From the NCBI GenBank assembly GCA_018669975.1, contig JABHSK010000009.1, positions 1 through 51,126 on the forward strand: a stretch of DNA of 51,126 nucleotides, given 5' to 3'. How positions within the stretch are numbered: the first letter of the stretch is position 1; each line of letters begins with the position of its first letter. Origin of the DNA: Candidatus Parcubacteria bacterium (lineage in GTDB: Bacteria; Patescibacteriota; Patescibacteriia; UBA1558; GWA2-36-10). A program made the position numbers and the translations under genes. Shown piece after piece: positions 1-51,126 of the stretch. Below the pieces are notes generated by a model. The model ran no database searches. It was not told the DNA's origin and saw only the letters and a list, made by a program, of their open reading frames with translations.

Positions 1-590
1 CTGTCGCTGACTCGGCTTGGGTTGGGCCTAATGCCAGAGTATTTGGTCGTGCCATAGTGCGTGACAATACCACGGTATGCGGTCATGCCATGGTATGCGG
101 TCATGCCATAGTGCGTGACAATGCCACGGTAGAAGGCACCTCTCGCGTCTATGATTATGCTGTCATCTGTGATGACGCTAAAATCAAAGGGGCAAGCAGG
201 GTTTACGAGCATGCAATTGCATGTGAGTATGCCTCTATGTGTGGGGGGGAGCTCTGCGGAAACTTCATCTCTTTTGAGGAGTGTGATATTGGATATCACA
301 CTCACGATGAATTCCGCATAGATTTTCACCGTCATCCCAATGGCGGTGGCCTGGTAGCTGAAACTGCCAGTGTTCACCCTGATGCTTATATTGAATCGGG
401 TGCTATAATTTTTGATCATACAAAAATTGATAGCAATGCCCGCATTCGTAAAGGCACAAAAATCTTTGGAAAGAAGGTGATATATATACGTCCTACACAT
501 AGAACTAGGAAACCCTCTCGTAAAAGCGCTCGAAAAGAAGCGCGAAAGGAGGCTATTAGAAAAAGACATGAAAGTCTATTTGGCTGGTAA
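1..590 (+). CDS. Hexapeptide-repeat (left-handed beta-helix) protein, 5' end missing
   Basis: The reading frame is open to the window edge (codons from base 3), so the gene starts outside; the GTG at 57 is only an internal codon. The protein is a run of hexapeptide-like repeats with V/I and A every six residues (for example VRDNATVEGTSRVYDYAVI), as in bacterial acyl/nucleotidyl-transferase beta-helices, then a more irregular central part and a second short helix (VHPDAYIESGAIIFDHTKI). The C-terminus is a basic tail rich in K and R. No catalytic motif can be assigned. Part of the repeat region is duplicated exactly at DNA level. The gene is GC-richer than most neighbours and is followed by an intrinsic terminator at 601-633. 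The structural class is fairly sure; the function is unknown. Confidence 0.7.
   Translation, partial: VADSAWVGPNARVFGRAIVRDNTTVCGHAMVCGHAIVRDNATVEGTSRVYDYAVICDDAKIKGASRVYEHAIACEYASMCGGELCGNFISFEECDIGYHTHDEFRIDFHRHPNGGGLVAETASVHPDAYIESGAIIFDHTKIDSNARIRKGTKIFGKKVIYIRPTHRTRKPSRKSARKEARKEAIRKRHESLFGW
53..131 (+). repeat. Exact tandem duplication inside the hexapeptide-repeat gene
   Basis: An 18-base unit occurs twice back to back at 74-91 and 92-109, encoding one six-residue rung each time. The flanking block at 51-76 is repeated with one mismatch at 105-130. The duplications are in frame and add whole beta-helix rungs. Confidence 0.85.
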
Positions 591-600
591 TAAGTTTTTA

Positions 601-633
601 GAGGATTTCTTCAAAAAATCCTCTACTTTTTCC
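601..633 (+). terminator. Intrinsic terminator after the hexapeptide-repeat gene
   Basis: Stem GAGGATTT (601-608) pairs with AAATCCTC (616-623) around a 7-base loop, followed by a T-rich tract. Confidence 0.65.
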
Positions 634-697
634 AGCTCATCACATTCAGTGGTGGTATGGAATAGAGTAAAAAAGTTCTTTAATAAAGGAGAGTATA

Positions 698-1354
698 ATG
701 CAATTCGAAGAATTAAGAAAAAAAATCGGTTTTGGATTAGCCGCGATTGTTCATTGGTCCGAGTTGAGCCAAAATCAAGAATTTATTTCTGGCTTAAACT
801 TAACGGAATGGCAAGCAATCTGGAACCAAATTTGCGCTAACCCTGAAATCGACATTGATAAGCGGTCCTTTCTGCAAAAAATAGCCAGCGTGGCTAATAC
901 TTTAGACCTGTGGCTATTTCTATGCGTCAAAACCCCTCCTGATTGTATTGAAATCGAAAGGCAAGCCTGCCAGGAAATGTCCAAATTTTCCGCAACTTTT
1001 GAAGTATGGTCTGGAATATACGAAAAGTATAAAAATAGCCATAAACTTCGTAGTATATCTCCAATAGCTATTCAAAAAATGTCTGAATTAGCTAAGACTT
1101 TTGACCAAGGATTAAAGATCTATCAAGTAGCTGGAGCTCTGGCTGTTATGCCAGCGATGGGAGGTTATCTGACATTCACTGGAGTTGTAGCTGAAAACAC
1201 CGTCAGGATACAAAAACTAGGTACCACAATAATGGCTGAACAAGCCAAGACTGCTAGCCAATGGGACAAACTCTTCCGTTGTACTCTCTGTGATGAGGAG
1301 CTGAGAAATTTGGCCAAAAAAAATAGAGACCAACTTCGCTATCTTGGATCCTAA
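698..1354 (+). CDS. Unknown protein, 218 aa
   Basis: I do not recognise the family. ATG at 698 is preceded by a good Shine-Dalgarno (AAAGGAG, 9 bases upstream), which fixes the start. The protein is predicted mostly helical, with a moderately hydrophobic stretch around residues 140-165 (VAGALAVMPAMGGYLTFTGV) that could be one membrane segment or a buried helix. There is no signal peptide and no recognisable catalytic motif. A C-terminal CTLCDEEL pair of cysteines is present but no second pair, so a zinc site is not supported. It sits alone between terminators at 601-633 and 1361-1396, so it is probably monocistronic. Confidence 0.6.
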   Translation: MQFEELRKKIGFGLAAIVHWSELSQNQEFISGLNLTEWQAIWNQICANPEIDIDKRSFLQKIASVANTLDLWLFLCVKTPPDCIEIERQACQEMSKFSATFEVWSGIYEKYKNSHKLRSISPIAIQKMSELAKTFDQGLKIYQVAGALAVMPAMGGYLTFTGVVAENTVRIQKLGTTIMAEQAKTASQWDKLFRCTLCDEELRNLAKKNRDQLRYLGS

Positions 1355-1360
1355 ATACAA

Positions 1361-1396
1361 AAGCGGGCTGACTTCAGTCACCCGCTTCTTTTTTTA
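1361..1396. terminator. Bidirectional intrinsic terminator
   Basis: AAGCGGG-C-TGAC / TTCA loop / GTCA-CCCGCTT hairpin with one bulged C, followed by a T run on the + strand and a T-rich run on the - strand. It separates the convergent genes ending at 1354 and 1407. Confidence 0.8.
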
Positions 1397-1406
1397 TTAT
1401 AAAAAT

Positions 1407-2204
1407 TTATAATAATGTATTTTGCCAAGAATCCATCTTACCAGAGGTCTTGGCCTTTTTTATTCTATCAACATCAAACATCCTTAAAGCTTGCCTGAGA
1501 TGACAATAAGCCTTAACTTTATTTCCATTAATTCTTTGCACATCAATCTTGCGGCTGGTAGTGTCACCCTTTTCATCTATATATTCAACCTCCAGTTGCT
1601 CGCCATTAGTTAGGGCATCGTGAACTCTTTGTTCAATGGTACGGTTATTACTATTACCCCAACGAACTATAATTTTTTCTTTACGTCCAGCATTTTGATA
1701 CCAAATATGCCCGTGCTCTTTACCATATTCATAAACTTCTTTGGTAACCTTAACATCATCTAGACAATATCTAGTTAAATTCTCCCAATCATTATTTCTA
1801 TGATAGACAATAGCGTCTAAACCAGAACCAGATTTTCCATAACCTAAAGTGCTCTGGGCTACGCTTTCTAACTTGAGCCTATGACCTAGAGCATGTACAA
1901 TCTCTTCTAAAATATCTAAGTGACCTACGGTAGATAAATCAAATTCATCATAATATGGTTGCAAAACTGGAAAATCAAAGCTCTTGCTATTAAAACCAAT
2001 CACTTCTTCAGCATTTTTTAAAATATCTAAAAGCCCAGCAAACTCTTCTTCTCTAAAGGCCCTATATTGGTCACGATTATAAGAATAAATTCCAACCAAA
2101 GAAACACCTAATAGGTGCTTATTGTGATGACCACCTACTTCATCAAAAGTTTTTAGTGTCTCCAAGTCTAATACAATTTTATCTTTTTTTTCTTCTTTGT
2201 CCAT
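1407..2204 (-). CDS. DEDDy-type 3'-5' exonuclease domain fused to a WYL domain
   Basis: Residues 8-165 form an RNase H-like exonuclease domain. The acidic residues expected of the DEDDy family are visible: D13 and E15 (VLDLET), N72/D77 (GFNSKSFDFPVL) and Y146xxxD150 (YCLDDVKV). Residues about 190-250 resemble a WYL domain (IEQRVHDALTNGEQLEVEY ... KAYCHLRQALRMFDVDRI), a small Sm-like fold that binds ligands or nucleic acids in bacterial regulators. The ATG at 2204 lies only 7 bases after a TATAAT box (2212-2217), so the mRNA is probably leaderless. The UvrD-family helicase lies just upstream on the same strand, which suggests a shared DNA repair role. Substrate (DNA or RNA) cannot be told. Confidence 0.75.
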   Translation of the reverse strand: MDKEEKKDKIVLDLETLKTFDEVGGHHNKHLLGVSLVGIYSYNRDQYRAFREEEFAGLLDILKNAEEVIGFNSKSFDFPVLQPYYDEFDLSTVGHLDILEEIVHALGHRLKLESVAQSTLGYGKSGSGLDAIVYHRNNDWENLTRYCLDDVKVTKEVYEYGKEHGHIWYQNAGRKEKIIVRWGNSNNRTIEQRVHDALTNGEQLEVEYIDEKGDTTSRKIDVQRINGNKVKAYCHLRQALRMFDVDRIKKAKTSGKMDSWQNTLL

Positions 2205-2233
2205 GGATAGTATTATAACAAATTTATAAAAAA

Positions 2234-4249
2234 TTACCAGTTATCTACACTGGGCAAAAAGCCATCACCATCATCATTGTCTTGACAGTCAAGATCACTG
2301 ACATATGACACACCATCACTAGAGGCATAGCTAGTTGTTTTAGATAATTGATTATGATTAAGCAAATTACCATCTACTTCTCCAATAAATGGTGATGGAC
2401 TCATACTTTTGTAACCATCGAAACGATAAACTGCCAAAGGATAAGTTAAATATAAATAACGACAGGCCCTGGTAATGGCTACATAAAACAAACGACGCTC
2501 CTCCTCTATCTCTTCGGCAAAAGGATGTGGAAATGCACTATCTGTCATATTAATAACAAAAACAGCTGCCCACTCTAAACCTTTGGCTTGATGGACTGTA
2601 CTGAGAATCACAGATTCTCTATTTTCTTTCTTAGCCTGACTAGCACTATAACCTTCTTGTAAACTTATTTCACTTAGGAAATCTTCTAATATATCATAAT
2701 CAATCGCAAAGATAGCTAGCTGATCTAAGTCATCCTGACGTTGATGATAATCAGGAAATTTTTCCATTAGATAGCTACTGTATTGTTCAATTACTAAATG
2801 TATCAACTGACTAACATCCTTATCTCTCTGTTTAACCAATTTATCAATCAAAGAGCTAATACGGCTCCAGCTCTGTCCAGCTTTTGCAGCTAAATTTAAT
2901 TTTAATTCCATTAATTCCGAAATGTCATCAAGGCTAGCCAGCTGTTGATATATCAACTTGGCTGTGACTGGACCAACACCTTCATAGAGTTGTAAAATTC
3001 TCATCCAAGACACCTCATCACGATGATTACCCAATACTTTGAGCCATGACAAAACATCTTTAACATGAGCTCTTTCGAAAAATCTCAAGCCGCCCCTCAT
3101 TTCATAATCAATACCACGTCTATTGAGTTCCATTTCTAAAGTCTGCGCATAATGAGACGCTCTAAATAACACAGCTATACTACTTGGTCTAACCTCTCTA
3201 CCCAATAACTGTTGTATCTTGTCGGCTATAAACCATGCTTCTTCCTTATTGCTGCGTAAAGCAACCAATTCTGGGCGCACATGACTGTCATTGATAGCTG
3301 ATAATTCTTTAGAAAATTGATTTTGATTAACAGCAATAACCTGGTTGGCTAAATCTAAAATTTCTGGAGTAGAGCGATAGTTGGTTTCCAGTTTATGAGT
3401 TTTACAATTTTTAAAATTTTTAGGAAAATCTAAAATGTTTTTAATATTTGCTGCCCGAAAAGAATAAATACTCTGCGCATCATCACCAACCACCAAAATA
3501 TTCTGGTGCAGTTTGGCTAAATTAAAAATAATCTCTGCCTGAATAATATTAGTATCCTGATATTCATCTACTAAAATATAGTCCCATTTTTTAGCTAGGG
3601 TTTCTCCAGCCCTAGCATCTTGAGTTAGCTTTTTCCAATACAAAAGTAAATCATCAAAGTCCAGAAGTTTAGCCACTTGTTTGCGACGTTGGTATTCCTT
3701 GGTTATTTTTTCAAAAATATCTAAAAACGGAACCCATTCCGGAAACTTGGTTTCTAAACTAGCCTCAATGCTAATTTTAGAATTATTAGCAAAACTAATT
3801 GTTTCTCTAAAAATAGCCGGTGATGGTTTACGTTTTTCAGATAACCCCTTTAGAAACTCCTTGCTAATCAATTTAAGTAAGGTATCCGTATCAGCAGTGT
3901 CCATAATAGTGAAATCTGACTCTAGACCAATATGTTTTCCATATATTCTCAACAGTCTATTGGCCACTGAATGGAAAGTACCACCCCATAGAGAAAACTT
4001 CTCCTTGGGCGCAACTCCTAAAATAGCTTTAGCCCTGACCATCATTTCGTTGGCCGCTTTATTAGTAAAAGTCAACAATAATATTTTCTCCGGTTTAACA
4101 CCTTGCGATATCAACCAAGCTACCCGATAAACCAGGGTTCTGGTTTTACCTGAGCCAGCACCAGCCAAAACTAAATGAGGCCCGTCACCGGCAGTGACGA
4201 CCTCGTATTGCTGTTGATTAAGTTCATTTTTGAAATTGGGTTGAATCAT
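2234..4249 (-). CDS. UvrD/PcrA/Rep-family ATP-dependent 3'-5' DNA helicase
   Basis: All superfamily 1A helicase motifs are visible: Walker A GAGSGKT (residues 30-36), motif II DEYQDTN, motif III QSIYSFRAA, motif IV ETNYRST, motif V LSTVHQAKGLEWAAVFV and motif VI EERRLFYVAITRA. At 671 aa it is close to the usual UvrD/PcrA length, with an acidic C-terminal tail. I use the ATG at 4249 (MIQPNFKNELN) because a longer frame from 4321 would begin inside the neighbour's terminator. TATAAT at 4260-4265, 10 bases before the ATG, points to a very short leader. It probably works in nucleotide excision repair or replication-fork rescue. UvrD, PcrA and Rep cannot be separated here. Confidence 0.93.
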   Translation of the reverse strand: MIQPNFKNELNQQQYEVVTAGDGPHLVLAGAGSGKTRTLVYRVAWLISQGVKPEKILLLTFTNKAANEMMVRAKAILGVAPKEKFSLWGGTFHSVANRLLRIYGKHIGLESDFTIMDTADTDTLLKLISKEFLKGLSEKRKPSPAIFRETISFANNSKISIEASLETKFPEWVPFLDIFEKITKEYQRRKQVAKLLDFDDLLLYWKKLTQDARAGETLAKKWDYILVDEYQDTNIIQAEIIFNLAKLHQNILVVGDDAQSIYSFRAANIKNILDFPKNFKNCKTHKLETNYRSTPEILDLANQVIAVNQNQFSKELSAINDSHVRPELVALRSNKEEAWFIADKIQQLLGREVRPSSIAVLFRASHYAQTLEMELNRRGIDYEMRGGLRFFERAHVKDVLSWLKVLGNHRDEVSWMRILQLYEGVGPVTAKLIYQQLASLDDISELMELKLNLAAKAGQSWSRISSLIDKLVKQRDKDVSQLIHLVIEQYSSYLMEKFPDYHQRQDDLDQLAIFAIDYDILEDFLSEISLQEGYSASQAKKENRESVILSTVHQAKGLEWAAVFVINMTDSAFPHPFAEEIEEERRLFYVAITRACRYLYLTYPLAVYRFDGYKSMSPSPFIGEVDGNLLNHNQLSKTTSYASSDGVSYVSDLDCQDNDDGDGFLPSVDNW

Positions 4250-4286
4250 AGGTAGACATATTATAATACAAACTTGGAAATAGGTA

Positions 4287-4318
4287 AAATAAAAATCCCG
4301 CATCCTAAGATACGGGAT
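4287..4318 (-). terminator. Intrinsic terminator of the DHH-motif gene
   Basis: On the - strand an ATCCCG/CGGGAT stem (about 10 bp with one mismatch, loop TTAG, 4295-4318) is followed by TTTTTATTTT. Confidence 0.8.
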
Positions 4319-4330
4319 CAATGTCTAGCT

Positions 4331-5287
4331 CTAAGCCAGCACATCATTGATGATAACGTCGCGGATTTCCTCCCAAGTCAGAATACTGCCCGATGCTCGA
4401 GCTGAGCCTCCGATTAGGTCAGAACCTCCCCAACGATCTGTTTCGGGCATTTCCTCGCCACGCTTAGCTTCCTCGGCCTTGTTGAGAGCCGCCAAAATAT
4501 CGGTAACCGGGAAGGGAATATACTGCGAGCGGCGTCCAACCACATAAACAATCCGACCGTCATCACGACGAGCCACAATACTAACAAAGGCATTCATGCC
4601 CTTGCTATAAAGATGGTAGCGAGCATCGTTGCCGCCAATCTCATCGACGATCTTGAAGATCGAATGATCGAATAAAGTCTCATGACGAGTATCCAAGTCG
4701 ACCTCGCCAGCCTCACCCATCATGGCCTTGGTTAGGCGAACCATGACCGCATCCAAATTATCAAGCATTACCTGCTCGTCAGCATTGGCCAACTGGCCAG
4801 ACTTACGCAGATTGGTGTAGGGCTCGAAAATCCAACAATACTGACGGACGTACTCTTCCTTGAGGTTAATCGGGAAAGCACCACCGGTGATGTCCCACTT
4901 GTCCGATAAATCTAAAACACGACTGATAGCCGGTACACTCTGTGTACCCTCGAAAAGCTTATAGTTCATGAGTAGCCAAACGGCCAAGACAGTATCCTGA
5001 TCGGTATCGTTAATATAGATGTGAGCATGAGCCCTACCATCTTCTCGGAACGATTCCATCAGACCACCCTTGATGGCCATAAAGACCTGCTTAGCAGTAC
5101 TCATAGTGGCTTCTCGAACCACATTACCATGATGATCAAAATTGATGTGCAGACTATGCTCATCAAAACAAGGACCACCGTTAACCACACCATCCAGAGC
5201 AATGGAATTATTCGGCGTATTTGCCAAAAATTCCTCCCAGGTCATGGTTTGACGGGGTAATACGTGAATCTCAAATGTAGGCTTCAT
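4331..5287 (-). CDS. DHH-motif protein of unknown function, 318 aa
   Basis: The protein carries NFDHHG (D51-H52-H53) followed by R58 and an ATMSTAKQ segment, then NDTDQDTVLAVWLL around residues 93-106 and a glycine-rich C-terminal stretch (GGSDLIGGSARASGS). These recall metal ligands and the glycine-rich loop of DHH/DHHA1 phosphoesterases, but the motif order differs from canonical DHH proteins, where an aspartate motif precedes DHH. I therefore call it DHH-like only. The start has a strong AAAGGAG site, and a consensus promoter lies at 5359-5386. The gene is GC-richer than its neighbours and is monocistronic. A metal-dependent phosphohydrolase is an inference, not shown. Confidence 0.55.
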   Translation of the reverse strand: MKPTFEIHVLPRQTMTWEEFLANTPNNSIALDGVVNGGPCFDEHSLHINFDHHGNVVREATMSTAKQVFMAIKGGLMESFREDGRAHAHIYINDTDQDTVLAVWLLMNYKLFEGTQSVPAISRVLDLSDKWDITGGAFPINLKEEYVRQYCWIFEPYTNLRKSGQLANADEQVMLDNLDAVMVRLTKAMMGEAGEVDLDTRHETLFDHSIFKIVDEIGGNDARYHLYSKGMNAFVSIVARRDDGRIVYVVGRRSQYIPFPVTDILAALNKAEEAKRGEEMPETDRWGGSDLIGGSARASGSILTWEEIRDVIINDVLA

Positions 5288-5358
5288 AGCACTTTTCTCC
5301 TTTGTTGATTGAGGTGCCGAAACTACTGATTTAAAAAATATAATGTACTCAATGTGCC

Positions 5359-5386
5359 ATTATAGTCCTAAATGATTTTTTGTCAA
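5359..5386 (-). promoter_or_regulatory. Consensus sigma70-type promoter of the DHH-motif gene
   Basis: TTGACA (5381-5386) and TATAAT (5359-5364) on the - strand are separated by 16 bases, about 70 bases upstream of the ATG at 5287. Confidence 0.8.
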
Positions 5387-5420
5387 TATACTACTTGCAA
5401 GCCTGTTTTTCTTGCTCAAA

Positions 5421-5453
5421 TAAAAAACCAGACTCTCTCGATAAAGAGTCTGG
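5421..5453 (-). terminator. Intrinsic terminator of the major pilin gene
   Basis: CCAGACTCT / AGAGTCTGG stem (5428-5436 with 5445-5453) followed on the - strand by TTTTTTATTTG. Confidence 0.85.
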
Positions 5454-5460
5454 CTAAAGC

Positions 5461-5892
5461 CTAAGAAGAACGTTTCGGTATTTTATTCAAAGTGATAGTT
5501 TTAACAGCGTCAACACCACGAGCAGTAATGACATAGTCAACGGCCACGCCATTTCGGCAGATCACTTCGATTCCCACTTGCCCCTCTACAGCGGCTGTAG
5601 CACCAAATAATGGCTCAGTGCGCTCTCCGGTAAACGGATTTTTCAGAAGCTCTTTTCCAGGCAAGAAAGGAAGGAGGTCCTCCTTCTTATCTGAATAAAC
5701 ACCATCATTTTTATCCGCATAAGCTTCGGCTGCCTGCTGCACTGTGCGTGCAACACCCTTAGTCTTGGCTTCCTTGGCTCGATCTTGCATACTAATAAAA
5801 TTTGGAATTGCAATCGCTGCTAGCATCCCGATAATCACAACTACAATCATTAATTCTATTAATGTGAATCCGCCTCTTGGCTTACCTGACAT
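5461..5892 (-). CDS. pilA: Type IV major pilin-like protein (prepilin)
   Basis: The true start is the ATG at 5892, which has a strong GGAGGA site; a longer frame upstream lacks one. The 143-aa product begins with a short basic leader MSGKPRGG, cleaved before FTLIELMIVVVIIGMLAAIAIPNF, the hallmark of class III prepilin peptidase substrates: Phe+1, Glu+5 and a hydrophobic alpha1 helix. A small globular C-terminal domain follows; it has one cysteine and so no disulfide pair. The gene stands alone, with its own near-consensus promoter, a leader hairpin at 5917-5933 and a terminator, which fits a highly expressed major pilin separate from the minor prepilin operon at 39-45 kb. Assignment as the major subunit is an inference. 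Confidence 0.88.
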   Translation of the reverse strand: MSGKPRGGFTLIELMIVVVIIGMLAAIAIPNFISMQDRAKEAKTKGVARTVQQAAEAYADKNDGVYSDKKEDLLPFLPGKELLKNPFTGERTEPLFGATAAVEGQVGIEVICRNGVAVDYVITARGVDAVKTITLNKIPKRSS

Positions 5893-5916
5893 GCGCTTTC
5901 CTCCAAAGAATGTTAT

Positions 5917-5933
5917 AAGGGGTGTATCCCCTT
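5917..5933 (-). promoter_or_regulatory. 5' UTR hairpin of the pilin gene
   Basis: AAGGGG (- strand) pairs with CCCCTT across a 5-base loop, about 16 bases upstream of the Shine-Dalgarno sequence. It may stabilise the mRNA. Confidence 0.5.
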
Positions 5934-5997
5934 GTGACAGATTACTTAATAACCTCTCTTTCAGGCTTGAGTTTATAAGAACAGAAACTGAAAAAAT

Positions 5998-6026
5998 ACT
6001 ATATAATATCCAATGCACCCTGTCAA
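5998..6026 (-). promoter_or_regulatory. Near-consensus promoter of the pilin gene
   Basis: TTGACA (6021-6026) and TATAGT (5998-6003) on the - strand are separated by 17 bases. Predicted transcription start is near 5991, giving a roughly 100-base leader. Confidence 0.8.
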
Positions 6027-6111
6027 TATAATACACTATCAAGTGTTGCAATTTTATTAGCTTTGTGTTTTAATTTGTCTTGTTATCATTAATTTAAACC
6101 CTGAAGAACAT

Positions 6112-7173
6112 ATGTCATTTTCTCTAGGTATAGTTGGCTTACCAAATGTCGGCAAATCAACACTATTTCAAGCATTGACCAAAAACAAGGTAGAAGCATC
6201 CAACTACCCGTTTTGTACTATTGATCCAAATGTTGGTGTAGTAGCTGTACCGGATGACCGTTTGGATAAACTAACTAAAATGTCCCAATCTGCTAAGACT
6301 ATCCCCACCACGATAGAGTTTGTTGATATTGCTGGATTAGTTAAGGGTGCCTCTGAAGGAGAAGGTTTAGGAAATAAGTTTTTATCACATATCCGAGAAG
6401 TTGACGCTATCGTTCAAGTAATACGATATTTTAATAACGGAGACGTCACCCATGTCCATGGTAAGGTAGATCCTGAATATGATAAACAAATTATCAATTT
6501 AGAATTAATCATGGCCGACCTAGACACTGTCAGCAAACATCTAGATAAAGTAGTCAGTAAAATGAAAGGGCCCTATGATAAAATACTAGATAAGGAAAAG
6601 GTGATTTTAGATAAAGTACGTACCACCTTGGAAGATAATAAAATGGTAAACCAGCTAGAGTTTGATGAAGAAGAGAAGAAAATACTTAAACAGCTCAACC
6701 TACTAACCATTAAACCAATTATTTACCTTTACAACATTGACGAATCTGATGTTAACGAGGATCTTGATCTACCAGAAAATACCATTGCTATCTGTGCCCA
6801 AGTGGAGGCTGAATTAGCCGAATTAGAAGAAACAGAGGTTAAAGAATTTTTGAAAGAGCTGGGCATAGAAAAAGGTGGCTTGGACAGTCTAATTAAAACT
6901 AGCTACAAACTATTAAATCTAATCACCTTTATAACTACTGGTCCAGAAGAAACCAAGGCTTGGACAGTCACTCGTGGCGCTAAGGCCCCACAAGCAGCAG
7001 GTGTTATTCACACTGATTTTGAAAAGGGCTTTATACGAGCCGAGGCAATCAATTGGCAGGAGCTCCTAGATTCTGAATCTTGGAATAATGCTAAAGATAA
7101 AGGATTGATGCGCATGGAAGGAAAAGAGTATATCGTCCAAGACGGAGACACTGTCCATTTTCACTTTAATTAA
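6112..7173 (+). CDS. ychF: Ribosome-associated Obg-like GTPase YchF
   Basis: The 353-aa length matches YchF. The G1 loop GLPNVGKST lies at residues 9-17. The G3 region [20 protein letters not shown] is typical of YchF, and the NIDESD stretch sits where the altered G4 is expected (YchF prefers ATP to GTP). A helical coiled-coil insert and a C-terminal TGS-like domain ([10 protein letters not shown] ... [18 protein letters not shown]) follow. The family binds ribosomes and the 50S surface in a stress-sensitive way. A weak GAAG lies before ATG 6112. The gene is transcribed divergently from the pilin gene and ends with a terminator at 7177. Confidence 0.96.
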
Positions 7174-7176
7174 AAT

Positions 7177-7206
7177 AACGCCTAAATCGGCGTTGTTTTG
7201 TTTTTA
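7177..7206 (+). terminator. Intrinsic terminator of ychF
   Basis: AACGCC (7177-7182) pairs with GGCGTT (7189-7194), followed by a T-rich tract. Confidence 0.75.
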
Positions 7207-7255
7207 TAATGAAAAAATGATAGAATTATAACATTGTTTTTGACTTAAAATTATT

Positions 7256-8017
7256 ATGAATTCTAAAAAAGTTATTGCTGTTTTGCCCGCCTACAATGCT
7301 GCCAAAACACTCAAGCTAACACTAGACGATATACCTGCGGGTAGCGTAGATGAAATCATTCTAGTAGACGACGCTAGTAGTGACAATACTGTAGAATTAG
7401 CTAAACAATATGGCTTACATGTTTTTGTTCATGAAAAAAATAAGGGCTATGGTGGTAATCAAAAAACCTGCTATAAAAAAGCTTTAGAAATGGGTGCTGA
7501 TATAGCCATTATGATTCACCCAGATCATCAATATAATCCAAAATTAGTACCACAAATGCTAGCACCACTACTAAATGAAGAATGTGACGCTGTTTTTGGC
7601 TCTCGCATGATACACAAACGAGACGCTTTAGAAGGTGGTATGCCAAAATATAAATTTGTAGCTAACATAATACTAACCAAAATAGAAAATTTTATCTTGG
7701 GACTAACACTAGCTGAATACCATTCTGGCTTTAGAGCATACTCTAAAAAAGCATTGTCAATGCTACCACTACAAGAAAACTCGGATGATTTCGTTTTTGA
7801 CACAGAAATCATTGCTCAACTAGCAATCAATAAATTTAAAATCAAAGAAATACCCATTAATACAAAATATTTCAAAGATGCTTCAAATATAAGCCTAAAA
7901 CGTAGTACGGAATATGGTCTGGGAATTTTAAAAACAATGGTTAAATATAAACTCCACCAATGGGGCATAAAAAAGATAAAGCAATTATCTTCGGTAAATA
8001 ACCCTGCTAATGAGTAA
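7256..8017 (+). CDS. Family 2 glycosyltransferase, polyprenyl-phosphate sugar synthase type
   Basis: A GT-A fold enzyme of 253 aa: N-terminal VIAVLPAYNAAKTL, the nucleotide-binding EIILVDDASSDNT (residues 33-45) and HPDHQYNP (88-95) in place of the DXD metal motif, followed by FGSRM. This resembles DPM1-like GT2 enzymes that move a sugar from a nucleotide donor onto a polyprenyl phosphate. There are no membrane segments, so it acts at the inner face of the membrane. Its stop overlaps the start of the next gene by 8 bases, and the two following GT-C genes are the expected users of a lipid-linked sugar. No Shine-Dalgarno is visible. The sugar identity is unknown. Confidence 0.85.
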   Translation: MNSKKVIAVLPAYNAAKTLKLTLDDIPAGSVDEIILVDDASSDNTVELAKQYGLHVFVHEKNKGYGGNQKTCYKKALEMGADIAIMIHPDHQYNPKLVPQMLAPLLNEECDAVFGSRMIHKRDALEGGMPKYKFVANIILTKIENFILGLTLAEYHSGFRAYSKKALSMLPLQENSDDFVFDTEIIAQLAINKFKIKEIPINTKYFKDASNISLKRSTEYGLGILKTMVKYKLHQWGIKKIKQLSSVNNPANE

Positions 8018-9542
8018 TAATTTCTACAAATACTTAGAAAAAAAATATAAAGTCATACTACTCATAATAGTCGTCCTAGGCGCCGGACTACGTCTTATAG
8101 ACACCCATAAAAAGCTTATTTGGCAAGATGAAGCTGAAACAGTAATAAATTCTATCCAAGTAATTGAAGATGGTTATCCGCATGGTTATTTTAAAGGAAA
8201 GAAAATATTTGAAAGTAAGTTAAGAATAGAAATAGATGATCCCGTTTACGCTTACACAGAAAGTAATTTTTATGGTTCAAAATATGAAAATAACAAGGGT
8301 TGGCTAGGCTATTATTATCTAGCACCTTTTGTAAAAATATTTGGCGTGTCAGAGCTTTCTGTAAGATTACCATTTTTACTTTTTTATATATTGACTACAA
8401 TATTAATATTCAGGCTCAGCCAAATATTTTTTGATAATAAAATTATATCTTTGCTGGCCTGCTTTTTATTTGCCATAGATCCAGTATCAATTCTCTATGG
8501 TAAGCAAGCTAGGTATTACTCCATTATAATGTTAATGGCTCCTGCTTTATTATATTTTAATTATCTATATACAAAAAACAAACGAATAATATATCTGTGG
8601 CTATTAACTACATCGCTAATTCTTACATTCCATACACATATATTATTATGTTCTTTTATTATTTTGTTTCTTATTTATTATAATTTTTTAAAAACAAAAA
8701 CAATTAAACTAGACAAATATATTGTCTATAATCTCGGTTATTTCTTATTGTGTACCGTACCCTGGTTGATTCTAGTTAAATTTTGGACAAATTTCGAAAC
8801 CCATGGGATTGCTAGTAGCGACTTAAACTTTATACCTATTCTTTGGATTATTGGCGTATTATTATATTTAGCCTTGTATAGAGTATACAAATTTATTACT
8901 AAAGATAAAAAATACCTACACATAAATGAAATTATACCTAGCTACTTGCTCCACTTTTTCTGTGGCTACCTAATAATTTTTCCCATACTAATACCAGCTG
9001 AATCATTTTCTGACCGAATATTTATTTCTCTACTCCCATTGTTTACAATAATCATTTCTAGATTAATATATAAAATATTTATAAAAAAACGAACAAAGCT
9101 GACGATTACTCTTATATTTTTATTAAGTATTTATTTAGTATTAATGTTTGGCTTACGAGCACAAATGTTTTACGGAAAAAACTCCTGGATTAATAGTGTT
9201 ATACGCTATGCTCAAGAAACAAATCTAAAAAATGATGACCTTTTGATAACAAATTGGCATGACCTTACACTATCTTTATATACTGATTATAATATTTATC
9301 CCCTGTATACTTTAAACCCTGATTTTGTAAATAATTACCCTAATAGAGTTTTAGCGATAATGTCACTGAAAGCAATGATTCCAAACGGAACAACCAATAA
9401 ACCACGTATTCACGAAAACTTAATTTTAGAAGAAGCTAGATTCTACAACTTTTCAGATAGATTAAAAAACTGTAAAAAAGTTTACATTGATCAATACACA
9501 TTAATTTTTGATTGCCCAAAATTAGAAAATTATGAAAAATAA
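8010..9542 (+). CDS. GT-C membrane glycosyltransferase (PMT/ArnT-like), copy 1
   Basis: The 510-aa protein has roughly a dozen hydrophobic segments. The first (residues about 13-30) is followed by an external loop with the acidic pair D40-E41 (WQDEAETV), the usual position of the GT-C catalytic aspartate. The family moves sugars from polyprenyl-phosphate donors to proteins or lipids outside the cytoplasmic membrane. It overlaps the GT2 gene by 8 bases and the next GT-C gene by 11, so the three are translationally coupled. It is closely similar to the next gene, indicating tandem duplication. Base composition is the most AT-rich in the window. Substrate unknown. Confidence 0.82.
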   Translation: MSNNFYKYLEKKYKVILLIIVVLGAGLRLIDTHKKLIWQDEAETVINSIQVIEDGYPHGYFKGKKIFESKLRIEIDDPVYAYTESNFYGSKYENNKGWLGYYYLAPFVKIFGVSELSVRLPFLLFYILTTILIFRLSQIFFDNKIISLLACFLFAIDPVSILYGKQARYYSIIMLMAPALLYFNYLYTKNKRIIYLWLLTTSLILTFHTHILLCSFIILFLIYYNFLKTKTIKLDKYIVYNLGYFLLCTVPWLILVKFWTNFETHGIASSDLNFIPILWIIGVLLYLALYRVYKFITKDKKYLHINEIIPSYLLHFFCGYLIIFPILIPAESFSDRIFISLLPLFTIIISRLIYKIFIKKRTKLTITLIFLLSIYLVLMFGLRAQMFYGKNSWINSVIRYAQETNLKNDDLLITNWHDLTLSLYTDYNIYPLYTLNPDFVNNYPNRVLAIMSLKAMIPNGTTNKPRIHENLILEEARFYNFSDRLKNCKKVYIDQYTLIFDCPKLENYEK

Positions 9543-11034
9543 TAAAAAATATCTACTACTACTTGGCTTAATTATAGTACTTGGCTTTTGTTTACGTTAT
9601 ATAAATATCGGAAAACATATTCTATGGGTAGACGAGGCTGAAACTGTCATTAACACTATCCAAGTAATTGAAGATGGCTATCCGCATGGTTATTTTAAAG
9701 GACAACCTATCCATGAAAATATATCCTATATTAAAATAGAAGATCCTGTATATAGATATGCGTCTACTAATTATTATGGATCTAAATATGAAAACAATAA
9801 GGGTTGGTTAACTTATTTTTATTTAGCTCCTTTTATAAAAACGTTTGGCTTTTCTGAATTATCATCCAGGTTACCATTTTTGTTGTTTTACATTTTAACC
9901 ACTATTGTAATTTTCTTCTTTACAAACAGATTATTAAAAAATAAAAAAATAGCCTTAGTGGCCTCTCTTATTTTTGCCATTGATATCTTAGCCATTTACT
10001 ATGGTAAGCAAGCCCGTTATTACTCTATCTTTATGTTTTTAGGGGTATCAAGTATGTATTTAAACTATTTATATATACATAGCAAAAAAAATATACACCT
10101 TTGGTTATTAACTACCTCATTAATTCTCACTTTCCATACACACATAACACTATTTGCCTTTTTGGTATTATTTTATTTCTATTATGACTTTATCAGAACC
10201 AAAAAAATAAAATTTAATAAAGCTATATTATATAATGCACTGTATCTACTAGTACTAACCGTGCCCTGGTTAATTCTAGTAAAATTTTGGGTTAATTTCA
10301 CTACCCATGACGTCAAAGATAACCGAGAGATAATAAAAGTGTTATGGCTGCTGATAGTATTTCTAATTCCACTTAGCGTAAAACTTACTCGAGTGATGCT
10401 GGGTTATAAGGGTAAATTAAAAATAACCAACACCGTTAATGATTATTTAGCTACTTTTTCCATAGCTTATATTATATTCGTACCAATAATCATTCCTGCC
10501 GAATCAATTACATCGAGAGTATTTGCTCCGCTGATACCTATATTTGCCATAATTATTACCCAACTATTTTACCAGGCAAGTAAAAAATTATGGAAAATAC
10601 ACAGCTTCTTTATTATAACTACCATCACACTATACATAATGTTATTTATGGCTAATGGTTTAGGAGCTGATTATGGAAATGCTAATTATATAAATACTAT
10701 TTTAAAATACACCGAGGAAAAAAACTTAGGTTCAGATGACATTATTGTCAGCAATTGGAATGCACTATCGTTAAAATTATATAGTGACCACCAAGTCTAC
10801 CCAGTAAGACCTTTACGCCCTGACTTTTTCAATAATTATCCAAATAGAATACTAGCCGTATTTGTCTATAAACAAATATATTTCCCTGGATCAGGATTCA
10901 CAAGAGAAGATGCTAGAGAGTTAGACTTTTGGCTTAAGGCATTTAATGAAATCAGCGATAGACTAAAGACTTGTAAGCAAGTTGATCTAGGCATCGCTGA
11001 TACGATTGTACTTGACTGTCCTGCACTTAAATAA
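9532..11034 (+). CDS. GT-C membrane glycosyltransferase (PMT/ArnT-like), copy 2
   Basis: A 500-aa paralogue of the preceding gene. The first external loop is nearly identical, with D34-E35 in WVDEAETV and shared motifs IQVIEDGYPHGYFKG and YGSKYENNKGWL; the middle transmembrane part has diverged more. The strongly conserved loop implies that both copies keep the same catalytic chemistry while acceptor or donor preference may differ. It is the last gene of a three-gene operon and ends at a bidirectional terminator (11047-11081). Confidence 0.82.
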   Translation: MKNNKKYLLLLGLIIVLGFCLRYINIGKHILWVDEAETVINTIQVIEDGYPHGYFKGQPIHENISYIKIEDPVYRYASTNYYGSKYENNKGWLTYFYLAPFIKTFGFSELSSRLPFLLFYILTTIVIFFFTNRLLKNKKIALVASLIFAIDILAIYYGKQARYYSIFMFLGVSSMYLNYLYIHSKKNIHLWLLTTSLILTFHTHITLFAFLVLFYFYYDFIRTKKIKFNKAILYNALYLLVLTVPWLILVKFWVNFTTHDVKDNREIIKVLWLLIVFLIPLSVKLTRVMLGYKGKLKITNTVNDYLATFSIAYIIFVPIIIPAESITSRVFAPLIPIFAIIITQLFYQASKKLWKIHSFFIITTITLYIMLFMANGLGADYGNANYINTILKYTEEKNLGSDDIIVSNWNALSLKLYSDHQVYPVRPLRPDFFNNYPNRILAVFVYKQIYFPGSGFTREDARELDFWLKAFNEISDRLKTCKQVDLGIADTIVLDCPALK

Positions 11035-11046
11035 AACTTACACTTA

Positions 11047-11081
11047 AAAAAACCACCCCTGAGTAGGGATGGTTTTTAAAA
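11047..11081. terminator. Bidirectional intrinsic terminator between convergent genes
   Basis: An AACCACCCCT / AGGGATGGTT stem with one mismatch and loop GAGT, flanked by an A run on one side and a T run on the other. Confidence 0.8.
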
Positions 11082-11088
11082 ATACTCG

Positions 11089-13407
11089 TTAATAGCAATT
11101 GTTTTCTAAAAATTCTATAAACTTCTCACTATCATGATTAAAAATATTACGCCACATGTAGTATTCAATTATTGGCTTATCATTACTGACTGTTGGATAA
11201 TCTGATAAAGCACTAGCTATACATTCATTGTTTAAACGTAAATTATACATATCTTCAGCAGTAATATCCTCCTCTGTCCACTCATTTATATCTTCTGCGA
11301 TACCTTCTTTAGAATGACCTGCTTTAAACTTTTCTAGATTTGGCTCGATATTCTCAAAAGAACCTACTAAGTATACCCCCACCCTATCTGGACTATCCCA
11401 AATAGATACGTGAGGAAAGGCCTCTAAAAATGTTTTGATAATAATTAGAGCATCCTGTTTTGACATAGCAGAATAAACCCACTGCACAAACATGCCATCA
11501 GAATTTAAAATTTTCTTACTCTTCTCATAAAATTCCTCTGAATAAAGCACTGTAGTACCTACACTATTTACTGGTGGTGGTGGGTCAACAGTTATAATGT
11601 CATACTTCTTATCAATTAAAGATACATAATTATAACCATCATTTATATAAATATTACCACGAGGATTATCTAAAATCTCTTGAGCATCTTCATGAAAAAC
11701 ATGAAGAGCATCAGGAACAGATGGAATAAGCTCAACAGCATCCACATCTAAACCATGCTTCAAAGATGAACGATAGGTGGTTCCCATACCAAAAGCAATA
11801 TTGAGCAACCTCTTTGATGAATCATTTAAAAACATAGGTAAATGAGCCATAAGTTTTGTATCTGTGGTTAAGAATGTCATGCCAATACCATTGACTTTTA
11901 GATGCGCATTATCATCATTGTCCCTATACGCCACTACCTCTGCTTCTAAGTCGTGCCCGATGAAATACTTATCTTCTGATAAAACCGTTTTAACGGTTTT
12001 TACTATTAGAGTATCGAATAAATTACCACCTACATAATAAAAAGATATAAAAGCTAATACTATAATTGCTCCACCATAAACAAATATTTTTTGTGCTTTT
12101 TCTTTAAGCCATTTTTTATCCAATAACACAAAAGTGATGCCGAGAATACAATTAAAGGTGGCAAATAAAAACACCAGTTTGCTGCCGCCAACCATGGCCA
12201 AAAATATTAAACCAGTCAACATAATACCCAAGACTGAACCAATTGTATTAACTGCATAAAGCATTCCTGCCTTAGTGCCTACTTTATCCTTTGAGTCACC
12301 CATAAAAGATATTTCATACATAATTGGAAAAATAATACCCATTAATAATGTTGTGACAAATAAAGCGAAAAAAGCAAAGGCTGGTAAAGAAAATAAGGCG
12401 TGTTGCGTAGTATTCACACTGATGTTGTTTATGCTAAACAAAACTGCAATAGAGGCTATCCCAATAACAAATTCTGCTAAGCCAACTACCAAAAATGGTT
12501 TTTTAATCTTTACTCTTTTAACAGCATAACTACCGAGCGCAATCCCTAAAAGAAATACAATAAGAATAGATGCGAATGAATAAGTAAAATTACCAATAAT
12601 AGGCGCGAATAGTCTCATCCAAATAATTTCATAAGAAAGTGATAAAAATCCAGACAAGAAAAATAAAATAAGTACTATTTTTTTATAACCCTTAACTGGC
12701 TCAACGTCATAATGTTTATCTAGATCTATTACTTGATTACCATCTACCGCTGAAGGCTTTTTCTTTTTAGCAGCTATAATAGCCCATAAGCCAATAATAA
12801 TATTTAAGGCCATAGCCACTATAAAAGTGGCCTTAATGCCTATTAATTCTAATAGAAAAAAACCAGATAAAATAGTGCCTAGAACAGCACCTAAGGTGTT
12901 TATACCGTACAATTTACTAGTGACCCCCTTAATTGAGTCTTCTTTAGCGAAGAAGCTTAATATTACAGGGAACGTTCCACCCATAAACAGTGCCGGAATA
13001 AAAACAACAAAACTAGCCAATAAAAATTTTACAGCTAGCAGTGATCCACTGGGATCATGATAAAAAATGCTATAAAAATCATAAATATACCTAGATAAGA
13101 AAAAATACCCTAGTCCTGATGATAGGGCTATACATATTTCTAACACTCCATAAAAACCTAGCTTACTCTTAATTTTGTCAGAGTATTTTCCTAAAATGTA
13201 ACTACCTATTCCCAGTCCCAGCATAAAACTAGCTACCACTGCCGTGGCAGAATAGACAGAATTTCCAAATAAATAAAGTAGAATTTTTGACCAAAGTACT
13301 TGGTACATCAAACTACTAGCACCAGAAATTAATAGAAAAAATACGACCAATTTATACATATCCATTGGTCTGGTAGGCGTGCCTTTATCGACTTGTGTTT
13401 CTTCCAT
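11089..13407 (-). CDS. Membrane protein with C-terminal spermidine-synthase-like domain
   Basis: The first ~480 of 772 residues form about a dozen transmembrane helices in two similar halves, each opening with a pattern like FFLxSGxxSLxYEIIW / FLLISGASSLMYQVLW. The C-terminal ~230 residues form a Rossmann methyltransferase/spermidine synthase-like domain: LLNIAFGMGTTY (nucleotide loop), AVELIPS, INDGYNYV and YDIITVDPPPPV. This is the fused membrane/spermidine synthase-like family found in many bacteria. Canonical polyamine-binding residues are not clearly kept, so polyamine synthesis should not be assumed. It appears monocistronic and has no Shine-Dalgarno. A second, shorter member lies at 45658-47202. 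Confidence 0.82.
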   Translation of the reverse strand: MEETQVDKGTPTRPMDMYKLVVFFLLISGASSLMYQVLWSKILLYLFGNSVYSATAVVASFMLGLGIGSYILGKYSDKIKSKLGFYGVLEICIALSSGLGYFFLSRYIYDFYSIFYHDPSGSLLAVKFLLASFVVFIPALFMGGTFPVILSFFAKEDSIKGVTSKLYGINTLGAVLGTILSGFFLLELIGIKATFIVAMALNIIIGLWAIIAAKKKKPSAVDGNQVIDLDKHYDVEPVKGYKKIVLILFFLSGFLSLSYEIIWMRLFAPIIGNFTYSFASILIVFLLGIALGSYAVKRVKIKKPFLVVGLAEFVIGIASIAVLFSINNISVNTTQHALFSLPAFAFFALFVTTLLMGIIFPIMYEISFMGDSKDKVGTKAGMLYAVNTIGSVLGIMLTGLIFLAMVGGSKLVFLFATFNCILGITFVLLDKKWLKEKAQKIFVYGGAIIVLAFISFYYVGGNLFDTLIVKTVKTVLSEDKYFIGHDLEAEVVAYRDNDDNAHLKVNGIGMTFLTTDTKLMAHLPMFLNDSSKRLLNIAFGMGTTYRSSLKHGLDVDAVELIPSVPDALHVFHEDAQEILDNPRGNIYINDGYNYVSLIDKKYDIITVDPPPPVNSVGTTVLYSEEFYEKSKKILNSDGMFVQWVYSAMSKQDALIIIKTFLEAFPHVSIWDSPDRVGVYLVGSFENIEPNLEKFKAGHSKEGIAEDINEWTEEDITAEDMYNLRLNNECIASALSDYPTVSNDKPIIEYYMWRNIFNHDSEKFIEFLENNCY

Positions 13408-13488
13408 TTTTTTCTCTAATTATTTAATTAACGCTTAATATTATAACATACTAACTAATCAATAGAAAACAGCAAAAAGCACTAGCTA

Positions 13489-13517
13489 TTGACATAAATC
13501 AACAAAAATAGTATGGT
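13489..13517 (+). promoter_or_regulatory. Promoter of the NYN-domain gene
   Basis: TTGACA (13489-13494), a 17-base spacer and TATGGT (13512-13517). Start of transcription near 13524 gives a ~140-base leader. Confidence 0.72.
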
Positions 13518-13628
13518 TGTATGTAAATTACTTTGTACCCTCAAAACACACTAGAAAGGAAGGTGTAACTATAATATTGTGCGCAAGTAACCAGCGTACC
13601 TGGATCCTCCCCTGTAAATACTACAGAG

Positions 13629-13656
13629 CCCTAAAAACCGCAACCTTAGGGGGTTT
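13629..13656 (+). promoter_or_regulatory. Leader hairpin covering the Shine-Dalgarno of the NYN gene
   Basis: CCCTAA (13629-13634) is complementary to TTAGGG (13646-13651), which overlaps the GGGGG ribosome-binding site (13649-13653) 8 bases before ATG. Pairing would hide the site. Confidence 0.4.
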
Positions 13657-13661
13657 ATATC

Positions 13662-14396
13662 ATGTTAGGGCAAAAGAAAAAAGGCAAAGATACATATGTG
13701 CTAGTAGATGGTGAAAATATTATTTTCTCTATTCAAAACAAATACGGCCTCAGGCTAAATTTCCATAGAGTGGTCCAGATGCTCACAGAGCTTTACGGAG
13801 ATGTCAAAGTCTTCGTATTCGGCCACTTCAGTGATGACGGCAATGGGCTTTTCCTAGCCGTCAAACAACACATACAATCCTGTCCTCATACACACGTCGT
13901 TGACACCAGAGTCAGTAATAAACCACACCGAGAACAATCGGATCTAGCCATGCTAGAGGAACTGACTATGGGCATTAATGGCCTTTTCCAAAATCTTGAT
14001 GCATACGAGAGAGCTGTTTTCATGACTGGTGATGGCTCGATGCTACGGGCCGCACTTCATTGTCGGGATGTATTTGATCTGGACACTATTGTCATGGCTG
14101 AAGAAGGCACCATCAACGCCTCATTCATGGACGCAGGAATCAATGTGGTCCATGTCGATCCCATCGTCAACAACCTATTGGTTGTTAACAAACTAGACGA
14201 TGACATTTTTGCTGCTGCTGGTGCAGGCTCAGTCGATGACATGCTAGAAGCCGTCCAGGTTAATCACCTCATGCATACCCCGGCACAAGCCAACGAAAGA
14301 GAGCGTGATCGTATCAGAAGCATCAATCAAGTTCGACGAGAACTTATCCGACACCGAATCAATCTTATGCTCCAAGCTAAGGGGCAAAAAGAATAG
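13662..14396 (+). CDS. NYN-domain (PIN-like) putative ribonuclease
   Basis: The 244-aa protein shows the NYN/LabA-like pattern: VDGENI with D16, a middle acidic site QSDLAMLEEL (D94), and AVFMTGDGSML (D124) where many homologues have SGDSDF. These aspartates form the metal site of PIN-like RNA nucleases. Residues 1-170 make up the domain; the C-terminal ~70 residues are basic and helical and may bind RNA. It has its own promoter, a long leader, a purine-rich Shine-Dalgarno that may be hidden by a hairpin, and its own terminator. It is GC-richer than neighbouring genes. Ribonuclease activity is inferred from the family, not proven. Confidence 0.8.
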   Translation: MLGQKKKGKDTYVLVDGENIIFSIQNKYGLRLNFHRVVQMLTELYGDVKVFVFGHFSDDGNGLFLAVKQHIQSCPHTHVVDTRVSNKPHREQSDLAMLEELTMGINGLFQNLDAYERAVFMTGDGSMLRAALHCRDVFDLDTIVMAEEGTINASFMDAGINVVHVDPIVNNLLVVNKLDDDIFAAAGAGSVDDMLEAVQVNHLMHTPAQANERERDRIRSINQVRRELIRHRINLMLQAKGQKE

Positions 14397-14410
14397 ACCT
14401 TTCTAATATC

Positions 14411-14442
14411 CCCATCGAGACGGAACTCGATGGGATTTTTTA
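14411..14442 (+). terminator. Intrinsic terminator of the NYN gene
   Basis: CCCATCGAG (14411-14419) pairs with CTCGATGGG (14426-14434), then a T run. Confidence 0.9.
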
Positions 14443-14449
14443 TTTATGC

Positions 14450-14664
14450 TATAATAAAAATATCCATGGTCCTTTATTCTATCTTCAAAATAAATATTAA
14501 ATAAACTAAAGCGTGTTATATCCTAGAGATAATAATACATCAAGTCAGAAAAAATATTAGTTGTTTGATAGCTTATTGAGAAGTAAACTAAACAATTGAA
14601 TATGGAAAACGTGGAAGTTTTATGAACTCCATCTACATTGGGGCAGATGGAGTTCTTTTTTTAT
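14450..14664 (+). ncRNA. Candidate small RNA with extended -10 promoter and terminator
   Basis: TGCTATAAT (extended -10, hexamer 14450-14455) lies just past the NYN terminator. About 200 bases later a perfect 11-bp stem (GAACTCCATCT 14624-14634 with AGATGGAGTTC 14645-14655) is followed by seven T. No gene on this strand lies between, only tiny frames such as the 7-codon ATG at 14602; the next gene is convergent. A TTGTTT / AAACAA pairing is possible in the middle. No known RNA family is recognised, and the -35 is poor. Confidence 0.4.
14624..14664 (+). terminator. Strong + strand terminator facing queA
   Basis: Perfect 11-bp GC-containing stem with a 10-base loop followed by TTTTTTT. The opposite strand lacks a T run, so it acts on the + strand. 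Confidence 0.8.
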
Positions 14665-14677
14665 TTAAATTTTATTG

Positions 14678-15715
14678 TTAGAGACGATCTTTGGTAATAA
14701 ACATAGCATCACCAAAAGAAAAAAATCTATATTTAAGATGAATTGCCTTCTGATAGGCTTTTAAAATAAATTTTCTACTCGCTAAAGCAGACACCATAAA
14801 TAATAATGAGCTTTTAGGTAAATGAAAATTAGTAATCAACTCATCTACAAATCTATACTTATAGCTAGGGTAAATATAAATGTCTACCCACTTAGATCCT
14901 GAATTTAATTTACCATCCTTATCAGCAAAAGCTTCTAGGGTACGGGCACTAGTGGTGCCCACCGCAATAATGTTCTTGCCCTGCTTTTTAATTTTATTCA
15001 ATTCGACCACTGTCTGTTCATCAATACTAGCCCATTCGTGATGAATTTGATGCTTAGTAATATCCTCTGTTTCTACTGGTGCAAAAGTACCCAACGATAC
15101 ATGTAAGGTTACTTTGAAAATTTTAACTCCTTTTTCCTTAAGCTGTTTAAGCGTCTGTTCGGTAAAATGAAGGCCAGCTGTAGGCGCTGCCGCTGAACCA
15201 CGTTCCTTGGCATAAATAGTCTGATAGTCCTGTTTTATCTGCTTATTGTCTCCTACCTTAATGTAAGGCGGTATAGGAGTATGACCAATTTGATCAATTA
15301 TTGTGTTCAGTTTTTGTCCTGATTTATTAAATTTGATTTGCTTTGTTTTGCCGTCTATATTCTTAATAATCTGCGCCTCCAGCTTTTTGTCAAAATAAAT
15401 AATATCATCAATATTTAAATTACGACCACCAATCATAGCCTGCCACTGATCATCTTCTATATTTTCGGTCAACAAAACCTCTACCTTGCCGCCTGTTTTC
15501 TTCTGCCCATAGAGCCTAGCTGGAAAAACCTTGGTCTGATTAACCACTAAAACATCATTATCAGTCAAGTACTCCGGCAAATCATAGAAGTGCTTATGTT
15601 CTATTGTTTGTTTTTGTCTATCTAAAATCATCAACCTAGAGCTGTCTCTAGGTTTAACTTGTTGTTGAGCAATTAGCTCTGGTGATAACTTGTAATCAAA
15701 TAAATCAAGCTTCAT
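14678..15715 (-). CDS. queA: S-adenosylmethionine:tRNA ribosyltransferase-isomerase QueA
   Basis: The start is ATG 15715 (MKLDLFDYKLSPELIAQQ), overlapping the end of queH by 11 bases; 345 aa is the normal QueA length. Family signatures visible are FDYxLPxELIAQ-like N-terminus, RDSSRLMIL, VLVVNQTKVFPARL, GSAAAPTAGLHFT and VGTTSARTLE. The enzyme moves the ribosyl part of SAM onto 7-aminomethyl-7-deazaguanine in tRNA to make epoxyqueuosine. QueH, encoded just upstream, does the next step. The operon does not include tgt or preQ1 synthesis genes within this window. Confidence 0.95.
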   Translation of the reverse strand: MKLDLFDYKLSPELIAQQQVKPRDSSRLMILDRQKQTIEHKHFYDLPEYLTDNDVLVVNQTKVFPARLYGQKKTGGKVEVLLTENIEDDQWQAMIGGRNLNIDDIIYFDKKLEAQIIKNIDGKTKQIKFNKSGQKLNTIIDQIGHTPIPPYIKVGDNKQIKQDYQTIYAKERGSAAAPTAGLHFTEQTLKQLKEKGVKIFKVTLHVSLGTFAPVETEDITKHQIHHEWASIDEQTVVELNKIKKQGKNIIAVGTTSARTLEAFADKDGKLNSGSKWVDIYIYPSYKYRFVDELITNFHLPKSSLLFMVSALASRKFILKAYQKAIHLKYRFFSFGDAMFITKDRL

Positions 15716-16253
15716 CTCTGTCTCTTTTAGAATAAACACAACCACAATAGTCTTGTCGATAAAAACCTTCAACCTTGGACATGTTACAAGATATTTTATA
15801 ACCCTCTTGTTTTTTCCAATCACGATCAACAAACTCTATATCATGCTTTTTAGATAAAGCTTGTCCAATCTCACTTATTTTCTTATAGTCTTTATGTGGG
15901 CTAATAGATAGGGTGGTAGCCCAGGCAGCAAAACCATTGTCCTTGGCTCGTCTAACTACCTCGCCTAAGCGTAGATTAAAACAAACATCACAACGACGAC
16001 CCTTTTCAGGCTCATGCTCCAATCCCTTAATTTGTTCAAACCAATCCTTAGTATTGTAGTCTCCTTCTATGAATTCTACATCAATCTTTTCCAAATATTT
16101 TTTGACCTCCACTTTGCGAGCTAAGTACTCCTTGCGAGGATGAATATTTGGATTGTAAAAATAAACAGTAACCTGATACTGCTTTAAAAGCTCCTCGATG
16201 ACATAAATAGCACATGGTCCACAGCAAGTGTGTAGAAGTAATTTTGGTGTCAT
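15705..16253 (-). CDS. queH: Epoxyqueuosine reductase QueH
   Basis: A 182-aa protein of the QueH (DUF208) family, the non-homologous replacement for cobalamin-dependent QueG. Cysteine motifs are intact: HTCCGPC (C10, C11, C14), RRCDVCFNLR and DYCGCVYS, which hold the iron-sulfur and metal centres. TLSISPHKDY is also typical. It reduces epoxyqueuosine to queuosine in tRNA. It overlaps the upstream GT-C gene by 4 bases (ATGA) and queA by 11. The order GT-C, queH, queA makes one transcript likely. Confidence 0.95.
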   Translation of the reverse strand: MTPKLLLHTCCGPCAIYVIEELLKQYQVTVYFYNPNIHPRKEYLARKVEVKKYLEKIDVEFIEGDYNTKDWFEQIKGLEHEPEKGRRCDVCFNLRLGEVVRRAKDNGFAAWATTLSISPHKDYKKISEIGQALSKKHDIEFVDRDWKKQEGYKISCNMSKVEGFYRQDYCGCVYSKRDRDEA

Positions 16254-17542
16254 AATTCTGTTATTACTTTAAGTGGAGCTGAATATAGCTCCTGATAGGT
16301 GGTAAACCTATTTAAGGGTATAATTTGTTTAGCATAGGACATCATCAGTAAACCATTAAATACCATTCCTGTAAATATCACTACTATCACTATTATAAGA
16401 ATGATTTTTTTAAGTTTAATTCTATAAAATAAATAGGTCCAACCCCAAGCAAAGATAAACAAACTACTAACCATACGTCTAGCTCCAAAAGAGCCTCCAC
16501 CGTACCAATCGTATAGAGCGGAATTCATATATATCTGCAACATTAACGCCAACATCATTAAAGATGCGAGTAATTTATATTTTCTAAAAGACCAAATTAA
16601 ACCTAATAAACCCAAAATCAACAAAGGGTGTATTACTAACATGCCGTGGTAGCTAGAAAATAAAAATTGCCAAATATTAGGGTCACTTAAGCTAAAAAAT
16701 GTCTCTCCCTGCGGCACAGTAATCCAACTTCCAAAAATATATCTCCACATAAATAATTGTGGCAAGATAGCAATAATAAAAGATAAAATGAGTACCAAGA
16801 TTTTGTTTATATTTTTCCTGCCCCTATTAAACAGTCTACTTAAAATAATACCTAGTGGGATTACTGCCAACAAAATATCCTGCCAGCGCAATAAAAACAA
16901 CAAACCAACAGTAATACCTAAACGAACAAAGTCTTGCCATCGCCATTGTTTGGCTTGATATATTTTTACACTAAAATAAAAAACTAAAGCACCGGAAAAG
17001 ACTGTTAGCCCATGGGCCATACTAGGCTCGTAGATTAAATAAAATGGCACTGGTGACAATGCTATAGCTACTAGAGTGCCCCACCAAGCATATTTTTTAT
17101 CTAATAACTTAACTAGCGCCTTAAATATAAAAACCACCCCTAATAAAAAATAAAACCAGGTGCCCACGGCAATAGCTATTTGGTATGGTAGATTGTACCC
17201 AGCAAGATCAAAGTCATCCACAAAAACAAATAAACTATCTATCAGCTGCGCTAAGATAATAAAAGGGCTCCACAAAATAGCTGAGCCAACAGCAAAAGGA
17301 TTACCAACATTACCACTGGCTACTTGCCAACCCTCAACAGTGTGATGATCATAGAGCTTATCATATAGGGTAAACTCGTTATTAAGATCAAAATTACCAT
17401 CAAAAAATAAAGATCGCGCATAAGCATAATACCCAAAACCATCTCCACCTATTTGCCAAGATGGTTTAAGAGCTATTACTGCTAATAATAAAATTATTAA
17501 TATTAATAGCGCTAAGTTACCTGCGGTATGTTTCTTTCCCAT
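16250..17542 (-). CDS. GT-C-like multi-pass membrane glycosyltransferase
   Basis: The 430-aa protein has about 10-11 hydrophobic segments. After the first, an external loop contains GGDGFGYYAYARSLFFDG, with an aspartate in the position of the GT-C catalytic residue. The sequence lacks recognised family signatures beyond this topology, so the activity is an inference. Its ATG at 17542 lies 6 bases after a TAGAAT box, with TTGACA 17 bases further up, so the mRNA should start at or next to the ATG (leaderless). It is the first gene of the operon with queH and queA, which seems functionally unrelated. Confidence 0.65.
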   Translation of the reverse strand: MGKKHTAGNLALLILIILLLAVIALKPSWQIGGDGFGYYAYARSLFFDGNFDLNNEFTLYDKLYDHHTVEGWQVASGNVGNPFAVGSAILWSPFIILAQLIDSLFVFVDDFDLAGYNLPYQIAIAVGTWFYFLLGVVFIFKALVKLLDKKYAWWGTLVAIALSPVPFYLIYEPSMAHGLTVFSGALVFYFSVKIYQAKQWRWQDFVRLGITVGLLFLLRWQDILLAVIPLGIILSRLFNRGRKNINKILVLILSFIIAILPQLFMWRYIFGSWITVPQGETFFSLSDPNIWQFLFSSYHGMLVIHPLLILGLLGLIWSFRKYKLLASLMMLALMLQIYMNSALYDWYGGGSFGARRMVSSLFIFAWGWTYLFYRIKLKKIILIIVIVVIFTGMVFNGLLMMSYAKQIIPLNRFTTYQELYSAPLKVITEL

Positions 17543-17548
17543 ATAAAA

Positions 17549-17577
17549 ATTCTATAAGAAGCTGTCTAGCTTGTCAA
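17549..17577 (-). promoter_or_regulatory. Promoter giving a leaderless GT-C/queH/queA mRNA
   Basis: TTGACA (17572-17577), a 17-base spacer and TAGAAT (17549-17554) on the - strand, ending 6 bases before ATG 17540-17542. The -35 lies next to the terminator of the upstream gene. Confidence 0.8.
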
Positions 17578-17607
17578 AATAAAAAGAGTCGTTGCTGTTG
17601 CAACGAC
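17578..17607 (-). terminator. Intrinsic terminator of the 183-aa gene
   Basis: GTCGTTG / CAACGAC stem (17588-17594 with 17601-17607) followed on the - strand by CTTTTTATTTT. Confidence 0.8.
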
Positions 17608-17617
17608 CCATAATATT

Positions 17618-18169
17618 CTATCCTTCCTGCGGTGCAGGCGGTTGTGACACATCCGTGTCAACGCTCCGCATACCAGCAGTAGTGGCATCCTTGATGCCAG
17701 TAGCAGCGTCCTTCATATCGGACAAGCTTACACGAGCCTCTTCGTCAATATCATCTCCCAAGGCTACTGCCTCATCCAATACCTTAAGGAGCGCGCCAAG
17801 ATTGTCCAATAAATCCATCTGCAGAGCCCTCATCATTTCATCGGGAACACGCTGATAGCGATCAGTAACATACTCTTCCCAATTTTCCAAGGTAGGCTGC
17901 TCGAGCATATTAGGACGACTGTCCTTTACTTCTTGCATCAGTCCGATGTCAAAAGCCAGGTCACGGGCATCATAGAAATCCAGGGGTATCCTCTGGCCAT
18001 CTTCGGTAAACATTACCAAAAAGTTGGTGGTTTCCAACATCTGCCAGCTGGTACCTTGATCTAGAATGTCCATGATTGTTGCCCAAAACTGCTTGAAAGC
18101 TGCCGGAAAATTACTGTGAGCTCCTTTTTCCTCGAGTCCAACTGTGACTGAAAAAACTGTCTTCGGCAT
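17618..18169 (-). CDS. Unknown acidic protein, 183 aa
   Basis: I do not recognise the family. The ATG at 18169 has a clear AAGGAG site. The N-terminal ~70 residues look alpha/beta (VFSVTVGLEEKG ... NFLVMFTEDGQRIPLDFYDARDL); the rest is helical and acidic, ending in a flexible tail rich in T, D and P. There is no signal peptide or membrane segment, so a cytoplasmic location is likely. It belongs to the GC-richer, Shine-Dalgarno-bearing class of single genes in this window. It is followed by its own terminator. Confidence 0.6.
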   Translation of the reverse strand: MPKTVFSVTVGLEEKGAHSNFPAAFKQFWATIMDILDQGTSWQMLETTNFLVMFTEDGQRIPLDFYDARDLAFDIGLMQEVKDSRPNMLEQPTLENWEEYVTDRYQRVPDEMMRALQMDLLDNLGALLKVLDEAVALGDDIDEEARVSLSDMKDAATGIKDATTAGMRSVDTDVSQPPAPQEG

Positions 18170-18279
18170 TAGAATTACTCCTTGCTTGGGTTTTGTAATG
18201 ATGAACTAATATACTACGAATCATATAAAATGTACTTAGACTTCCAGTGAAGTTAACAAAAAAAAATAATAGTGTCAAA

Positions 18280-18311
18280 TAGAAAACGCGCCCCGTTTAT
18301 AGCGGGGCGCG
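18280..18311 (-). terminator. Intrinsic terminator of ruvB
   Basis: CGCGCCCCG / CGGGGCGCG stem (18287-18295 with 18303-18311) then TTTTCTATTT on the - strand. Confidence 0.9.
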
Positions 18312-18321
18312 CTAAAATATA

Positions 18322-19338
18322 TTAAAACAATTTACTATCTTTTGGCTTTTCAACCTCTAAATAGTCATAAGTCTTCTCAGTAGCCACCCTACCCTTAGAG
18401 GTTCTAGACAAAAACCCTAACTGCATCAAGTATGGTTCGAATATCTCTTCAATGGTGCCGGCCTCTTCCTGGACCGCTGCTGCTAAAGTGCCTAAACCAA
18501 CTGGCCCACCAGAAAAATTATCTACTATAGCCTTGAGTAACCTTCTATCTAAATCATCTAAACCGTGTTTATCAATGGCCATCAATTCTAAAGCCTGATT
18601 AGTTAGGTCTAATGACACATCTCCGTTACTCTTAACTTGAGCATAATCTCTAACCCTCTTAAGAATACGATTAGCTATCCTTGGGGTAGCTCTACTACGA
18701 CTAGCTATCTCATCACTGGATTGTTGATCCATGCTAATACTTAAAATATCCGCTGAACGTCTTACTATACTAGACAATTCTTGATCATTATAAAAATTCA
18801 GTCTAAAGGTAACGCCAAATCTATCCCTAAGTGGTGAAGAAATTAAATTATATCTAGTGGTAGCACCGATGATAGTAAACTTTGGTAAATCCAAACGCAA
18901 GATCTGAGCTGAAGGACCTTTGCCTAAAATAATGTCTAAAGCAAAATCTTCCATGGCCGGATAAAGAACCTCTTCAATAGTTTTATTCAATCTGTGTATC
19001 TCATCAATAAATAGAATGTCACCATCTTGTAGATTAGTGATGATGGCTGCTAGATCTCCTGCCTTAGAAATAGCTGGCCCAGATGTAACCTTTATACCCA
19101 CACCCATTTCTTTAGCTATAATATGAGCTAAAGTAGTTTTACCTAAACCCGGGGGTCCAAAAAGCAACACATGATCCAGCGCTTCCTTCCTTTCCTGGGC
19201 AGCCCTAAGAACAATATCTAAATTAGCCTTGACCTGTTCTTGTCCAACATAGTCCCCTAATTTTTGTGGACGTAAAGTCAAATCCCAAGTTTTGTCAGTA
19301 TTTTGCTCTTGAGCTGATGTTATTCTCTCTTCTTCCAT
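18322..19338 (-). CDS. ruvB: Holliday junction branch-migration ATPase RuvB
   Basis: 338 aa, the normal RuvB length. Visible are [12 protein letters not shown], Walker [10 protein letters not shown] (residues 61-69), Walker [13 protein letters not shown] (109-119), sensor 1 IIGATTR and the arginine-finger region SPLRDRFG, followed by the winged-helix C-terminus ([16 protein letters not shown] ... [13 protein letters not shown]). RuvB hexamers drive branch migration together with RuvA; ruvA and ruvC are not in this window. No Shine-Dalgarno; GATAAT lies 12 bases before ATG, consistent with a very short leader. Confidence 0.97.
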
Positions 19339-19379
19339 AGTATTTAAAAGATTATCATCAAATTTAGATATTTACAAGG

Positions 19380-19407
19380 AATCAAAAAATCCCGCCGTAG
19401 CGGGATT
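19380..19407 (-). terminator. Intrinsic terminator of gyrA
   Basis: AATCCCGC / GCGGGATT stem with a CGTA loop, followed by TTTTTTGAT on the - strand. Confidence 0.88.
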
Positions 19408-19410
19408 CTT

Positions 19411-21933
19411 TTATATAAATGTTACTGAGGATACAGTATCGCCCTCATCTTTAAATCTCATCAAACGTACACCTTGAGTAGCGCGCCCCAACACATTAAC
19501 TGCCTTAATAGGTAAACGGATAACCTGCCCATTCTTAGAAATAATAATAATATCCTCATCTTCCCCTTTACTGCTAACAATCTTAGCTGAAGCTACATTG
19601 CCAGTTTTAGCAGTCACCTGGGCTGTCTTAATGCCAGAACCACCACGGCCCTGTACTTTATAGGCGGCCAACTTAGTACGCTTACCAAAACCATTGTCTG
19701 TAACTATTAAGAATTGCTCCTCTTTGGATGCCTTGCCATCAGGAATCAAATCCACTCCCACCAACTGATCATCCTTCTTTAGCTTCATAGCTCTAACGCC
19801 AGAAGCAGACCTGCCCATAGCTCTAACGTTTTTTTCTTTAAACCTTATAGACTGCCCTTTAACAGTAGCCAACATAATATCATCTTTACCGGAAGAAGGT
19901 CTGACCCAGTTTAAAATATCATCTTTCTTTAATTTTATTGCTATCAAGCCTGAGCGGCGAACATTCTTAAATTGTTCAACTTCTACCCTCTTAATAACAC
20001 CCCCTTTGGTGACCATAACAAAATATTTAAAGGCGTTAAAATCCTCACTCTGCAGAATAGAAGAAATCTTTTCTTCTGGAGATAATTGTAAAAAGTTAAC
20101 TATATTTTGTCCTTTGGCAGTTCTGGATTGTTGAGGCACCTCATAGGCTTTAAGTTGAAAAACTCTACCCTTGGTAGTAAAAAACATCAACTCTGCATGC
20201 GTATTGGTAGAGAAAAATAACTGCACCTGATCCTGTTCCTTGGTAGTTAACCCCATCACTCCTTTACCACCACGGCCCTGGGTCTTAAATAATTCGGCAG
20301 ACACTCTTTTGATATAACCATCGTGAGTCATGGCAATTATTGTCTGCTCGTTCGGTATCAAGTCTTTGGCCGTCATCTGACCAATAGCTGTCTTGACGAC
20401 CCTAGTCTTTCTGTCATCGGCAAATTTATCCCTCAATGCAGCTAGCTCTTCTTTAATAATATTTAAAACCTTGAGCTTACTCTTAAGGATGGTTGTTAAT
20501 TGTTTAATTAATTTTAATTTTTCTTTGAGCTCATCCTCTAGTCTCTTTCTTTCCATGTTAGCTAGGCTCTGCAACTTCATTTCCAAAATGGCCACTGCCT
20601 GTCTTTCAGTCAATTTAAATTTCTTCATTAAATTAGCCTTGGCCACTTCTTTGTCTTTGGATGCCCTAATAGTCTTAATAACAGCATCAATTTTATCTAG
20701 AGCCTTTTTTAAGCCTTCTAAAATATGCGCTCTGTCTTTAGCTTTGTCTAACTCAAACTGAGTACGTTTAACAACCACATTCTGTCTGTGTTTGATATAT
20801 TCTTCTAAGATAGATTTAAGATTAAGCACCCTTGGCTGAATACCATCCACTAGAGCTAACATGTTTACATGGAATTTCTCCTGTAACTGAGTATGTTTGT
20901 AAAGATTGTTTAAAATCTTATTAGGATAAGCATCTTTTTTCAGATCAACTACTACACGCACACCATCCTTGTCTGACTCATCACGCAAATCTTTAATGCC
21001 TTCTAATTTCTTATCCTTAACCAAATTAGCAATCTTTTCTAGTAAATTAGCTTTATTAACCTGATAAGGCACAGAAGAAACAATTATTTGATATTGCCCA
21101 TCTTTGGGTTCAATAATTTCTGCTTCACCCCTCATTACTATACCACCACGACCAGTAGCATATGCTGTCTTGATGTCCTCTATGTTATAAATTACACCAC
21201 CAGTTGGAAAATCTGGACCCTTAACTACAGCCATTAAATCTTCAATTGTAGTATTTGAATTCTCTACCAACATATTAATGGCATCAATCAATTCTCCCAA
21301 ATTATGTGGGGGAATATTAGTAGCCATACCAACAGCAATACCAGTAGTACCATTCAATAATAAATTTGGTAGCTTAGCTGGTAACACTTTTGGTTCTTTA
21401 TGTGAACCATCATAGTTAGGAACAAAATCAACTGTATTTTTTTCGATATCAAAAATAAGCTCCTCAGCTAGCGCCTGAAGCTTAGCCTCAGTATAACGCA
21501 TGGCCGCTGCACTATCACCGTCCATAGAACCAAAGTTACCTTGCCCATTGACCAAAGGATAGCGCATAGAAAAATCCTGTGCCATCCTAACCATAGAATC
21601 ATAAACAGCTGTATCACCGTGCGGATGATATTTACCCAAAACCTCACCAACTACAGTAGCTGATTTACGGAACTTAGCCGTATGTTTAAGACCAATAGTC
21701 CACATGGCATACAAAATACGTCTATGTACTGGCTTTAGACCATCCCTAACATCAGGCAAAGCACGAGAGATGATAACACTCATGGCATAATCTATATATG
21801 AACTCTCCATCTCTTCAACAATGGCCAAGGGCTCTACTTTTCCCCGATTATTAACTGACTCCACATTTGACTCAACAGACTTCTGATTAGTAGTCTTTTT
21901 TGGTCTAAAAGATTTTTTCTTCTTTAACGGCAT
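19411..21933 (-). CDS. gyrA: DNA gyrase subunit A
   Basis: 840 aa. The N-terminal breakage-reunion domain shows [45 protein letters not shown] and the active-site tyrosine Y147 in [11 protein letters not shown] coiled-coil tower follows, then a six-bladed pinwheel with the GyrA box QGRGGKGV, which distinguishes it from ParC. The residue matching E. coli Ser83 is Thr108, as in some naturally less quinolone-sensitive bacteria; the Asp87 position is kept. It wraps DNA and, with GyrB (not in this window), introduces negative supercoils. It follows two small genes with a 19-base gap and probably shares their promoter. No Shine-Dalgarno. Confidence 0.97.
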
Positions 21934-21952
21934 AATATTTAAAAAGTTTTAA

Positions 21953-22471
21953 TTAATCTGCACAAATTTGTAGGATATCACCACCATCTTCAGCATAGAA
22001 TAGGCAACCCAACAAATCTTCATTGGGATGACAAAATGTGTTTCTAGCAAAATGACTTAATATCTCCCCATCTTTAGCATTATCCCAATCCTCATCGGAA
22101 ACTTCTACTAAACAAGAGGCTCCTTCTCCACAATCAAGAAAATCATTACACATATGATCGGTAGAGGTAGCTTGTCCAGATATATGAAGTTTAAAAGCGT
22201 CTACCACCGCATCTTGCCTGGCCTGACGCTTGAATTCGTCCTCTAATATACCTAGACGTATTAAACCTAAGTCCACACCATCCTTAATTTGTCCCATGAC
22301 TCCAGTAGCTTCTTGACTAAGTCCCTGCCAAAAAAAATTTTGATCAGCGGATCTATTATCTTTCTGCACTGGTAAAAAATTTAACCACTGCCAAAAAATA
22401 AAACCTAAAAAAATAACAACCAAGACAGCTAACAATAAAATTTTACCTTTGTCGTTGGTAGTAAAAATCAT
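21953..22471 (-). CDS. Membrane-anchored protein with cysteine-rich outer domain, unknown
   Basis: The 172-aa product has one N-terminal membrane helix (residues ~10-30, ILLLAVLVVIFLGFIFWQWL) after a short basic start, so the rest is likely outside the membrane. The C-terminal 70 residues hold seven cysteines (CNDFLDCGEGASCLVEV ... FCHPNEDLLGCLFY ... ICAD), suggesting disulfides or a metal site. No family is recognised. It overlaps the upstream MBL-like gene by 4 bases and precedes gyrA by 19, giving a three-gene operon. Confidence 0.65.
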   Translation of the reverse strand: MIFTTNDKGKILLLAVLVVIFLGFIFWQWLNFLPVQKDNRSADQNFFWQGLSQEATGVMGQIKDGVDLGLIRLGILEDEFKRQARQDAVVDAFKLHISGQATSTDHMCNDFLDCGEGASCLVEVSDEDWDNAKDGEILSHFARNTFCHPNEDLLGCLFYAEDGGDILQICAD

Positions 22472-23073
22472 TTCTTTGACTTCAATACTATTAATCTAAC
22501 CTCTTCTTCGAAGAGATCTTTCTTTTTAAGATTAAATTTATCAACTTCTTCTGCTTTAACTCCGAATTCTTTTACAAAATCTGTCACGTTATCTAGTTTT
22601 AGTTTACCACCACCATCTTTATGACAACTAGGAATTACTATCATCGGATCTATCTGACTAATCAATTTAACGGCTTCTTTACTGGTAGTAAAATCTCCAC
22701 CACCAACTGGTAAAATCAAAACATCTGCCCCACCTATTAATTCTAAATCCCCATTACTAATTTCCTGATGTCCAAATTCTCCTAGGAAGGCTATCTTAAT
22801 GTCATCAAAAATAACCAAATAAACTATACTATCGGAAATCTTATGACCATAAACAAAAACGTCACTGACCTCAAATTCTCCAGCTGAATCAATCACGAAA
22901 GCATCATTATTAAATTTGCTCTTGGTGACCTGCTTAGGATCTGAAAATAAAATAACCTCTGCCTTGCATTTACTAAATTTGGTCACATTATCCAAATTAT
23001 AAGGATTGAAAATCAGAGAACGGTGGCTATTTTGTAGTTTAAAATAGTTAAATCCGTACCACGAAATATTCAT
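22468..23073 (-). CDS. MBL-fold (UlaG-like) protein lacking the zinc motif
   Basis: 201 aa with the shape of small UlaG-like metallo-beta-lactamase-fold proteins: N-terminal ISWYGFNYFKLQ, DSAGEFEVSDVFVYG, IAFLGEFGH and ADVLILPVGGGDFTTSKEAVKL, then PSCHK. The zinc-binding HxHxDH segment, expected after a strand near residue 40, reads ILFSDPKQVTKS instead, so the hydrolase metal site is missing. It is probably a catalytically dead or repurposed member. It is the first gene of the operon leading to gyrA and is divergent from rpsA. Confidence 0.7.
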   Translation of the reverse strand: MNISWYGFNYFKLQNSHRSLIFNPYNLDNVTKFSKCKAEVILFSDPKQVTKSKFNNDAFVIDSAGEFEVSDVFVYGHKISDSIVYLVIFDDIKIAFLGEFGHQEISNGDLELIGGADVLILPVGGGDFTTSKEAVKLISQIDPMIVIPSCHKDGGGKLKLDNVTDFVKEFGVKAEEVDKFNLKKKDLFEEEVRLIVLKSKK

Positions 23074-23339
23074 ATTTTTGCTATTTTTACTTATCTTTTA
23101 AACATGCTAATTTTATCATAAAATCAACCTCTAGTAAAGCCTAAAATAGCCTAAAAACAGCCTAAAAAGGGGGCTTTTTTAACCATCAAAATGCTCTAGC
23201 CCTAGGGCTTGATTTTTTTTTAGATTTATGGTAATGTAAGGCGGCAATTAATCAATATCCAAGAGTATTTTGGATGCTTGTCTGGCTGGACAATATCAGA
23301 TTACGTCTAGTCAAGCGGGATAAAATTTAATAATTAATA
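23074..23339 (+). promoter_or_regulatory. Divergent intergenic region and structured rpsA leader
   Basis: Three AGCCTAAAA repeats start at 23138, 23148 and 23159 (10-11 base period). Two terminator-like elements on the + strand follow: AGCC / GGCT with a T run (23159-23180) and AGCCCTAGGGCT with eight T (23198-23220). A weak promoter (TTGATT 23209, TAATGT 23232) could give a ~100-base leader with two hairpins: ATCCAA/TTGGAT (23257-23275) and TTGTC/GACAA (23278-23293). No Shine-Dalgarno precedes the rpsA ATG. Confidence 0.45.
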
Positions 23340-24545
23340 ATGTCAGACGTAAAAACAAGTACCACACCACAAAACGTAATGGATGCTTTGCTACAAAAAG
23401 AAGATGCAATGCAGATTCCAAAGCTAGGTGATTTGGTAGAAGGTACTGTAATCAGTATCTCAAAAAATGAAATTTATGTAGATATCTCAGGCCTAACTAC
23501 TGGTATAATCCGTGGTCGAGAAATCTATGATGAGTCAGATGAATCATCAAATCTAAAAGTAGGTAATAAAGCTGCGGCTACGGTTGTCGGTTTAGACAAC
23601 GAAAATGGCTACATGGAACTTTCTTTCCGTGAAGCTGGTCATAAAAAAGCTTGGGACAACCTAGAAAAATTACATGGCGAAGGAGTCATTGTAGATAGTA
23701 AAGTTATTGACGCCAACAAGGGTGGGCTAATGGTTAAAATTGGTAACGTAATCGGATTTTTACCAGTATCACAGCTAACTATTGAACATTACCCAAGAAT
23801 TGAGGGTGGAGATAAAAATAAGATTTTGGCTCATTTGAAAAGTTTTGTAAATGAACTACTTAGAACTAAAATAATAGATGTCAACGAGAGAGAAGAAAAG
23901 TTGATCGTCTCTGAAAAAGCCGCTTGGGATGACAAGCAGAGAAAAGTTGTCTCTAAGTATAAAATCGGCGAAAAAATCAAAGGTAAAGTAACCGGAGTAG
24001 TAGACTTTGGTGCTTTTGTAGAATTCGGTGATAATCTAGAAGGCTTAGTACATATTTCTGAATTAGCTTGGCAGAGAATCGACAATCCACGTGATGTTAT
24101 CAAGGTTAATGATGTAGTTGATGCTGAAATCATTGATATTGAAGACACTAAAATTTCTCTATCTATAAAGAAACTAAAAACTGACCCTTGGGCAGAAGTT
24201 GCTAAGAAATACAAAGTTGGACAAACTGTTGAAGGTAAAGTATTAAAGGTTAATCCTTTTGGTGCTTTTGTAGAATTAGACAACGATATCCATGGTTTGG
24301 TTCATATCTCTGAATTAAGTGATAAAAAGGTTAGTGATCTAGATAGTTTAATCAACGTTGGCAAAGACTATGAATTCATTATTCTTAGTATAGAGCCAAA
24401 AAATCATCGTTTGGGCCTATCTCTAAAAGCTGCTGGTAAACCTATCAAAGAAGAAGTTAAGGAAGATAAAGACGAAGCTAAAAAGGAAGATGCTCCAGCT
24501 GAGACTAAGGAAAAAGTTGATACTAAAAAAGAAGATACAAAATAA
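23340..24545 (+). CDS. rpsA: Ribosomal protein S1
   Basis: 401 aa with four S1 (OB-fold) domains at roughly residues 28-98, 112-185, 207-273 and 290-360. The last two are the clearest repeats (GVVDFGAFVEFGDNLEGLVHISEL and VLKVNPFGAFVELDNDIHGLVHISEL). A charged K/E/D-rich tail ends the protein. S1 binds mRNA upstream of the start codon on the 30S subunit and helps translate mRNAs with weak or absent Shine-Dalgarno sites, which fits this genome. Its leader lacks a Shine-Dalgarno and contains hairpins, a set-up known in other bacteria for S1 autoregulation. ftsH follows 61 bases downstream. Confidence 0.95.
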   Translation: MSDVKTSTTPQNVMDALLQKEDAMQIPKLGDLVEGTVISISKNEIYVDISGLTTGIIRGREIYDESDESSNLKVGNKAAATVVGLDNENGYMELSFREAGHKKAWDNLEKLHGEGVIVDSKVIDANKGGLMVKIGNVIGFLPVSQLTIEHYPRIEGGDKNKILAHLKSFVNELLRTKIIDVNEREEKLIVSEKAAWDDKQRKVVSKYKIGEKIKGKVTGVVDFGAFVEFGDNLEGLVHISELAWQRIDNPRDVIKVNDVVDAEIIDIEDTKISLSIKKLKTDPWAEVAKKYKVGQTVEGKVLKVNPFGAFVELDNDIHGLVHISELSDKKVSDLDSLINVGKDYEFIILSIEPKNHRLGLSLKAAGKPIKEEVKEDKDEAKKEDAPAETKEKVDTKKEDTK

Positions 24546-24606
24546 CCTAAAGGGTTTATAAATTGTATACTTTGTATTACAATAAAATTGTAACTAAATA
24601 AAAACT

Positions 24607-26415
24607 ATGAAAGAAATCATCAAAAAATTTGCTATATTCTTTTTATTTCTTGCTATTATCGCATTCATTTTTAGCTTCTTCGGAACCGACTCAGAAGAAA
24701 GCAATGAAATAAGTATAGCCACTCTAATACAAGAGATTAATAGTGATGAAGTTGCTAAAATTGAAGTACAAGGCAATGTATTAGATATAACCCTGAAAAA
24801 CGAAGAACACCAGACTAGTAAAAAAGAAACTGGTGAACCTCTTAGTGATCTATTAAAAAACTATGATGTGTCAGCTGAAAAAATTGCAGCTATGGACATA
24901 AATGTTGGTGAGGAAGCAAATTCTGGCATGCTATGGACTACCATACTGCCTTTTCTGATACCTGGGTTATTTATCATAGCCTTAATCTGGTTTATGATGC
25001 GCCAAGTACAAGGTGTAAACAATAGGGCTATGACTTTTGGACAATCTGGAGCTAAGGTAGCTGATAGACAAAAACAGAAGTTTACATTTAACGATGTAGC
25101 TGGTGCTAAAGAAGCCAAAGAAGATTTATTTGAGATAGTAGAATTTTTAAAACATCCACAAAAATTTATTGCTATTGGTGCTAAAATACCAAAGGGCGTC
25201 TTATTATTAGGTGCGCCAGGTACTGGTAAAACTTTATTGGCTCGTGCTGTCTCCGGCGAAGCTAAGGGGCCTTTCTTCCATATTTCAGGTTCTGAATTTG
25301 TGGAAATGTTTGTAGGTGTGGGTGCTTCACGTGTTAGAGACTTATTTAAGAAAGCAAAGAAGTCTGCACCCTGCATTATCTTTATCGATGAAATAGACGC
25401 TGTCGGTAGACAACGTGGTGCCGGACTAGGCGGGTCTCATGATGAAAGGGAACAAACACTCAATCAAATTCTAGTTGAGATGGATGGCTTTGACAATCAA
25501 ACCAATATCATCGTTTTAGCAGCCACTAATCGTCCTGATGTACTAGATCCTGCACTACTTAGACCTGGTCGTTTTGATAGACAGGTAGTAATCGACTTGC
25601 CAGATATGAAAGATAGAGCAGCTATCTTGGGTATTCACGCCAAAGACAAGCCATTGGCCAAAAATGTTGACTTAAAGGTGGTAGCTCAGAGAACACCAGG
25701 ATTTTCTGGAGCTGATCTAGCCAACCTACTTAATGAGGCTGCTATTATGACTGCTAGAGATAACAAAAAAATAATTGAAGAAGAGACTGTTTTAAATGCT
25801 ATCGAAAGAGTATTATTGGGTCGTGAAAGAAAAAGTCATATCCTATCAGAAAAAGAAAAGAAAATTACTGCCTATCATGAAGCCGGACACGCTTTAGTTG
25901 CTCATATGTTACCTAACGCTGATCCAGTACACAAAGTTTCTATCATAGCTCGTGGTCGAGCAGCTGGTTACACTATTAGCCTTCCCAGGGAAGATAAAAA
26001 GATGCAAAGTTATTCTGACTTTATAGATAGCATGGCTGTATTACTAGGCGGCTATGCAGCTGAAAAAATATTTTTTGGTGAAGTAACAACAGGTGCCAGT
26101 AATGACTTGAAAAAAATAACCAACCTAGCTCGTCAAATAGTGACTCAATTTGGTATGGACGAGAAACTAGGTCCAAGAACTTTTGGACAAAAAGAAGAGA
26201 TGGTGTTCCTGGGTAAAGAAATACACGAGCGTCGTGATTATAGTGAAAAAACAGCCGAGGCTATTGACCAAGAAATATCTAATTACGTTGGACAAGCTTT
26301 AAAGACTGCCACCAAAACTATCTCTGAAGAAAAAGACAAAATGGAAAAAATTGTACAGATGCTAATAGATAAAGAAACTATAGAAAAAGAGGCTTTTGAA
26401 AAATTAATGTCTTAA
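24607..26415 (+). CDS. ftsH: ATP-dependent zinc metalloprotease FtsH
   Basis: 602 aa. TM1 covers residues ~9-27, a short outer domain follows, and TM2 lies near 103-125. The AAA+ module has Walker [11 protein letters not shown], Walker [17 protein letters not shown] and the second region of homology ([22 protein letters not shown]). The peptidase has HEAGHAL at residues 424-430 plus the downstream acidic ligand region ([10 protein letters not shown]). FtsH hexamers degrade misfolded membrane proteins and some regulators. No Shine-Dalgarno; its own promoter (TACAAT about 25 bases upstream) is possible. Confidence 0.97.
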
Positions 26416-26426
26416 AATATCAAACT

Positions 26427-26455
26427 CCCCGGTTCCAATCGGGGTTTTTGTTTTA
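26427..26455 (+). terminator. Intrinsic terminator of ftsH
   Basis: CCCCG (26427-26431) pairs with CGGGG (26440-26444), followed by TTTTTGTTTT. Confidence 0.8.
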
Positions 26456-26459
26456 TCAA

Positions 26460-26492
26460 AAAATAAAAATACCCACCCCTATTTAGGGTGGG
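26460..26492 (-). terminator. Intrinsic terminator of the 107-aa gene
   Basis: CCCACCC / GGGTGGG stem (26472-26478 with 26486-26492) followed on the - strand by TATTTTTATTTTTT. Confidence 0.85.
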
Positions 26493-26500
26493 CTTTAATA

Positions 26501-26824
26501 TTATTCTGCATCATGCCAAATAATGTCATCTTCACTGTCTACCCAGTAGGTCTTCTTGCTGACGGAGACCTTGGGACTGTGATTGTCATTTTCCAGTCGA
26601 GGCTGCTCGACCTTGTCATCAGCAATCAGCTGACGCAAGACTTCTTCGGCCTTGTCAGGAAACTCAATCCAGCTCTCAGTCCTATAATCAGTAATAACCT
26701 TTGTCCAGTCTGCTTCGTCAGCACAACGAGTGCCAGCAATAATCTTTTTCACATCTCCGATGAGCACGTCACCCCTGGCAATGTCAGCGACACAGAGACT
26801 AACGCTGAGTCCGATCTTAGGCAT
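26501..26824 (-). CDS. Unknown small acidic protein, 107 aa
   Basis: No family recognised. A strong AAGGAGAGG site lies before ATG 26824 and a perfect hairpin (GGGATG / CATCCC, 26847-26862) just upstream of it, which together support a real gene. The protein begins MPKIGLSVSLCVADIARGD, then an alpha/beta part with TKVITDYRTESWIEFPDKAEEVLRQL-like helix, and a hydrophilic acidic tail. No membrane segment. Like the cupin gene at 34879, its start is preceded by GGTAAGT. It belongs to the GC-richer single-gene class. Confidence 0.6.
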   Translation of the reverse strand: MPKIGLSVSLCVADIARGDVLIGDVKKIIAGTRCADEADWTKVITDYRTESWIEFPDKAEEVLRQLIADDKVEQPRLENDNHSPKVSVSKKTYWVDSEDDIIWHDAE

Positions 26825-26846
26825 TACTTACCTCTCCTTCTGTTTT

Positions 26847-26862
26847 GGGATGGTAACATCCC
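26847..26862 (-). promoter_or_regulatory. 5' UTR hairpin upstream of the Shine-Dalgarno
   Basis: Perfect 6-bp GGGATG / CATCCC stem with a 4-base loop. Similar in place to the hairpin before pilA. Confidence 0.5.
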
Positions 26863-27072
26863 TTGGTGAAATTAATAAACGGTTAACGATCATTAAAACT
26901 ATGAATATTAAACAGATTTTTACAAATTTATATAGTGAACACAGAATAAAAGAGATTAACATGCAGGTTATATTTTGTCAATTAAAGCACGCTGCTTTTA
27001 TTTTTTACGAAAATATTGTATAATATAGACGATTATAAAAATAAAAAGATAAACATAAATTAAAATAAAAAT

Positions 27073-28041
27073 ATGGTTTACAAAAAAGTTTATTCTAATT
27101 CTTGGAAACTAATAAAAAGTAACCTCCACTTGATTATTTTTGGGCTATTCGTTTCTATACTCGGTTTTATGCAGGAAATAAAAATCCTGATAAACATAGA
27201 TAAGGTAGAGACTGATTTTATCAGTACCAATATAGTACAATGGCTCTCAATACTAGCAAAATTTGCAACTGAAAATTTATCCTGGGCAGCCTTTGCAAGT
27301 TACATGATCTTCTTTTTATTCGCTGCTATTGCACTGGTAGTTTCTATCTCATCACAGGGTGCTTTGATACACTCTGTTAGTGGTAATAAGAAAACCGGCA
27401 AGACATCCTCATTCAAAAAATGCTTACAGGCTGGTGTAGAAAAATTCTGGCCGCTGTTAGGTATGAATGTTCTTAACTCTTTAATTAGCGTTTTCTTTAT
27501 TATAATAGTAATTGAACCAATTGTTTACTTCCTAAGCGCTAGCTATGTTGGGGAATTGCTTTATCTACTGATATCCATAGTAACTTTCTTCCTACTACTA
27601 CCTCTGGCAGTCGTACTATCTTTTGTAACTAGATATGGCGCTGCTTATATAGTTCTTAAAAATCAAAAATTAACCACTGCCTTTGTAAATGCTTGGATAC
27701 TCTTTAAGATCAACTGGTTAGTAACTATAGAAAATGCCATTCTATTGATCCTATTCTCTATGGTTTATAGTCTATTATTATCAGGGGCTATTGCTGTAGC
27801 CTTGGTACCACTATTAGTGCTCAGCATCTTACTATCCTTTATCAATCCAATTGCCTTCTCTATTATCTTTTCTGTAGGTATTATTGCCGCTATTATTATA
27901 CTAATACTGGGCATATCATTGTATGGGGCTTATTATAATCTGGTTTGGGCAAACTTCTTCGTAGAATTAACCGCACCTGGAAAAAGCCATCCTAAAATAC
28001 ATAAAATAGCCAAGAAACATCTACCTAAATTAGCCAAATAA
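27073..28041 (+). CDS. Multi-pass membrane protein of unknown function
   Basis: The 322-aa protein has about six long hydrophobic segments, the last ones very rich in I, L and V, and a basic C-terminal tail (KIHKIAKKHLPKLAK). The general shape, with a repeated amphipathic SNSWKLIKSN start, resembles poorly characterised membrane-domain families, but no name can be given. A TATAAT box lies at 27019-27024; no Shine-Dalgarno. It precedes the stand-alone pilB by 119 bases, which includes a separate promoter, so the two need not be co-transcribed. Confidence 0.7.
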   Translation: MVYKKVYSNSWKLIKSNLHLIIFGLFVSILGFMQEIKILINIDKVETDFISTNIVQWLSILAKFATENLSWAAFASYMIFFLFAAIALVVSISSQGALIHSVSGNKKTGKTSSFKKCLQAGVEKFWPLLGMNVLNSLISVFFIIIVIEPIVYFLSASYVGELLYLLISIVTFFLLLPLAVVLSFVTRYGAAYIVLKNQKLTTAFVNAWILFKINWLVTIENAILLILFSMVYSLLLSGAIAVALVPLLVLSILLSFINPIAFSIIFSVGIIAAIIILILGISLYGAYYNLVWANFFVELTAPGKSHPKIHKIAKKHLPKLAK

Positions 28042-28103
28042 TTCTTTATAACACAGACCTAACCCTGGACCGTTTGCCTTTGGCTTTGGATCAGGGTTTT
28101 AAA

Positions 28104-28132
28104 TTGACTTTAAATTTTATCAAAAGTATAAT
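28104..28132 (+). promoter_or_regulatory. Promoter of the stand-alone pilB gene
   Basis: TTGACT (28104-28109), a 17-base spacer and TATAAT (28127-28132). Confidence 0.82.
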
Positions 28133-28160
28133 ATTGATAGGCTTTTAAAAAGGATAAAAT

Positions 28161-29891
28161 ATGATTAGCGCACAAAATATACACATCGCTAAAGATGAAA
28201 CTAGCCAGAAACTAAGCTCCAAGCTTTCTACTATTGAACTCAAAGAAATAGAAAAAGAGGTAGAAAAAAAGGCGGAAGAACTAAGTCTGTCTTATATTAG
28301 CTTAGAAAAATTTCCAGTTTCCCAAGAGGCTATTAAAATAATAGCTCGCGAAAAATCAGAAGCATTGCAGGTTCTTTGTTTTTTGTATACTGGGGAAGAA
28401 ATGCGCTTAGCCTCACTTAATCCCAGTAATCCTCAGGTGACAAATCTAGCCAATGAGCTAGCAAAAAAATATCATACCCATGTTAAAACTTATCTTGTCT
28501 CACAAAACAGTTTTGATTTAGCTTTTGCTATTTACAAAAAAATACCTACCATAATACAAATAGAGGGCGTTAGTATAAGTGAAGATGATCTTAATAAATT
28601 TGATGAAAAATTAGCTAATTTTAAAGAACTAGAAAAGCTAATACAAGCAACTGGTTTAACAGAGACTATTAATTTGGTTATAGCAGCTGGTCTCAAGTTT
28701 GGTGCTTCCGATATACATATAGAGGCTGAGGAGCAGGATGTAAAAATTCGTCTGCGCATAGATGGTGTACTACACGATGTCGCTAAATTACCCACAACTT
28801 CTTGGGATAAAATAAACTCCCGCATTAAACTGCTGGCTGGCTTAAAATTAAATGTGGATGATAAACCTCAGGATGGACGTTTTACTATCACACTTAGTGA
28901 CGATAAGGTTGATGTCAGAACATCAACTATCCCCTCTGCCTTTGGACAGAGCATTGTTATGCGTTTACTCAAGGCCTCTAGCATTGGTCTAGAATTTGAA
29001 AATTTAGGCATCATGGGTAAATCCTTTAATGATCTCTCTGCTGAAATAGGCAAACCAAACGGCATGATTGTAACCACTGGTCCGACTGGCTCTGGTAAAA
29101 CCACCACCTTGTATGCCATTTTAAATAAGCTGAACCAACCTGAAAATAAAATAGTTACTCTAGAGGATCCGATTGAATATAAACTAAATGGTGTAGTGCA
29201 AAGTCAAATTGATAATACTGACACTGAAGAAGAGGTTGATGAAAAAACTGGCTCTGTTAAAAAAAAGGCTGGGTATACATTTGCTAAAGGGCTAAGGTCT
29301 ATACTTAGACAAGATCCGGATGTTGTCATGGTTGGTGAAATACGTGACCTAGAAACAGCTGACACAGCTATCAATGCAGCCCTAACTGGTCACCTAATGC
29401 TATCAACACTACACACTAATTCAGCTGCTGGTGCACTACCAAGATTTATGGCCATGGGCGTTAAACCTTTTTTGTTGGCGCCAGCTTTAAATGCTATCAT
29501 TGGTCAAAGATTACTTCGTCGTATTTGTGAACATTGTAAAATAGAAGATAAGGACATAGACAACGCTACTATGACTCTGATACTAAACTCACTTAATGAC
29601 ATTAGTCCTAAATCTGGACATAAACCTGATCTAAAAAATATAAAATTTTATAAGGCTGAGGGTTGTGAAGAATGCCACAACCTGGGTTATAAGGGTCGTA
29701 TTGGTATCTATGAAATATTTATTATGAATCCAGAAATAGAAAAAGTTATTCTTTCTGGACAAATATCTGAATATGAAATAGAAAAAATAGCTGTAGCTAA
29801 TGGAATGATTACCATGCTACAAGACGGACTCCTTAAGGCAATGGAAGGAATAACCTCTGTAGAAGAGGTACTCAAAGAGATAAAGGATTAA
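28161..29891 (+). CDS. pilB: PilB/GspE-family type IV pilus extension ATPase, stand-alone copy
   Basis: 576 aa. The N-terminal ~170 residues resemble a degenerate GspE/MshEN-like domain, followed by the ATPase core: ASDIHIEAEEQDVKIRLRIDG, Walker A TGPTGSGKTTT, Asp box EDPIEYKLNGVVQSQI, Walker B DPDVVMVGEIRD and His box TGHLMLSTLHTNSA. The tetracysteine zinc site (CEHC ... CEEC) marks PilB/GspE rather than the retraction ATPase PilT. Its own promoter and a GGA-type site precede ATG. A second PilB with equal length heads the pilus operon at 45.5 kb; this one has no adjacent pilC, so it may serve another filament or act in a specialised condition. Confidence 0.9.
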   Translation: MISAQNIHIAKDETSQKLSSKLSTIELKEIEKEVEKKAEELSLSYISLEKFPVSQEAIKIIAREKSEALQVLCFLYTGEEMRLASLNPSNPQVTNLANELAKKYHTHVKTYLVSQNSFDLAFAIYKKIPTIIQIEGVSISEDDLNKFDEKLANFKELEKLIQATGLTETINLVIAAGLKFGASDIHIEAEEQDVKIRLRIDGVLHDVAKLPTTSWDKINSRIKLLAGLKLNVDDKPQDGRFTITLSDDKVDVRTSTIPSAFGQSIVMRLLKASSIGLEFENLGIMGKSFNDLSAEIGKPNGMIVTTGPTGSGKTTTLYAILNKLNQPENKIVTLEDPIEYKLNGVVQSQIDNTDTEEEVDEKTGSVKKKAGYTFAKGLRSILRQDPDVVMVGEIRDLETADTAINAALTGHLMLSTLHTNSAAGALPRFMAMGVKPFLLAPALNAIIGQRLLRRICEHCKIEDKDIDNATMTLILNSLNDISPKSGHKPDLKNIKFYKAEGCEECHNLGYKGRIGIYEIFIMNPEIEKVILSGQISEYEIEKIAVANGMITMLQDGLLKAMEGITSVEEVLKEIKD

Positions 29892-29924
29892 AAAAATTCC
29901 CCGATAATCGGGGAATTTTTTTTA
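29891..29924. terminator. Bidirectional terminator between pilB and valS
   Basis: Perfect 10-bp stem AATTCCCCGA / TCGGGGAATT with loop TAA, flanked by an A run and a T run. Confidence 0.92.
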
Positions 29925-32900
29925 TTTTAACTTATTTCTGGCTTGTTCTAATCTACGCTTAGTCTCAGCTACCACTTCTGGCGGAGCACTACTAGTAAAT
30001 TTTTCATTAGCTAATTTAATTTCTAAAGATTTTATATATTTTTCTATATCATTTTTCTCTTTATCCGACATTTCTCTACTAAGATCTATTAAAACCTTAC
30101 TACTATTTACATAAATAGGCTCAACGTCTACCGCCTCATCTATTAGATTGACTCTGGCCATCTTAGCCGCTAATTGTAGATAATCATCACTTAATATTGC
30201 GCTAACTAAGTTACAGTCTGGGAAGTCTGTTGGTGGAATCTTATTGGCTGCTTTCAAATTCCTCAGATTAACTACCAACTCTTTTAATTCCGCAAAATTA
30301 ATAATAGTATCTTTATCTACCTTGCCAACCTTGGGCCAATCGGCAACCATCAATAAATTTTCCTTATCAAAGTATTTCCAAATGTTTTCTGTCACAAAAG
30401 GAGTGAAGGGGTGACAAATAATAAGTAACCTCTCTAAAATATACAAAAGTATTTCGTCTTTATCTTTTTCTATTTTAGCAATCTCTAAATACCAATCAGC
30501 TAAATCATCCCAAGTAAAATGATAAAGTTTTTCGCCTGCTGAAGAAAACTTAAAATTATCTAAGTCCTTACTAACTTCATCAATCATCTCATTAAATTCT
30601 GATAAAATCCACTTGTCAGCTAATGTTTTAACCTTTGGTTGTTTTTTTATTGTTTTAACTTCAGACACAGACGTTAAAATAAAACGAGAAATATTCCAAA
30701 GCTTATTAACAAAGTTTCGATAGCCAGCAATCTTTTCCTCATAGACTCTAAGGTCTGCCCCTAGTGCTGAACCAATAATTAGAGAGAGCCTCAGAGCATC
30801 AGTACCAAATTTATCTATCATATCTATAGGATCAATGCCATTACCCAGAGATTTGGACATTTTACGGCCATCCTTATCACGAATCATCCCGTGCAAATAA
30901 ACAGTTTCAAATGGCTTATCTTCTAATAGGTACTCTGTCATTAATATCATCCTAGCCACCCAGAAAAATATAATATCATAGCCTGTTTCCATGACAGTGG
31001 TAGGATGAAACTTTTTAAAATCTTTAGTTTTTTCCGGCCAACCTAAAGTGGAAAATGTCCACAGAGATGAAGAAAACCAAGTATCTAAAGTATCTGGATC
31101 TTGAACCCAACCTGATCCTGTAGGCTTTTCTAAACCTACATGTATTTCGTTTTGTTTTTGATCTAAATTATATTGATGGGCTCCTAGTGGGGCATGTACA
31201 TTTAAAGAATCTTCACTAAAATCTCCCCCATTAAGAATAATTTCGAAAGTTTTCCAAGTACCGCTGTGTGCTACTATGGCAATCCTCTTATTCTTATACT
31301 TATTGGCGACTTCATCAAAAAAGAGTTGCACCCTATCTCTTACTTGTTGATAGGTCTCTCCATTAGGGAAGCCCTTTACTCTGTGCTTATCAATTAACGA
31401 GCCACTTTTATCCGTTAAATCACCAAAATCAACCTCCCTTAGTCTATTATCTTCTATAACTTTTTTACCTGGGAATAATATACTCGCCGTGTCTTTGGCT
31501 CTAGATAAATCAGAAGAAAATATAACATCGAAATCGTCAGGGTTTATTTCTTTGGCTATTTCCTGAGCTTGTACTACCCCTTTAGCGGTCAACTTATAAT
31601 CCTTATGTCCAGCACCAATTTTTAAAGCATTAGCCTCTGATTGCGTATGTCTAAAAAATGTAATTTTAATACCTGTTTTATTCTTTTTGTACCAAACCGG
31701 AATTCTGTGTCCCCACCATATTTGTCGAGAAATACACCAGTCATGTAAATTATCCATCCAGTTATGGTAAGTTTTAACAAAGCGTTCTGGCACTATCTCT
31801 ATCTCTTTATTTTTGACTGTCTCACTAGCCAACTGTTTAAGAGTCTTGCCGCGACCAGGAATTTCTTTATCAACAGCTACAAACCACTGTTCAGAGGTAA
31901 GTGGTTCAATGGCAGTTTCACAACGATAACAAATAGATAGGTTATTTTTTATTTCTTCTATTTTGTCTATTTGCCCAGCTTGCTCTAAATCCTTTACAAA
32001 TGCTTTACGAGCATCCAAAACTGCTATACCTTTATATTTTCCACCTGACTCCATTACCTGACCCTGCTCATCGATCAATTTAATTGTTTGCAAATTATGC
32101 CTTTGAGCAAAATTATAGTCAGCAGCACTATGTGCGGGTGTTACACCTACTACACCTGAACCAAAATCCTTATCTACCTCCTTGTCTGCAAAAACTTTAA
32201 CCTTAATTTTGTGTCCGGCCAAATCAATATCTAATTCTTGACCAACATACTTCTGATAACGCTCATCCTCTGGATGCACAGCTACACCAGTATCTGCCAA
32301 TTTCGTTTCTGGACGAGTCGTAGCCACTATAAATGGTCCATACTTAATATAGTATAGTTTTGCATCCTGCTCTTGATATTCAACCTCATCATCAGCCAGG
32401 GTTGAAGCGCAGCGTGTACACCAATTAACTATCCTATGACCTCTATATACTAATTCATCTTCATACATACGTACAAAGGCTTCATTGACCGCCTGAGACA
32501 AGCCTTCATCAAAAGTATACCTTTCTCTAGACCAATCACAACTTGAGCCCATACGACGAGTTTGATTCTTTATATTACCCTGTGATTGAGTCACATACTC
32601 CCTAACTCTTTGCAAAAACTTTTCTCTGCCTAATGTTTCCCGGTCTGTGCCCTCTTCAGCTAATATCTTCTCAACTTTTGTTTGAGTAGCAATAGCGGCA
32701 TGGTCTGTGCCTGGCAACCACAGTGTTTTGTATCCCTGTAAACGCTTATAACGAATCATTAAGTCCTCATAGGATAAGGCAGCTGCATGACCAAGATGAA
32801 GAATGCCAGTAGCATTTGGTGGTGGCATAGAAATGGTAAATGGCTTACCCTTACCTTTAAGATTGTCAGGATTAAATAAACCTGATTCTTCCCAAAGTCT

Positions 32901-32960
32901 ATAAATATCCTTTTCATGCTGCTTCGGCTCGTAGGCCTTGGCCATTTCTGTTATTGTCAT
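29922..32960 (-). CDS. valS: Valyl-tRNA synthetase with inserted histidine-phosphatase domain
   Basis: The 1012-aa protein starts at ATG 32960; the frame continues upstream into the T-box leader, so that part is excluded. HLGHA (residues 55-59) and KMSKS (near 700) are the class I signatures. The CP1 editing region (ATTRPETKLADTGVAVHP) and LDTWFSSSLWTFSTLGWP identify ValRS. Between GHRIPVWYKKNKTG and EIHVGLEKP, residues ~430-600 are a full histidine-phosphatase (phosphoglycerate-mutase-like) domain with R437-H438 (FFRHTQSEAN), R487 (SDLSRAKDTA), E509 (LREVDFGD) and H565 (VAHSGTWK), so all catalytic residues are present. The C-terminus is the usual short arm. Valylation is certain; what the phosphatase does is unknown. 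Confidence 0.95.
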   Translation of the reverse strand: MTITEMAKAYEPKQHEKDIYRLWEESGLFNPDNLKGKGKPFTISMPPPNATGILHLGHAAALSYEDLMIRYKRLQGYKTLWLPGTDHAAIATQTKVEKILAEEGTDRETLGREKFLQRVREYVTQSQGNIKNQTRRMGSSCDWSRERYTFDEGLSQAVNEAFVRMYEDELVYRGHRIVNWCTRCASTLADDEVEYQEQDAKLYYIKYGPFIVATTRPETKLADTGVAVHPEDERYQKYVGQELDIDLAGHKIKVKVFADKEVDKDFGSGVVGVTPAHSAADYNFAQRHNLQTIKLIDEQGQVMESGGKYKGIAVLDARKAFVKDLEQAGQIDKIEEIKNNLSICYRCETAIEPLTSEQWFVAVDKEIPGRGKTLKQLASETVKNKEIEIVPERFVKTYHNWMDNLHDWCISRQIWWGHRIPVWYKKNKTGIKITFFRHTQSEANALKIGAGHKDYKLTAKGVVQAQEIAKEINPDDFDVIFSSDLSRAKDTASILFPGKKVIEDNRLREVDFGDLTDKSGSLIDKHRVKGFPNGETYQQVRDRVQLFFDEVANKYKNKRIAIVAHSGTWKTFEIILNGGDFSEDSLNVHAPLGAHQYNLDQKQNEIHVGLEKPTGSGWVQDPDTLDTWFSSSLWTFSTLGWPEKTKDFKKFHPTTVMETGYDIIFFWVARMILMTEYLLEDKPFETVYLHGMIRDKDGRKMSKSLGNGIDPIDMIDKFGTDALRLSLIIGSALGADLRVYEEKIAGYRNFVNKLWNISRFILTSVSEVKTIKKQPKVKTLADKWILSEFNEMIDEVSKDLDNFKFSSAGEKLYHFTWDDLADWYLEIAKIEKDKDEILLYILERLLIICHPFTPFVTENIWKYFDKENLLMVADWPKVGKVDKDTIINFAELKELVVNLRNLKAANKIPPTDFPDCNLVSAILSDDYLQLAAKMARVNLIDEAVDVEPIYVNSSKVLIDLSREMSDKEKNDIEKYIKSLEIKLANEKFTSSAPPEVVAETKRRLEQARNKLK

Positions 32961-32971
32961 AAACTTTATAT

Positions 32972-33000
32972 AAAAAATAAAAACGCAAGTACTTGCGTTT
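32972..33000 (-). terminator. Terminator of the valS T-box leader
   Basis: Perfect palindrome AAACGCAAGT / ACTTGCGTTT (33000-32981) followed by TTATTTTTT on the - strand. It overlaps the 3' end of the antiterminator by about two bases. Confidence 0.85.
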
Positions 33001-33204
33001 AAGGGTCCCATAAACATGAGACGGTACCACCTTAATTCCTGCGAAACACCCCGAGCAATCGAAGGGTCCTACAGACACTTAATTCCTGCACAATAACGGG
33101 CGCACCCCGGTAGGTTCTAGTCTCTTAAAATAAGATTTCTTCCTACAACTACCCAGGCGACATTAATCCTGGATTAAAACGTTTTTTATTCAATTGATAA
33201 TATT
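32972..33204 (-). ncRNA. T-box riboswitch leader upstream of valS
   Basis: On the - strand, TTAAGG / CCTTAA pair around the 7-base bulge TGGTACC (33029-33023) and an inner GTCTCAT / ATGGGAC stem closed by GTTT. This is the T-box antiterminator. TGGT in the bulge matches the ACCA end expected for tRNA-Val. An intrinsic terminator follows (20-base palindrome 32981-33000, then a T run). Upstream is a stem III-like hairpin ACCC-TT-CGA / TCG-GGGT (33067-33048). I could not place the specifier codon with confidence in stem I. Uncharged tRNA-Val should favour readthrough into valS. Confidence 0.85.
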
Positions 33205-33233
33205 ACAATAATATAAATTACTATTTTAGTCAA
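33205..33233 (-). promoter_or_regulatory. Promoter of the valS leader
   Basis: TTGACT (33228-33233), 17-base spacer and TATTGT (33205-33210) on the - strand. The -35 overlaps the tsaE stop codon. Confidence 0.6.
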
Positions 33234-33648
33234 TGATAATTTTCCTTTTATCACCTTCTAAATTTTCTATTTTTATTTTAATAGTACTATCAGGTAAATT
33301 AATAATTTTATCAGCCCATTCAATTACTACCACGGAATTATCAAAAGCCAAATAATCACTTAGACCAATATCAGCTAAATCCTCCTGCCCTTCCAATCGA
33401 TAGCAGTCAACATGAACTATCCTTCTTATCTTACCAACTTCTACGTCATAAACTTTCATTAAAACAAAAGTCGGACTAGTAATATTTTCTTCTACCCCCA
33501 TAGCTTTAGCCAGCGCCTTAACAAACACTGTCTTGCCAGCGCCCAAATTACCAGATAGAGCCAAGACTTCGCCCCCCTGTAAACTTTTGGCTACCTCCTG
33601 GGCTATGCGACCTGTTTCTTCTACATTGTTACTTATATATTCTTTCAT
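33226..33648 (-). CDS. tsaE: tRNA t6A biosynthesis ATPase TsaE
   Basis: 140 aa, the usual TsaE length. Walker A is LSGNLGAGKTVFVKAL (residues ~34-49), with the TSPTFVL switch region, HVDCYRL and VVIEWADKI. TsaE drives the TsaB-TsaD-TsaE complex that puts threonylcarbamoyl on A37 of ANN-reading tRNAs. It lies 8 bases after tsaD, so the two are one operon; tsaB and tsaC are not in this window. The valS promoter begins inside its end. Confidence 0.94.
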   Translation of the reverse strand: MKEYISNNVEETGRIAQEVAKSLQGGEVLALSGNLGAGKTVFVKALAKAMGVEENITSPTFVLMKVYDVEVGKIRRIVHVDCYRLEGQEDLADIGLSDYLAFDNSVVVIEWADKIINLPDSTIKIKIENLEGDKRKIIID

Positions 33649-33656
33649 ATCTTATA

Positions 33657-34709
33657 TTATATTTTATTTTTGGTTAATTGCCAATTAGACTTTGGTTGTA
33701 GCTCGAAAATATCCCTACCCTTTAATAACCCTTTAGTGGATTTTGATAATCTATAATAAGCTGCAGCAGCTACCATAGCAGCATTATCACCACTGTGCTT
33801 TATGTCTGGTGAAAAAAATGGTAGTTGCATACTCTTAGCCGTAGCTGTTAAAGCTTGACGTAGAGCAGTGTTGGCGGCTACGCCACCTGCCACCATAATT
33901 GAACTTACCTTATATTCTTGAGCAGCTTTGGTAGTTTTAGAAATCAAAATATCTACTACTGCCTGCTGAAATGAAGCGCACATATCCGCTACGTCCTGTT
34001 TATTTATATCTTTTTTCTTCTCCAGGGTATATAACACCGCTGTCTTGAGTCCGGATAAACTAAAATTATAATTTGGTTTATCCAACATCGGTCGTGGTAA
34101 CTTATAAGCCTGATTATTTCCTTGCTCAGCTAATTTACCAACTATTGGTCCACCTGGATAACCAAGTGATAACAACTTGGCTACTTTATCAAATGCTTCT
34201 CCTACTGCATCATCGATGGTTTGACCAATTAATTGATACTCTCCATGATCTTTCATTAAAACTAATTCTGTATGACCACCAGATACAATTAATACTAGAG
34301 CTGGAAAATACTGCTGACTATTTTTTACCAACTCTGAATTACTTAGCCAATTGGAGTACACATGTCCTTCCATATGATTAACTGGTAATAGTGGTAAGTC
34401 ACTAGCATAAGCTAGAGCTTTAGCAGTCGCTATACCCAAAAGAAGCGCAGACACTAAACCTGGCCCAGAAGTGACCGTTATATAATCAATGCCCTTTAAT
34501 TTATTTTTACCTAAGGTATTGTCAATTAGAGGAATAATTGTTTCTAGATGTTTACGGGCAGCTACCTCAGGTACTACTCCACCATATTTTTTATGAATAT
34601 CAATTTGAGAATAAATCTGATTTTTTTCCAACTGCAAAGAACCCTTATCGCCCTTTAGTAAGGCGATAGCTGTTTCGTCACAAGATGATTCTATGGCTAA
34701 TACTTTCAT
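33657..34709 (-). CDS. tsaD: tRNA t6A threonylcarbamoyltransferase TsaD
   Basis: 350 aa, in the usual range. Family marks are AIESSCDETAIA at the start, VVPEVAARKHLE, the metal-binding HMEGHVYS, VSGGHTELVL, DDAVGEAFDKVAKLL and GGVAANTALR. It transfers the threonylcarbamoyl group from TC-AMP to A37 of tRNA. Its ATG is only 7 bases after TATAAT (34717-34722), so the mRNA is predicted to be leaderless. It is divergent from the cupin gene. Confidence 0.96.
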   Translation of the reverse strand: MKVLAIESSCDETAIALLKGDKGSLQLEKNQIYSQIDIHKKYGGVVPEVAARKHLETIIPLIDNTLGKNKLKGIDYITVTSGPGLVSALLLGIATAKALAYASDLPLLPVNHMEGHVYSNWLSNSELVKNSQQYFPALVLIVSGGHTELVLMKDHGEYQLIGQTIDDAVGEAFDKVAKLLSLGYPGGPIVGKLAEQGNNQAYKLPRPMLDKPNYNFSLSGLKTAVLYTLEKKKDINKQDVADMCASFQQAVVDILISKTTKAAQEYKVSSIMVAGGVAANTALRQALTATAKSMQLPFFSPDIKHSGDNAAMVAAAAYYRLSKSTKGLLKGRDIFELQPKSNWQLTKNKI

Positions 34710-34785
34710 ATGTATAATTATAACAGATTTGCTAATTTAAATTAAAAAGAAGCTTTTGTCAATTCCCTAAGAACACCCTTAAACC

Positions 34786-34814
34786 TTGACAAATAAGCGT
34801 TTTTATGTAAAAAT
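34786..34814 (+). promoter_or_regulatory. Promoter of the cupin gene
   Basis: Perfect TTGACA (34786-34791) with an AAAAAT / TAAAAA -10 at 34808-34814, about 65 bases before ATG. Confidence 0.55.
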
Positions 34815-34878
34815 AGTCAGTTCGTACTTTAAGTTTACCTAATATTAAGCTATACACACTCAAACTTGGAGGTAAGTC

Positions 34879-35379
34879 ATGCTTATACTGCCCGATGCTC
34901 AAAAGGTAGCTATTATCGATCCCAGAAAAAAAATGGGAGAAGAAGGTCAATATACCACTCACACTGGTAGCCAAGAAGCTCTCGAAACCGTCATCGGAGA
35001 TGCTCGCGAAGCAGGAATGGAACTTCGCTACTATTACACCGATATGTCCGATGGTAACGGAGAAAATGTGCCAATCAAGGTGATTGTCACCGAAATCCCC
35101 CCTTATCACGTACAGCCATTCCACACCCACTCCAATGTCCATGAAGTTTCCACAGTCCTATTTGGTGAAGTGGTCGCTGTCGACAGCGATACTTTAGTGG
35201 AAGCAAATCACCAGGAAATTGAAGAAGTGGGTACTGTAGTCAAACGAGGTGGCTCGATAATCGCCGATCGTGGTGTGCGACACACTGTCGCTAACTTCTC
35301 TGACAGTGTAGCTGTCTTTATCACCCAAAACGTTCTACCTCTGCCTAAGGGCGAGGATTTCGAACCTGATTGGAAATAG
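34879..35379 (+). CDS. Cupin-fold protein
   Basis: 166 aa. The C-terminal ~110 residues show a cupin pattern: PFHTHSNVHEVSTVLFGEVVAVD (motif 1, two or three His plus Glu) and GGSIIADRGVRHTVANFSD (motif 2 with a His). This is a metal-binding barrel used by dioxygenases, isomerases and sensor proteins; the substrate cannot be told. TTGGAGG before ATG 34879 fixes the start, and a TTGACA promoter lies upstream. Single gene with its own terminator, GC-richer than the AT-rich tsaD and trmB genes around it. Confidence 0.8.
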   Translation: MLILPDAQKVAIIDPRKKMGEEGQYTTHTGSQEALETVIGDAREAGMELRYYYTDMSDGNGENVPIKVIVTEIPPYHVQPFHTHSNVHEVSTVLFGEVVAVDSDTLVEANHQEIEEVGTVVKRGGSIIADRGVRHTVANFSDSVAVFITQNVLPLPKGEDFEPDWK

Positions 35380-35389
35380 CTAAATATCC

Positions 35390-35417
35390 ACGGGTCCCAA
35401 GGGGCCCGTTTTTTATT
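35390..35417 (+). terminator. Intrinsic terminator of the cupin gene
   Basis: ACGGGTCC / GGGCCCGT stem with a CAAG loop (one G-T pair), then TTTTTTATT. Confidence 0.85.
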
Positions 35418-35679
35418 GCTTTATAGTTTCTTCGTATTCTGGAAAATACTCCTGTATTACTCGGAGATTGAATTCTTTGAGAATTGATTCCTGGGGCTCA
35501 TTGTCTAATAAAAACATAAATGAATTTAAAACCAATTGTCCTGGCGTAAGCTTTTCTTCGGTAAGCTCAATCCAGTGCTCTCTTTCTAAAGTCACTTGAT
35601 ATTCATCTTGACCAATGGTTACCACAAACAACCAGTCTCCGTCCTTAGCTTTTTGTTCTTTTATCTTGATATTGTCCAT
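35413..35679 (-). CDS. Unknown small protein, 88 aa
   Basis: Not recognised. The protein is soluble, alpha/beta in appearance (DGDWLFVVTIGQDEYQVTLEREHWIEL) with a helical acidic C-terminus. ATG 35679 lies 6 bases after a TATAAT box (on the - strand), so a leaderless mRNA is likely; this also supports it as a real gene rather than a chance frame. It is divergent from trmB, sharing a 45-base promoter region. Convergent with the cupin gene. Confidence 0.6.
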   Translation of the reverse strand: MDNIKIKEQKAKDGDWLFVVTIGQDEYQVTLEREHWIELTEEKLTPGQLVLNSFMFLLDNEPQESILKEFNLRVIQEYFPEYEETIKQ

Positions 35680-35724
35680 AATAAAATTATATAGTAAGGT
35701 TTAGTTAGTTAGATATATTGTAAT

Positions 35725-36366
35725 ATGCCTAGAAAAAAAATACAAAGATTCAAAGAATTAGAAAAATTGAGTAACGTAGCTCAGTTGTCACAAACTGATG
35801 CTAAACAAAAATTACAAAATTTTTTAAACAACTCTAAACCAACCTTAGAGCTAGCTTGCGGTAAAGGTGAATACACCATTGCCTTAGCTGAAAGATTCCC
35901 TGATATGAAATTTATTGGCATTGATGTACAAGGTGAAAGAATTTGGTATGGTGCTAAACAAGCTTTGGATAAAAAACTAGACAACGTCTTTTTTTTAAGA
36001 GTTCAAATAGAAGACTTACAAAAATACTTTACTGATAATTCAATAGCAGAAATTTGGATTACTTTTCCAGATCCCTTTCCACGCAAGAAGCAAATCAAAA
36101 AAAGATTAACCTCGCCACGATTTCTACAAATTTATAAACACCTATTACAGGCAAAAGGATTAGTAAACTTAAAAACAGATGATGAATCACTATTTGATTA
36201 TTCTGTAGAAATGGCAGAGGCTATCGGGGCTAATATCATTACACACATAAAAGACATTTATAACCAAAGAGTGAGCCTGCACTTACTTGATATTCAAACA
36301 TACTATGAAAAAATACACCTGGAAAAGGGTGCGACTATAAATTACTTAAAATTTAACTTTAATTAG
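35725..36366 (+). CDS. trmB: tRNA (guanine-N7-)-methyltransferase TrmB
   Basis: 213 aa. SAM-binding ELACGKGEYTIALAERFP, FIGIDVQGERIWYGAKQAL, NVFFLRVQIEDL and the family signature WITFPDPFPRKKQIKKRL, followed by LTSPRFLQIYKHLLQ and NLKTDDESLFDYS. It methylates G46 in the variable loop of tRNA. TATATT 5 bases before ATG suggests a leaderless or near-leaderless mRNA. Followed directly by the separately promoted fibronectin-like gene. Confidence 0.95.
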   Translation: MPRKKIQRFKELEKLSNVAQLSQTDAKQKLQNFLNNSKPTLELACGKGEYTIALAERFPDMKFIGIDVQGERIWYGAKQALDKKLDNVFFLRVQIEDLQKYFTDNSIAEIWITFPDPFPRKKQIKKRLTSPRFLQIYKHLLQAKGLVNLKTDDESLFDYSVEMAEAIGANIITHIKDIYNQRVSLHLLDIQTYYEKIHLEKGATINYLKFNFN

Positions 36367-36372
36367 TTTATA

Positions 36373-36401
36373 TTGACATTTTTTATAAAATATGGTATAA
36401 T
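36373..36401 (+). promoter_or_regulatory. Consensus promoter of the fibronectin-like gene
   Basis: TTGACA (36373-36378), 17-base spacer and TATAAT (36396-36401), both perfect. The ATG is at 36431. Confidence 0.88.
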
Positions 36402-36430
36402 GCTCTATTCCCTAAAATTAAACTAGTGAT

Positions 36431-37843
36431 ATGAAAAATTTCTTAAAAATATTCTTAATATTAGTACTATTTACTGGTATTTTAGCTCCTAAAGCTGACG
36501 CCTCAGGTAATTTGCTTATCAATAATATTAGTATTGATAACTTTATTAATGGCTCAGCTGAAATAAGATGGCGCACTAGCGAAACTAGCCGTGGCTTAGT
36601 TTATTTTGGTGAGGATAGAGAAAATCTGAACTACTTTGTTTCCTCAGGTAGCTATCAAAAATATCATCGCGCCTATTTCAATGGTCTAGAAGAAGATAAA
36701 ATTTATTATTATAAAATTATAGCTTTTACTCGTGACGGTGATGGTTCTGAAACTTTTGTTCAAAGTTTTAACACAAATGATATGATAGATACCGTTAAGC
36801 CTGATTTTACAAATGCAGAAATACTGCACACTACCGGTGATACCGTCAGCCTGTCCTGGTCAACCAATGAAGAGACGGTGGCCCAAATATACTATGGTGA
36901 TGATTTAGATGAAATGAATAGTGTAGCCAACTATGGAGCATTCCATAAAGACCATGAATTAATTATCTACCATTTAGCTCAAGGCCAAAGATTCTATCTA
37001 AAAATAATTGCTAAAGATAGAGGTAATAATACTAAAAGTTCAGATATATTTATCTTTAATACTCACGGACCAAATATAAGTAATGCTGTATTAGAGCTCT
37101 ACGATCTCGAACCTCTAAATTTTAATGAAGACCTAATCCAAGCCAAACAAGTAACTGTAAAATTTAAAAGTAATTTAGTATCTAGAAGTCAAATTTGGTA
37201 TGGTACTGCACCTGGTGCATACACAAAACTTGAACAAATCAACCAAGCTCTCCGTGATACTGAACATAAAATAACTCTAAAGGGTCTTGAACCCAATACA
37301 AGCTATTATTATATAATCGACCTATATGATGGGCTCTATGGTCGAGCTAAACGTACACAAGAATATAGTTTTACTACTCAACCAGAACAAAAACCATACG
37401 TGTTAGGAACAAAAATTGTTTCAGATGACATAGACAGTGATGGTGATGGCCTATCAGATAACTATGAAATAAATATAGGTACCAATCCGCTAGAACGTGA
37501 CAGTGATGGTGATGGTTATTCAGACGGCACTGAAGTACGACATGGGTATGACCCAAATGGTCCTGGAAAAATAATTAAATTAATTTATAATAAACCTAGA
37601 ATAGCTAACACCGTAGAGCAAGTGAAGGCTATCGAGCTTAAAAACTTACTAGAGAGTGAATTGGGGCAACTAAAATTAGGTCGCGAAGACTGGTTCACAG
37701 TAGTTAATGCTTACATCTACGGTGAGTATCCAGCACACGCCATTGCTCAAAGCATCCGCTTTGGTGGCAAGACAGTGCATCCAACTATTGGTTGGAATGC
37801 TTGGAAAAATACTAATGATTACCAAAGTTATATAAATCGATAA
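36431..37843 (+). CDS. Secreted protein with fibronectin-like domains and calcium-binding repeats
   Basis: 470 aa. Signal peptide at residues 1-24 (MKNFLKIFLILVLFTGILAPKADA, cleavage after ADA likely). Three beta-sandwich domains of fibronectin III / purple acid phosphatase N-terminal type follow, each ending like GLEEDKIYYYKI or GLEPNTSYYYIID. Then come two thrombospondin type 3-like acidic repeats (DSDGDGLSDNYE and DSDGDGYSDGTE) that should bind calcium. A C-terminal module with EDWFTVVNAYIYGEYPAHAI and HPTIGWNAW ends it; a related repeat ends the protein at 48019-49449. Likely a cell-surface or pilus-associated protein. A consensus promoter lies just upstream. Confidence 0.82.
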   Translation: MKNFLKIFLILVLFTGILAPKADASGNLLINNISIDNFINGSAEIRWRTSETSRGLVYFGEDRENLNYFVSSGSYQKYHRAYFNGLEEDKIYYYKIIAFTRDGDGSETFVQSFNTNDMIDTVKPDFTNAEILHTTGDTVSLSWSTNEETVAQIYYGDDLDEMNSVANYGAFHKDHELIIYHLAQGQRFYLKIIAKDRGNNTKSSDIFIFNTHGPNISNAVLELYDLEPLNFNEDLIQAKQVTVKFKSNLVSRSQIWYGTAPGAYTKLEQINQALRDTEHKITLKGLEPNTSYYYIIDLYDGLYGRAKRTQEYSFTTQPEQKPYVLGTKIVSDDIDSDGDGLSDNYEINIGTNPLERDSDGDGYSDGTEVRHGYDPNGPGKIIKLIYNKPRIANTVEQVKAIELKNLLESELGQLKLGREDWFTVVNAYIYGEYPAHAIAQSIRFGGKTVHPTIGWNAWKNTNDYQSYINR

Positions 37844-37850
37844 AAAATAA

Positions 37851-37879
37851 AAAATCCTGTTCTTAGCAGGATTTTTTAA
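37851..37879 (+). terminator. Intrinsic terminator of the fibronectin-like gene
   Basis: AAATCCTG (37852-37859) pairs with CAGGATTT (37867-37874), followed by a T-rich tract. Confidence 0.85.
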
Positions 37880-37897
37880 TTATGGATAGCCATAAGT

Positions 37898-37926
37898 TTG
37901 ACACTCCCACCTGTCAGGAGTATAAT
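37898..37926 (+). promoter_or_regulatory. Perfect consensus promoter
   Basis: TTGACA (37898-37903), a 17-base spacer and TATAAT (37921-37926). It directs a short transcript that meets a terminator at 38020-38048 before the AsnRS-like gene. Confidence 0.9.
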
Positions 37927-37932
37927 ACTTGG

Positions 37933-38048
37933 CAGAATGCTGAAAAAAATAATACAACATAAAAAACGCTATCGAAAATACCGCTGCTTAAATTTTTTCC
38001 AAAAATATATTGAACATAAAACGTTCCGTTAATCCGGGACGTTTTTTT
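37933..38048 (+). ncRNA. Candidate small RNA or attenuated leader of the AsnRS-like gene
   Basis: A perfect promoter and a good terminator bound a ~115-base transcript. It contains a 31-codon frame (ATG 37937, stop 38030) rich in K and R, whose stop lies in the terminator loop. This looks like an attenuator layout, but the frame has no Shine-Dalgarno and only one Asn codon. No T-box bulge is present. Confidence 0.45.
38020..38048 (+). terminator. Terminator ahead of the AsnRS-like gene
   Basis: AACGTTCCG / CGGGACGTT stem (one G-T pair) with TTAATC loop, then TTTTTT. Confidence 0.85.
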
Positions 38049-38070
38049 ATAAGCTAATAATTAACAAAAA

Positions 38071-39081
38071 ATGCTTATGAACAAAACACAAACTGCTCGC
38101 CTAGAGGGCTTTGTCCTCAAAGAGGCAGAAAAATTTTTTGCAGACAAAGGATTCGTGCCACTGTTTCCACCAAAAGTGGTCCGTGCTTCTGGCGCCTGTG
38201 AAAACATCAACACTCTATTCGAAGTTAGTGTTGATAATAATCACAAATGGTTTAATAGAAATGCCTACCTATCACAAACCGGTCAACTATATTTAGAGGC
38301 CATGGTACCGTCCCTACAAAAAGTATATTGCGTTGGTCCATCATTTAGAGCCGAGGAAAAAATTGATAATAGGCACCTAACAGAATTTACCATGCTGGAA
38401 ATAGAATTTGCTGGAAATTTTGAGGAACTATTAGAATACGAAGAAAGCCTAATACACCATCTAGCACAAAAAGTGTCACAACACCCAAAGGCCCAGGAAG
38501 ACTTTGGTTTAAACGGTAAAGACTTGGAAAGACTGACTAAGTGTCCAACAAAATTCCAACGCTTTACCTATGATCAGGCTATTAAAAAACTAGAAGCGCT
38601 GGGAGAAGATATTAACTGGGGCGATGACATTTCTAGCCAAAGAGAAAAACTATTACTAGCAACGGTTGATAATCAACCGTTATTTATTACCCATTATCCT
38701 GACCCAATGTATGAAGAGCATAATGACATTGAAGTAGAAAAATTCTTCAACATGCTACCTTCTAAAGATAATCCCGGCCGGGTACTGAGTTCTGACCTGA
38801 TATTACCTTTTGGTGGAGAAGCAGTCGGAGCAGCTGCTCGAGTGCATATTTTAGAAGAATTAATAAGACGCTTAAAAAATTCCAAAATGTTCAAACGCCT
38901 AGAAGCTAAAGGTGGAGATCTAGATGACTTTGGGTGGTATATTGAACAAATAAAAAAGAATGGAGCAGTGCCCCATGCTGGCTGTGGTTTTGGTATGTCT
39001 AGAATACTTCAATATATCAGCGGCAAAACTAATATCACCGAAGCTGTTACCTTTCCCTCCAATAAAGGTAATATAATCTAG
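38071..39081 (+). CDS. AsnRS-like class II synthetase core without anticodon domain (asparagine synthetase-type)
   Basis: 336 aa, well short of the roughly 430-470 expected for AsnRS or AspRS. It begins directly with the catalytic core; the N-terminal OB-fold anticodon-binding domain is absent. Class II motif 2 is FRAEEKIDNRHLTEFTMLE and motif 3 is GCGFGMSRILQYISG followed by AVTFP. Such an AsnRS core without anticodon domain acts as an asparagine synthetase in some archaea (the AsnRS-related AsnA described in Pyrococcus). That assignment here is an inference. Starts 38071 and 38077 are both possible. Its stop overlaps the convergent pilX-like gene by 4 bases. Confidence 0.72.
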   Translation: MLMNKTQTARLEGFVLKEAEKFFADKGFVPLFPPKVVRASGACENINTLFEVSVDNNHKWFNRNAYLSQTGQLYLEAMVPSLQKVYCVGPSFRAEEKIDNRHLTEFTMLEIEFAGNFEELLEYEESLIHHLAQKVSQHPKAQEDFGLNGKDLERLTKCPTKFQRFTYDQAIKKLEALGEDINWGDDISSQREKLLLATVDNQPLFITHYPDPMYEEHNDIEVEKFFNMLPSKDNPGRVLSSDLILPFGGEAVGAAARVHILEELIRRLKNSKMFKRLEAKGGDLDDFGWYIEQIKKNGAVPHAGCGFGMSRILQYISGKTNITEAVTFPSNKGNII

Positions 39082-39488
39082 GGAACCAACTCATCCCAAG
39101 CACAATTTGAAATTTCCTGCGTGCAGGTATATCTAACCTTGCGCGTGGCCTCCGTAGTACTGGCAGTAGATTGTATATTAGAATTACAAACTCCGCCACC
39201 AGCACAACCACCGCTCTCCACAAACTGACTAGATACATTTATATTATCAACGCTTATGTCGCTGAATATTAAATTATTGGGTTGCTTCCTAAGCTGCATT
39301 AATGATTCCTCTACTCCTGATTCAGCTGCATAAAAAGTACGTATGGAATCTTTAAAAGACAACATACTAGACTTATTATTCAGCGATATAACCATAACCG
39401 ATAAAGAAATAGATAAAATAACCGCTGCTGTTACTATGGCAGCAATTAGGGCGGTGGCTCCGGATTGTGATTTTATAATTTCTTTCAT
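39078..39488 (-). CDS. PilX-like minor pilus protein
   Basis: 136 aa. An N-terminal hydrophobic helix (ATALIAAIVTAAVILSISLSVMVISL) after SQSG and the FYAAESGVEESLMQLRK segment are typical of the PilX/PilV N-terminal family of minor pilins. Unlike true prepilins there is no GF cleavage site; G9 in SQSGATAL sits at the boundary. Five cysteines in the outer domain (GGCAGGGVCNS, YTCTQEISNCAW) may form disulfides. It is the last gene of the six-gene pilus operon and ends against the AsnRS-like gene with no visible terminator. Confidence 0.72.
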   Translation of the reverse strand: MKEIIKSQSGATALIAAIVTAAVILSISLSVMVISLNNKSSMLSFKDSIRTFYAAESGVEESLMQLRKQPNNLIFSDISVDNINVSSQFVESGGCAGGGVCNSNIQSTASTTEATRKVRYTCTQEISNCAWDELVP

Positions 39489-39492
39489 AAGA

Positions 39493-40038
39493 CTAGCGAA
39501 TACTCATAAACGTATCAAAAGATTGCTGTGAGTACCCATGTAAGTTTAAAATATTTCCTGATGTTAGTACAAAATTTATTTCTGTGCCAGCAATAAAACT
39601 ACCACTACTATCTAATGTTGGAGATAGGACAAAATTACTTGCTACAACTGTATTAGTGTTTAAAATAATAGGAGTAGCTGTTGATTGGTCTGGAAATCCA
39701 GCTCCAACATCTTCTGTTTCTCTATACACTAAATTACCTAACTCTAGATGCAAACTAAATCTAGTTGTTGTTGCTTTATAAAAATGCAATTGATCAGGAT
39801 CTGGGCTAACATTAATTATCGTATCAACATTATGTATATTATTGTTAATAAAATTCATGACAAAACGAGCATTATTTTGAACTTCATTGGAGGCTTTTAT
39901 TTTTTTACGCACGTTCAAAACATTCATTACCAAACTACTAATAACCATCAAAATCATACTAGTAACAAAAATATATACTAGAGTTTCTATTAAGGTAAAA
40001 CCTTTGCCGTTATTTGTAATTGATATTTTTTTTATCAT
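39493..40038 (-). CDS. Prepilin-like minor pilin (PulG/PilW-type)
   Basis: 181 aa. KGFTLIETLVYIFVTSMILMVIS at residues 12-34 is the prepilin cleavage site and alpha1 helix with Glu at +5. A coiled segment (SNEVQNNARFVMNFINNNI) and a beta-rich C-terminal domain follow. It overlaps the upstream gene by 4 bases (ATGA) and lies 4 bases before the pilX-like gene. The operon position indicates a minor pilin in the initiating complex. Confidence 0.82.
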   Translation of the reverse strand: MIKKISITNNGKGFTLIETLVYIFVTSMILMVISSLVMNVLNVRKKIKASNEVQNNARFVMNFINNNIHNVDTIINVSPDPDQLHFYKATTTRFSLHLELGNLVYRETEDVGAGFPDQSTATPIILNTNTVVASNFVLSPTLDSSGSFIAGTEINFVLTSGNILNLHGYSQQSFDTFMSIR

Positions 40039-41933
40039 GGAAAAGTTGAATAACTAATGGTAACTTCTTCTAAAATTGGCACCTCTAAATCCGCCTGACT
40101 ATCCAGATATAATTTATACCTCATGTATCTCTGATTCAAATGATGCGTGTAGTTTATCAGCTCCCCAGATTCATCAGTGTAATAAGAGGTAGCTGTCCCA
40201 TCTGGACCAACAAAATTCCATGGTCCCAAAGAATTGTTACTAGTCGCTAATTGAAAGCGTATACTGGTATCTAATGGCTCCGTACCGGTAAATGCAATCC
40301 AGTTGTAAGCCACCTGATCACTACCCGTATCAAAAGTAGATGACTCTAATTCACCTATATCAGCATATTCACAATTTACTACTTCAGTAGAAATAATAAA
40401 AAATTCCTCTTGATTACCTGATGTGGCAGCATATATCAAAGAACAGTTTGCAGACATGCCCAACACATAACCTGTTAAATTAAAACCCGAAACCTGAATC
40501 ATAACTAATGGATCACTAACATCTAAGACAACCAATTCTTCGTTTAAAAAATTAGTCCCTAATAAAATATAAGGTCCAACTATAGAAAAGGAGTGCACCA
40601 TTTCCCCTATCTCATGCTCTCCTAATAATATTGGGTTTATTGGATTGGAAACATCAAAAATATAAAACTCTGGATACGAGCCACTATTTTCAGTCGACAA
40701 ATACGCTCTAGAGCCCCTAACAGCTACATCTGTACCTTTTAAAGACCCGTCTAAATTATACTGACCAACTAATTGCATAACAGTTGGAGTAGCCACACTA
40801 ACAATTTGCATCTCTTTATCAGCATCTTTGGTTGCTAAATATACATAATTGGCAGATAAAAATATCTTAGACGTATTATCATCTACTTCTATAAAGCTCA
40901 AATATTGTGCTGTAGTGGGATTACTAATATCAAATGAGTGCATTGTATCTCCCTGTACAATATAAGCATAATTACTATCAACGGCCACATCAGTAGCGTC
41001 TACGTTACTATCTAAATCATACTTAAAAATAACAGCGGGATACTCCTTGTCGCTAACATCTATAATTTGAAATTCTGCATTATTAACATGTGTAGATAAA
41101 TAAACATAATTTCCACGAGCTATTACTGAAGTTACTGAACCACCTATATTAAGCGATGATTCTTTAGATGTATTTTCTGGATCGGCGACATTTAAAACAT
41201 AAAATTCATCGCCTGATGGATTATTTTTTGTTACTAAATACGCATAGCCATCCAACTCAAAAACATCATTATCCTCAAAATTACCAGGTGTATCAAATGT
41301 ATCTGTAGTGGTTGCGTAACTCCAATCAATAAACCCTGAAACTAAACTTACTATTCCTGGTGTTCGAATATCAATACCTGTGTCCTTAGAAAAAAACATA
41401 TCTTCATCTGACCAGGTACTTTGCCCTGCGCCACCAAACCAGTCTGTTTGTGTCCATCGGTCAGCCTGCCAACGATGCCTATATGTTTCTAAGGTTTCTT
41501 GCTTACTAACACCTGTAGCACTAATCCAGTCAACGCTTACAGTAATCTTCTTTGTATCTGCGTCTAAATTAACACCTCCTATATCTCCATAGACATTACC
41601 ATTAGAAATATTAGTTCTATAAACTTCATCTATGGTCACTGTCCTTGTATATCTACCATCTATCACTTCGCTACCTGCAGACAACGTCCAGATGTCACTC
41701 ACTAAAACAGGGTGATGACCTCCGACCGTTAAATCACTCCAGTCAACTATCTTAGTAGCCTCCACTGCCTCGGTGGCATAAAATAACACTTGCAAGTCCT
41801 CTTCATTGATACGTCGCAATTTATTATTAGAACTAGTGATATGTAAAATTAAAATTGTGCTAATAGAAATAAAAGCAATGGCAACTAAAAGCTCTACTAT
41901 AGAAAATCCTTGATTGTTAATCCTCTTTATCAT
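40035..41933 (-). CDS. Giant prepilin with LVIVD-type beta-propeller
   Basis: 632 aa, about four times a normal minor pilin. NQGFSIVELLVAIAFISISTILILH at the N-terminus is a prepilin site with E5 (FSIVE). Residues ~200-510 contain six or seven LVIVD-like repeats of ~42 residues, seen as xxYVYLxT...EFQIIDVSDPxxP (for example EFYIFDVSNPINPILLG and ELVVLDVSDPLVMIQVSG), which should form a beta-propeller. The C-terminus is beta-rich. A pilin core carrying a propeller suggests an adhesin at the fibre tip. It is translationally coupled to both neighbours (4-base overlaps). Confidence 0.82.
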   Translation of the reverse strand: MIKRINNQGFSIVELLVAIAFISISTILILHITSSNNKLRRINEEDLQVLFYATEAVEATKIVDWSDLTVGGHHPVLVSDIWTLSAGSEVIDGRYTRTVTIDEVYRTNISNGNVYGDIGGVNLDADTKKITVSVDWISATGVSKQETLETYRHRWQADRWTQTDWFGGAGQSTWSDEDMFFSKDTGIDIRTPGIVSLVSGFIDWSYATTTDTFDTPGNFEDNDVFELDGYAYLVTKNNPSGDEFYVLNVADPENTSKESSLNIGGSVTSVIARGNYVYLSTHVNNAEFQIIDVSDKEYPAVIFKYDLDSNVDATDVAVDSNYAYIVQGDTMHSFDISNPTTAQYLSFIEVDDNTSKIFLSANYVYLATKDADKEMQIVSVATPTVMQLVGQYNLDGSLKGTDVAVRGSRAYLSTENSGSYPEFYIFDVSNPINPILLGEHEIGEMVHSFSIVGPYILLGTNFLNEELVVLDVSDPLVMIQVSGFNLTGYVLGMSANCSLIYAATSGNQEEFFIISTEVVNCEYADIGELESSTFDTGSDQVAYNWIAFTGTEPLDTSIRFQLATSNNSLGPWNFVGPDGTATSYYTDESGELINYTHHLNQRYMRYKLYLDSQADLEVPILEEVTISYSTFP

Positions 41934-42406
41934 GGTATATCAATTTGACCTGATGAATTAATGGTAACAGTACTAGTATTACTAGGTTGCACTAAAGTAA
42001 TAATGGAAACTGTACCGGTATTAACTGTTTGTCCGGTGAGTTTAGCAAAAACCACATCGGGACCATAACCTCCTACTCCATCTGCAAAACTAGAGCCAGG
42101 ACTAAATATCTGTGTGCCTTGTAATATACTTTCTTTATTATTGGGATCACTAACATTATAAAAATCTCCAGAAAACAGTACATATCGATCGGTCTCCATA
42201 TGGATTCCCCAGGATGCATTATCAGCTGATGCAGTAGCTAATTGTTGCGCTCTAAATAAAGAACTACGTAGCTCATCAGCTGAATTAGAAATTTGCACTT
42301 GCTTCTGCCAATTTTTATAAGCAGTTGTACTTAAAACATATATTAACACTGCAATAAATAGTGCTACTAGCACCTCAACCAAAGTAAAACCTAATTTATT
42401 TTTCAT
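41930..42406 (-). CDS. Prepilin-like minor pilin (GspH/FimT-type)
   Basis: 158 aa. KLGFTLVEVLVALFIAVLIYVL shows the cleavage site (G|F, Glu+5) and alpha1 helix. The next segment (ADELRSSLFRAQQLATASADNASWGIHM) is characteristic of GspH/FimT. The rest is a beta-rich domain with TVNTGTVSI and SSGQIDIP. It lies 3 bases after pilC and overlaps the propeller gene by 4. No cysteines. Confidence 0.82.
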   Translation of the reverse strand: MKNKLGFTLVEVLVALFIAVLIYVLSTTAYKNWQKQVQISNSADELRSSLFRAQQLATASADNASWGIHMETDRYVLFSGDFYNVSDPNNKESILQGTQIFSPGSSFADGVGGYGPDVVFAKLTGQTVNTGTVSIITLVQPSNTSTVTINSSGQIDIP

Positions 42407-42409
42407 ATT

Positions 42410-43456
42410 TTAGGCAAATGAATTTGTAAGTTCATACAGAGGACTGATAACAGACACCGCAATAAAACCAACTGCTAATCCAACGAGTATCAATAACACT
42501 GGCTCTATAATCATAGATAAGTTAGCTAGAACAGTACTAACTCTCTCCTCATAATAATCAGATACTTTCTTTAAAATATTTTCTAACTCACCAGTACTTT
42601 CTCCCACCTGACAAAGTTGAATTGTAATAGAGGGAAATAGATGCGCCCTAGCACTCATAGCTTCATGCAATGAAACTCCTTTTTCCAATTCAGTGGCCAT
42701 TTCCAAAATAACTTTACGATAACGATGGTTATCAACTGTCTTGGCAACTATCTGTAGTGATTCAACAATAGCTAAACCGGCTGATAACAATGCGTGTAAA
42801 TTTCCTGCAAAACGAGTCAACGACAATTCTTTAATGACATTGCCAGCTATAGGCGCCTTCAGTATAACTGTGTGTAACCATAGTTTAGGTTTTTTTAATT
42901 TGAAAATATACCTAATAAATACTGCAATGCCAATCAAGCCAGCTAACATAAACCAACCATACGCTCTAATGCTTTCATTTAAAAACTGTACGGCTATCAA
43001 AATAAACGGTAATTTTACACTAGAGCCCTCAAAAATTGATACCATCTGTGGGAAAACAAATAGGGCTAAAAATAAACTAACAACCACAATGGCTAGTAAG
43101 ACAATTGACGGATACATCAAAGCACCAAACACTTTACTGCGTAGTCTTTTTTGAGCTTTAAGTATTTCTGCTAAATGCCCTAGAGTATCTGCTAACATCC
43201 CTGTGTTTTCACCAACTTCGACTGTAGCAATAATCATTTCTGAAAAAACCTTAGGATGTTTCTTCATGCCCACAGACAGCAACTGCCCATTTTCAACTAA
43301 ATTGTAAAAGTGTTCTAAAATATTAGCTAATTTTTTATTCTTAGTTTCCTTGGCTAACGTCTTTATAGATGGCGCTAAAGCTAACCCGGCTTTCATCATG
43401 GTGGACATATTGTCCATAAAAACCATCTTATCGGTTAAACTAATGCCACCGAGCAC
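42410..43456 (-). CDS. pilC: PilC/GspF inner-membrane platform protein (core frame)
   Basis: Two GspF domains are visible: residues ~5-125 with MVFMDNMSTMMKAGLALAPSIKTL and VEVGENTGMLADTLGHLAE, and 205-340 with RFAGNLHALLSAGLAIVESL and CQVGESTGELENILKKVSDYY, separated by three membrane helices. PilC holds the ATPase and pilin at the inner membrane. GTG at 43456 is used here, but the frame is open up to base 43644 and reads as a lysine-rich extension. A frameshift at a run of eight A (43640-43647) separates it from the upstream 82-codon frame, which seems to be its N-terminus. The core itself looks intact. Confidence 0.88.
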   Translation of the reverse strand: MLGGISLTDKMVFMDNMSTMMKAGLALAPSIKTLAKETKNKKLANILEHFYNLVENGQLLSVGMKKHPKVFSEMIIATVEVGENTGMLADTLGHLAEILKAQKRLRSKVFGALMYPSIVLLAIVVVSLFLALFVFPQMVSIFEGSSVKLPFILIAVQFLNESIRAYGWFMLAGLIGIAVFIRYIFKLKKPKLWLHTVILKAPIAGNVIKELSLTRFAGNLHALLSAGLAIVESLQIVAKTVDNHRYRKVILEMATELEKGVSLHEAMSARAHLFPSITIQLCQVGESTGELENILKKVSDYYEERVSTVLANLSMIIEPVLLILVGLAVGFIAVSVISPLYELTNSFA

Positions 43457-43545
43457 GATACTCTTCTTTGCTTTTATATCTTTAACTTCACGTCCAGCTT
43501 TACTTGTTTTAACTTTAGTAGCTTTTAGCTTCTTCTCTAACTCTT

Positions 43546-43794
43546 CTACCCTCTTAGCTCCCTCTTTATTCTTTTCATCCTTTTTCTTTTCATCCTTTTT
43601 CTTGTCTGGCTTTTTCTTAGTATCTTTCTTTTTTTCACCTTTTTTTTAGGGCCTTTCTTCCCTGTATATAATTTAAAAGACGCATACTCTTTTTTGAGAG
43701 CCTGCTTTTGCTTGTCTTGGGCCATACTAACAACTGCCTTGGCCTCTATTTCAGTATCGTCTATAACTTGATGTTTGCTGTCTAGATACTTCAT
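43546..43794 (-). pseudogene. N-terminal fragment of pilC, split by a frameshift
   Basis: The frame starts at ATG 43794 (MKYLDSKHQVIDDTEIEAKA), 21 bases after the pilB stop, so it occupies the position of the pilC start. It runs well until GKKGPKKK at the poly-A tract, then changes to an artificial-looking lysine/arginine repeat. Adding one A to the tract would join it to the pilC frame, giving about 461 aa with an acidic/basic linker. Whether this is a real mutation, slippage during expression or a sequencing error cannot be decided here. Confidence 0.6.
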
Positions 43795-43815
43795 TTTTGT
43801 TTTTGTTTTTAAAAA

Positions 43816-45546
43816 TTATTCCTTCCTAATACGTAAAACTTCTTCTATGGTAGTTAGACCTAGCAACGCTTTTTGCATGCCATCCTCAAAAATAGTAACC
43901 ATGCCCTGGGCTTTGGCTGCCTTATTTATTTCACCAGAGGAGGCGTTGCGTATAATACTAGCCTGCACATCGTCTTTATTTTCTAAAATCTCCATAACAG
44001 CCACCCTCTTTTTATAACCAGAATCACCACACCTAGAGCAACCTTTTCCCTTATAAAAACTGAGCTTATCAAAAGACTTTATTTTTTTCTCTGCAAAACC
44101 TAGCACTTTAAAACGCTGCAACATTTCCTCAAGGTCAAACTCCTTACTTAGACTAGTCAATGCTTCTTTGGATAAATGAAAACTTTCTATACAAGCTATA
44201 CAAATTCTACGCACCAAACGCTGAGCAACAACCACATTTAAAGTGGAGGCTGCTAAAAATGGCTCTACTCCCATATCCAACAAACGCGGCGGTGCACCAG
44301 ATGCATTGTTGGTATGCAAGGTAGATAGTACAAGGTGTCCAGTCAAGCCAGCTCGAACTGAAATTTGAGCAGTCTCTTTGTCACGAATCTCACCAATCAT
44401 GATTATATCAGGATCCTGACGCAGTAATGAACGTAAACCAGTCGCAAAAGTATAGCCTGCTTTTTCATTAACCTGAGTTTGATTAATACGATGAACACCA
44501 TATTCTATTGGATCCTCAATGGTGCAAATATTAACTAATTCTGTATTCAACATATTGAGAACTGTATATAAGGTGGTGGTTTTACCAGAACCGGTTGGAC
44601 CAACGACCAAAATCATACCAAAAGGCTTTTTGATCTGCCTTTCCATAATTTTAACATTTTTTTCTGAAAAACCTATATCTTCTAAAGTAAAATTTTGAGC
44701 TTCATCAGTCATTAATCTCATCACTACTTTTTCTCCATAAAAAGCAGGAATAATAGACACACGCACTGATTCCTCTTCGTCTTCTATTTTAAAAGAAAAT
44801 CGCCCATCTTGAGGAACCCTGTGTTCATCAATTCTTAAATTGGCTAAAATCTTTATTCGAGCTAAAAGAGCATCGTGCATAGAAGCTGGCAATTCAGCTT
44901 TATCGTGTAAATCACCATCAACACGGAAACGGATCACCACTGCATCAGGCAAAGCTTCAATATGTATATCTGAAGCCTGTTCAAAAATTGCATATTCTAA
45001 AATAGCATCAATAATCTTAATAACTGGTATCTCAATCTTGCTAACTTTACCATCCTTAGAAACAACTTCAGTGTTAAGCATGTCTGAAAGTTCCTTCTTT
45101 ATATTTTTTTCATAAAGACGAGTTGCAAATAGATAGTTCTTATAACTAGTCATAAAAACCTCCATTTTTTTCTTGGTCGCCTTTTTGACTAATGCTATTT
45201 TCTTTTTATCTAGAGGGTCAACAAAAGCAACTTTTAATGTCTTACCTTCCAAGCTAAAGGGAATTGCGTGGGCTTCGTTGGCTAAACCCTCTTCTATGGT
45301 GGTCAAAATCTTAGGATCAATTTTCCTCTTGCGTAAATTTACATAGGGAACATCCAACTTGTTGCTGATCAATTCATACAAATACCTCTCATTAAGAAAG
45401 CCCCTCTCAATCAAAACCTCCTCAACCCCACGGCGGCGGCGGCGAGCATTGTTTGTTGCGGCATCCCAGTCTGCTTTTTTGATAACCTTTAGGTCTATCA
45501 ATGTATTTTTTAAATCCTCCTGTGAAATTGGTAGCGATGAAGCCAT
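43816..45546 (-). CDS. pilB: PilB/GspE-family type IV pilus extension ATPase, operon copy
   Basis: 576 aa. N-terminal GspE/MshEN-type domain (ISQEDLKNTLIDLKVI ... ERYLYELISNKLDVPYVNL), then ASDIHIEALPDAVVIRFRVDG, Walker A VVGPTGSGKTTT, EDPIEYGVHRINQTQV, DPDIIMIGEIRD, GLTGHLVLSTLHTNNA and a tetracysteine site (CIAC ... CSRC). Residues 36-40 are a run of five arginines encoded by a short CGC/CGT repeat (45431-45447). First gene of the pilus operon; a promoter with TTGTGT and TATAAT at 17-base spacing lies 42 bases upstream. It powers pilus extension. Confidence 0.92.
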   Translation of the reverse strand: MASSLPISQEDLKNTLIDLKVIKKADWDAATNNARRRRRGVEEVLIERGFLNERYLYELISNKLDVPYVNLRKRKIDPKILTTIEEGLANEAHAIPFSLEGKTLKVAFVDPLDKKKIALVKKATKKKMEVFMTSYKNYLFATRLYEKNIKKELSDMLNTEVVSKDGKVSKIEIPVIKIIDAILEYAIFEQASDIHIEALPDAVVIRFRVDGDLHDKAELPASMHDALLARIKILANLRIDEHRVPQDGRFSFKIEDEEESVRVSIIPAFYGEKVVMRLMTDEAQNFTLEDIGFSEKNVKIMERQIKKPFGMILVVGPTGSGKTTTLYTVLNMLNTELVNICTIEDPIEYGVHRINQTQVNEKAGYTFATGLRSLLRQDPDIIMIGEIRDKETAQISVRAGLTGHLVLSTLHTNNASGAPPRLLDMGVEPFLAASTLNVVVAQRLVRRICIACIESFHLSKEALTSLSKEFDLEEMLQRFKVLGFAEKKIKSFDKLSFYKGKGCSRCGDSGYKKRVAVMEILENKDDVQASIIRNASSGEINKAAKAQGMVTIFEDGMQKALLGLTTIEEVLRIRKE

Positions 45547-45604
45547 TTATATAGATTTACAATTATTTATAATACATAAATTATACCAAAAATAGGGTAA
45601 TAAC

Positions 45605-45636
45605 ACAAAATAAAAAACTCACCTTTAGTGAGTTTT
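45605..45636. terminator. Intrinsic terminator of the 514-aa membrane protein
   Basis: AACTCAC / GTGAGTT stem (45616-45622 with 45628-45634) flanked by A and T runs; it can act on the - strand. Confidence 0.8.
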
Positions 45637-45657
45637 TTAAAATTGATTTTTTTCTTA

Positions 45658-47202
45658 TTACTCAGCAGTTTTTGTATTTTTTATAGCTTTGGCAGTTAAA
45701 TAATCAACTGGCGCATAATTATCAGTAAATAAAATGTGTTCTGTCAAATCTAAACTACCAATATCTACCAGATGCTCGGCTATACCGCTAATCGTTATAT
45801 TCTCATGCTCCCTGATAGCTAAATCACTAAAATCAACTTTCCGATCGCTATTATAACCTATAAAAACAACATTCTGATAGCCATCAAACTTTTGTTTACT
45901 AGTAGCAATATAATAACTGTTAGGAAATACCTCCTGGAATGTCTTTATTTCTGAAAGCAATATAGATGGTGCTGTGTCACCAAACCTACCTAAAAAATTA
46001 CCCATGAATATGCCCTCGTCGGTTAATTTTGATTTGGATAACTCAAAGAACTCCTTTGTAGATAAATGAGCTGGAATAGAGTATCTAGAATAATAAGCAT
46101 CTCCAAATATCAAATCATATTTTTTTTCAGTATTAGCTAAAAAACGACGACCATCCTCTGCATAATTATTTAACCTGTCATCATCGGGCAAACGAAAATA
46201 TTCTTTACTCAACTCAAATAATGATGGCTCTATCTCTACTACATCAACTGTAATATCTTCAATCTCCTCTAACAAAACCTTGGGAATAGAGTAGGCTGCC
46301 CCTCCAATAATCAATGCCTCTTTTAAATCTGGCTTAAAAAACTGATAGGCTGGATAATATTTTGAATATTCAAATACCAGTTCATCTGAATCCAAAAACA
46401 TAGCGCTTGATGGACTACGATCCTGCTGCATAATTCTAACTCCTCGACCATAGGCATCTTCCGTGTCATAAATCATAATTTTTTGATAGATTCCATCTTT
46501 AATATATAAAACGTTTTCTTCCTGCTCTTCAGAAGCAACAATACTACTAGTAGTCACCACTACTAAGCCTATTAACAAAATTATTTGCGCAATAATCTTT
46601 TTCTTAAAACCCAATTTCAAAATAGGCAATAAGCCCAAAAGAACCAACAATGAGCCGGTATATATTAAAATCTCATTTACTCCTAAATTTGGTATCAGAA
46701 CAAAGCCTGTCATTAAACTACCTAAAATACTACCTAGAGTTGACCAAAAAAATATCCTTCCTGAGATAGTTCCCACTCCCTGCTCAGGTAACCGCAATTG
46801 CTGTAGCTTAATGGTAAACGGTGACAACATGCCTAGTAAAAAACTAGGGACAAAAAACATCATAAGAGATGAAACTATTGGGCCAGAAACCATAGACAAT
46901 GAATGACCCATAGATGGTAATAGAATAATCGTAAATAATTGTAAAAGTAAAACCAATAGTCCGCTGATTAAAATAATACTAAAAAATATTTTTTCTGAGG
47001 GATGCTTATCTGCTAAACGACCACCAAGGTAATAGCCCACGCTTAGGGCTGCTAATATTACACTCAGTACACCAGAAACAGTAAAAATTGTATTGCCATA
47101 ATAGGGGGAAAGTATACGTACAGCCAAAATTTCTACTACTAATACAGCTGCTCCAGTTAAAAAAACTACAAATAGCAAACCATTCTTTTTCCAAAAACTC
47201 AT
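45658..47202 (-). CDS. Membrane protein with C-terminal spermidine-synthase-like domain, shorter member
   Basis: 514 aa. About seven or eight transmembrane helices (residues ~10-225) precede a Rossmann domain (residues ~260-490): EALIIGGAAYSIPKVLLEE, VDVVEIEPSLFELSKEYF, AEDGRRFL and YDLIFGDAYYSRYSIPAHL. This is the single-half version of the protein at 11089-13407. The glycine motif is GGAAY and the polyamine-site aspartates are not both kept, so it should not be called a spermidine synthase. ATG 47202 has no Shine-Dalgarno. It precedes the pilus operon but has its own terminator. Confidence 0.8.
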   Translation of the reverse strand: MSFWKKNGLLFVVFLTGAAVLVVEILAVRILSPYYGNTIFTVSGVLSVILAALSVGYYLGGRLADKHPSEKIFFSIILISGLLVLLLQLFTIILLPSMGHSLSMVSGPIVSSLMMFFVPSFLLGMLSPFTIKLQQLRLPEQGVGTISGRIFFWSTLGSILGSLMTGFVLIPNLGVNEILIYTGSLLVLLGLLPILKLGFKKKIIAQIILLIGLVVVTTSSIVASEEQEENVLYIKDGIYQKIMIYDTEDAYGRGVRIMQQDRSPSSAMFLDSDELVFEYSKYYPAYQFFKPDLKEALIIGGAAYSIPKVLLEEIEDITVDVVEIEPSLFELSKEYFRLPDDDRLNNYAEDGRRFLANTEKKYDLIFGDAYYSRYSIPAHLSTKEFFELSKSKLTDEGIFMGNFLGRFGDTAPSILLSEIKTFQEVFPNSYYIATSKQKFDGYQNVVFIGYNSDRKVDFSDLAIREHENITISGIAEHLVDIGSLDLTEHILFTDNYAPVDYLTAKAIKNTKTAE

Positions 47203-47334
47203 AGTTAAAAATTTAATTAATTATGAAGACAGTATAACACTTCTTGTTCAAAAAAAACAGATTTTGCTAAAGCATATATATTTTTCCTTATTATTGTTAT
47301 AATGACTATATAATTAAGAATTAATCAATAAAAC

Positions 47335-47958
47335 ATGGGGTTTTTAGATAATTTAAAATGGCGTTTTGCTACCAAAGAGTTCGATGTTGATAGGCCGGTA
47401 TCAAAAGAGGGTTTAGACAAAATCCTAACCGCCATTCGAATGGCTCCTACTTCCTACGGTCTACAATCTTTTCATGTCTATGTAGTGGAAAATTTAGATC
47501 TTAAGAAAAAAATAAAAACTAGGTCTTTTTTACAAAAACAAATAGACACCTGCTCTCATCTGTTAATTTTTTGTGCTCGTACCGACAAAAAAAACATAAG
47601 TCAAAGAATTGATGATTATATAGATTTAGCCACAGGTGGCGATAAAGTAAAAAAATTAAAAATGCAGCCAGCAAAACTAATGATGAAGGGTTCCATTAAA
47701 ATGAAATCGGATGAAGATGTCGCTTGCTGGAGTAGCAAGCAATGCTACATTGCCCTAGGCTTTGGTCTAGCAGCTGCAGCAGAATTAAATATTGATTCTT
47801 GTCCCATGGAAGGATTTGATAAAAAAGCTGTAGATAAAATCTTACAATTGCCAGCTAATTTGAATTCTACGGTATTTTTGGCTGTTGGTAATCGCAAAGA
47901 AGATCCAAGTAGAGCAAAAATTAGGTTCTCCAATGAAGATATGTTTACCCACAACTAA
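47335..47958 (+). CDS. Nitroreductase-family NAD(P)H-dependent FMN oxidoreductase
   Basis: 207 aa, matching NfsB-type nitroreductases. Visible are WRFATKEFDVDRPVS, IRMAPTSYGLQSFHVYVVEN (FMN-binding P..Y.xQ segment), a middle helical region, QCYIALGFGLAAAAELNIDSCPMEGF and VFLAVGNRKEDP. The family uses FMN and NAD(P)H to reduce nitro groups, quinones or flavins. Single gene, divergent from the membrane protein at 45658; TATAAT lies 33 bases upstream and no Shine-Dalgarno. The natural substrate is unknown. Confidence 0.9.
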   Translation: MGFLDNLKWRFATKEFDVDRPVSKEGLDKILTAIRMAPTSYGLQSFHVYVVENLDLKKKIKTRSFLQKQIDTCSHLLIFCARTDKKNISQRIDDYIDLATGGDKVKKLKMQPAKLMMKGSIKMKSDEDVACWSSKQCYIALGFGLAAAAELNIDSCPMEGFDKKAVDKILQLPANLNSTVFLAVGNRKEDPSRAKIRFSNEDMFTHN

Positions 47959-48018
47959 ACCTTGCTCTATTATCATTGTTTGCTATACTTTATTAAATTA
48001 ATTAATCTAATAAAAACT

Positions 48019-49449
48019 ATGAAAAAAGCAATTTTTACGTTTATTGCTGTAATCTTAGCCCTACCAAATATAGGTCTAGCTACAAATCCTCCTGCTGATT
48101 GTAGCGATAATCTAATCACGCCGGTAGTCAGTGCTACAGAAAACAGCGATGACATCACTTTATCTTGGGAAGAAATTACCCATGAAGATCTAAATGGTTA
48201 TAAAGTGGTTATTTCTCAAAATGATTCCACACCAGTTTATCCAGCTAATGGTTATCTGAGATGGATCACTAACACCAGTATTGTCTCACAGGAAATAGAC
48301 AACTCCTCTTCTTATAGAAATGGAGATTTTGGCTCTTACTTGGATGAAGGCGAGGATTATTATTTCTCCATCACTGCAGTCTATGGTTGTGGTGAAAAAG
48401 TAGCTGGTAATGTCTTGCATTTAACCTACCCGGGAAGCAGCGACACAGACGACGACGAAGATGATGATGACACATCAAATGTGGCTACTCCTACTCCAGT
48501 GGTAAGTATTAGCTCCTCATCAGACGGCGTATTAGTCTCTTGGGAAAAAATTGATGACGCTAGATTCAATGGTTATAAAGTAGTAGCCTCAAAAAGTGAT
48601 TCTAAACCAGCTTATCCTGGCGATGGTTATTTAAAATATATAACCAATGAAGATACTACTAGCCATCTAATAAACAATTCCTCTGCTTATAGAAGTGGGG
48701 ACTTTGGATCATACTTCAAGGTTGATGAAGATTACTATTTCTCTATCACAGCCCTATATACCACTGGCAAAGTTGCTGGTAATGCCATTTTAGAGACCTA
48801 TGAAGGTCCAGAACATAACACACCAGTCAAACCAGACATTATTGTAGACCCAATAGTAGACATGGAGAAAAAAGCTCAATTATTATTAGGCAATAGCCTG
48901 GGAGATATTTTGGATGAATTAAAAGAATTACGTAGTATTGTTAAAGAACAACAAAATGAAATTAAGTATCTACGTTCTTTGGTAGCTGACGTAGCCAGTG
49001 TGGCCCAAAGTGTCAAAGATACCATCAATCAATTTATCACCTATGGTGTAGATACCAATACTAAGAATCTTGGTGAAGGTGAAAGAGCGGCAGTAATTCA
49101 TTCTTATAAATCTGCTTTTGGTAAATTACCAGAAAGCGAAGATGAAATGACAGATGCTATTAAAATCGCCAATGGTCGCTGGCCATCCAAAACCAATGAG
49201 GCTGCAGAACATAGGGCTAAGGTAGAATTCAAAAAAATATATCTACGTGATGCAAATATGGAACAGCCAAATGATAACGCCGCTGTGACTGTTATGGCTT
49301 ACGGCTTAAGACAAAGAGCTGAAAATAGAAACCTTAATAGTGAAACAGAGGGCATTAAAACTTTTAAATATATTTACAACAAATTACCAGAAACTACCGA
49401 GGATTGGAATATCATGCAATCTATTACGTATTCTGGCGCAACTCGATAA
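48019..49449 (+). CDS. Secreted protein with two fibronectin-like domains and C-terminal repeat module
   Basis: 476 aa from ATG 48019, which gives a good signal peptide (MKKAIFTFIAVILALPNIGLA); the frame extends 19 codons further up without function. Two nearly identical beta-sandwich domains follow (SWEEITHEDLNGYKVVIS ... and SWEKIDDARFNGYKVVAS ..., each ending DYYFSITAxY), joined by a DTDDDEDDDDTSN linker. A coiled coil (residues ~285-340) and a C-terminal region with two copies of an Fxx(I/A)YxKLPExxED(W/E) repeat complete it. Probably a surface protein. A terminator follows at 49471. Confidence 0.8.
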   Translation: MKKAIFTFIAVILALPNIGLATNPPADCSDNLITPVVSATENSDDITLSWEEITHEDLNGYKVVISQNDSTPVYPANGYLRWITNTSIVSQEIDNSSSYRNGDFGSYLDEGEDYYFSITAVYGCGEKVAGNVLHLTYPGSSDTDDDEDDDDTSNVATPTPVVSISSSSDGVLVSWEKIDDARFNGYKVVASKSDSKPAYPGDGYLKYITNEDTTSHLINNSSAYRSGDFGSYFKVDEDYYFSITALYTTGKVAGNAILETYEGPEHNTPVKPDIIVDPIVDMEKKAQLLLGNSLGDILDELKELRSIVKEQQNEIKYLRSLVADVASVAQSVKDTINQFITYGVDTNTKNLGEGERAAVIHSYKSAFGKLPESEDEMTDAIKIANGRWPSKTNEAAEHRAKVEFKKIYLRDANMEQPNDNAAVTVMAYGLRQRAENRNLNSETEGIKTFKYIYNKLPETTEDWNIMQSITYSGATR

Positions 49450-49470
49450 TAAAATCGAAGTAAAATAAAT

Positions 49471-49499
49471 AAGGACCCAAGATTACTTGGGTCCTTTTT
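49471..49499. terminator. Bidirectional terminator between convergent genes
   Basis: Perfect 11-bp stem AAGGACCCAAG / CTTGGGTCCTT with ATTA loop, then a T run. Confidence 0.92.
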
Positions 49500-49501
49500 G
49501 A

Positions 49502-49897
49502 TTACCAGGATTTGGCAATCAACCAAACAATGAGCAAATGCAGAGTGTTGTCTACTACTGCATAGACTAGGCAGGAAAAAGCAATGTCAATTTCTCGATA
49601 CTGCTCCTGACTAGCATGGGCTTGAATGAAATTCCTGCCCCTAATCAGGTTTAACCATTTCTGACCCCAGGACCAACGGTCTATAACCCAATGACTAATA
49701 AAAATGAATCCAATAAGCAAGGGGTTAAGCGTCCAAAGAAACAAAGCCATGGCCGCGGTGTAAATCAGACAGTGCCAACTACACCAAGTAATCCCCCTAA
49801 TACCCGGCAAGGTCTTATTAAGAGCCATGGCCTTGGTCTGTAAGAGATAATCTCCAGCTAAATGACCAAATACTATTCTGGCGAAAAGGTCTTCCAT
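49502..49897 (-). CDS. DUF3307-like membrane protein
   Basis: 131 aa with about four hydrophobic segments and the pattern GHLAGDYLLQTKAMALNK ... WHCLIYTAAMALFLW ... FISHWVIDRWSWGQKW seen in DUF3307 proteins, whose conserved His and Asp residues are embedded in the helices. Function unknown. A GGGAGGAG site precedes ATG 49897. It overlaps the 3' end of the CoaD-like gene by 25 bases, so translation is coupled. Confidence 0.7.
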   Translation of the reverse strand: MEDLFARIVFGHLAGDYLLQTKAMALNKTLPGIRGITWCSWHCLIYTAAMALFLWTLNPLLIGFIFISHWVIDRWSWGQKWLNLIRGRNFIQAHASQEQYREIDIAFSCLVYAVVDNTLHLLIVWLIAKSW

Positions 49898-50934
49898 GGC
49901 AATGCTCCTCCCTGACCTAGTAAAAGGTTAAATTGCTCAGCTTGTCGCTCTAAATCTGCCAATGAACCAGCCGTGTCTACATTAAGTAGCTTGAGCTGAT
50001 GCTTTTTAGCTACCTGAACTGTCCCTGTCCAACCAGGAATCCTATCCACAAAAGGTTTGTGTTCCGGAGTGCCCCGTTGATCTATCCTGTCCAGGTTTTG
50101 TTTTGAATCATCACAGCCGACATAAATCACCTGACCACCAACAAAACGAAACATCTGTTTGTCTTCAGCTAGACCATAGGCTATCTCAACAAAAATATTG
50201 CTGTTTACCGGGGTATTTTTCAAAGACTGCCCAAGTAAATCAAACCAAGGATCTTTAATAGCCGCAGTCACTTGCTCAGGTTGCTCCAAGTACAGCTCCA
50301 CCAGATCATCACGGCCAAACTTTTGCCTAAGCATAGGCTTGAGCTGTTCACTGAATTGATCGGTATCAACCCAGTAATTGCCATCAATCTGACACAACTG
50401 TTTGAGCCAAGTGGATTTGCCAGAACCAGGTTTACCTACCACCAAAAATAATTTCTTGGCCTGCAAGACTTTCTCCAGTAAAGCTGAAGCTACCAATGGT
50501 GATACATACTGAGGCAACTTTTCTAGTTCCAACTTAGTAGCAAGTTGCCGGGCTCGTGAAGAAGATATTTGGCTAAACTCTGGATCACAAAATAGATGCA
50601 CGTAATTATTAATCCCAAACTCTTGGCGATTAAAATCCATCACCTGTTGTTCATAATCCATTTCACTAACCTCACGCAAACCTCTAATCATAGTCACTTG
50701 CGATAAATCATACTTCTGCTGACCAAAGTATTGGACGGAAACATTCTCGGGTAAATCATAACTATGCCACAGACGAACACATTCCTGAGGAGTAAACCAA
50801 TTATCATGTTTTTGTGGGTTAGTCGAACAAATCACTACCACATGACCAAACATTATAGCTGCTTTACGCAAGGTCTGAAAATGACCATAGGTCGGCGGAC
50901 AAAAGCTTCCGGGAAACACGTAGGTTGCTGACAT
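49873..50934 (-). CDS. CoaD-like nucleotidyltransferase fused to a P-loop kinase domain
   Basis: 353 aa. Residues 1-155 match phosphopantetheine adenylyltransferase: FPGSFCPPTYGH (8-18, with the T/HxGH motif TYGH), MIRGLREVSEMDYEQQVMDFNR and ISSSRAR. Residues ~160-353 are a P-loop kinase: VVGKPGSGKST (166-175), WVDTDQF and a later variable part. The domain order is that of eukaryotic CoA synthase (PPAT then dephospho-CoA kinase), but the kinase half is not a clear CoaE. A strong AGGAGG site precedes ATG 50934. First gene of a two-gene operon with the DUF3307-like gene. Bifunctional CoA synthesis is an inference. Confidence 0.72.
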   Translation of the reverse strand: MSATYVFPGSFCPPTYGHFQTLRKAAIMFGHVVVICSTNPQKHDNWFTPQECVRLWHSYDLPENVSVQYFGQQKYDLSQVTMIRGLREVSEMDYEQQVMDFNRQEFGINNYVHLFCDPEFSQISSSRARQLATKLELEKLPQYVSPLVASALLEKVLQAKKLFLVVGKPGSGKSTWLKQLCQIDGNYWVDTDQFSEQLKPMLRQKFGRDDLVELYLEQPEQVTAAIKDPWFDLLGQSLKNTPVNSNIFVEIAYGLAEDKQMFRFVGGQVIYVGCDDSKQNLDRIDQRGTPEHKPFVDRIPGWTGTVQVAKKHQLKLLNVDTAGSLADLERQAEQFNLLLGQGGALPWKTFSPE

Positions 50935-51083
50935 GATTTTTCCTCCTAATTTTAAAGGACAGTGGTTGCTAAACTCTTACACTTGTATTATTATGCAAAT
51001 AGAGGATTTTAGCTGAATTTTTTATACTATTTTTAACATATTGCTACTTTTTAGCTAAAATTAGCTTAAAATATTATACAAAT

Positions 51084-51103
51084 TGTCGAAAAATTTCGAC
51101 AAT
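51084..51103. repeat. Inverted repeat upstream of the last gene
   Basis: TTGTCGAAA (51084-51092) and TTTCGACAA (51095-51103) are perfect 9-base arms around AA. It lies between a TATTATAC-like -10 region and ATG 51117, where an operator could sit. Confidence 0.5.
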
Positions 51104-51116
51104 AAGAATAAAAATA

Positions 51117-51126
51117 TGAAAAAAAT
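51117..51126 (+). CDS. Start of a gene cut off by the window end
   Basis: ATG AAA AAA at the very end is a plausible start (MKK..., as in signal peptides), and the preceding AT-rich region has -10-like sequences. Only three codons are present, so nothing else can be said. Confidence 0.3.

What the first reader, a model, noticed from the sequence alone, without database searches (positions are those of the whole stretch)
32972..33204. T-box riboswitch controlling valS in a Patescibacteria-like genome
The antiterminator with TGGTACC bulge, the flanking TTAAGG/CCTTAA arms, a stem III-like hairpin and an intrinsic terminator all lie between a promoter and valS. T-boxes are well known in Firmicutes and Actinobacteria; one in a CPR-type genome would widen that range. 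The bulge TGGT pairs with ACCA, as expected for tRNA-Val. The antiterminator and terminator overlap by only about two bases, an unusual arrangement.
Basis: seen in the sequence. Interest (0 to 1): 0.75.

Follow-up and report, generated by a model that had tools for sequence, protein, structure and literature searches.

The report
Short tRNA-sensing switch before valS
In an uncultured, small-genomed Patescibacteria bacterium, the RNA leader before the valine tRNA synthetase gene is a tRNA-sensing switch (T-box) of an unusually short design; related switches occur in about a third of the Patescibacteria genomes sampled, a group for which I found no published description of them.

Summary
The finding holds. 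Minus strand 33203-32971 is a T-box leader between tsaE and valS. Evidence not trained on it: RF00230 E=3e-7 genome-wide (37.8 bits, below the 93-bit curated cut-off); a second T-box before thrS in the same genome; the genome's own tRNAs match both switches (tRNA-Val GAC/A73 with GUC and UGGU; tRNA-Thr GGU/U73 with ACC and UGGA). A covariance model from 11 valS leaders finds relatives in 122 of 380 Patescibacteria genomes and 1 of 20 genomes from other phyla. Covariation is strong (23 of 27 pairs change on both sides). The loop codon tracks the downstream gene (68 of 90; permuted mean 27, maximum 43). What differs from textbook T-boxes: stem I is ultrashort, with the specifier in an apical loop, as in translational actinobacterial T-boxes, yet the output is an intrinsic terminator, for which a long stem I is said to be generally required (PMC7583486). 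Here the terminator only abuts the antiterminator (2-nt overlap): forcing the antiterminator leaves 6 of 8 terminator pairs, so simple strand competition does not explain switching. Relatives show classical overlap or a terminator enclosing the antiterminator. No experiment has been done. Literature checked: open-access PMC only.

The parts
33205..33233 (-). promoter: TTGACT - 17 nt - TATTGT, overlapping the tsaE stop codon
   Evidence: consensus scan; same spacing in family leaders (read by eye)
33182..33184 (-). 5' strand of stem I base helix (AAC), pairs with GUU about 33149-33147
   Evidence: AGC/GCU in most relatives; AAC/GUU, GAC/GUC, GCC/GGC, GGC/GCC in others
33152..33173 (-). ultrashort stem I hairpin UCCAGG-AUUAAUGUCG-CCUGGG
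   Evidence: 6 of 6 pairs with two-sided changes in 36 leaders
33159..33161 (-). specifier GUC (valine) in the apical loop, followed by a purine
   Evidence: UGUC invariant in 13 valS leaders; codon follows the gene
33110..33146 (-). stem II with S-turn signature (AAGAAA / GACUAGA; bulged G replaced by C here)
   Evidence: 8 of 8 counted stem II pairs with two-sided changes; signature in 89 of 97 relatives; motif described in PMC7583486
33094..33109 (-). stem IIA/B with F-box CCGUUA
   Evidence: IIA hairpin 95% paired; F-box in 84 of 97 relatives
33036..33080 (-). purine string AAGUG, stem III hairpin, AA
   Evidence: hairpin -13.6 kcal/mol; RRRxG-stem III-AA motif in PMC7583486
32999..33035 (-). 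antiterminator: helix A1 UUAAGG/CCUUAA, bulge UGGUACC, helix A2 GUCUCA/UGGGAC
   Evidence: read directly; A1 and A2 covary in relatives
33023..33029 (-). T-box bulge UGGUACC; UGGU is complementary to the ACCA end of tRNA-Val
   Evidence: own tRNA-Val(GAC) ends ACCA; bulge base follows the gene family
32971..33000 (-). intrinsic terminator AAACGCAA-GUAC-UUGCGUUU plus U-tract
29922..32960 (-). valS, with a histidine-phosphatase domain inserted at residues 433-572
   Evidence: NF004349 974 bits, PF00300 E 5e-30
33226..33648 (-). tsaE, upstream gene; its stop codon lies in the promoter
   Evidence: PF02367 E 2e-38

Best explanation
A T-box riboswitch that reads the charging state of tRNA-Val(GAC) and controls transcription of valS by premature termination. 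Shown by sequence and comparison: the anatomy, the GUC specifier, a matching tRNA anticodon and 3' end in the same genome, an intrinsic terminator, and no Shine-Dalgarno sequence seen by eye before valS. [quoted passage not shown] that complex lets RNA polymerase read through into valS, whereas charged tRNA leaves the terminator active. How the last step works here is open: antiterminator and terminator are nearly compatible as secondary structures. My preferred, untested idea is that the bulky tRNA-antiterminator complex, directly abutting the terminator, removes its two basal A-U pairs and hinders its hairpin at the polymerase exit.
For: RF00230 hits without training on this sequence: 5e-7, 3.2e-7 genome-wide, plus a thrS T-box in the same genome. 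tRNA-Val(GAC)...ACCA and tRNA-Thr(GGU)...UCCA in the genome match both specifiers and both bulges. Covariation: 269 two-sided cells versus 70 +/- 8 in shuffles; slid controls collapse. Codon versus gene: valS GUC 36/41, ileS AUC 16/35, aspS GAC/AAC 16/16; 68/90 versus permuted mean 27, max 43. Bulge base: thrS A 20/20, valS U 41/45, ileS U 31/33, aspS C 12/17. Gene identities by NCBIfam on cluster representatives. Terminator-like hairpins near 97 of 106 relatives by a permissive scan.
Against: Score below Rfam's gathering cut-off. Forcing the antiterminator leaves the terminator core at pairing probability 0.7-0.97, whereas in two relatives of the same order (G024, G022) it falls to 0. The G-U wobble at the base of helix A2, described as conserved, is G-C here. 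Related leaders share ancestry, so permutation and shuffle counts overstate independence. About half of the ileS leaders show no AUC in the hairpin chosen by my script. Several close relatives lack a valS T-box, so it is dispensable. No expression data.
Confidence: 0.86

Rival explanations
1. The leader is a T-box that controls translation, as in Actinobacteria; the hairpin is only an incidental terminator.
For: Stem I is of the ultrashort type known from translational T-boxes (PMC7583486). One relative, G151 valS, has no terminator found and its antiterminator arm could pair with an AAGGA Shine-Dalgarno sequence.
Against: No Shine-Dalgarno sequence near valS ATG in the window; a hairpin plus U-tract is conserved at this place in the family.
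Confidence: 0.06
2. A degenerate T-box that still binds tRNA but no longer switches, because the terminator forms in either state; valS is then constantly attenuated.
For: Forced antiterminator does not abolish the terminator; the S-turn bulged G is C in the window; some relatives have lost the element.
Against: All base pairs of the model are intact in the window (27 of 27), and the 0-3 nt abutting layout recurs in the whole family and also before ileS in other families, which suggests that it works.
Confidence: 0.06
3. A leader-peptide attenuator or a plain tsaE terminator, with T-box resemblance by chance.
For: An AUG overlaps the specifier (AUGUCGCCUGGGUAG would be a 4-codon frame); fold energy is not unusual.
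Against: No run of valine codons; independent RF00230 match, matching tRNAs, covariation and codon-gene agreement.
Confidence: 0.02

Closest known systems
Class I transcriptional T-box (RF00230; e.g. B. subtilis tyrS, glyQS)
   Same: antiterminator with UGGNACC bulge, stem III with flanking purines, F-box, stem II S-turn signature, downstream intrinsic terminator, aminoacyl-tRNA synthetase target
   Different: no long stem I (no upper stem, so no place for the elbow-binding double T-loop); specifier in an apical loop, not a side bulge; terminator abuts rather than shares the antiterminator 3' arm; helix A2 starts with G-C; below Rfam cut-off
Ultrashort stem I translational T-boxes of Actinobacteria (ileS)
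   Same: short stem I with specifier in the apical loop; stem II with S-turn; IIA/B pseudoknot
   Different: terminator instead of Shine-Dalgarno sequestration; valS target; Patescibacteria; stem III lost in four family members

Membership tests
T-box riboswitch | antiterminator with 7-nt UGGNACC bulge between two helices | tested here: met
T-box riboswitch | specifier codon in stem I matching the regulated gene | tested here: met
   GUC, invariant in aligned valS leaders; codon follows the gene
T-box riboswitch | UGGN complementary to the 3' end of the cognate tRNA | tested here: met
   own tRNA-Val(GAC) ends ACCA; own tRNA-Thr(GGU) ends UCCA
T-box riboswitch | stem II S-turn and IIA/B pseudoknot with F-box (in T-boxes that have stem II) | tested here: met
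   sequence signatures and helices; tertiary fold not tested; pseudoknot partner strand read by eye only
T-box riboswitch | score over Rfam RF00230 gathering cut-off | tested here: not met
   37.8 versus 93 bits; a curation threshold of the library, not a biological feature
Class I (transcriptional) T-box | long stem I with elbow-binding double T-loop | tested here: not met
   stem I ends in the specifier loop
Class I (transcriptional) T-box | mutually exclusive antiterminator and terminator | tested here: not met
   2-nt overlap; terminator core persists when the antiterminator is forced. Met in relatives G024 and G022
Class II (translational) T-box | Shine-Dalgarno sequestrator | tested here: not met
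   no Shine-Dalgarno sequence seen before valS
T-box riboswitch | K-turn at the base of stem I | tested here: inconclusive
   asymmetric internal loop, often with GA/GA, above the base helix in relatives; not clear in the window
T-box riboswitch | tRNA-charging-dependent expression | not testable with these tools
   needs in vitro transcription

The most novel reading that the evidence does not exclude
Patescibacteria carry their own T-box class: ultrashort, partly stem III-less, transcription-terminating, with output platforms (abutting, or enclosing the antiterminator) in which tRNA controls termination not by swapping strands but by docking or steric blocking next to the terminator.
Probability: 0.3. 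Interest if true: 0.8.

Novelty: new variant of a known kind. Interest (0 to 1): 0.64.

Why it matters
T-boxes were tied mainly to Firmicutes and Actinobacteria (PMC2494555). Finding them in roughly a third of sampled Patescibacteria shows tRNA-charging control in reduced, probably host-dependent cells. It also departs from the rule that terminator-controlling T-boxes generally need a long, elbow-binding stem I, and so makes the question of how an RNA without it captures tRNA before polymerase reaches the terminator directly testable on a leader of about 130-230 nt.

Tried and rejected
(1) Idea that the conserved 5' GCGUUU pairs with the terminator arm AAACGC and so blocks it: predicted in several family members, rejected because the 5' strand is kept where the terminator differs and instead covaries with the GCU after the hairpin. 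(2) Whole-leader fold energy as evidence: z -0.82, uninformative. (3) Rfam's placement of stem I in the tsaE end: rejected; the real stem I is 33184-33147. (4) Leader peptide: no valine-codon run. (7) My hairpin script finds no AUC in about half of the ileS leaders; not pursued.

Full report
CHECK. The valS leader lies on the minus strand between tsaE and valS. Rfam's T-box model matches at 37.8 bits, E 5e-7 on 401 nt and 3.2e-7 on the genome; at gathering threshold nothing is reported. The same genome search found a second T-box, before thrS.

SPECIFICITY. The specifier was missing from the finding. It is GUC in the apical loop of a six-pair hairpin (33173-33152). In 13 valS leaders UGUC is invariant while the stem varies. 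The genome encodes tRNA-Val(GAC) ending ACCA and tRNA-Thr(GGU) ending UCCA: anticodon and 3' end match specifier and bulge of both switches.

COMPARISON. Model R1 was built from 11 valS leaders; the window is among them, so its own R1 score is not independent. R1 matches 11 of 36 genomes of the order, 81 of 381 of the class at E<=1e-3 and 122 of 380 of the phylum at E<=1e-4. RF00230 matches 126 of 380, 13 of them over the cut-off. In 20 genomes of other phyla R1 gave one weak match, a T-box-like leader in a spirochaete bin. On 36 leaders, 97% of cells pair, 23 of 27 pairs show changes on both sides, 269 two-sided cells versus 70 in shuffles; the alignment was fitted to the structure, which leans the count towards it, but the slid controls collapse.

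CODON AND GENE. Downstream genes were clustered and representatives named with NCBIfam: valS, ileS, thrS, aspS, glyS. In the first hairpin loop of R1 hits, valS leaders carry GUC in 36 of 41, ileS AUC in 16 of 35, aspS GAC or AAC in 16 of 16; agreement is 68 of 90 versus 27 expected from permuted labels, never above 43 in 10,000. R1 was trained on valS leaders only, so the change of codon with gene is not built in. thrS leaders carry ACC in a short stem I loop (read by eye).

ARCHITECTURE. 5' base helix (AAC/GUU in the window; AGC/GCU, GCC/GGC and others elsewhere), specifier hairpin, stem II with S-turn signature, IIA/B with F-box, purine string, stem III, antiterminator, terminator. Stem III is absent in four family members (G014, G003, G006, G018). 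The review PMC7583486 states that transcriptional T-boxes generally require a long stem I and that most translational ones have intermediate or ultrashort stem I.

OUTPUT. Three terminator layouts appear (permissive scan): sharing 8-18 nt with the antiterminator 3' arm (most aspS, several valS); enclosing the antiterminator, the upstream strand sitting where stem III would be (many ileS and valS of other families); abutting with 0-3 nt overlap (the window's family, some ileS). Partition functions with the antiterminator forced: the window's terminator core stays at 0.71-0.97, while G024 and G022 drop to 0. In the enclosing layout the outer stem also survives. Simple strand exclusion is therefore shown only for the first layout. 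The fold model ignores tRNA, tertiary contacts and co-transcriptional kinetics.

HOST. Named relatives with the closest ValS are Ca. Parcubacteria BM519 and SURF_51 and Ca. Komeilibacteria bins; BM519 and SURF_51 carry the valS T-box. The window's own record is not named.

LITERATURE. Nine searches of the open-access PMC library found no paper that describes T-boxes in CPR or Patescibacteria (the others were for background). Most subscription papers, preprints, and the contents of Rfam and TBDB were not searchable, so prior cataloguing cannot be excluded; 13 genomes pass Rfam's own cut-off and may be annotated automatically.

Noticed in passing
L002 1657-1501 minus strand (G000:C1:28626-28470): Second T-box in the same genome, before thrS: bulge UGGAACC, ACC in a short stem I loop, classical overlapping terminator CCCGAGACU...AGUCUGGGG.
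   Followed up: partly
window 29922-32960: ValS carries a histidine-phosphatase (PF00300) domain inserted at residues 433-572, within the synthetase core.
   Followed up: partly
L163, L165, L173, L182, L184, L188, L189 and others: T-boxes before aspS whose loop codon is AAC (Asn) rather than GAC (Asp), mostly with a UGGC bulge; suggests sensing of tRNA-Asn by a non-discriminating AspRS.
   Followed up: no
L129, L132, L145, L230-L237: Terminator stem that encloses the whole antiterminator, its 5' strand in the stem III position; the strands differ between genomes (for example CACCAA/UUGGUG in L129, AAGUGA/UCACUU in L161).
   Followed up: partly
L195 (G151 valS): No terminator found; the antiterminator arm UCCUUA could pair with an AAGGA Shine-Dalgarno sequence: a possible translational version in the same phylum.
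   Followed up: no
L003-L007, L030, L041: T-boxes in the same class that score higher on RF00230 in several cases, some with longer leaders, before argG, a trpD-like gene, a GCS2-like gene and others.
   Followed up: no
L179, L187: T-boxes before HD-domain proteins, with GUG/GUC-like loop codons.
   Followed up: no
L260: T-box-like leader with terminator-like hairpin before a gene with a helix-turn-helix-like start in a spirochaete bin.
   Followed up: no

What the first reader, a model, noticed from the sequence alone, without database searches (positions are those of the whole stretch)
40035..41933. Prepilin carrying a beta-propeller: candidate tip adhesin
A true prepilin leader is fused to a ~300-residue LVIVD-repeat propeller in the middle of a minor pilin operon. 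Minor pilins are normally about 150 residues. A propeller at the fibre tip could bind a host or partner cell surface, which matters since CPR bacteria are thought to be episymbionts.
Basis: partly seen in the sequence, partly recalled or inferred. Interest (0 to 1): 0.65.

Follow-up and report, generated by a model that had tools for sequence, protein, structure and literature searches.

The report
Minor pilin carrying a propeller module
An ultrasmall bacterium encodes a pilus subunit with a seven-bladed propeller built into it, probably shown near the fibre tip to bind something outside the cell; it belongs to a known kind of 'modular pilin', but its operon and the exchangeability of this slot among relatives are mapped here.

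Summary
The 632-aa protein at 40035-41933 (-) has a 9-residue prepilin leader, a modelled pilin helix and head, a seven-bladed LVIVD propeller (residues 205-515) and a C-terminal beta-sandwich. The operon is PilB-PilC-H-[this]-J-K, colinear with the comG operon without comGC; this gene fills the PilV/GspI/ComGE slot. Full-length homologues occur across the CPR phylum, and in 23 of 24 checked the gene lies just downstream of PilC (the last is cut by a contig end). In other genomes the same slot carries YCF48/BNR, LamG, DUF2341 or DUF4082 modules, or almost none, and one close pair shows a clear exchange. The window's own lineage keeps the LVIVD propeller, so here it looks stable.

A tip-displayed binding module is the best reading, inferred and untested. 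Precedents exist: modular pilins (2021 survey, which already lists a CPR pilin with 12 LVIVD motifs) and the TM7x propeller pilin PilX2, whose loss halves host binding. I call it a new member of a known kind.

The parts
40035..41933 (-). PilV/GspI/ComGE-slot modular minor pilin with LVIVD propeller, 632 aa
41907..41933 (-). prepilin leader, residues 1-9 (MIKRINNQG)
   Evidence: sequence; G9, F10, E14 invariant in six orthologues
41460..41906 (-). pilin module: alpha1 (residues 10-62) and head sheet (63-158)
   Evidence: AlphaFold2 model
41334..41459 (-). connector, residues 159-200, motif QTDWxGGxGQxxW...DI...G.v.L
   Evidence: conserved in type A and type B CPR pilins
40389..41321 (-). seven-bladed LVIVD propeller, residues 205-515, net charge -32
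40038..40373 (-). C-terminal beta-sandwich (carrier domain, second part), residues 521-632
43816..45546 (-). PilB/GspE extension ATPase with MshEN domain, 576 aa
   Evidence: T2SSE E 1.3e-126
42410..43794 (-). PilC/GspF platform; the reading frame breaks in a poly-A/lysine-rich stretch, so it appears as ORFs 43546-43794 and 42410-43456
   Evidence: T2SSF E 2.6e-54; tblastn against orthologues
41930..42406 (-). FimT/GspH/ComGD-like minor pilin, 158 aa
   Evidence: ComGD E 5.7e-11
39493..40038 (-). PilW/GspJ/ComGF-like minor pilin, 181 aa
   Evidence: ComGF E 1.2e-7
39078..39488 (-). PilX/GspK/ComGG-like minor pilin, 136 aa, no Glu at +5 (G|ATALI)
   Evidence: position and sequence; PilX_N only E 0.36

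Best explanation
The gene encodes a modular minor pilin in the I position (PilV/GspI/ComGE) of an accessory type 4 filament of a CPR bacterium. The genome's single prepilin peptidase would cut the leader after Gly9; the mature helix would join the H-I-J-K complex that caps the filament, assembled by the PilB and PilC of the same operon. The propeller, held in a loop of a carrier beta-sandwich, would then be displayed near the tip and bind a ligand outside the cell: a protein or glycan of a partner cell, or another surface. Shown here: architecture, operon, slot identity by profile and gene order, phylum-wide conservation, and module exchange in the slot in other lineages. Inferred: processing, tip location, surface display, ligand binding, any role in episymbiosis.
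For: Architecture. Overlapping genes in the order PilB-PilC-H-I-J-K, with profile best hits ComGD, ComGE, ComGF in order. Single PilD elsewhere in the genome. 23 of 24 newly fetched full-length homologues lie in the same slot beside PilC, the last being cut by a contig end. The slot holds other binding-type modules in other genomes. In one close pair PilC is 81% and the pilin module 71% identical, while one insert is a BNR propeller and the other LamG, without real similarity. No PilY1 family match in the genome, in two family members, or in 95 class genomes, while a positive control genome rings. Precedent: deleting the propeller minor pilin PilX2 of Saccharibacteria TM7x lowers host binding from 10.6% to 4.6% (PMC12206443).
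Against: No direct evidence of tip location, display or binding. The window-lineage propeller is as conserved as the pilin module (55-59% against 43-55% identity in four of five relatives) and has no significantly more conserved face (p=0.25), which does not point to a diversifying receptor-binding surface. N_methyl scores below its cut-off. No major pilin in the operon. The PilC frame is broken in this assembly.
Confidence: 0.6

Rival explanations
1. The propeller is a structural or priming cap, doing for this filament what PilY1 does for T4aP assembly, with little or no ligand binding of its own.
For: No PilY1 match in the genome or in 95 class genomes. The full four-part architecture is kept at about 610-675 aa across distant CPR families. 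Propeller and pilin module evolve at similar rates in the window lineage.
Against: Related operons work with LamG or BNR modules or almost no insert in the slot, so a propeller is not generally needed for assembly.
Confidence: 0.2
2. The operon builds a Com-like DNA-uptake pilus and the propeller is a DNA receptor.
For: Gene order and best profile hits match comGA-GB-GD-GE-GF-GG; ComEC is present.
Against: The propeller is acidic in all 31 homologues measured (net charge -3 to -47, -32 in the window). In S. sanguinis DNA binding is by ComGD and ComGF and ComGE mutants transform normally (PMC12153270). This concerns the propeller only; the pilus could still take up DNA.
Confidence: 0.07
3. The operon is a secretion pseudopilus (T2SS-like) and the propeller recognises exported substrates.
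For: PilB and PilC score about as well against GspE and GspF as against PilB and PilC models; no major pilin gene in the operon; in T2SS the tip complex contacts secreted proteins (PMC10191384).
Against: CPR bacteria are thought to be monoderm, so an outer-membrane secretin is not expected (general knowledge; not searched here). Related operons of the class also carry PilM and further pilins.
Confidence: 0.08

Closest known systems
Modular pilins (S. sanguinis PilB and PilC; InterPro survey in PMC8179133)
   Same: N-terminal pilin module followed by a grafted domain not specific to pilus biology. The survey explicitly lists an 860-aa Candidatus Falkowbacteria pilin with 12 copies of IPR013211, which is the LVIVD repeat (PMC10210494).
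   Different: Here the module is a single seven-bladed propeller that interrupts a carrier sandwich, in the I slot of a comG-like operon. S. sanguinis modules are a vWA domain and a lectin.
TM7x PilX2 (Nanosynbacter lyticus, PMC12206443)
   Same: CPR minor pilin with a seven-bladed propeller, in a genome with more than one type 4 pilus; experimentally linked to host binding.
   Different: RCC1-type propeller at the C terminus of a PilX-type pilin with a noncanonical leader; here LVIVD-type, in the PilV/ComGE slot, with a G/F/E leader.
PilY1 (T4aP tip adhesin of diderms)
   Same: A propeller protein at the tip minor pilin complex, with a role in adhesion and priming.
   Different: PilY1 is not a pilin; PF05567 does not match this protein or genome.
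comG operon / Com pilus (T4dP) of Firmicutes
   Same: ATPase, platform and H-I-J-K minor pilins in the same order; ComGD, ComGE and ComGF are the top profile hits.
   Different: No ComGC in the operon; ComGE is small; all hits are below the equivalog cut-offs.

Membership tests
Type IV pilin | Short basic leader ending in Gly, then a hydrophobic helix with Glu at +5 | tested here: met
   MIKRINNQG|FSIVELLVAIAF; invariant in orthologues. N_methyl HMM 15.8 bits, below its cut-off
Type IV pilin | Extended alpha1 helix packed on a beta-sheet head | tested here: met
   AlphaFold2 model H12-62, sheet 71-162; packing judged from secondary structure only
Type IV pilin | Processing by PilD and assembly into filaments | not testable with these tools
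   one PilD gene in the genome
Modular pilin (PMC8179133) | Pilin module plus a domain not specific to type 4 pili | tested here: met
   LVIVD E 9.8e-19, propeller in the model
Modular pilin (PMC8179133) | Grafted module has a direct role in a pilus function | not testable with these tools
   no experiment
ComGE (NCBIfam NF041013) | Score above the equivalog cut-off | tested here: not met
   30.5 bits against a cut-off of 49, residues 6-59 only
ComGE / GspI / PilV slot | Position between H- and J-type minor pilins, after PilC | tested here: met
PilY1 (PF05567) | Match to the PilY1 propeller family | tested here: not met
   no match in Pfam scan or genome (with a positive control genome)
LVIVD repeat family (PF08309) | Repeats above the gathering score | tested here: met
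   66.9 bits against 20.2; three repeats over the cut-off in the genome search

The most novel reading that the evidence does not exclude
CPR bacteria have a dedicated accessory type 4 pilus whose I-type tip pilin is a socket: a conserved frame (pilin head, connector and carrier sandwich) with a loop into which whole binding domains (LVIVD or BNR propellers, LamG and others) are inserted and exchanged between close relatives, setting which surface or partner cell the bacterium can hold.
Probability: 0.3. Interest if true: 0.65.

Novelty: new member of a known kind. Interest (0 to 1): 0.42.

Why it matters
How CPR bacteria choose and hold partner cells is largely unknown, and type 4 pili are among the best-supported candidates. 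This work gives a precise gene slot, recognisable by PilB-PilC-H-[X]-J-K order and the QTDWxGGxGQ connector, where the likely binding module of a CPR pilus sits. It also shows that the module can be swapped, so modules could be compared with partner range. The window protein is one conserved example, with an isolated propeller that could be expressed and tested.

Tried and rejected
Sequence search of the PDB found nothing at E<=10, so the fold rests on Pfam and the model. Fold search in viral structures gave only generic multi-domain propeller matches. Foldseek of the carrier domain gave weak lectin/CBM jelly-roll matches (best E 1.5e-3, TM about 0.44, high rmsd): too weak to call it a lectin. 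Conservation of the propeller's loop faces showed no preferred face (p=0.25). DNA receptor: judged unlikely from charge. PilY1: no match; the first search lacked a ringing control, so it was repeated with one. The idea that the module is hypervariable in the window's own lineage was rejected. The separate '82-aa lysine-rich gene' between PilB and PilC was rejected: its first residues match PilC orthologues and the frame changes in a poly-A stretch.

Full report
Observation. The ORF at 40035-41933 (-) encodes 632 residues. Its ATG overlaps the stop of the upstream gene, and its stop overlaps the ATG of the downstream gene, both as ATGA, which is what translationally coupled operon genes look like. 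The N terminus MIKRINNQG|FSIVELLVAIAF has Gly at -1 and Glu at +5. The prepilin HMM is weak (15.8 bits against a cut-off of 21.2; not among the 18 N_methyl sites found genome-wide at E<=0.001), but six orthologues keep G, F and E, and NCBIfam ComGE matches residues 6-59 at 2.8e-7. LVIVD repeats score E 9.8e-19, and this gene is the only place in the genome where LVIVD rings. The AlphaFold2 model (mean pLDDT 85.4, pTM 0.62) gives a helix at 12-62, a pilin sheet at 71-162, seven blades ending at 515 (strand 208-213 lies where a closing strand would be expected; coordinates were not inspected) and a sandwich at 526-630. Its PDB fold matches for the propeller part are propellers such as the TLE6 WD40 domain.

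Operon. On the minus strand the order is PilB (43816-45546), PilC (42410-43794, with a broken frame), H-type pilin (158 aa), this protein, J-type pilin (181 aa) and a K/PilX-like pilin (136 aa, no Glu at +5). Best NCBIfam pilin hits in order are ComGD, ComGE and ComGF, so the operon is colinear with comG except that no major pilin is present. All of these hits are below equivalog cut-offs, so I use them for slot identity, not for membership.

Other pilus loci in the genome. The genome (1.07 Mb, 10 contigs) has two further loci. Contig C10 holds a canonical set: PilN, PilO, PilB, PilT, PilC, three small pilins, PilD and small minor pilins. Contig C5 holds PilB, PilC and four enlarged minor pilins of 366, 1040, 434 and 332 aa, then PilM; the first carries Fib_succ_major, the second DUF2341 and the third LamG. 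Only one prepilin peptidase was found.

Relatives. In 192 genomes of the class, full-length relatives occur only in the window's family (47-58% identity), but N-terminal and C-terminal parts match in many proteins of other lengths. Named relatives are Komeilibacteria and Parcubacteria MAGs. With the orthologue profile, 380 genomes of the phylum gave about two dozen with all or most of the full four-part protein. Together with the four named relatives, 23 of 24 newly fetched loci have PilC just upstream of the gene, as a rule with the H pilin between; the remaining one is cut by a contig end. The architecture is therefore an old CPR family, not a local fusion. These loci were chosen by similarity to this protein, so their frequency is not an unbiased estimate.

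An inserted module. In another CPR pilin group (type B, about 600 aa) the connector (RQTDWSGGSGQ...AGEIKL) is followed within 3-5 residues by the C-terminal domain (YxxSGxLISSTFDTG...). In the window protein the same two parts are separated by the propeller (between residues about 200 and 521). A model of the joined domain folds as one sandwich that uses strands from both sides of the join (mean pLDDT 77). So the propeller appears to sit in a loop of a carrier domain. The carrier's fold matches are weak lectin/CBM sandwiches, not enough to assign a function.

Slot survey. Among 39 complete slot proteins related in their N terminus the length is 296-1514 aa (median 680), against medians of 161, 181 and 147 for the neighbouring pilins. 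Pfam finds YCF48/BNR, LamG, DUF2341 and DUF4082 modules in the slot of other genomes. On a PilC tree the window-locus PilCs form one supported clade, all with LVIVD, while the C5-locus PilCs of the same family form another with LamG, unrecognised or no modules. One sister pair (L057/L060) has PilC 81%, H pilin 75%, pilin module 71% and C-terminal domain 54% identical, but a 688-aa insert with a BNR propeller in one and a 375-aa insert with LamG in the other, with no real similarity. That is a clear exchange of module in an otherwise conserved operon. The survey was drawn by N-terminal similarity, which may favour enlarged slots.

Window lineage. Here the propeller is as conserved as the rest (55-59% identity in four of five relatives, 37% in the fifth), with no preferred conserved face. 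This suits a stable ligand or a structural role better than rapid host switching.

Function. In type 4 filaments the H-I-J-K complex sits at the tip (PMC10191384; PMC12153270). A bulky I pilin there would be exposed. PilY1, the usual propeller at that place in diderms, was not found in this genome, in two relatives, or in 95 class genomes, while a control genome rang. A CPR propeller minor pilin, TM7x PilX2, contributes to host binding (PMC12206443). I therefore favour a tip-displayed binding module (0.6). A PilY1-like structural or priming role is the main rival (0.2). A DNA receptor is unlikely because the propeller is acidic in all 31 homologues and ComGE is not the DNA binder in S. sanguinis, although the genome has ComEC.

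Novelty. Modular pilins are an established kind, and the 2021 survey already mentions a CPR pilin with 12 IPR013211 motifs (PMC8179133); IPR013211 is LVIVD (PMC10210494). The library held no paper naming LVIVD together with pilin, but that library is partial. What appears undescribed in the papers I could search is the nested insertion, the fixed I slot and the documented exchange. I therefore file the protein as a new member of a known kind, with the socket idea as the more novel reading.

Noticed in passing
window 43450-43794 (-): The PilC reading frame breaks inside a poly-A, lysine-rich stretch; PilC orthologues are continuous. Either an assembly error or a real (possibly phase-variable) frameshift.
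   Followed up: partly
L009 (contig C5) 2040-8580 (-): A second accessory pilus operon in which all four minor pilins are enlarged: 366 aa with Fib_succ_major, 1040 aa with DUF2341, 434 aa with LamG, 332 aa Cys-rich.
   Followed up: partly
window 28161-29891 (+): An orphan PilB/GspE-type ATPase (T2SSE E 2.6e-118) with no PilC or pilins beside it, between a putative membrane protein gene and a tRNA synthetase-like gene.
   Followed up: no
window 36431-37843 (+) and 47962-49449 (+): Two proteins with hydrophobic N-terminal stretches and fibronectin-like domains (one also with TSP3 repeats) near the pilus operon; possible surface proteins.
   Followed up: no
L107 4683-14999 (+), L108 3-10271 (-): Very long ORFs (over 3,400 aa, open at the locus end) in related genomes with propeller-region matches to this protein, probably giant surface proteins.
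   Followed up: no
L089, L091, L096, L101, L103, L106 (type B pilins): A second CPR pilin group of about 600 aa, often right after PilC, with the same carrier domain but no insert in it; one has a CarboxypepD_reg domain earlier in the chain.
   Followed up: partly
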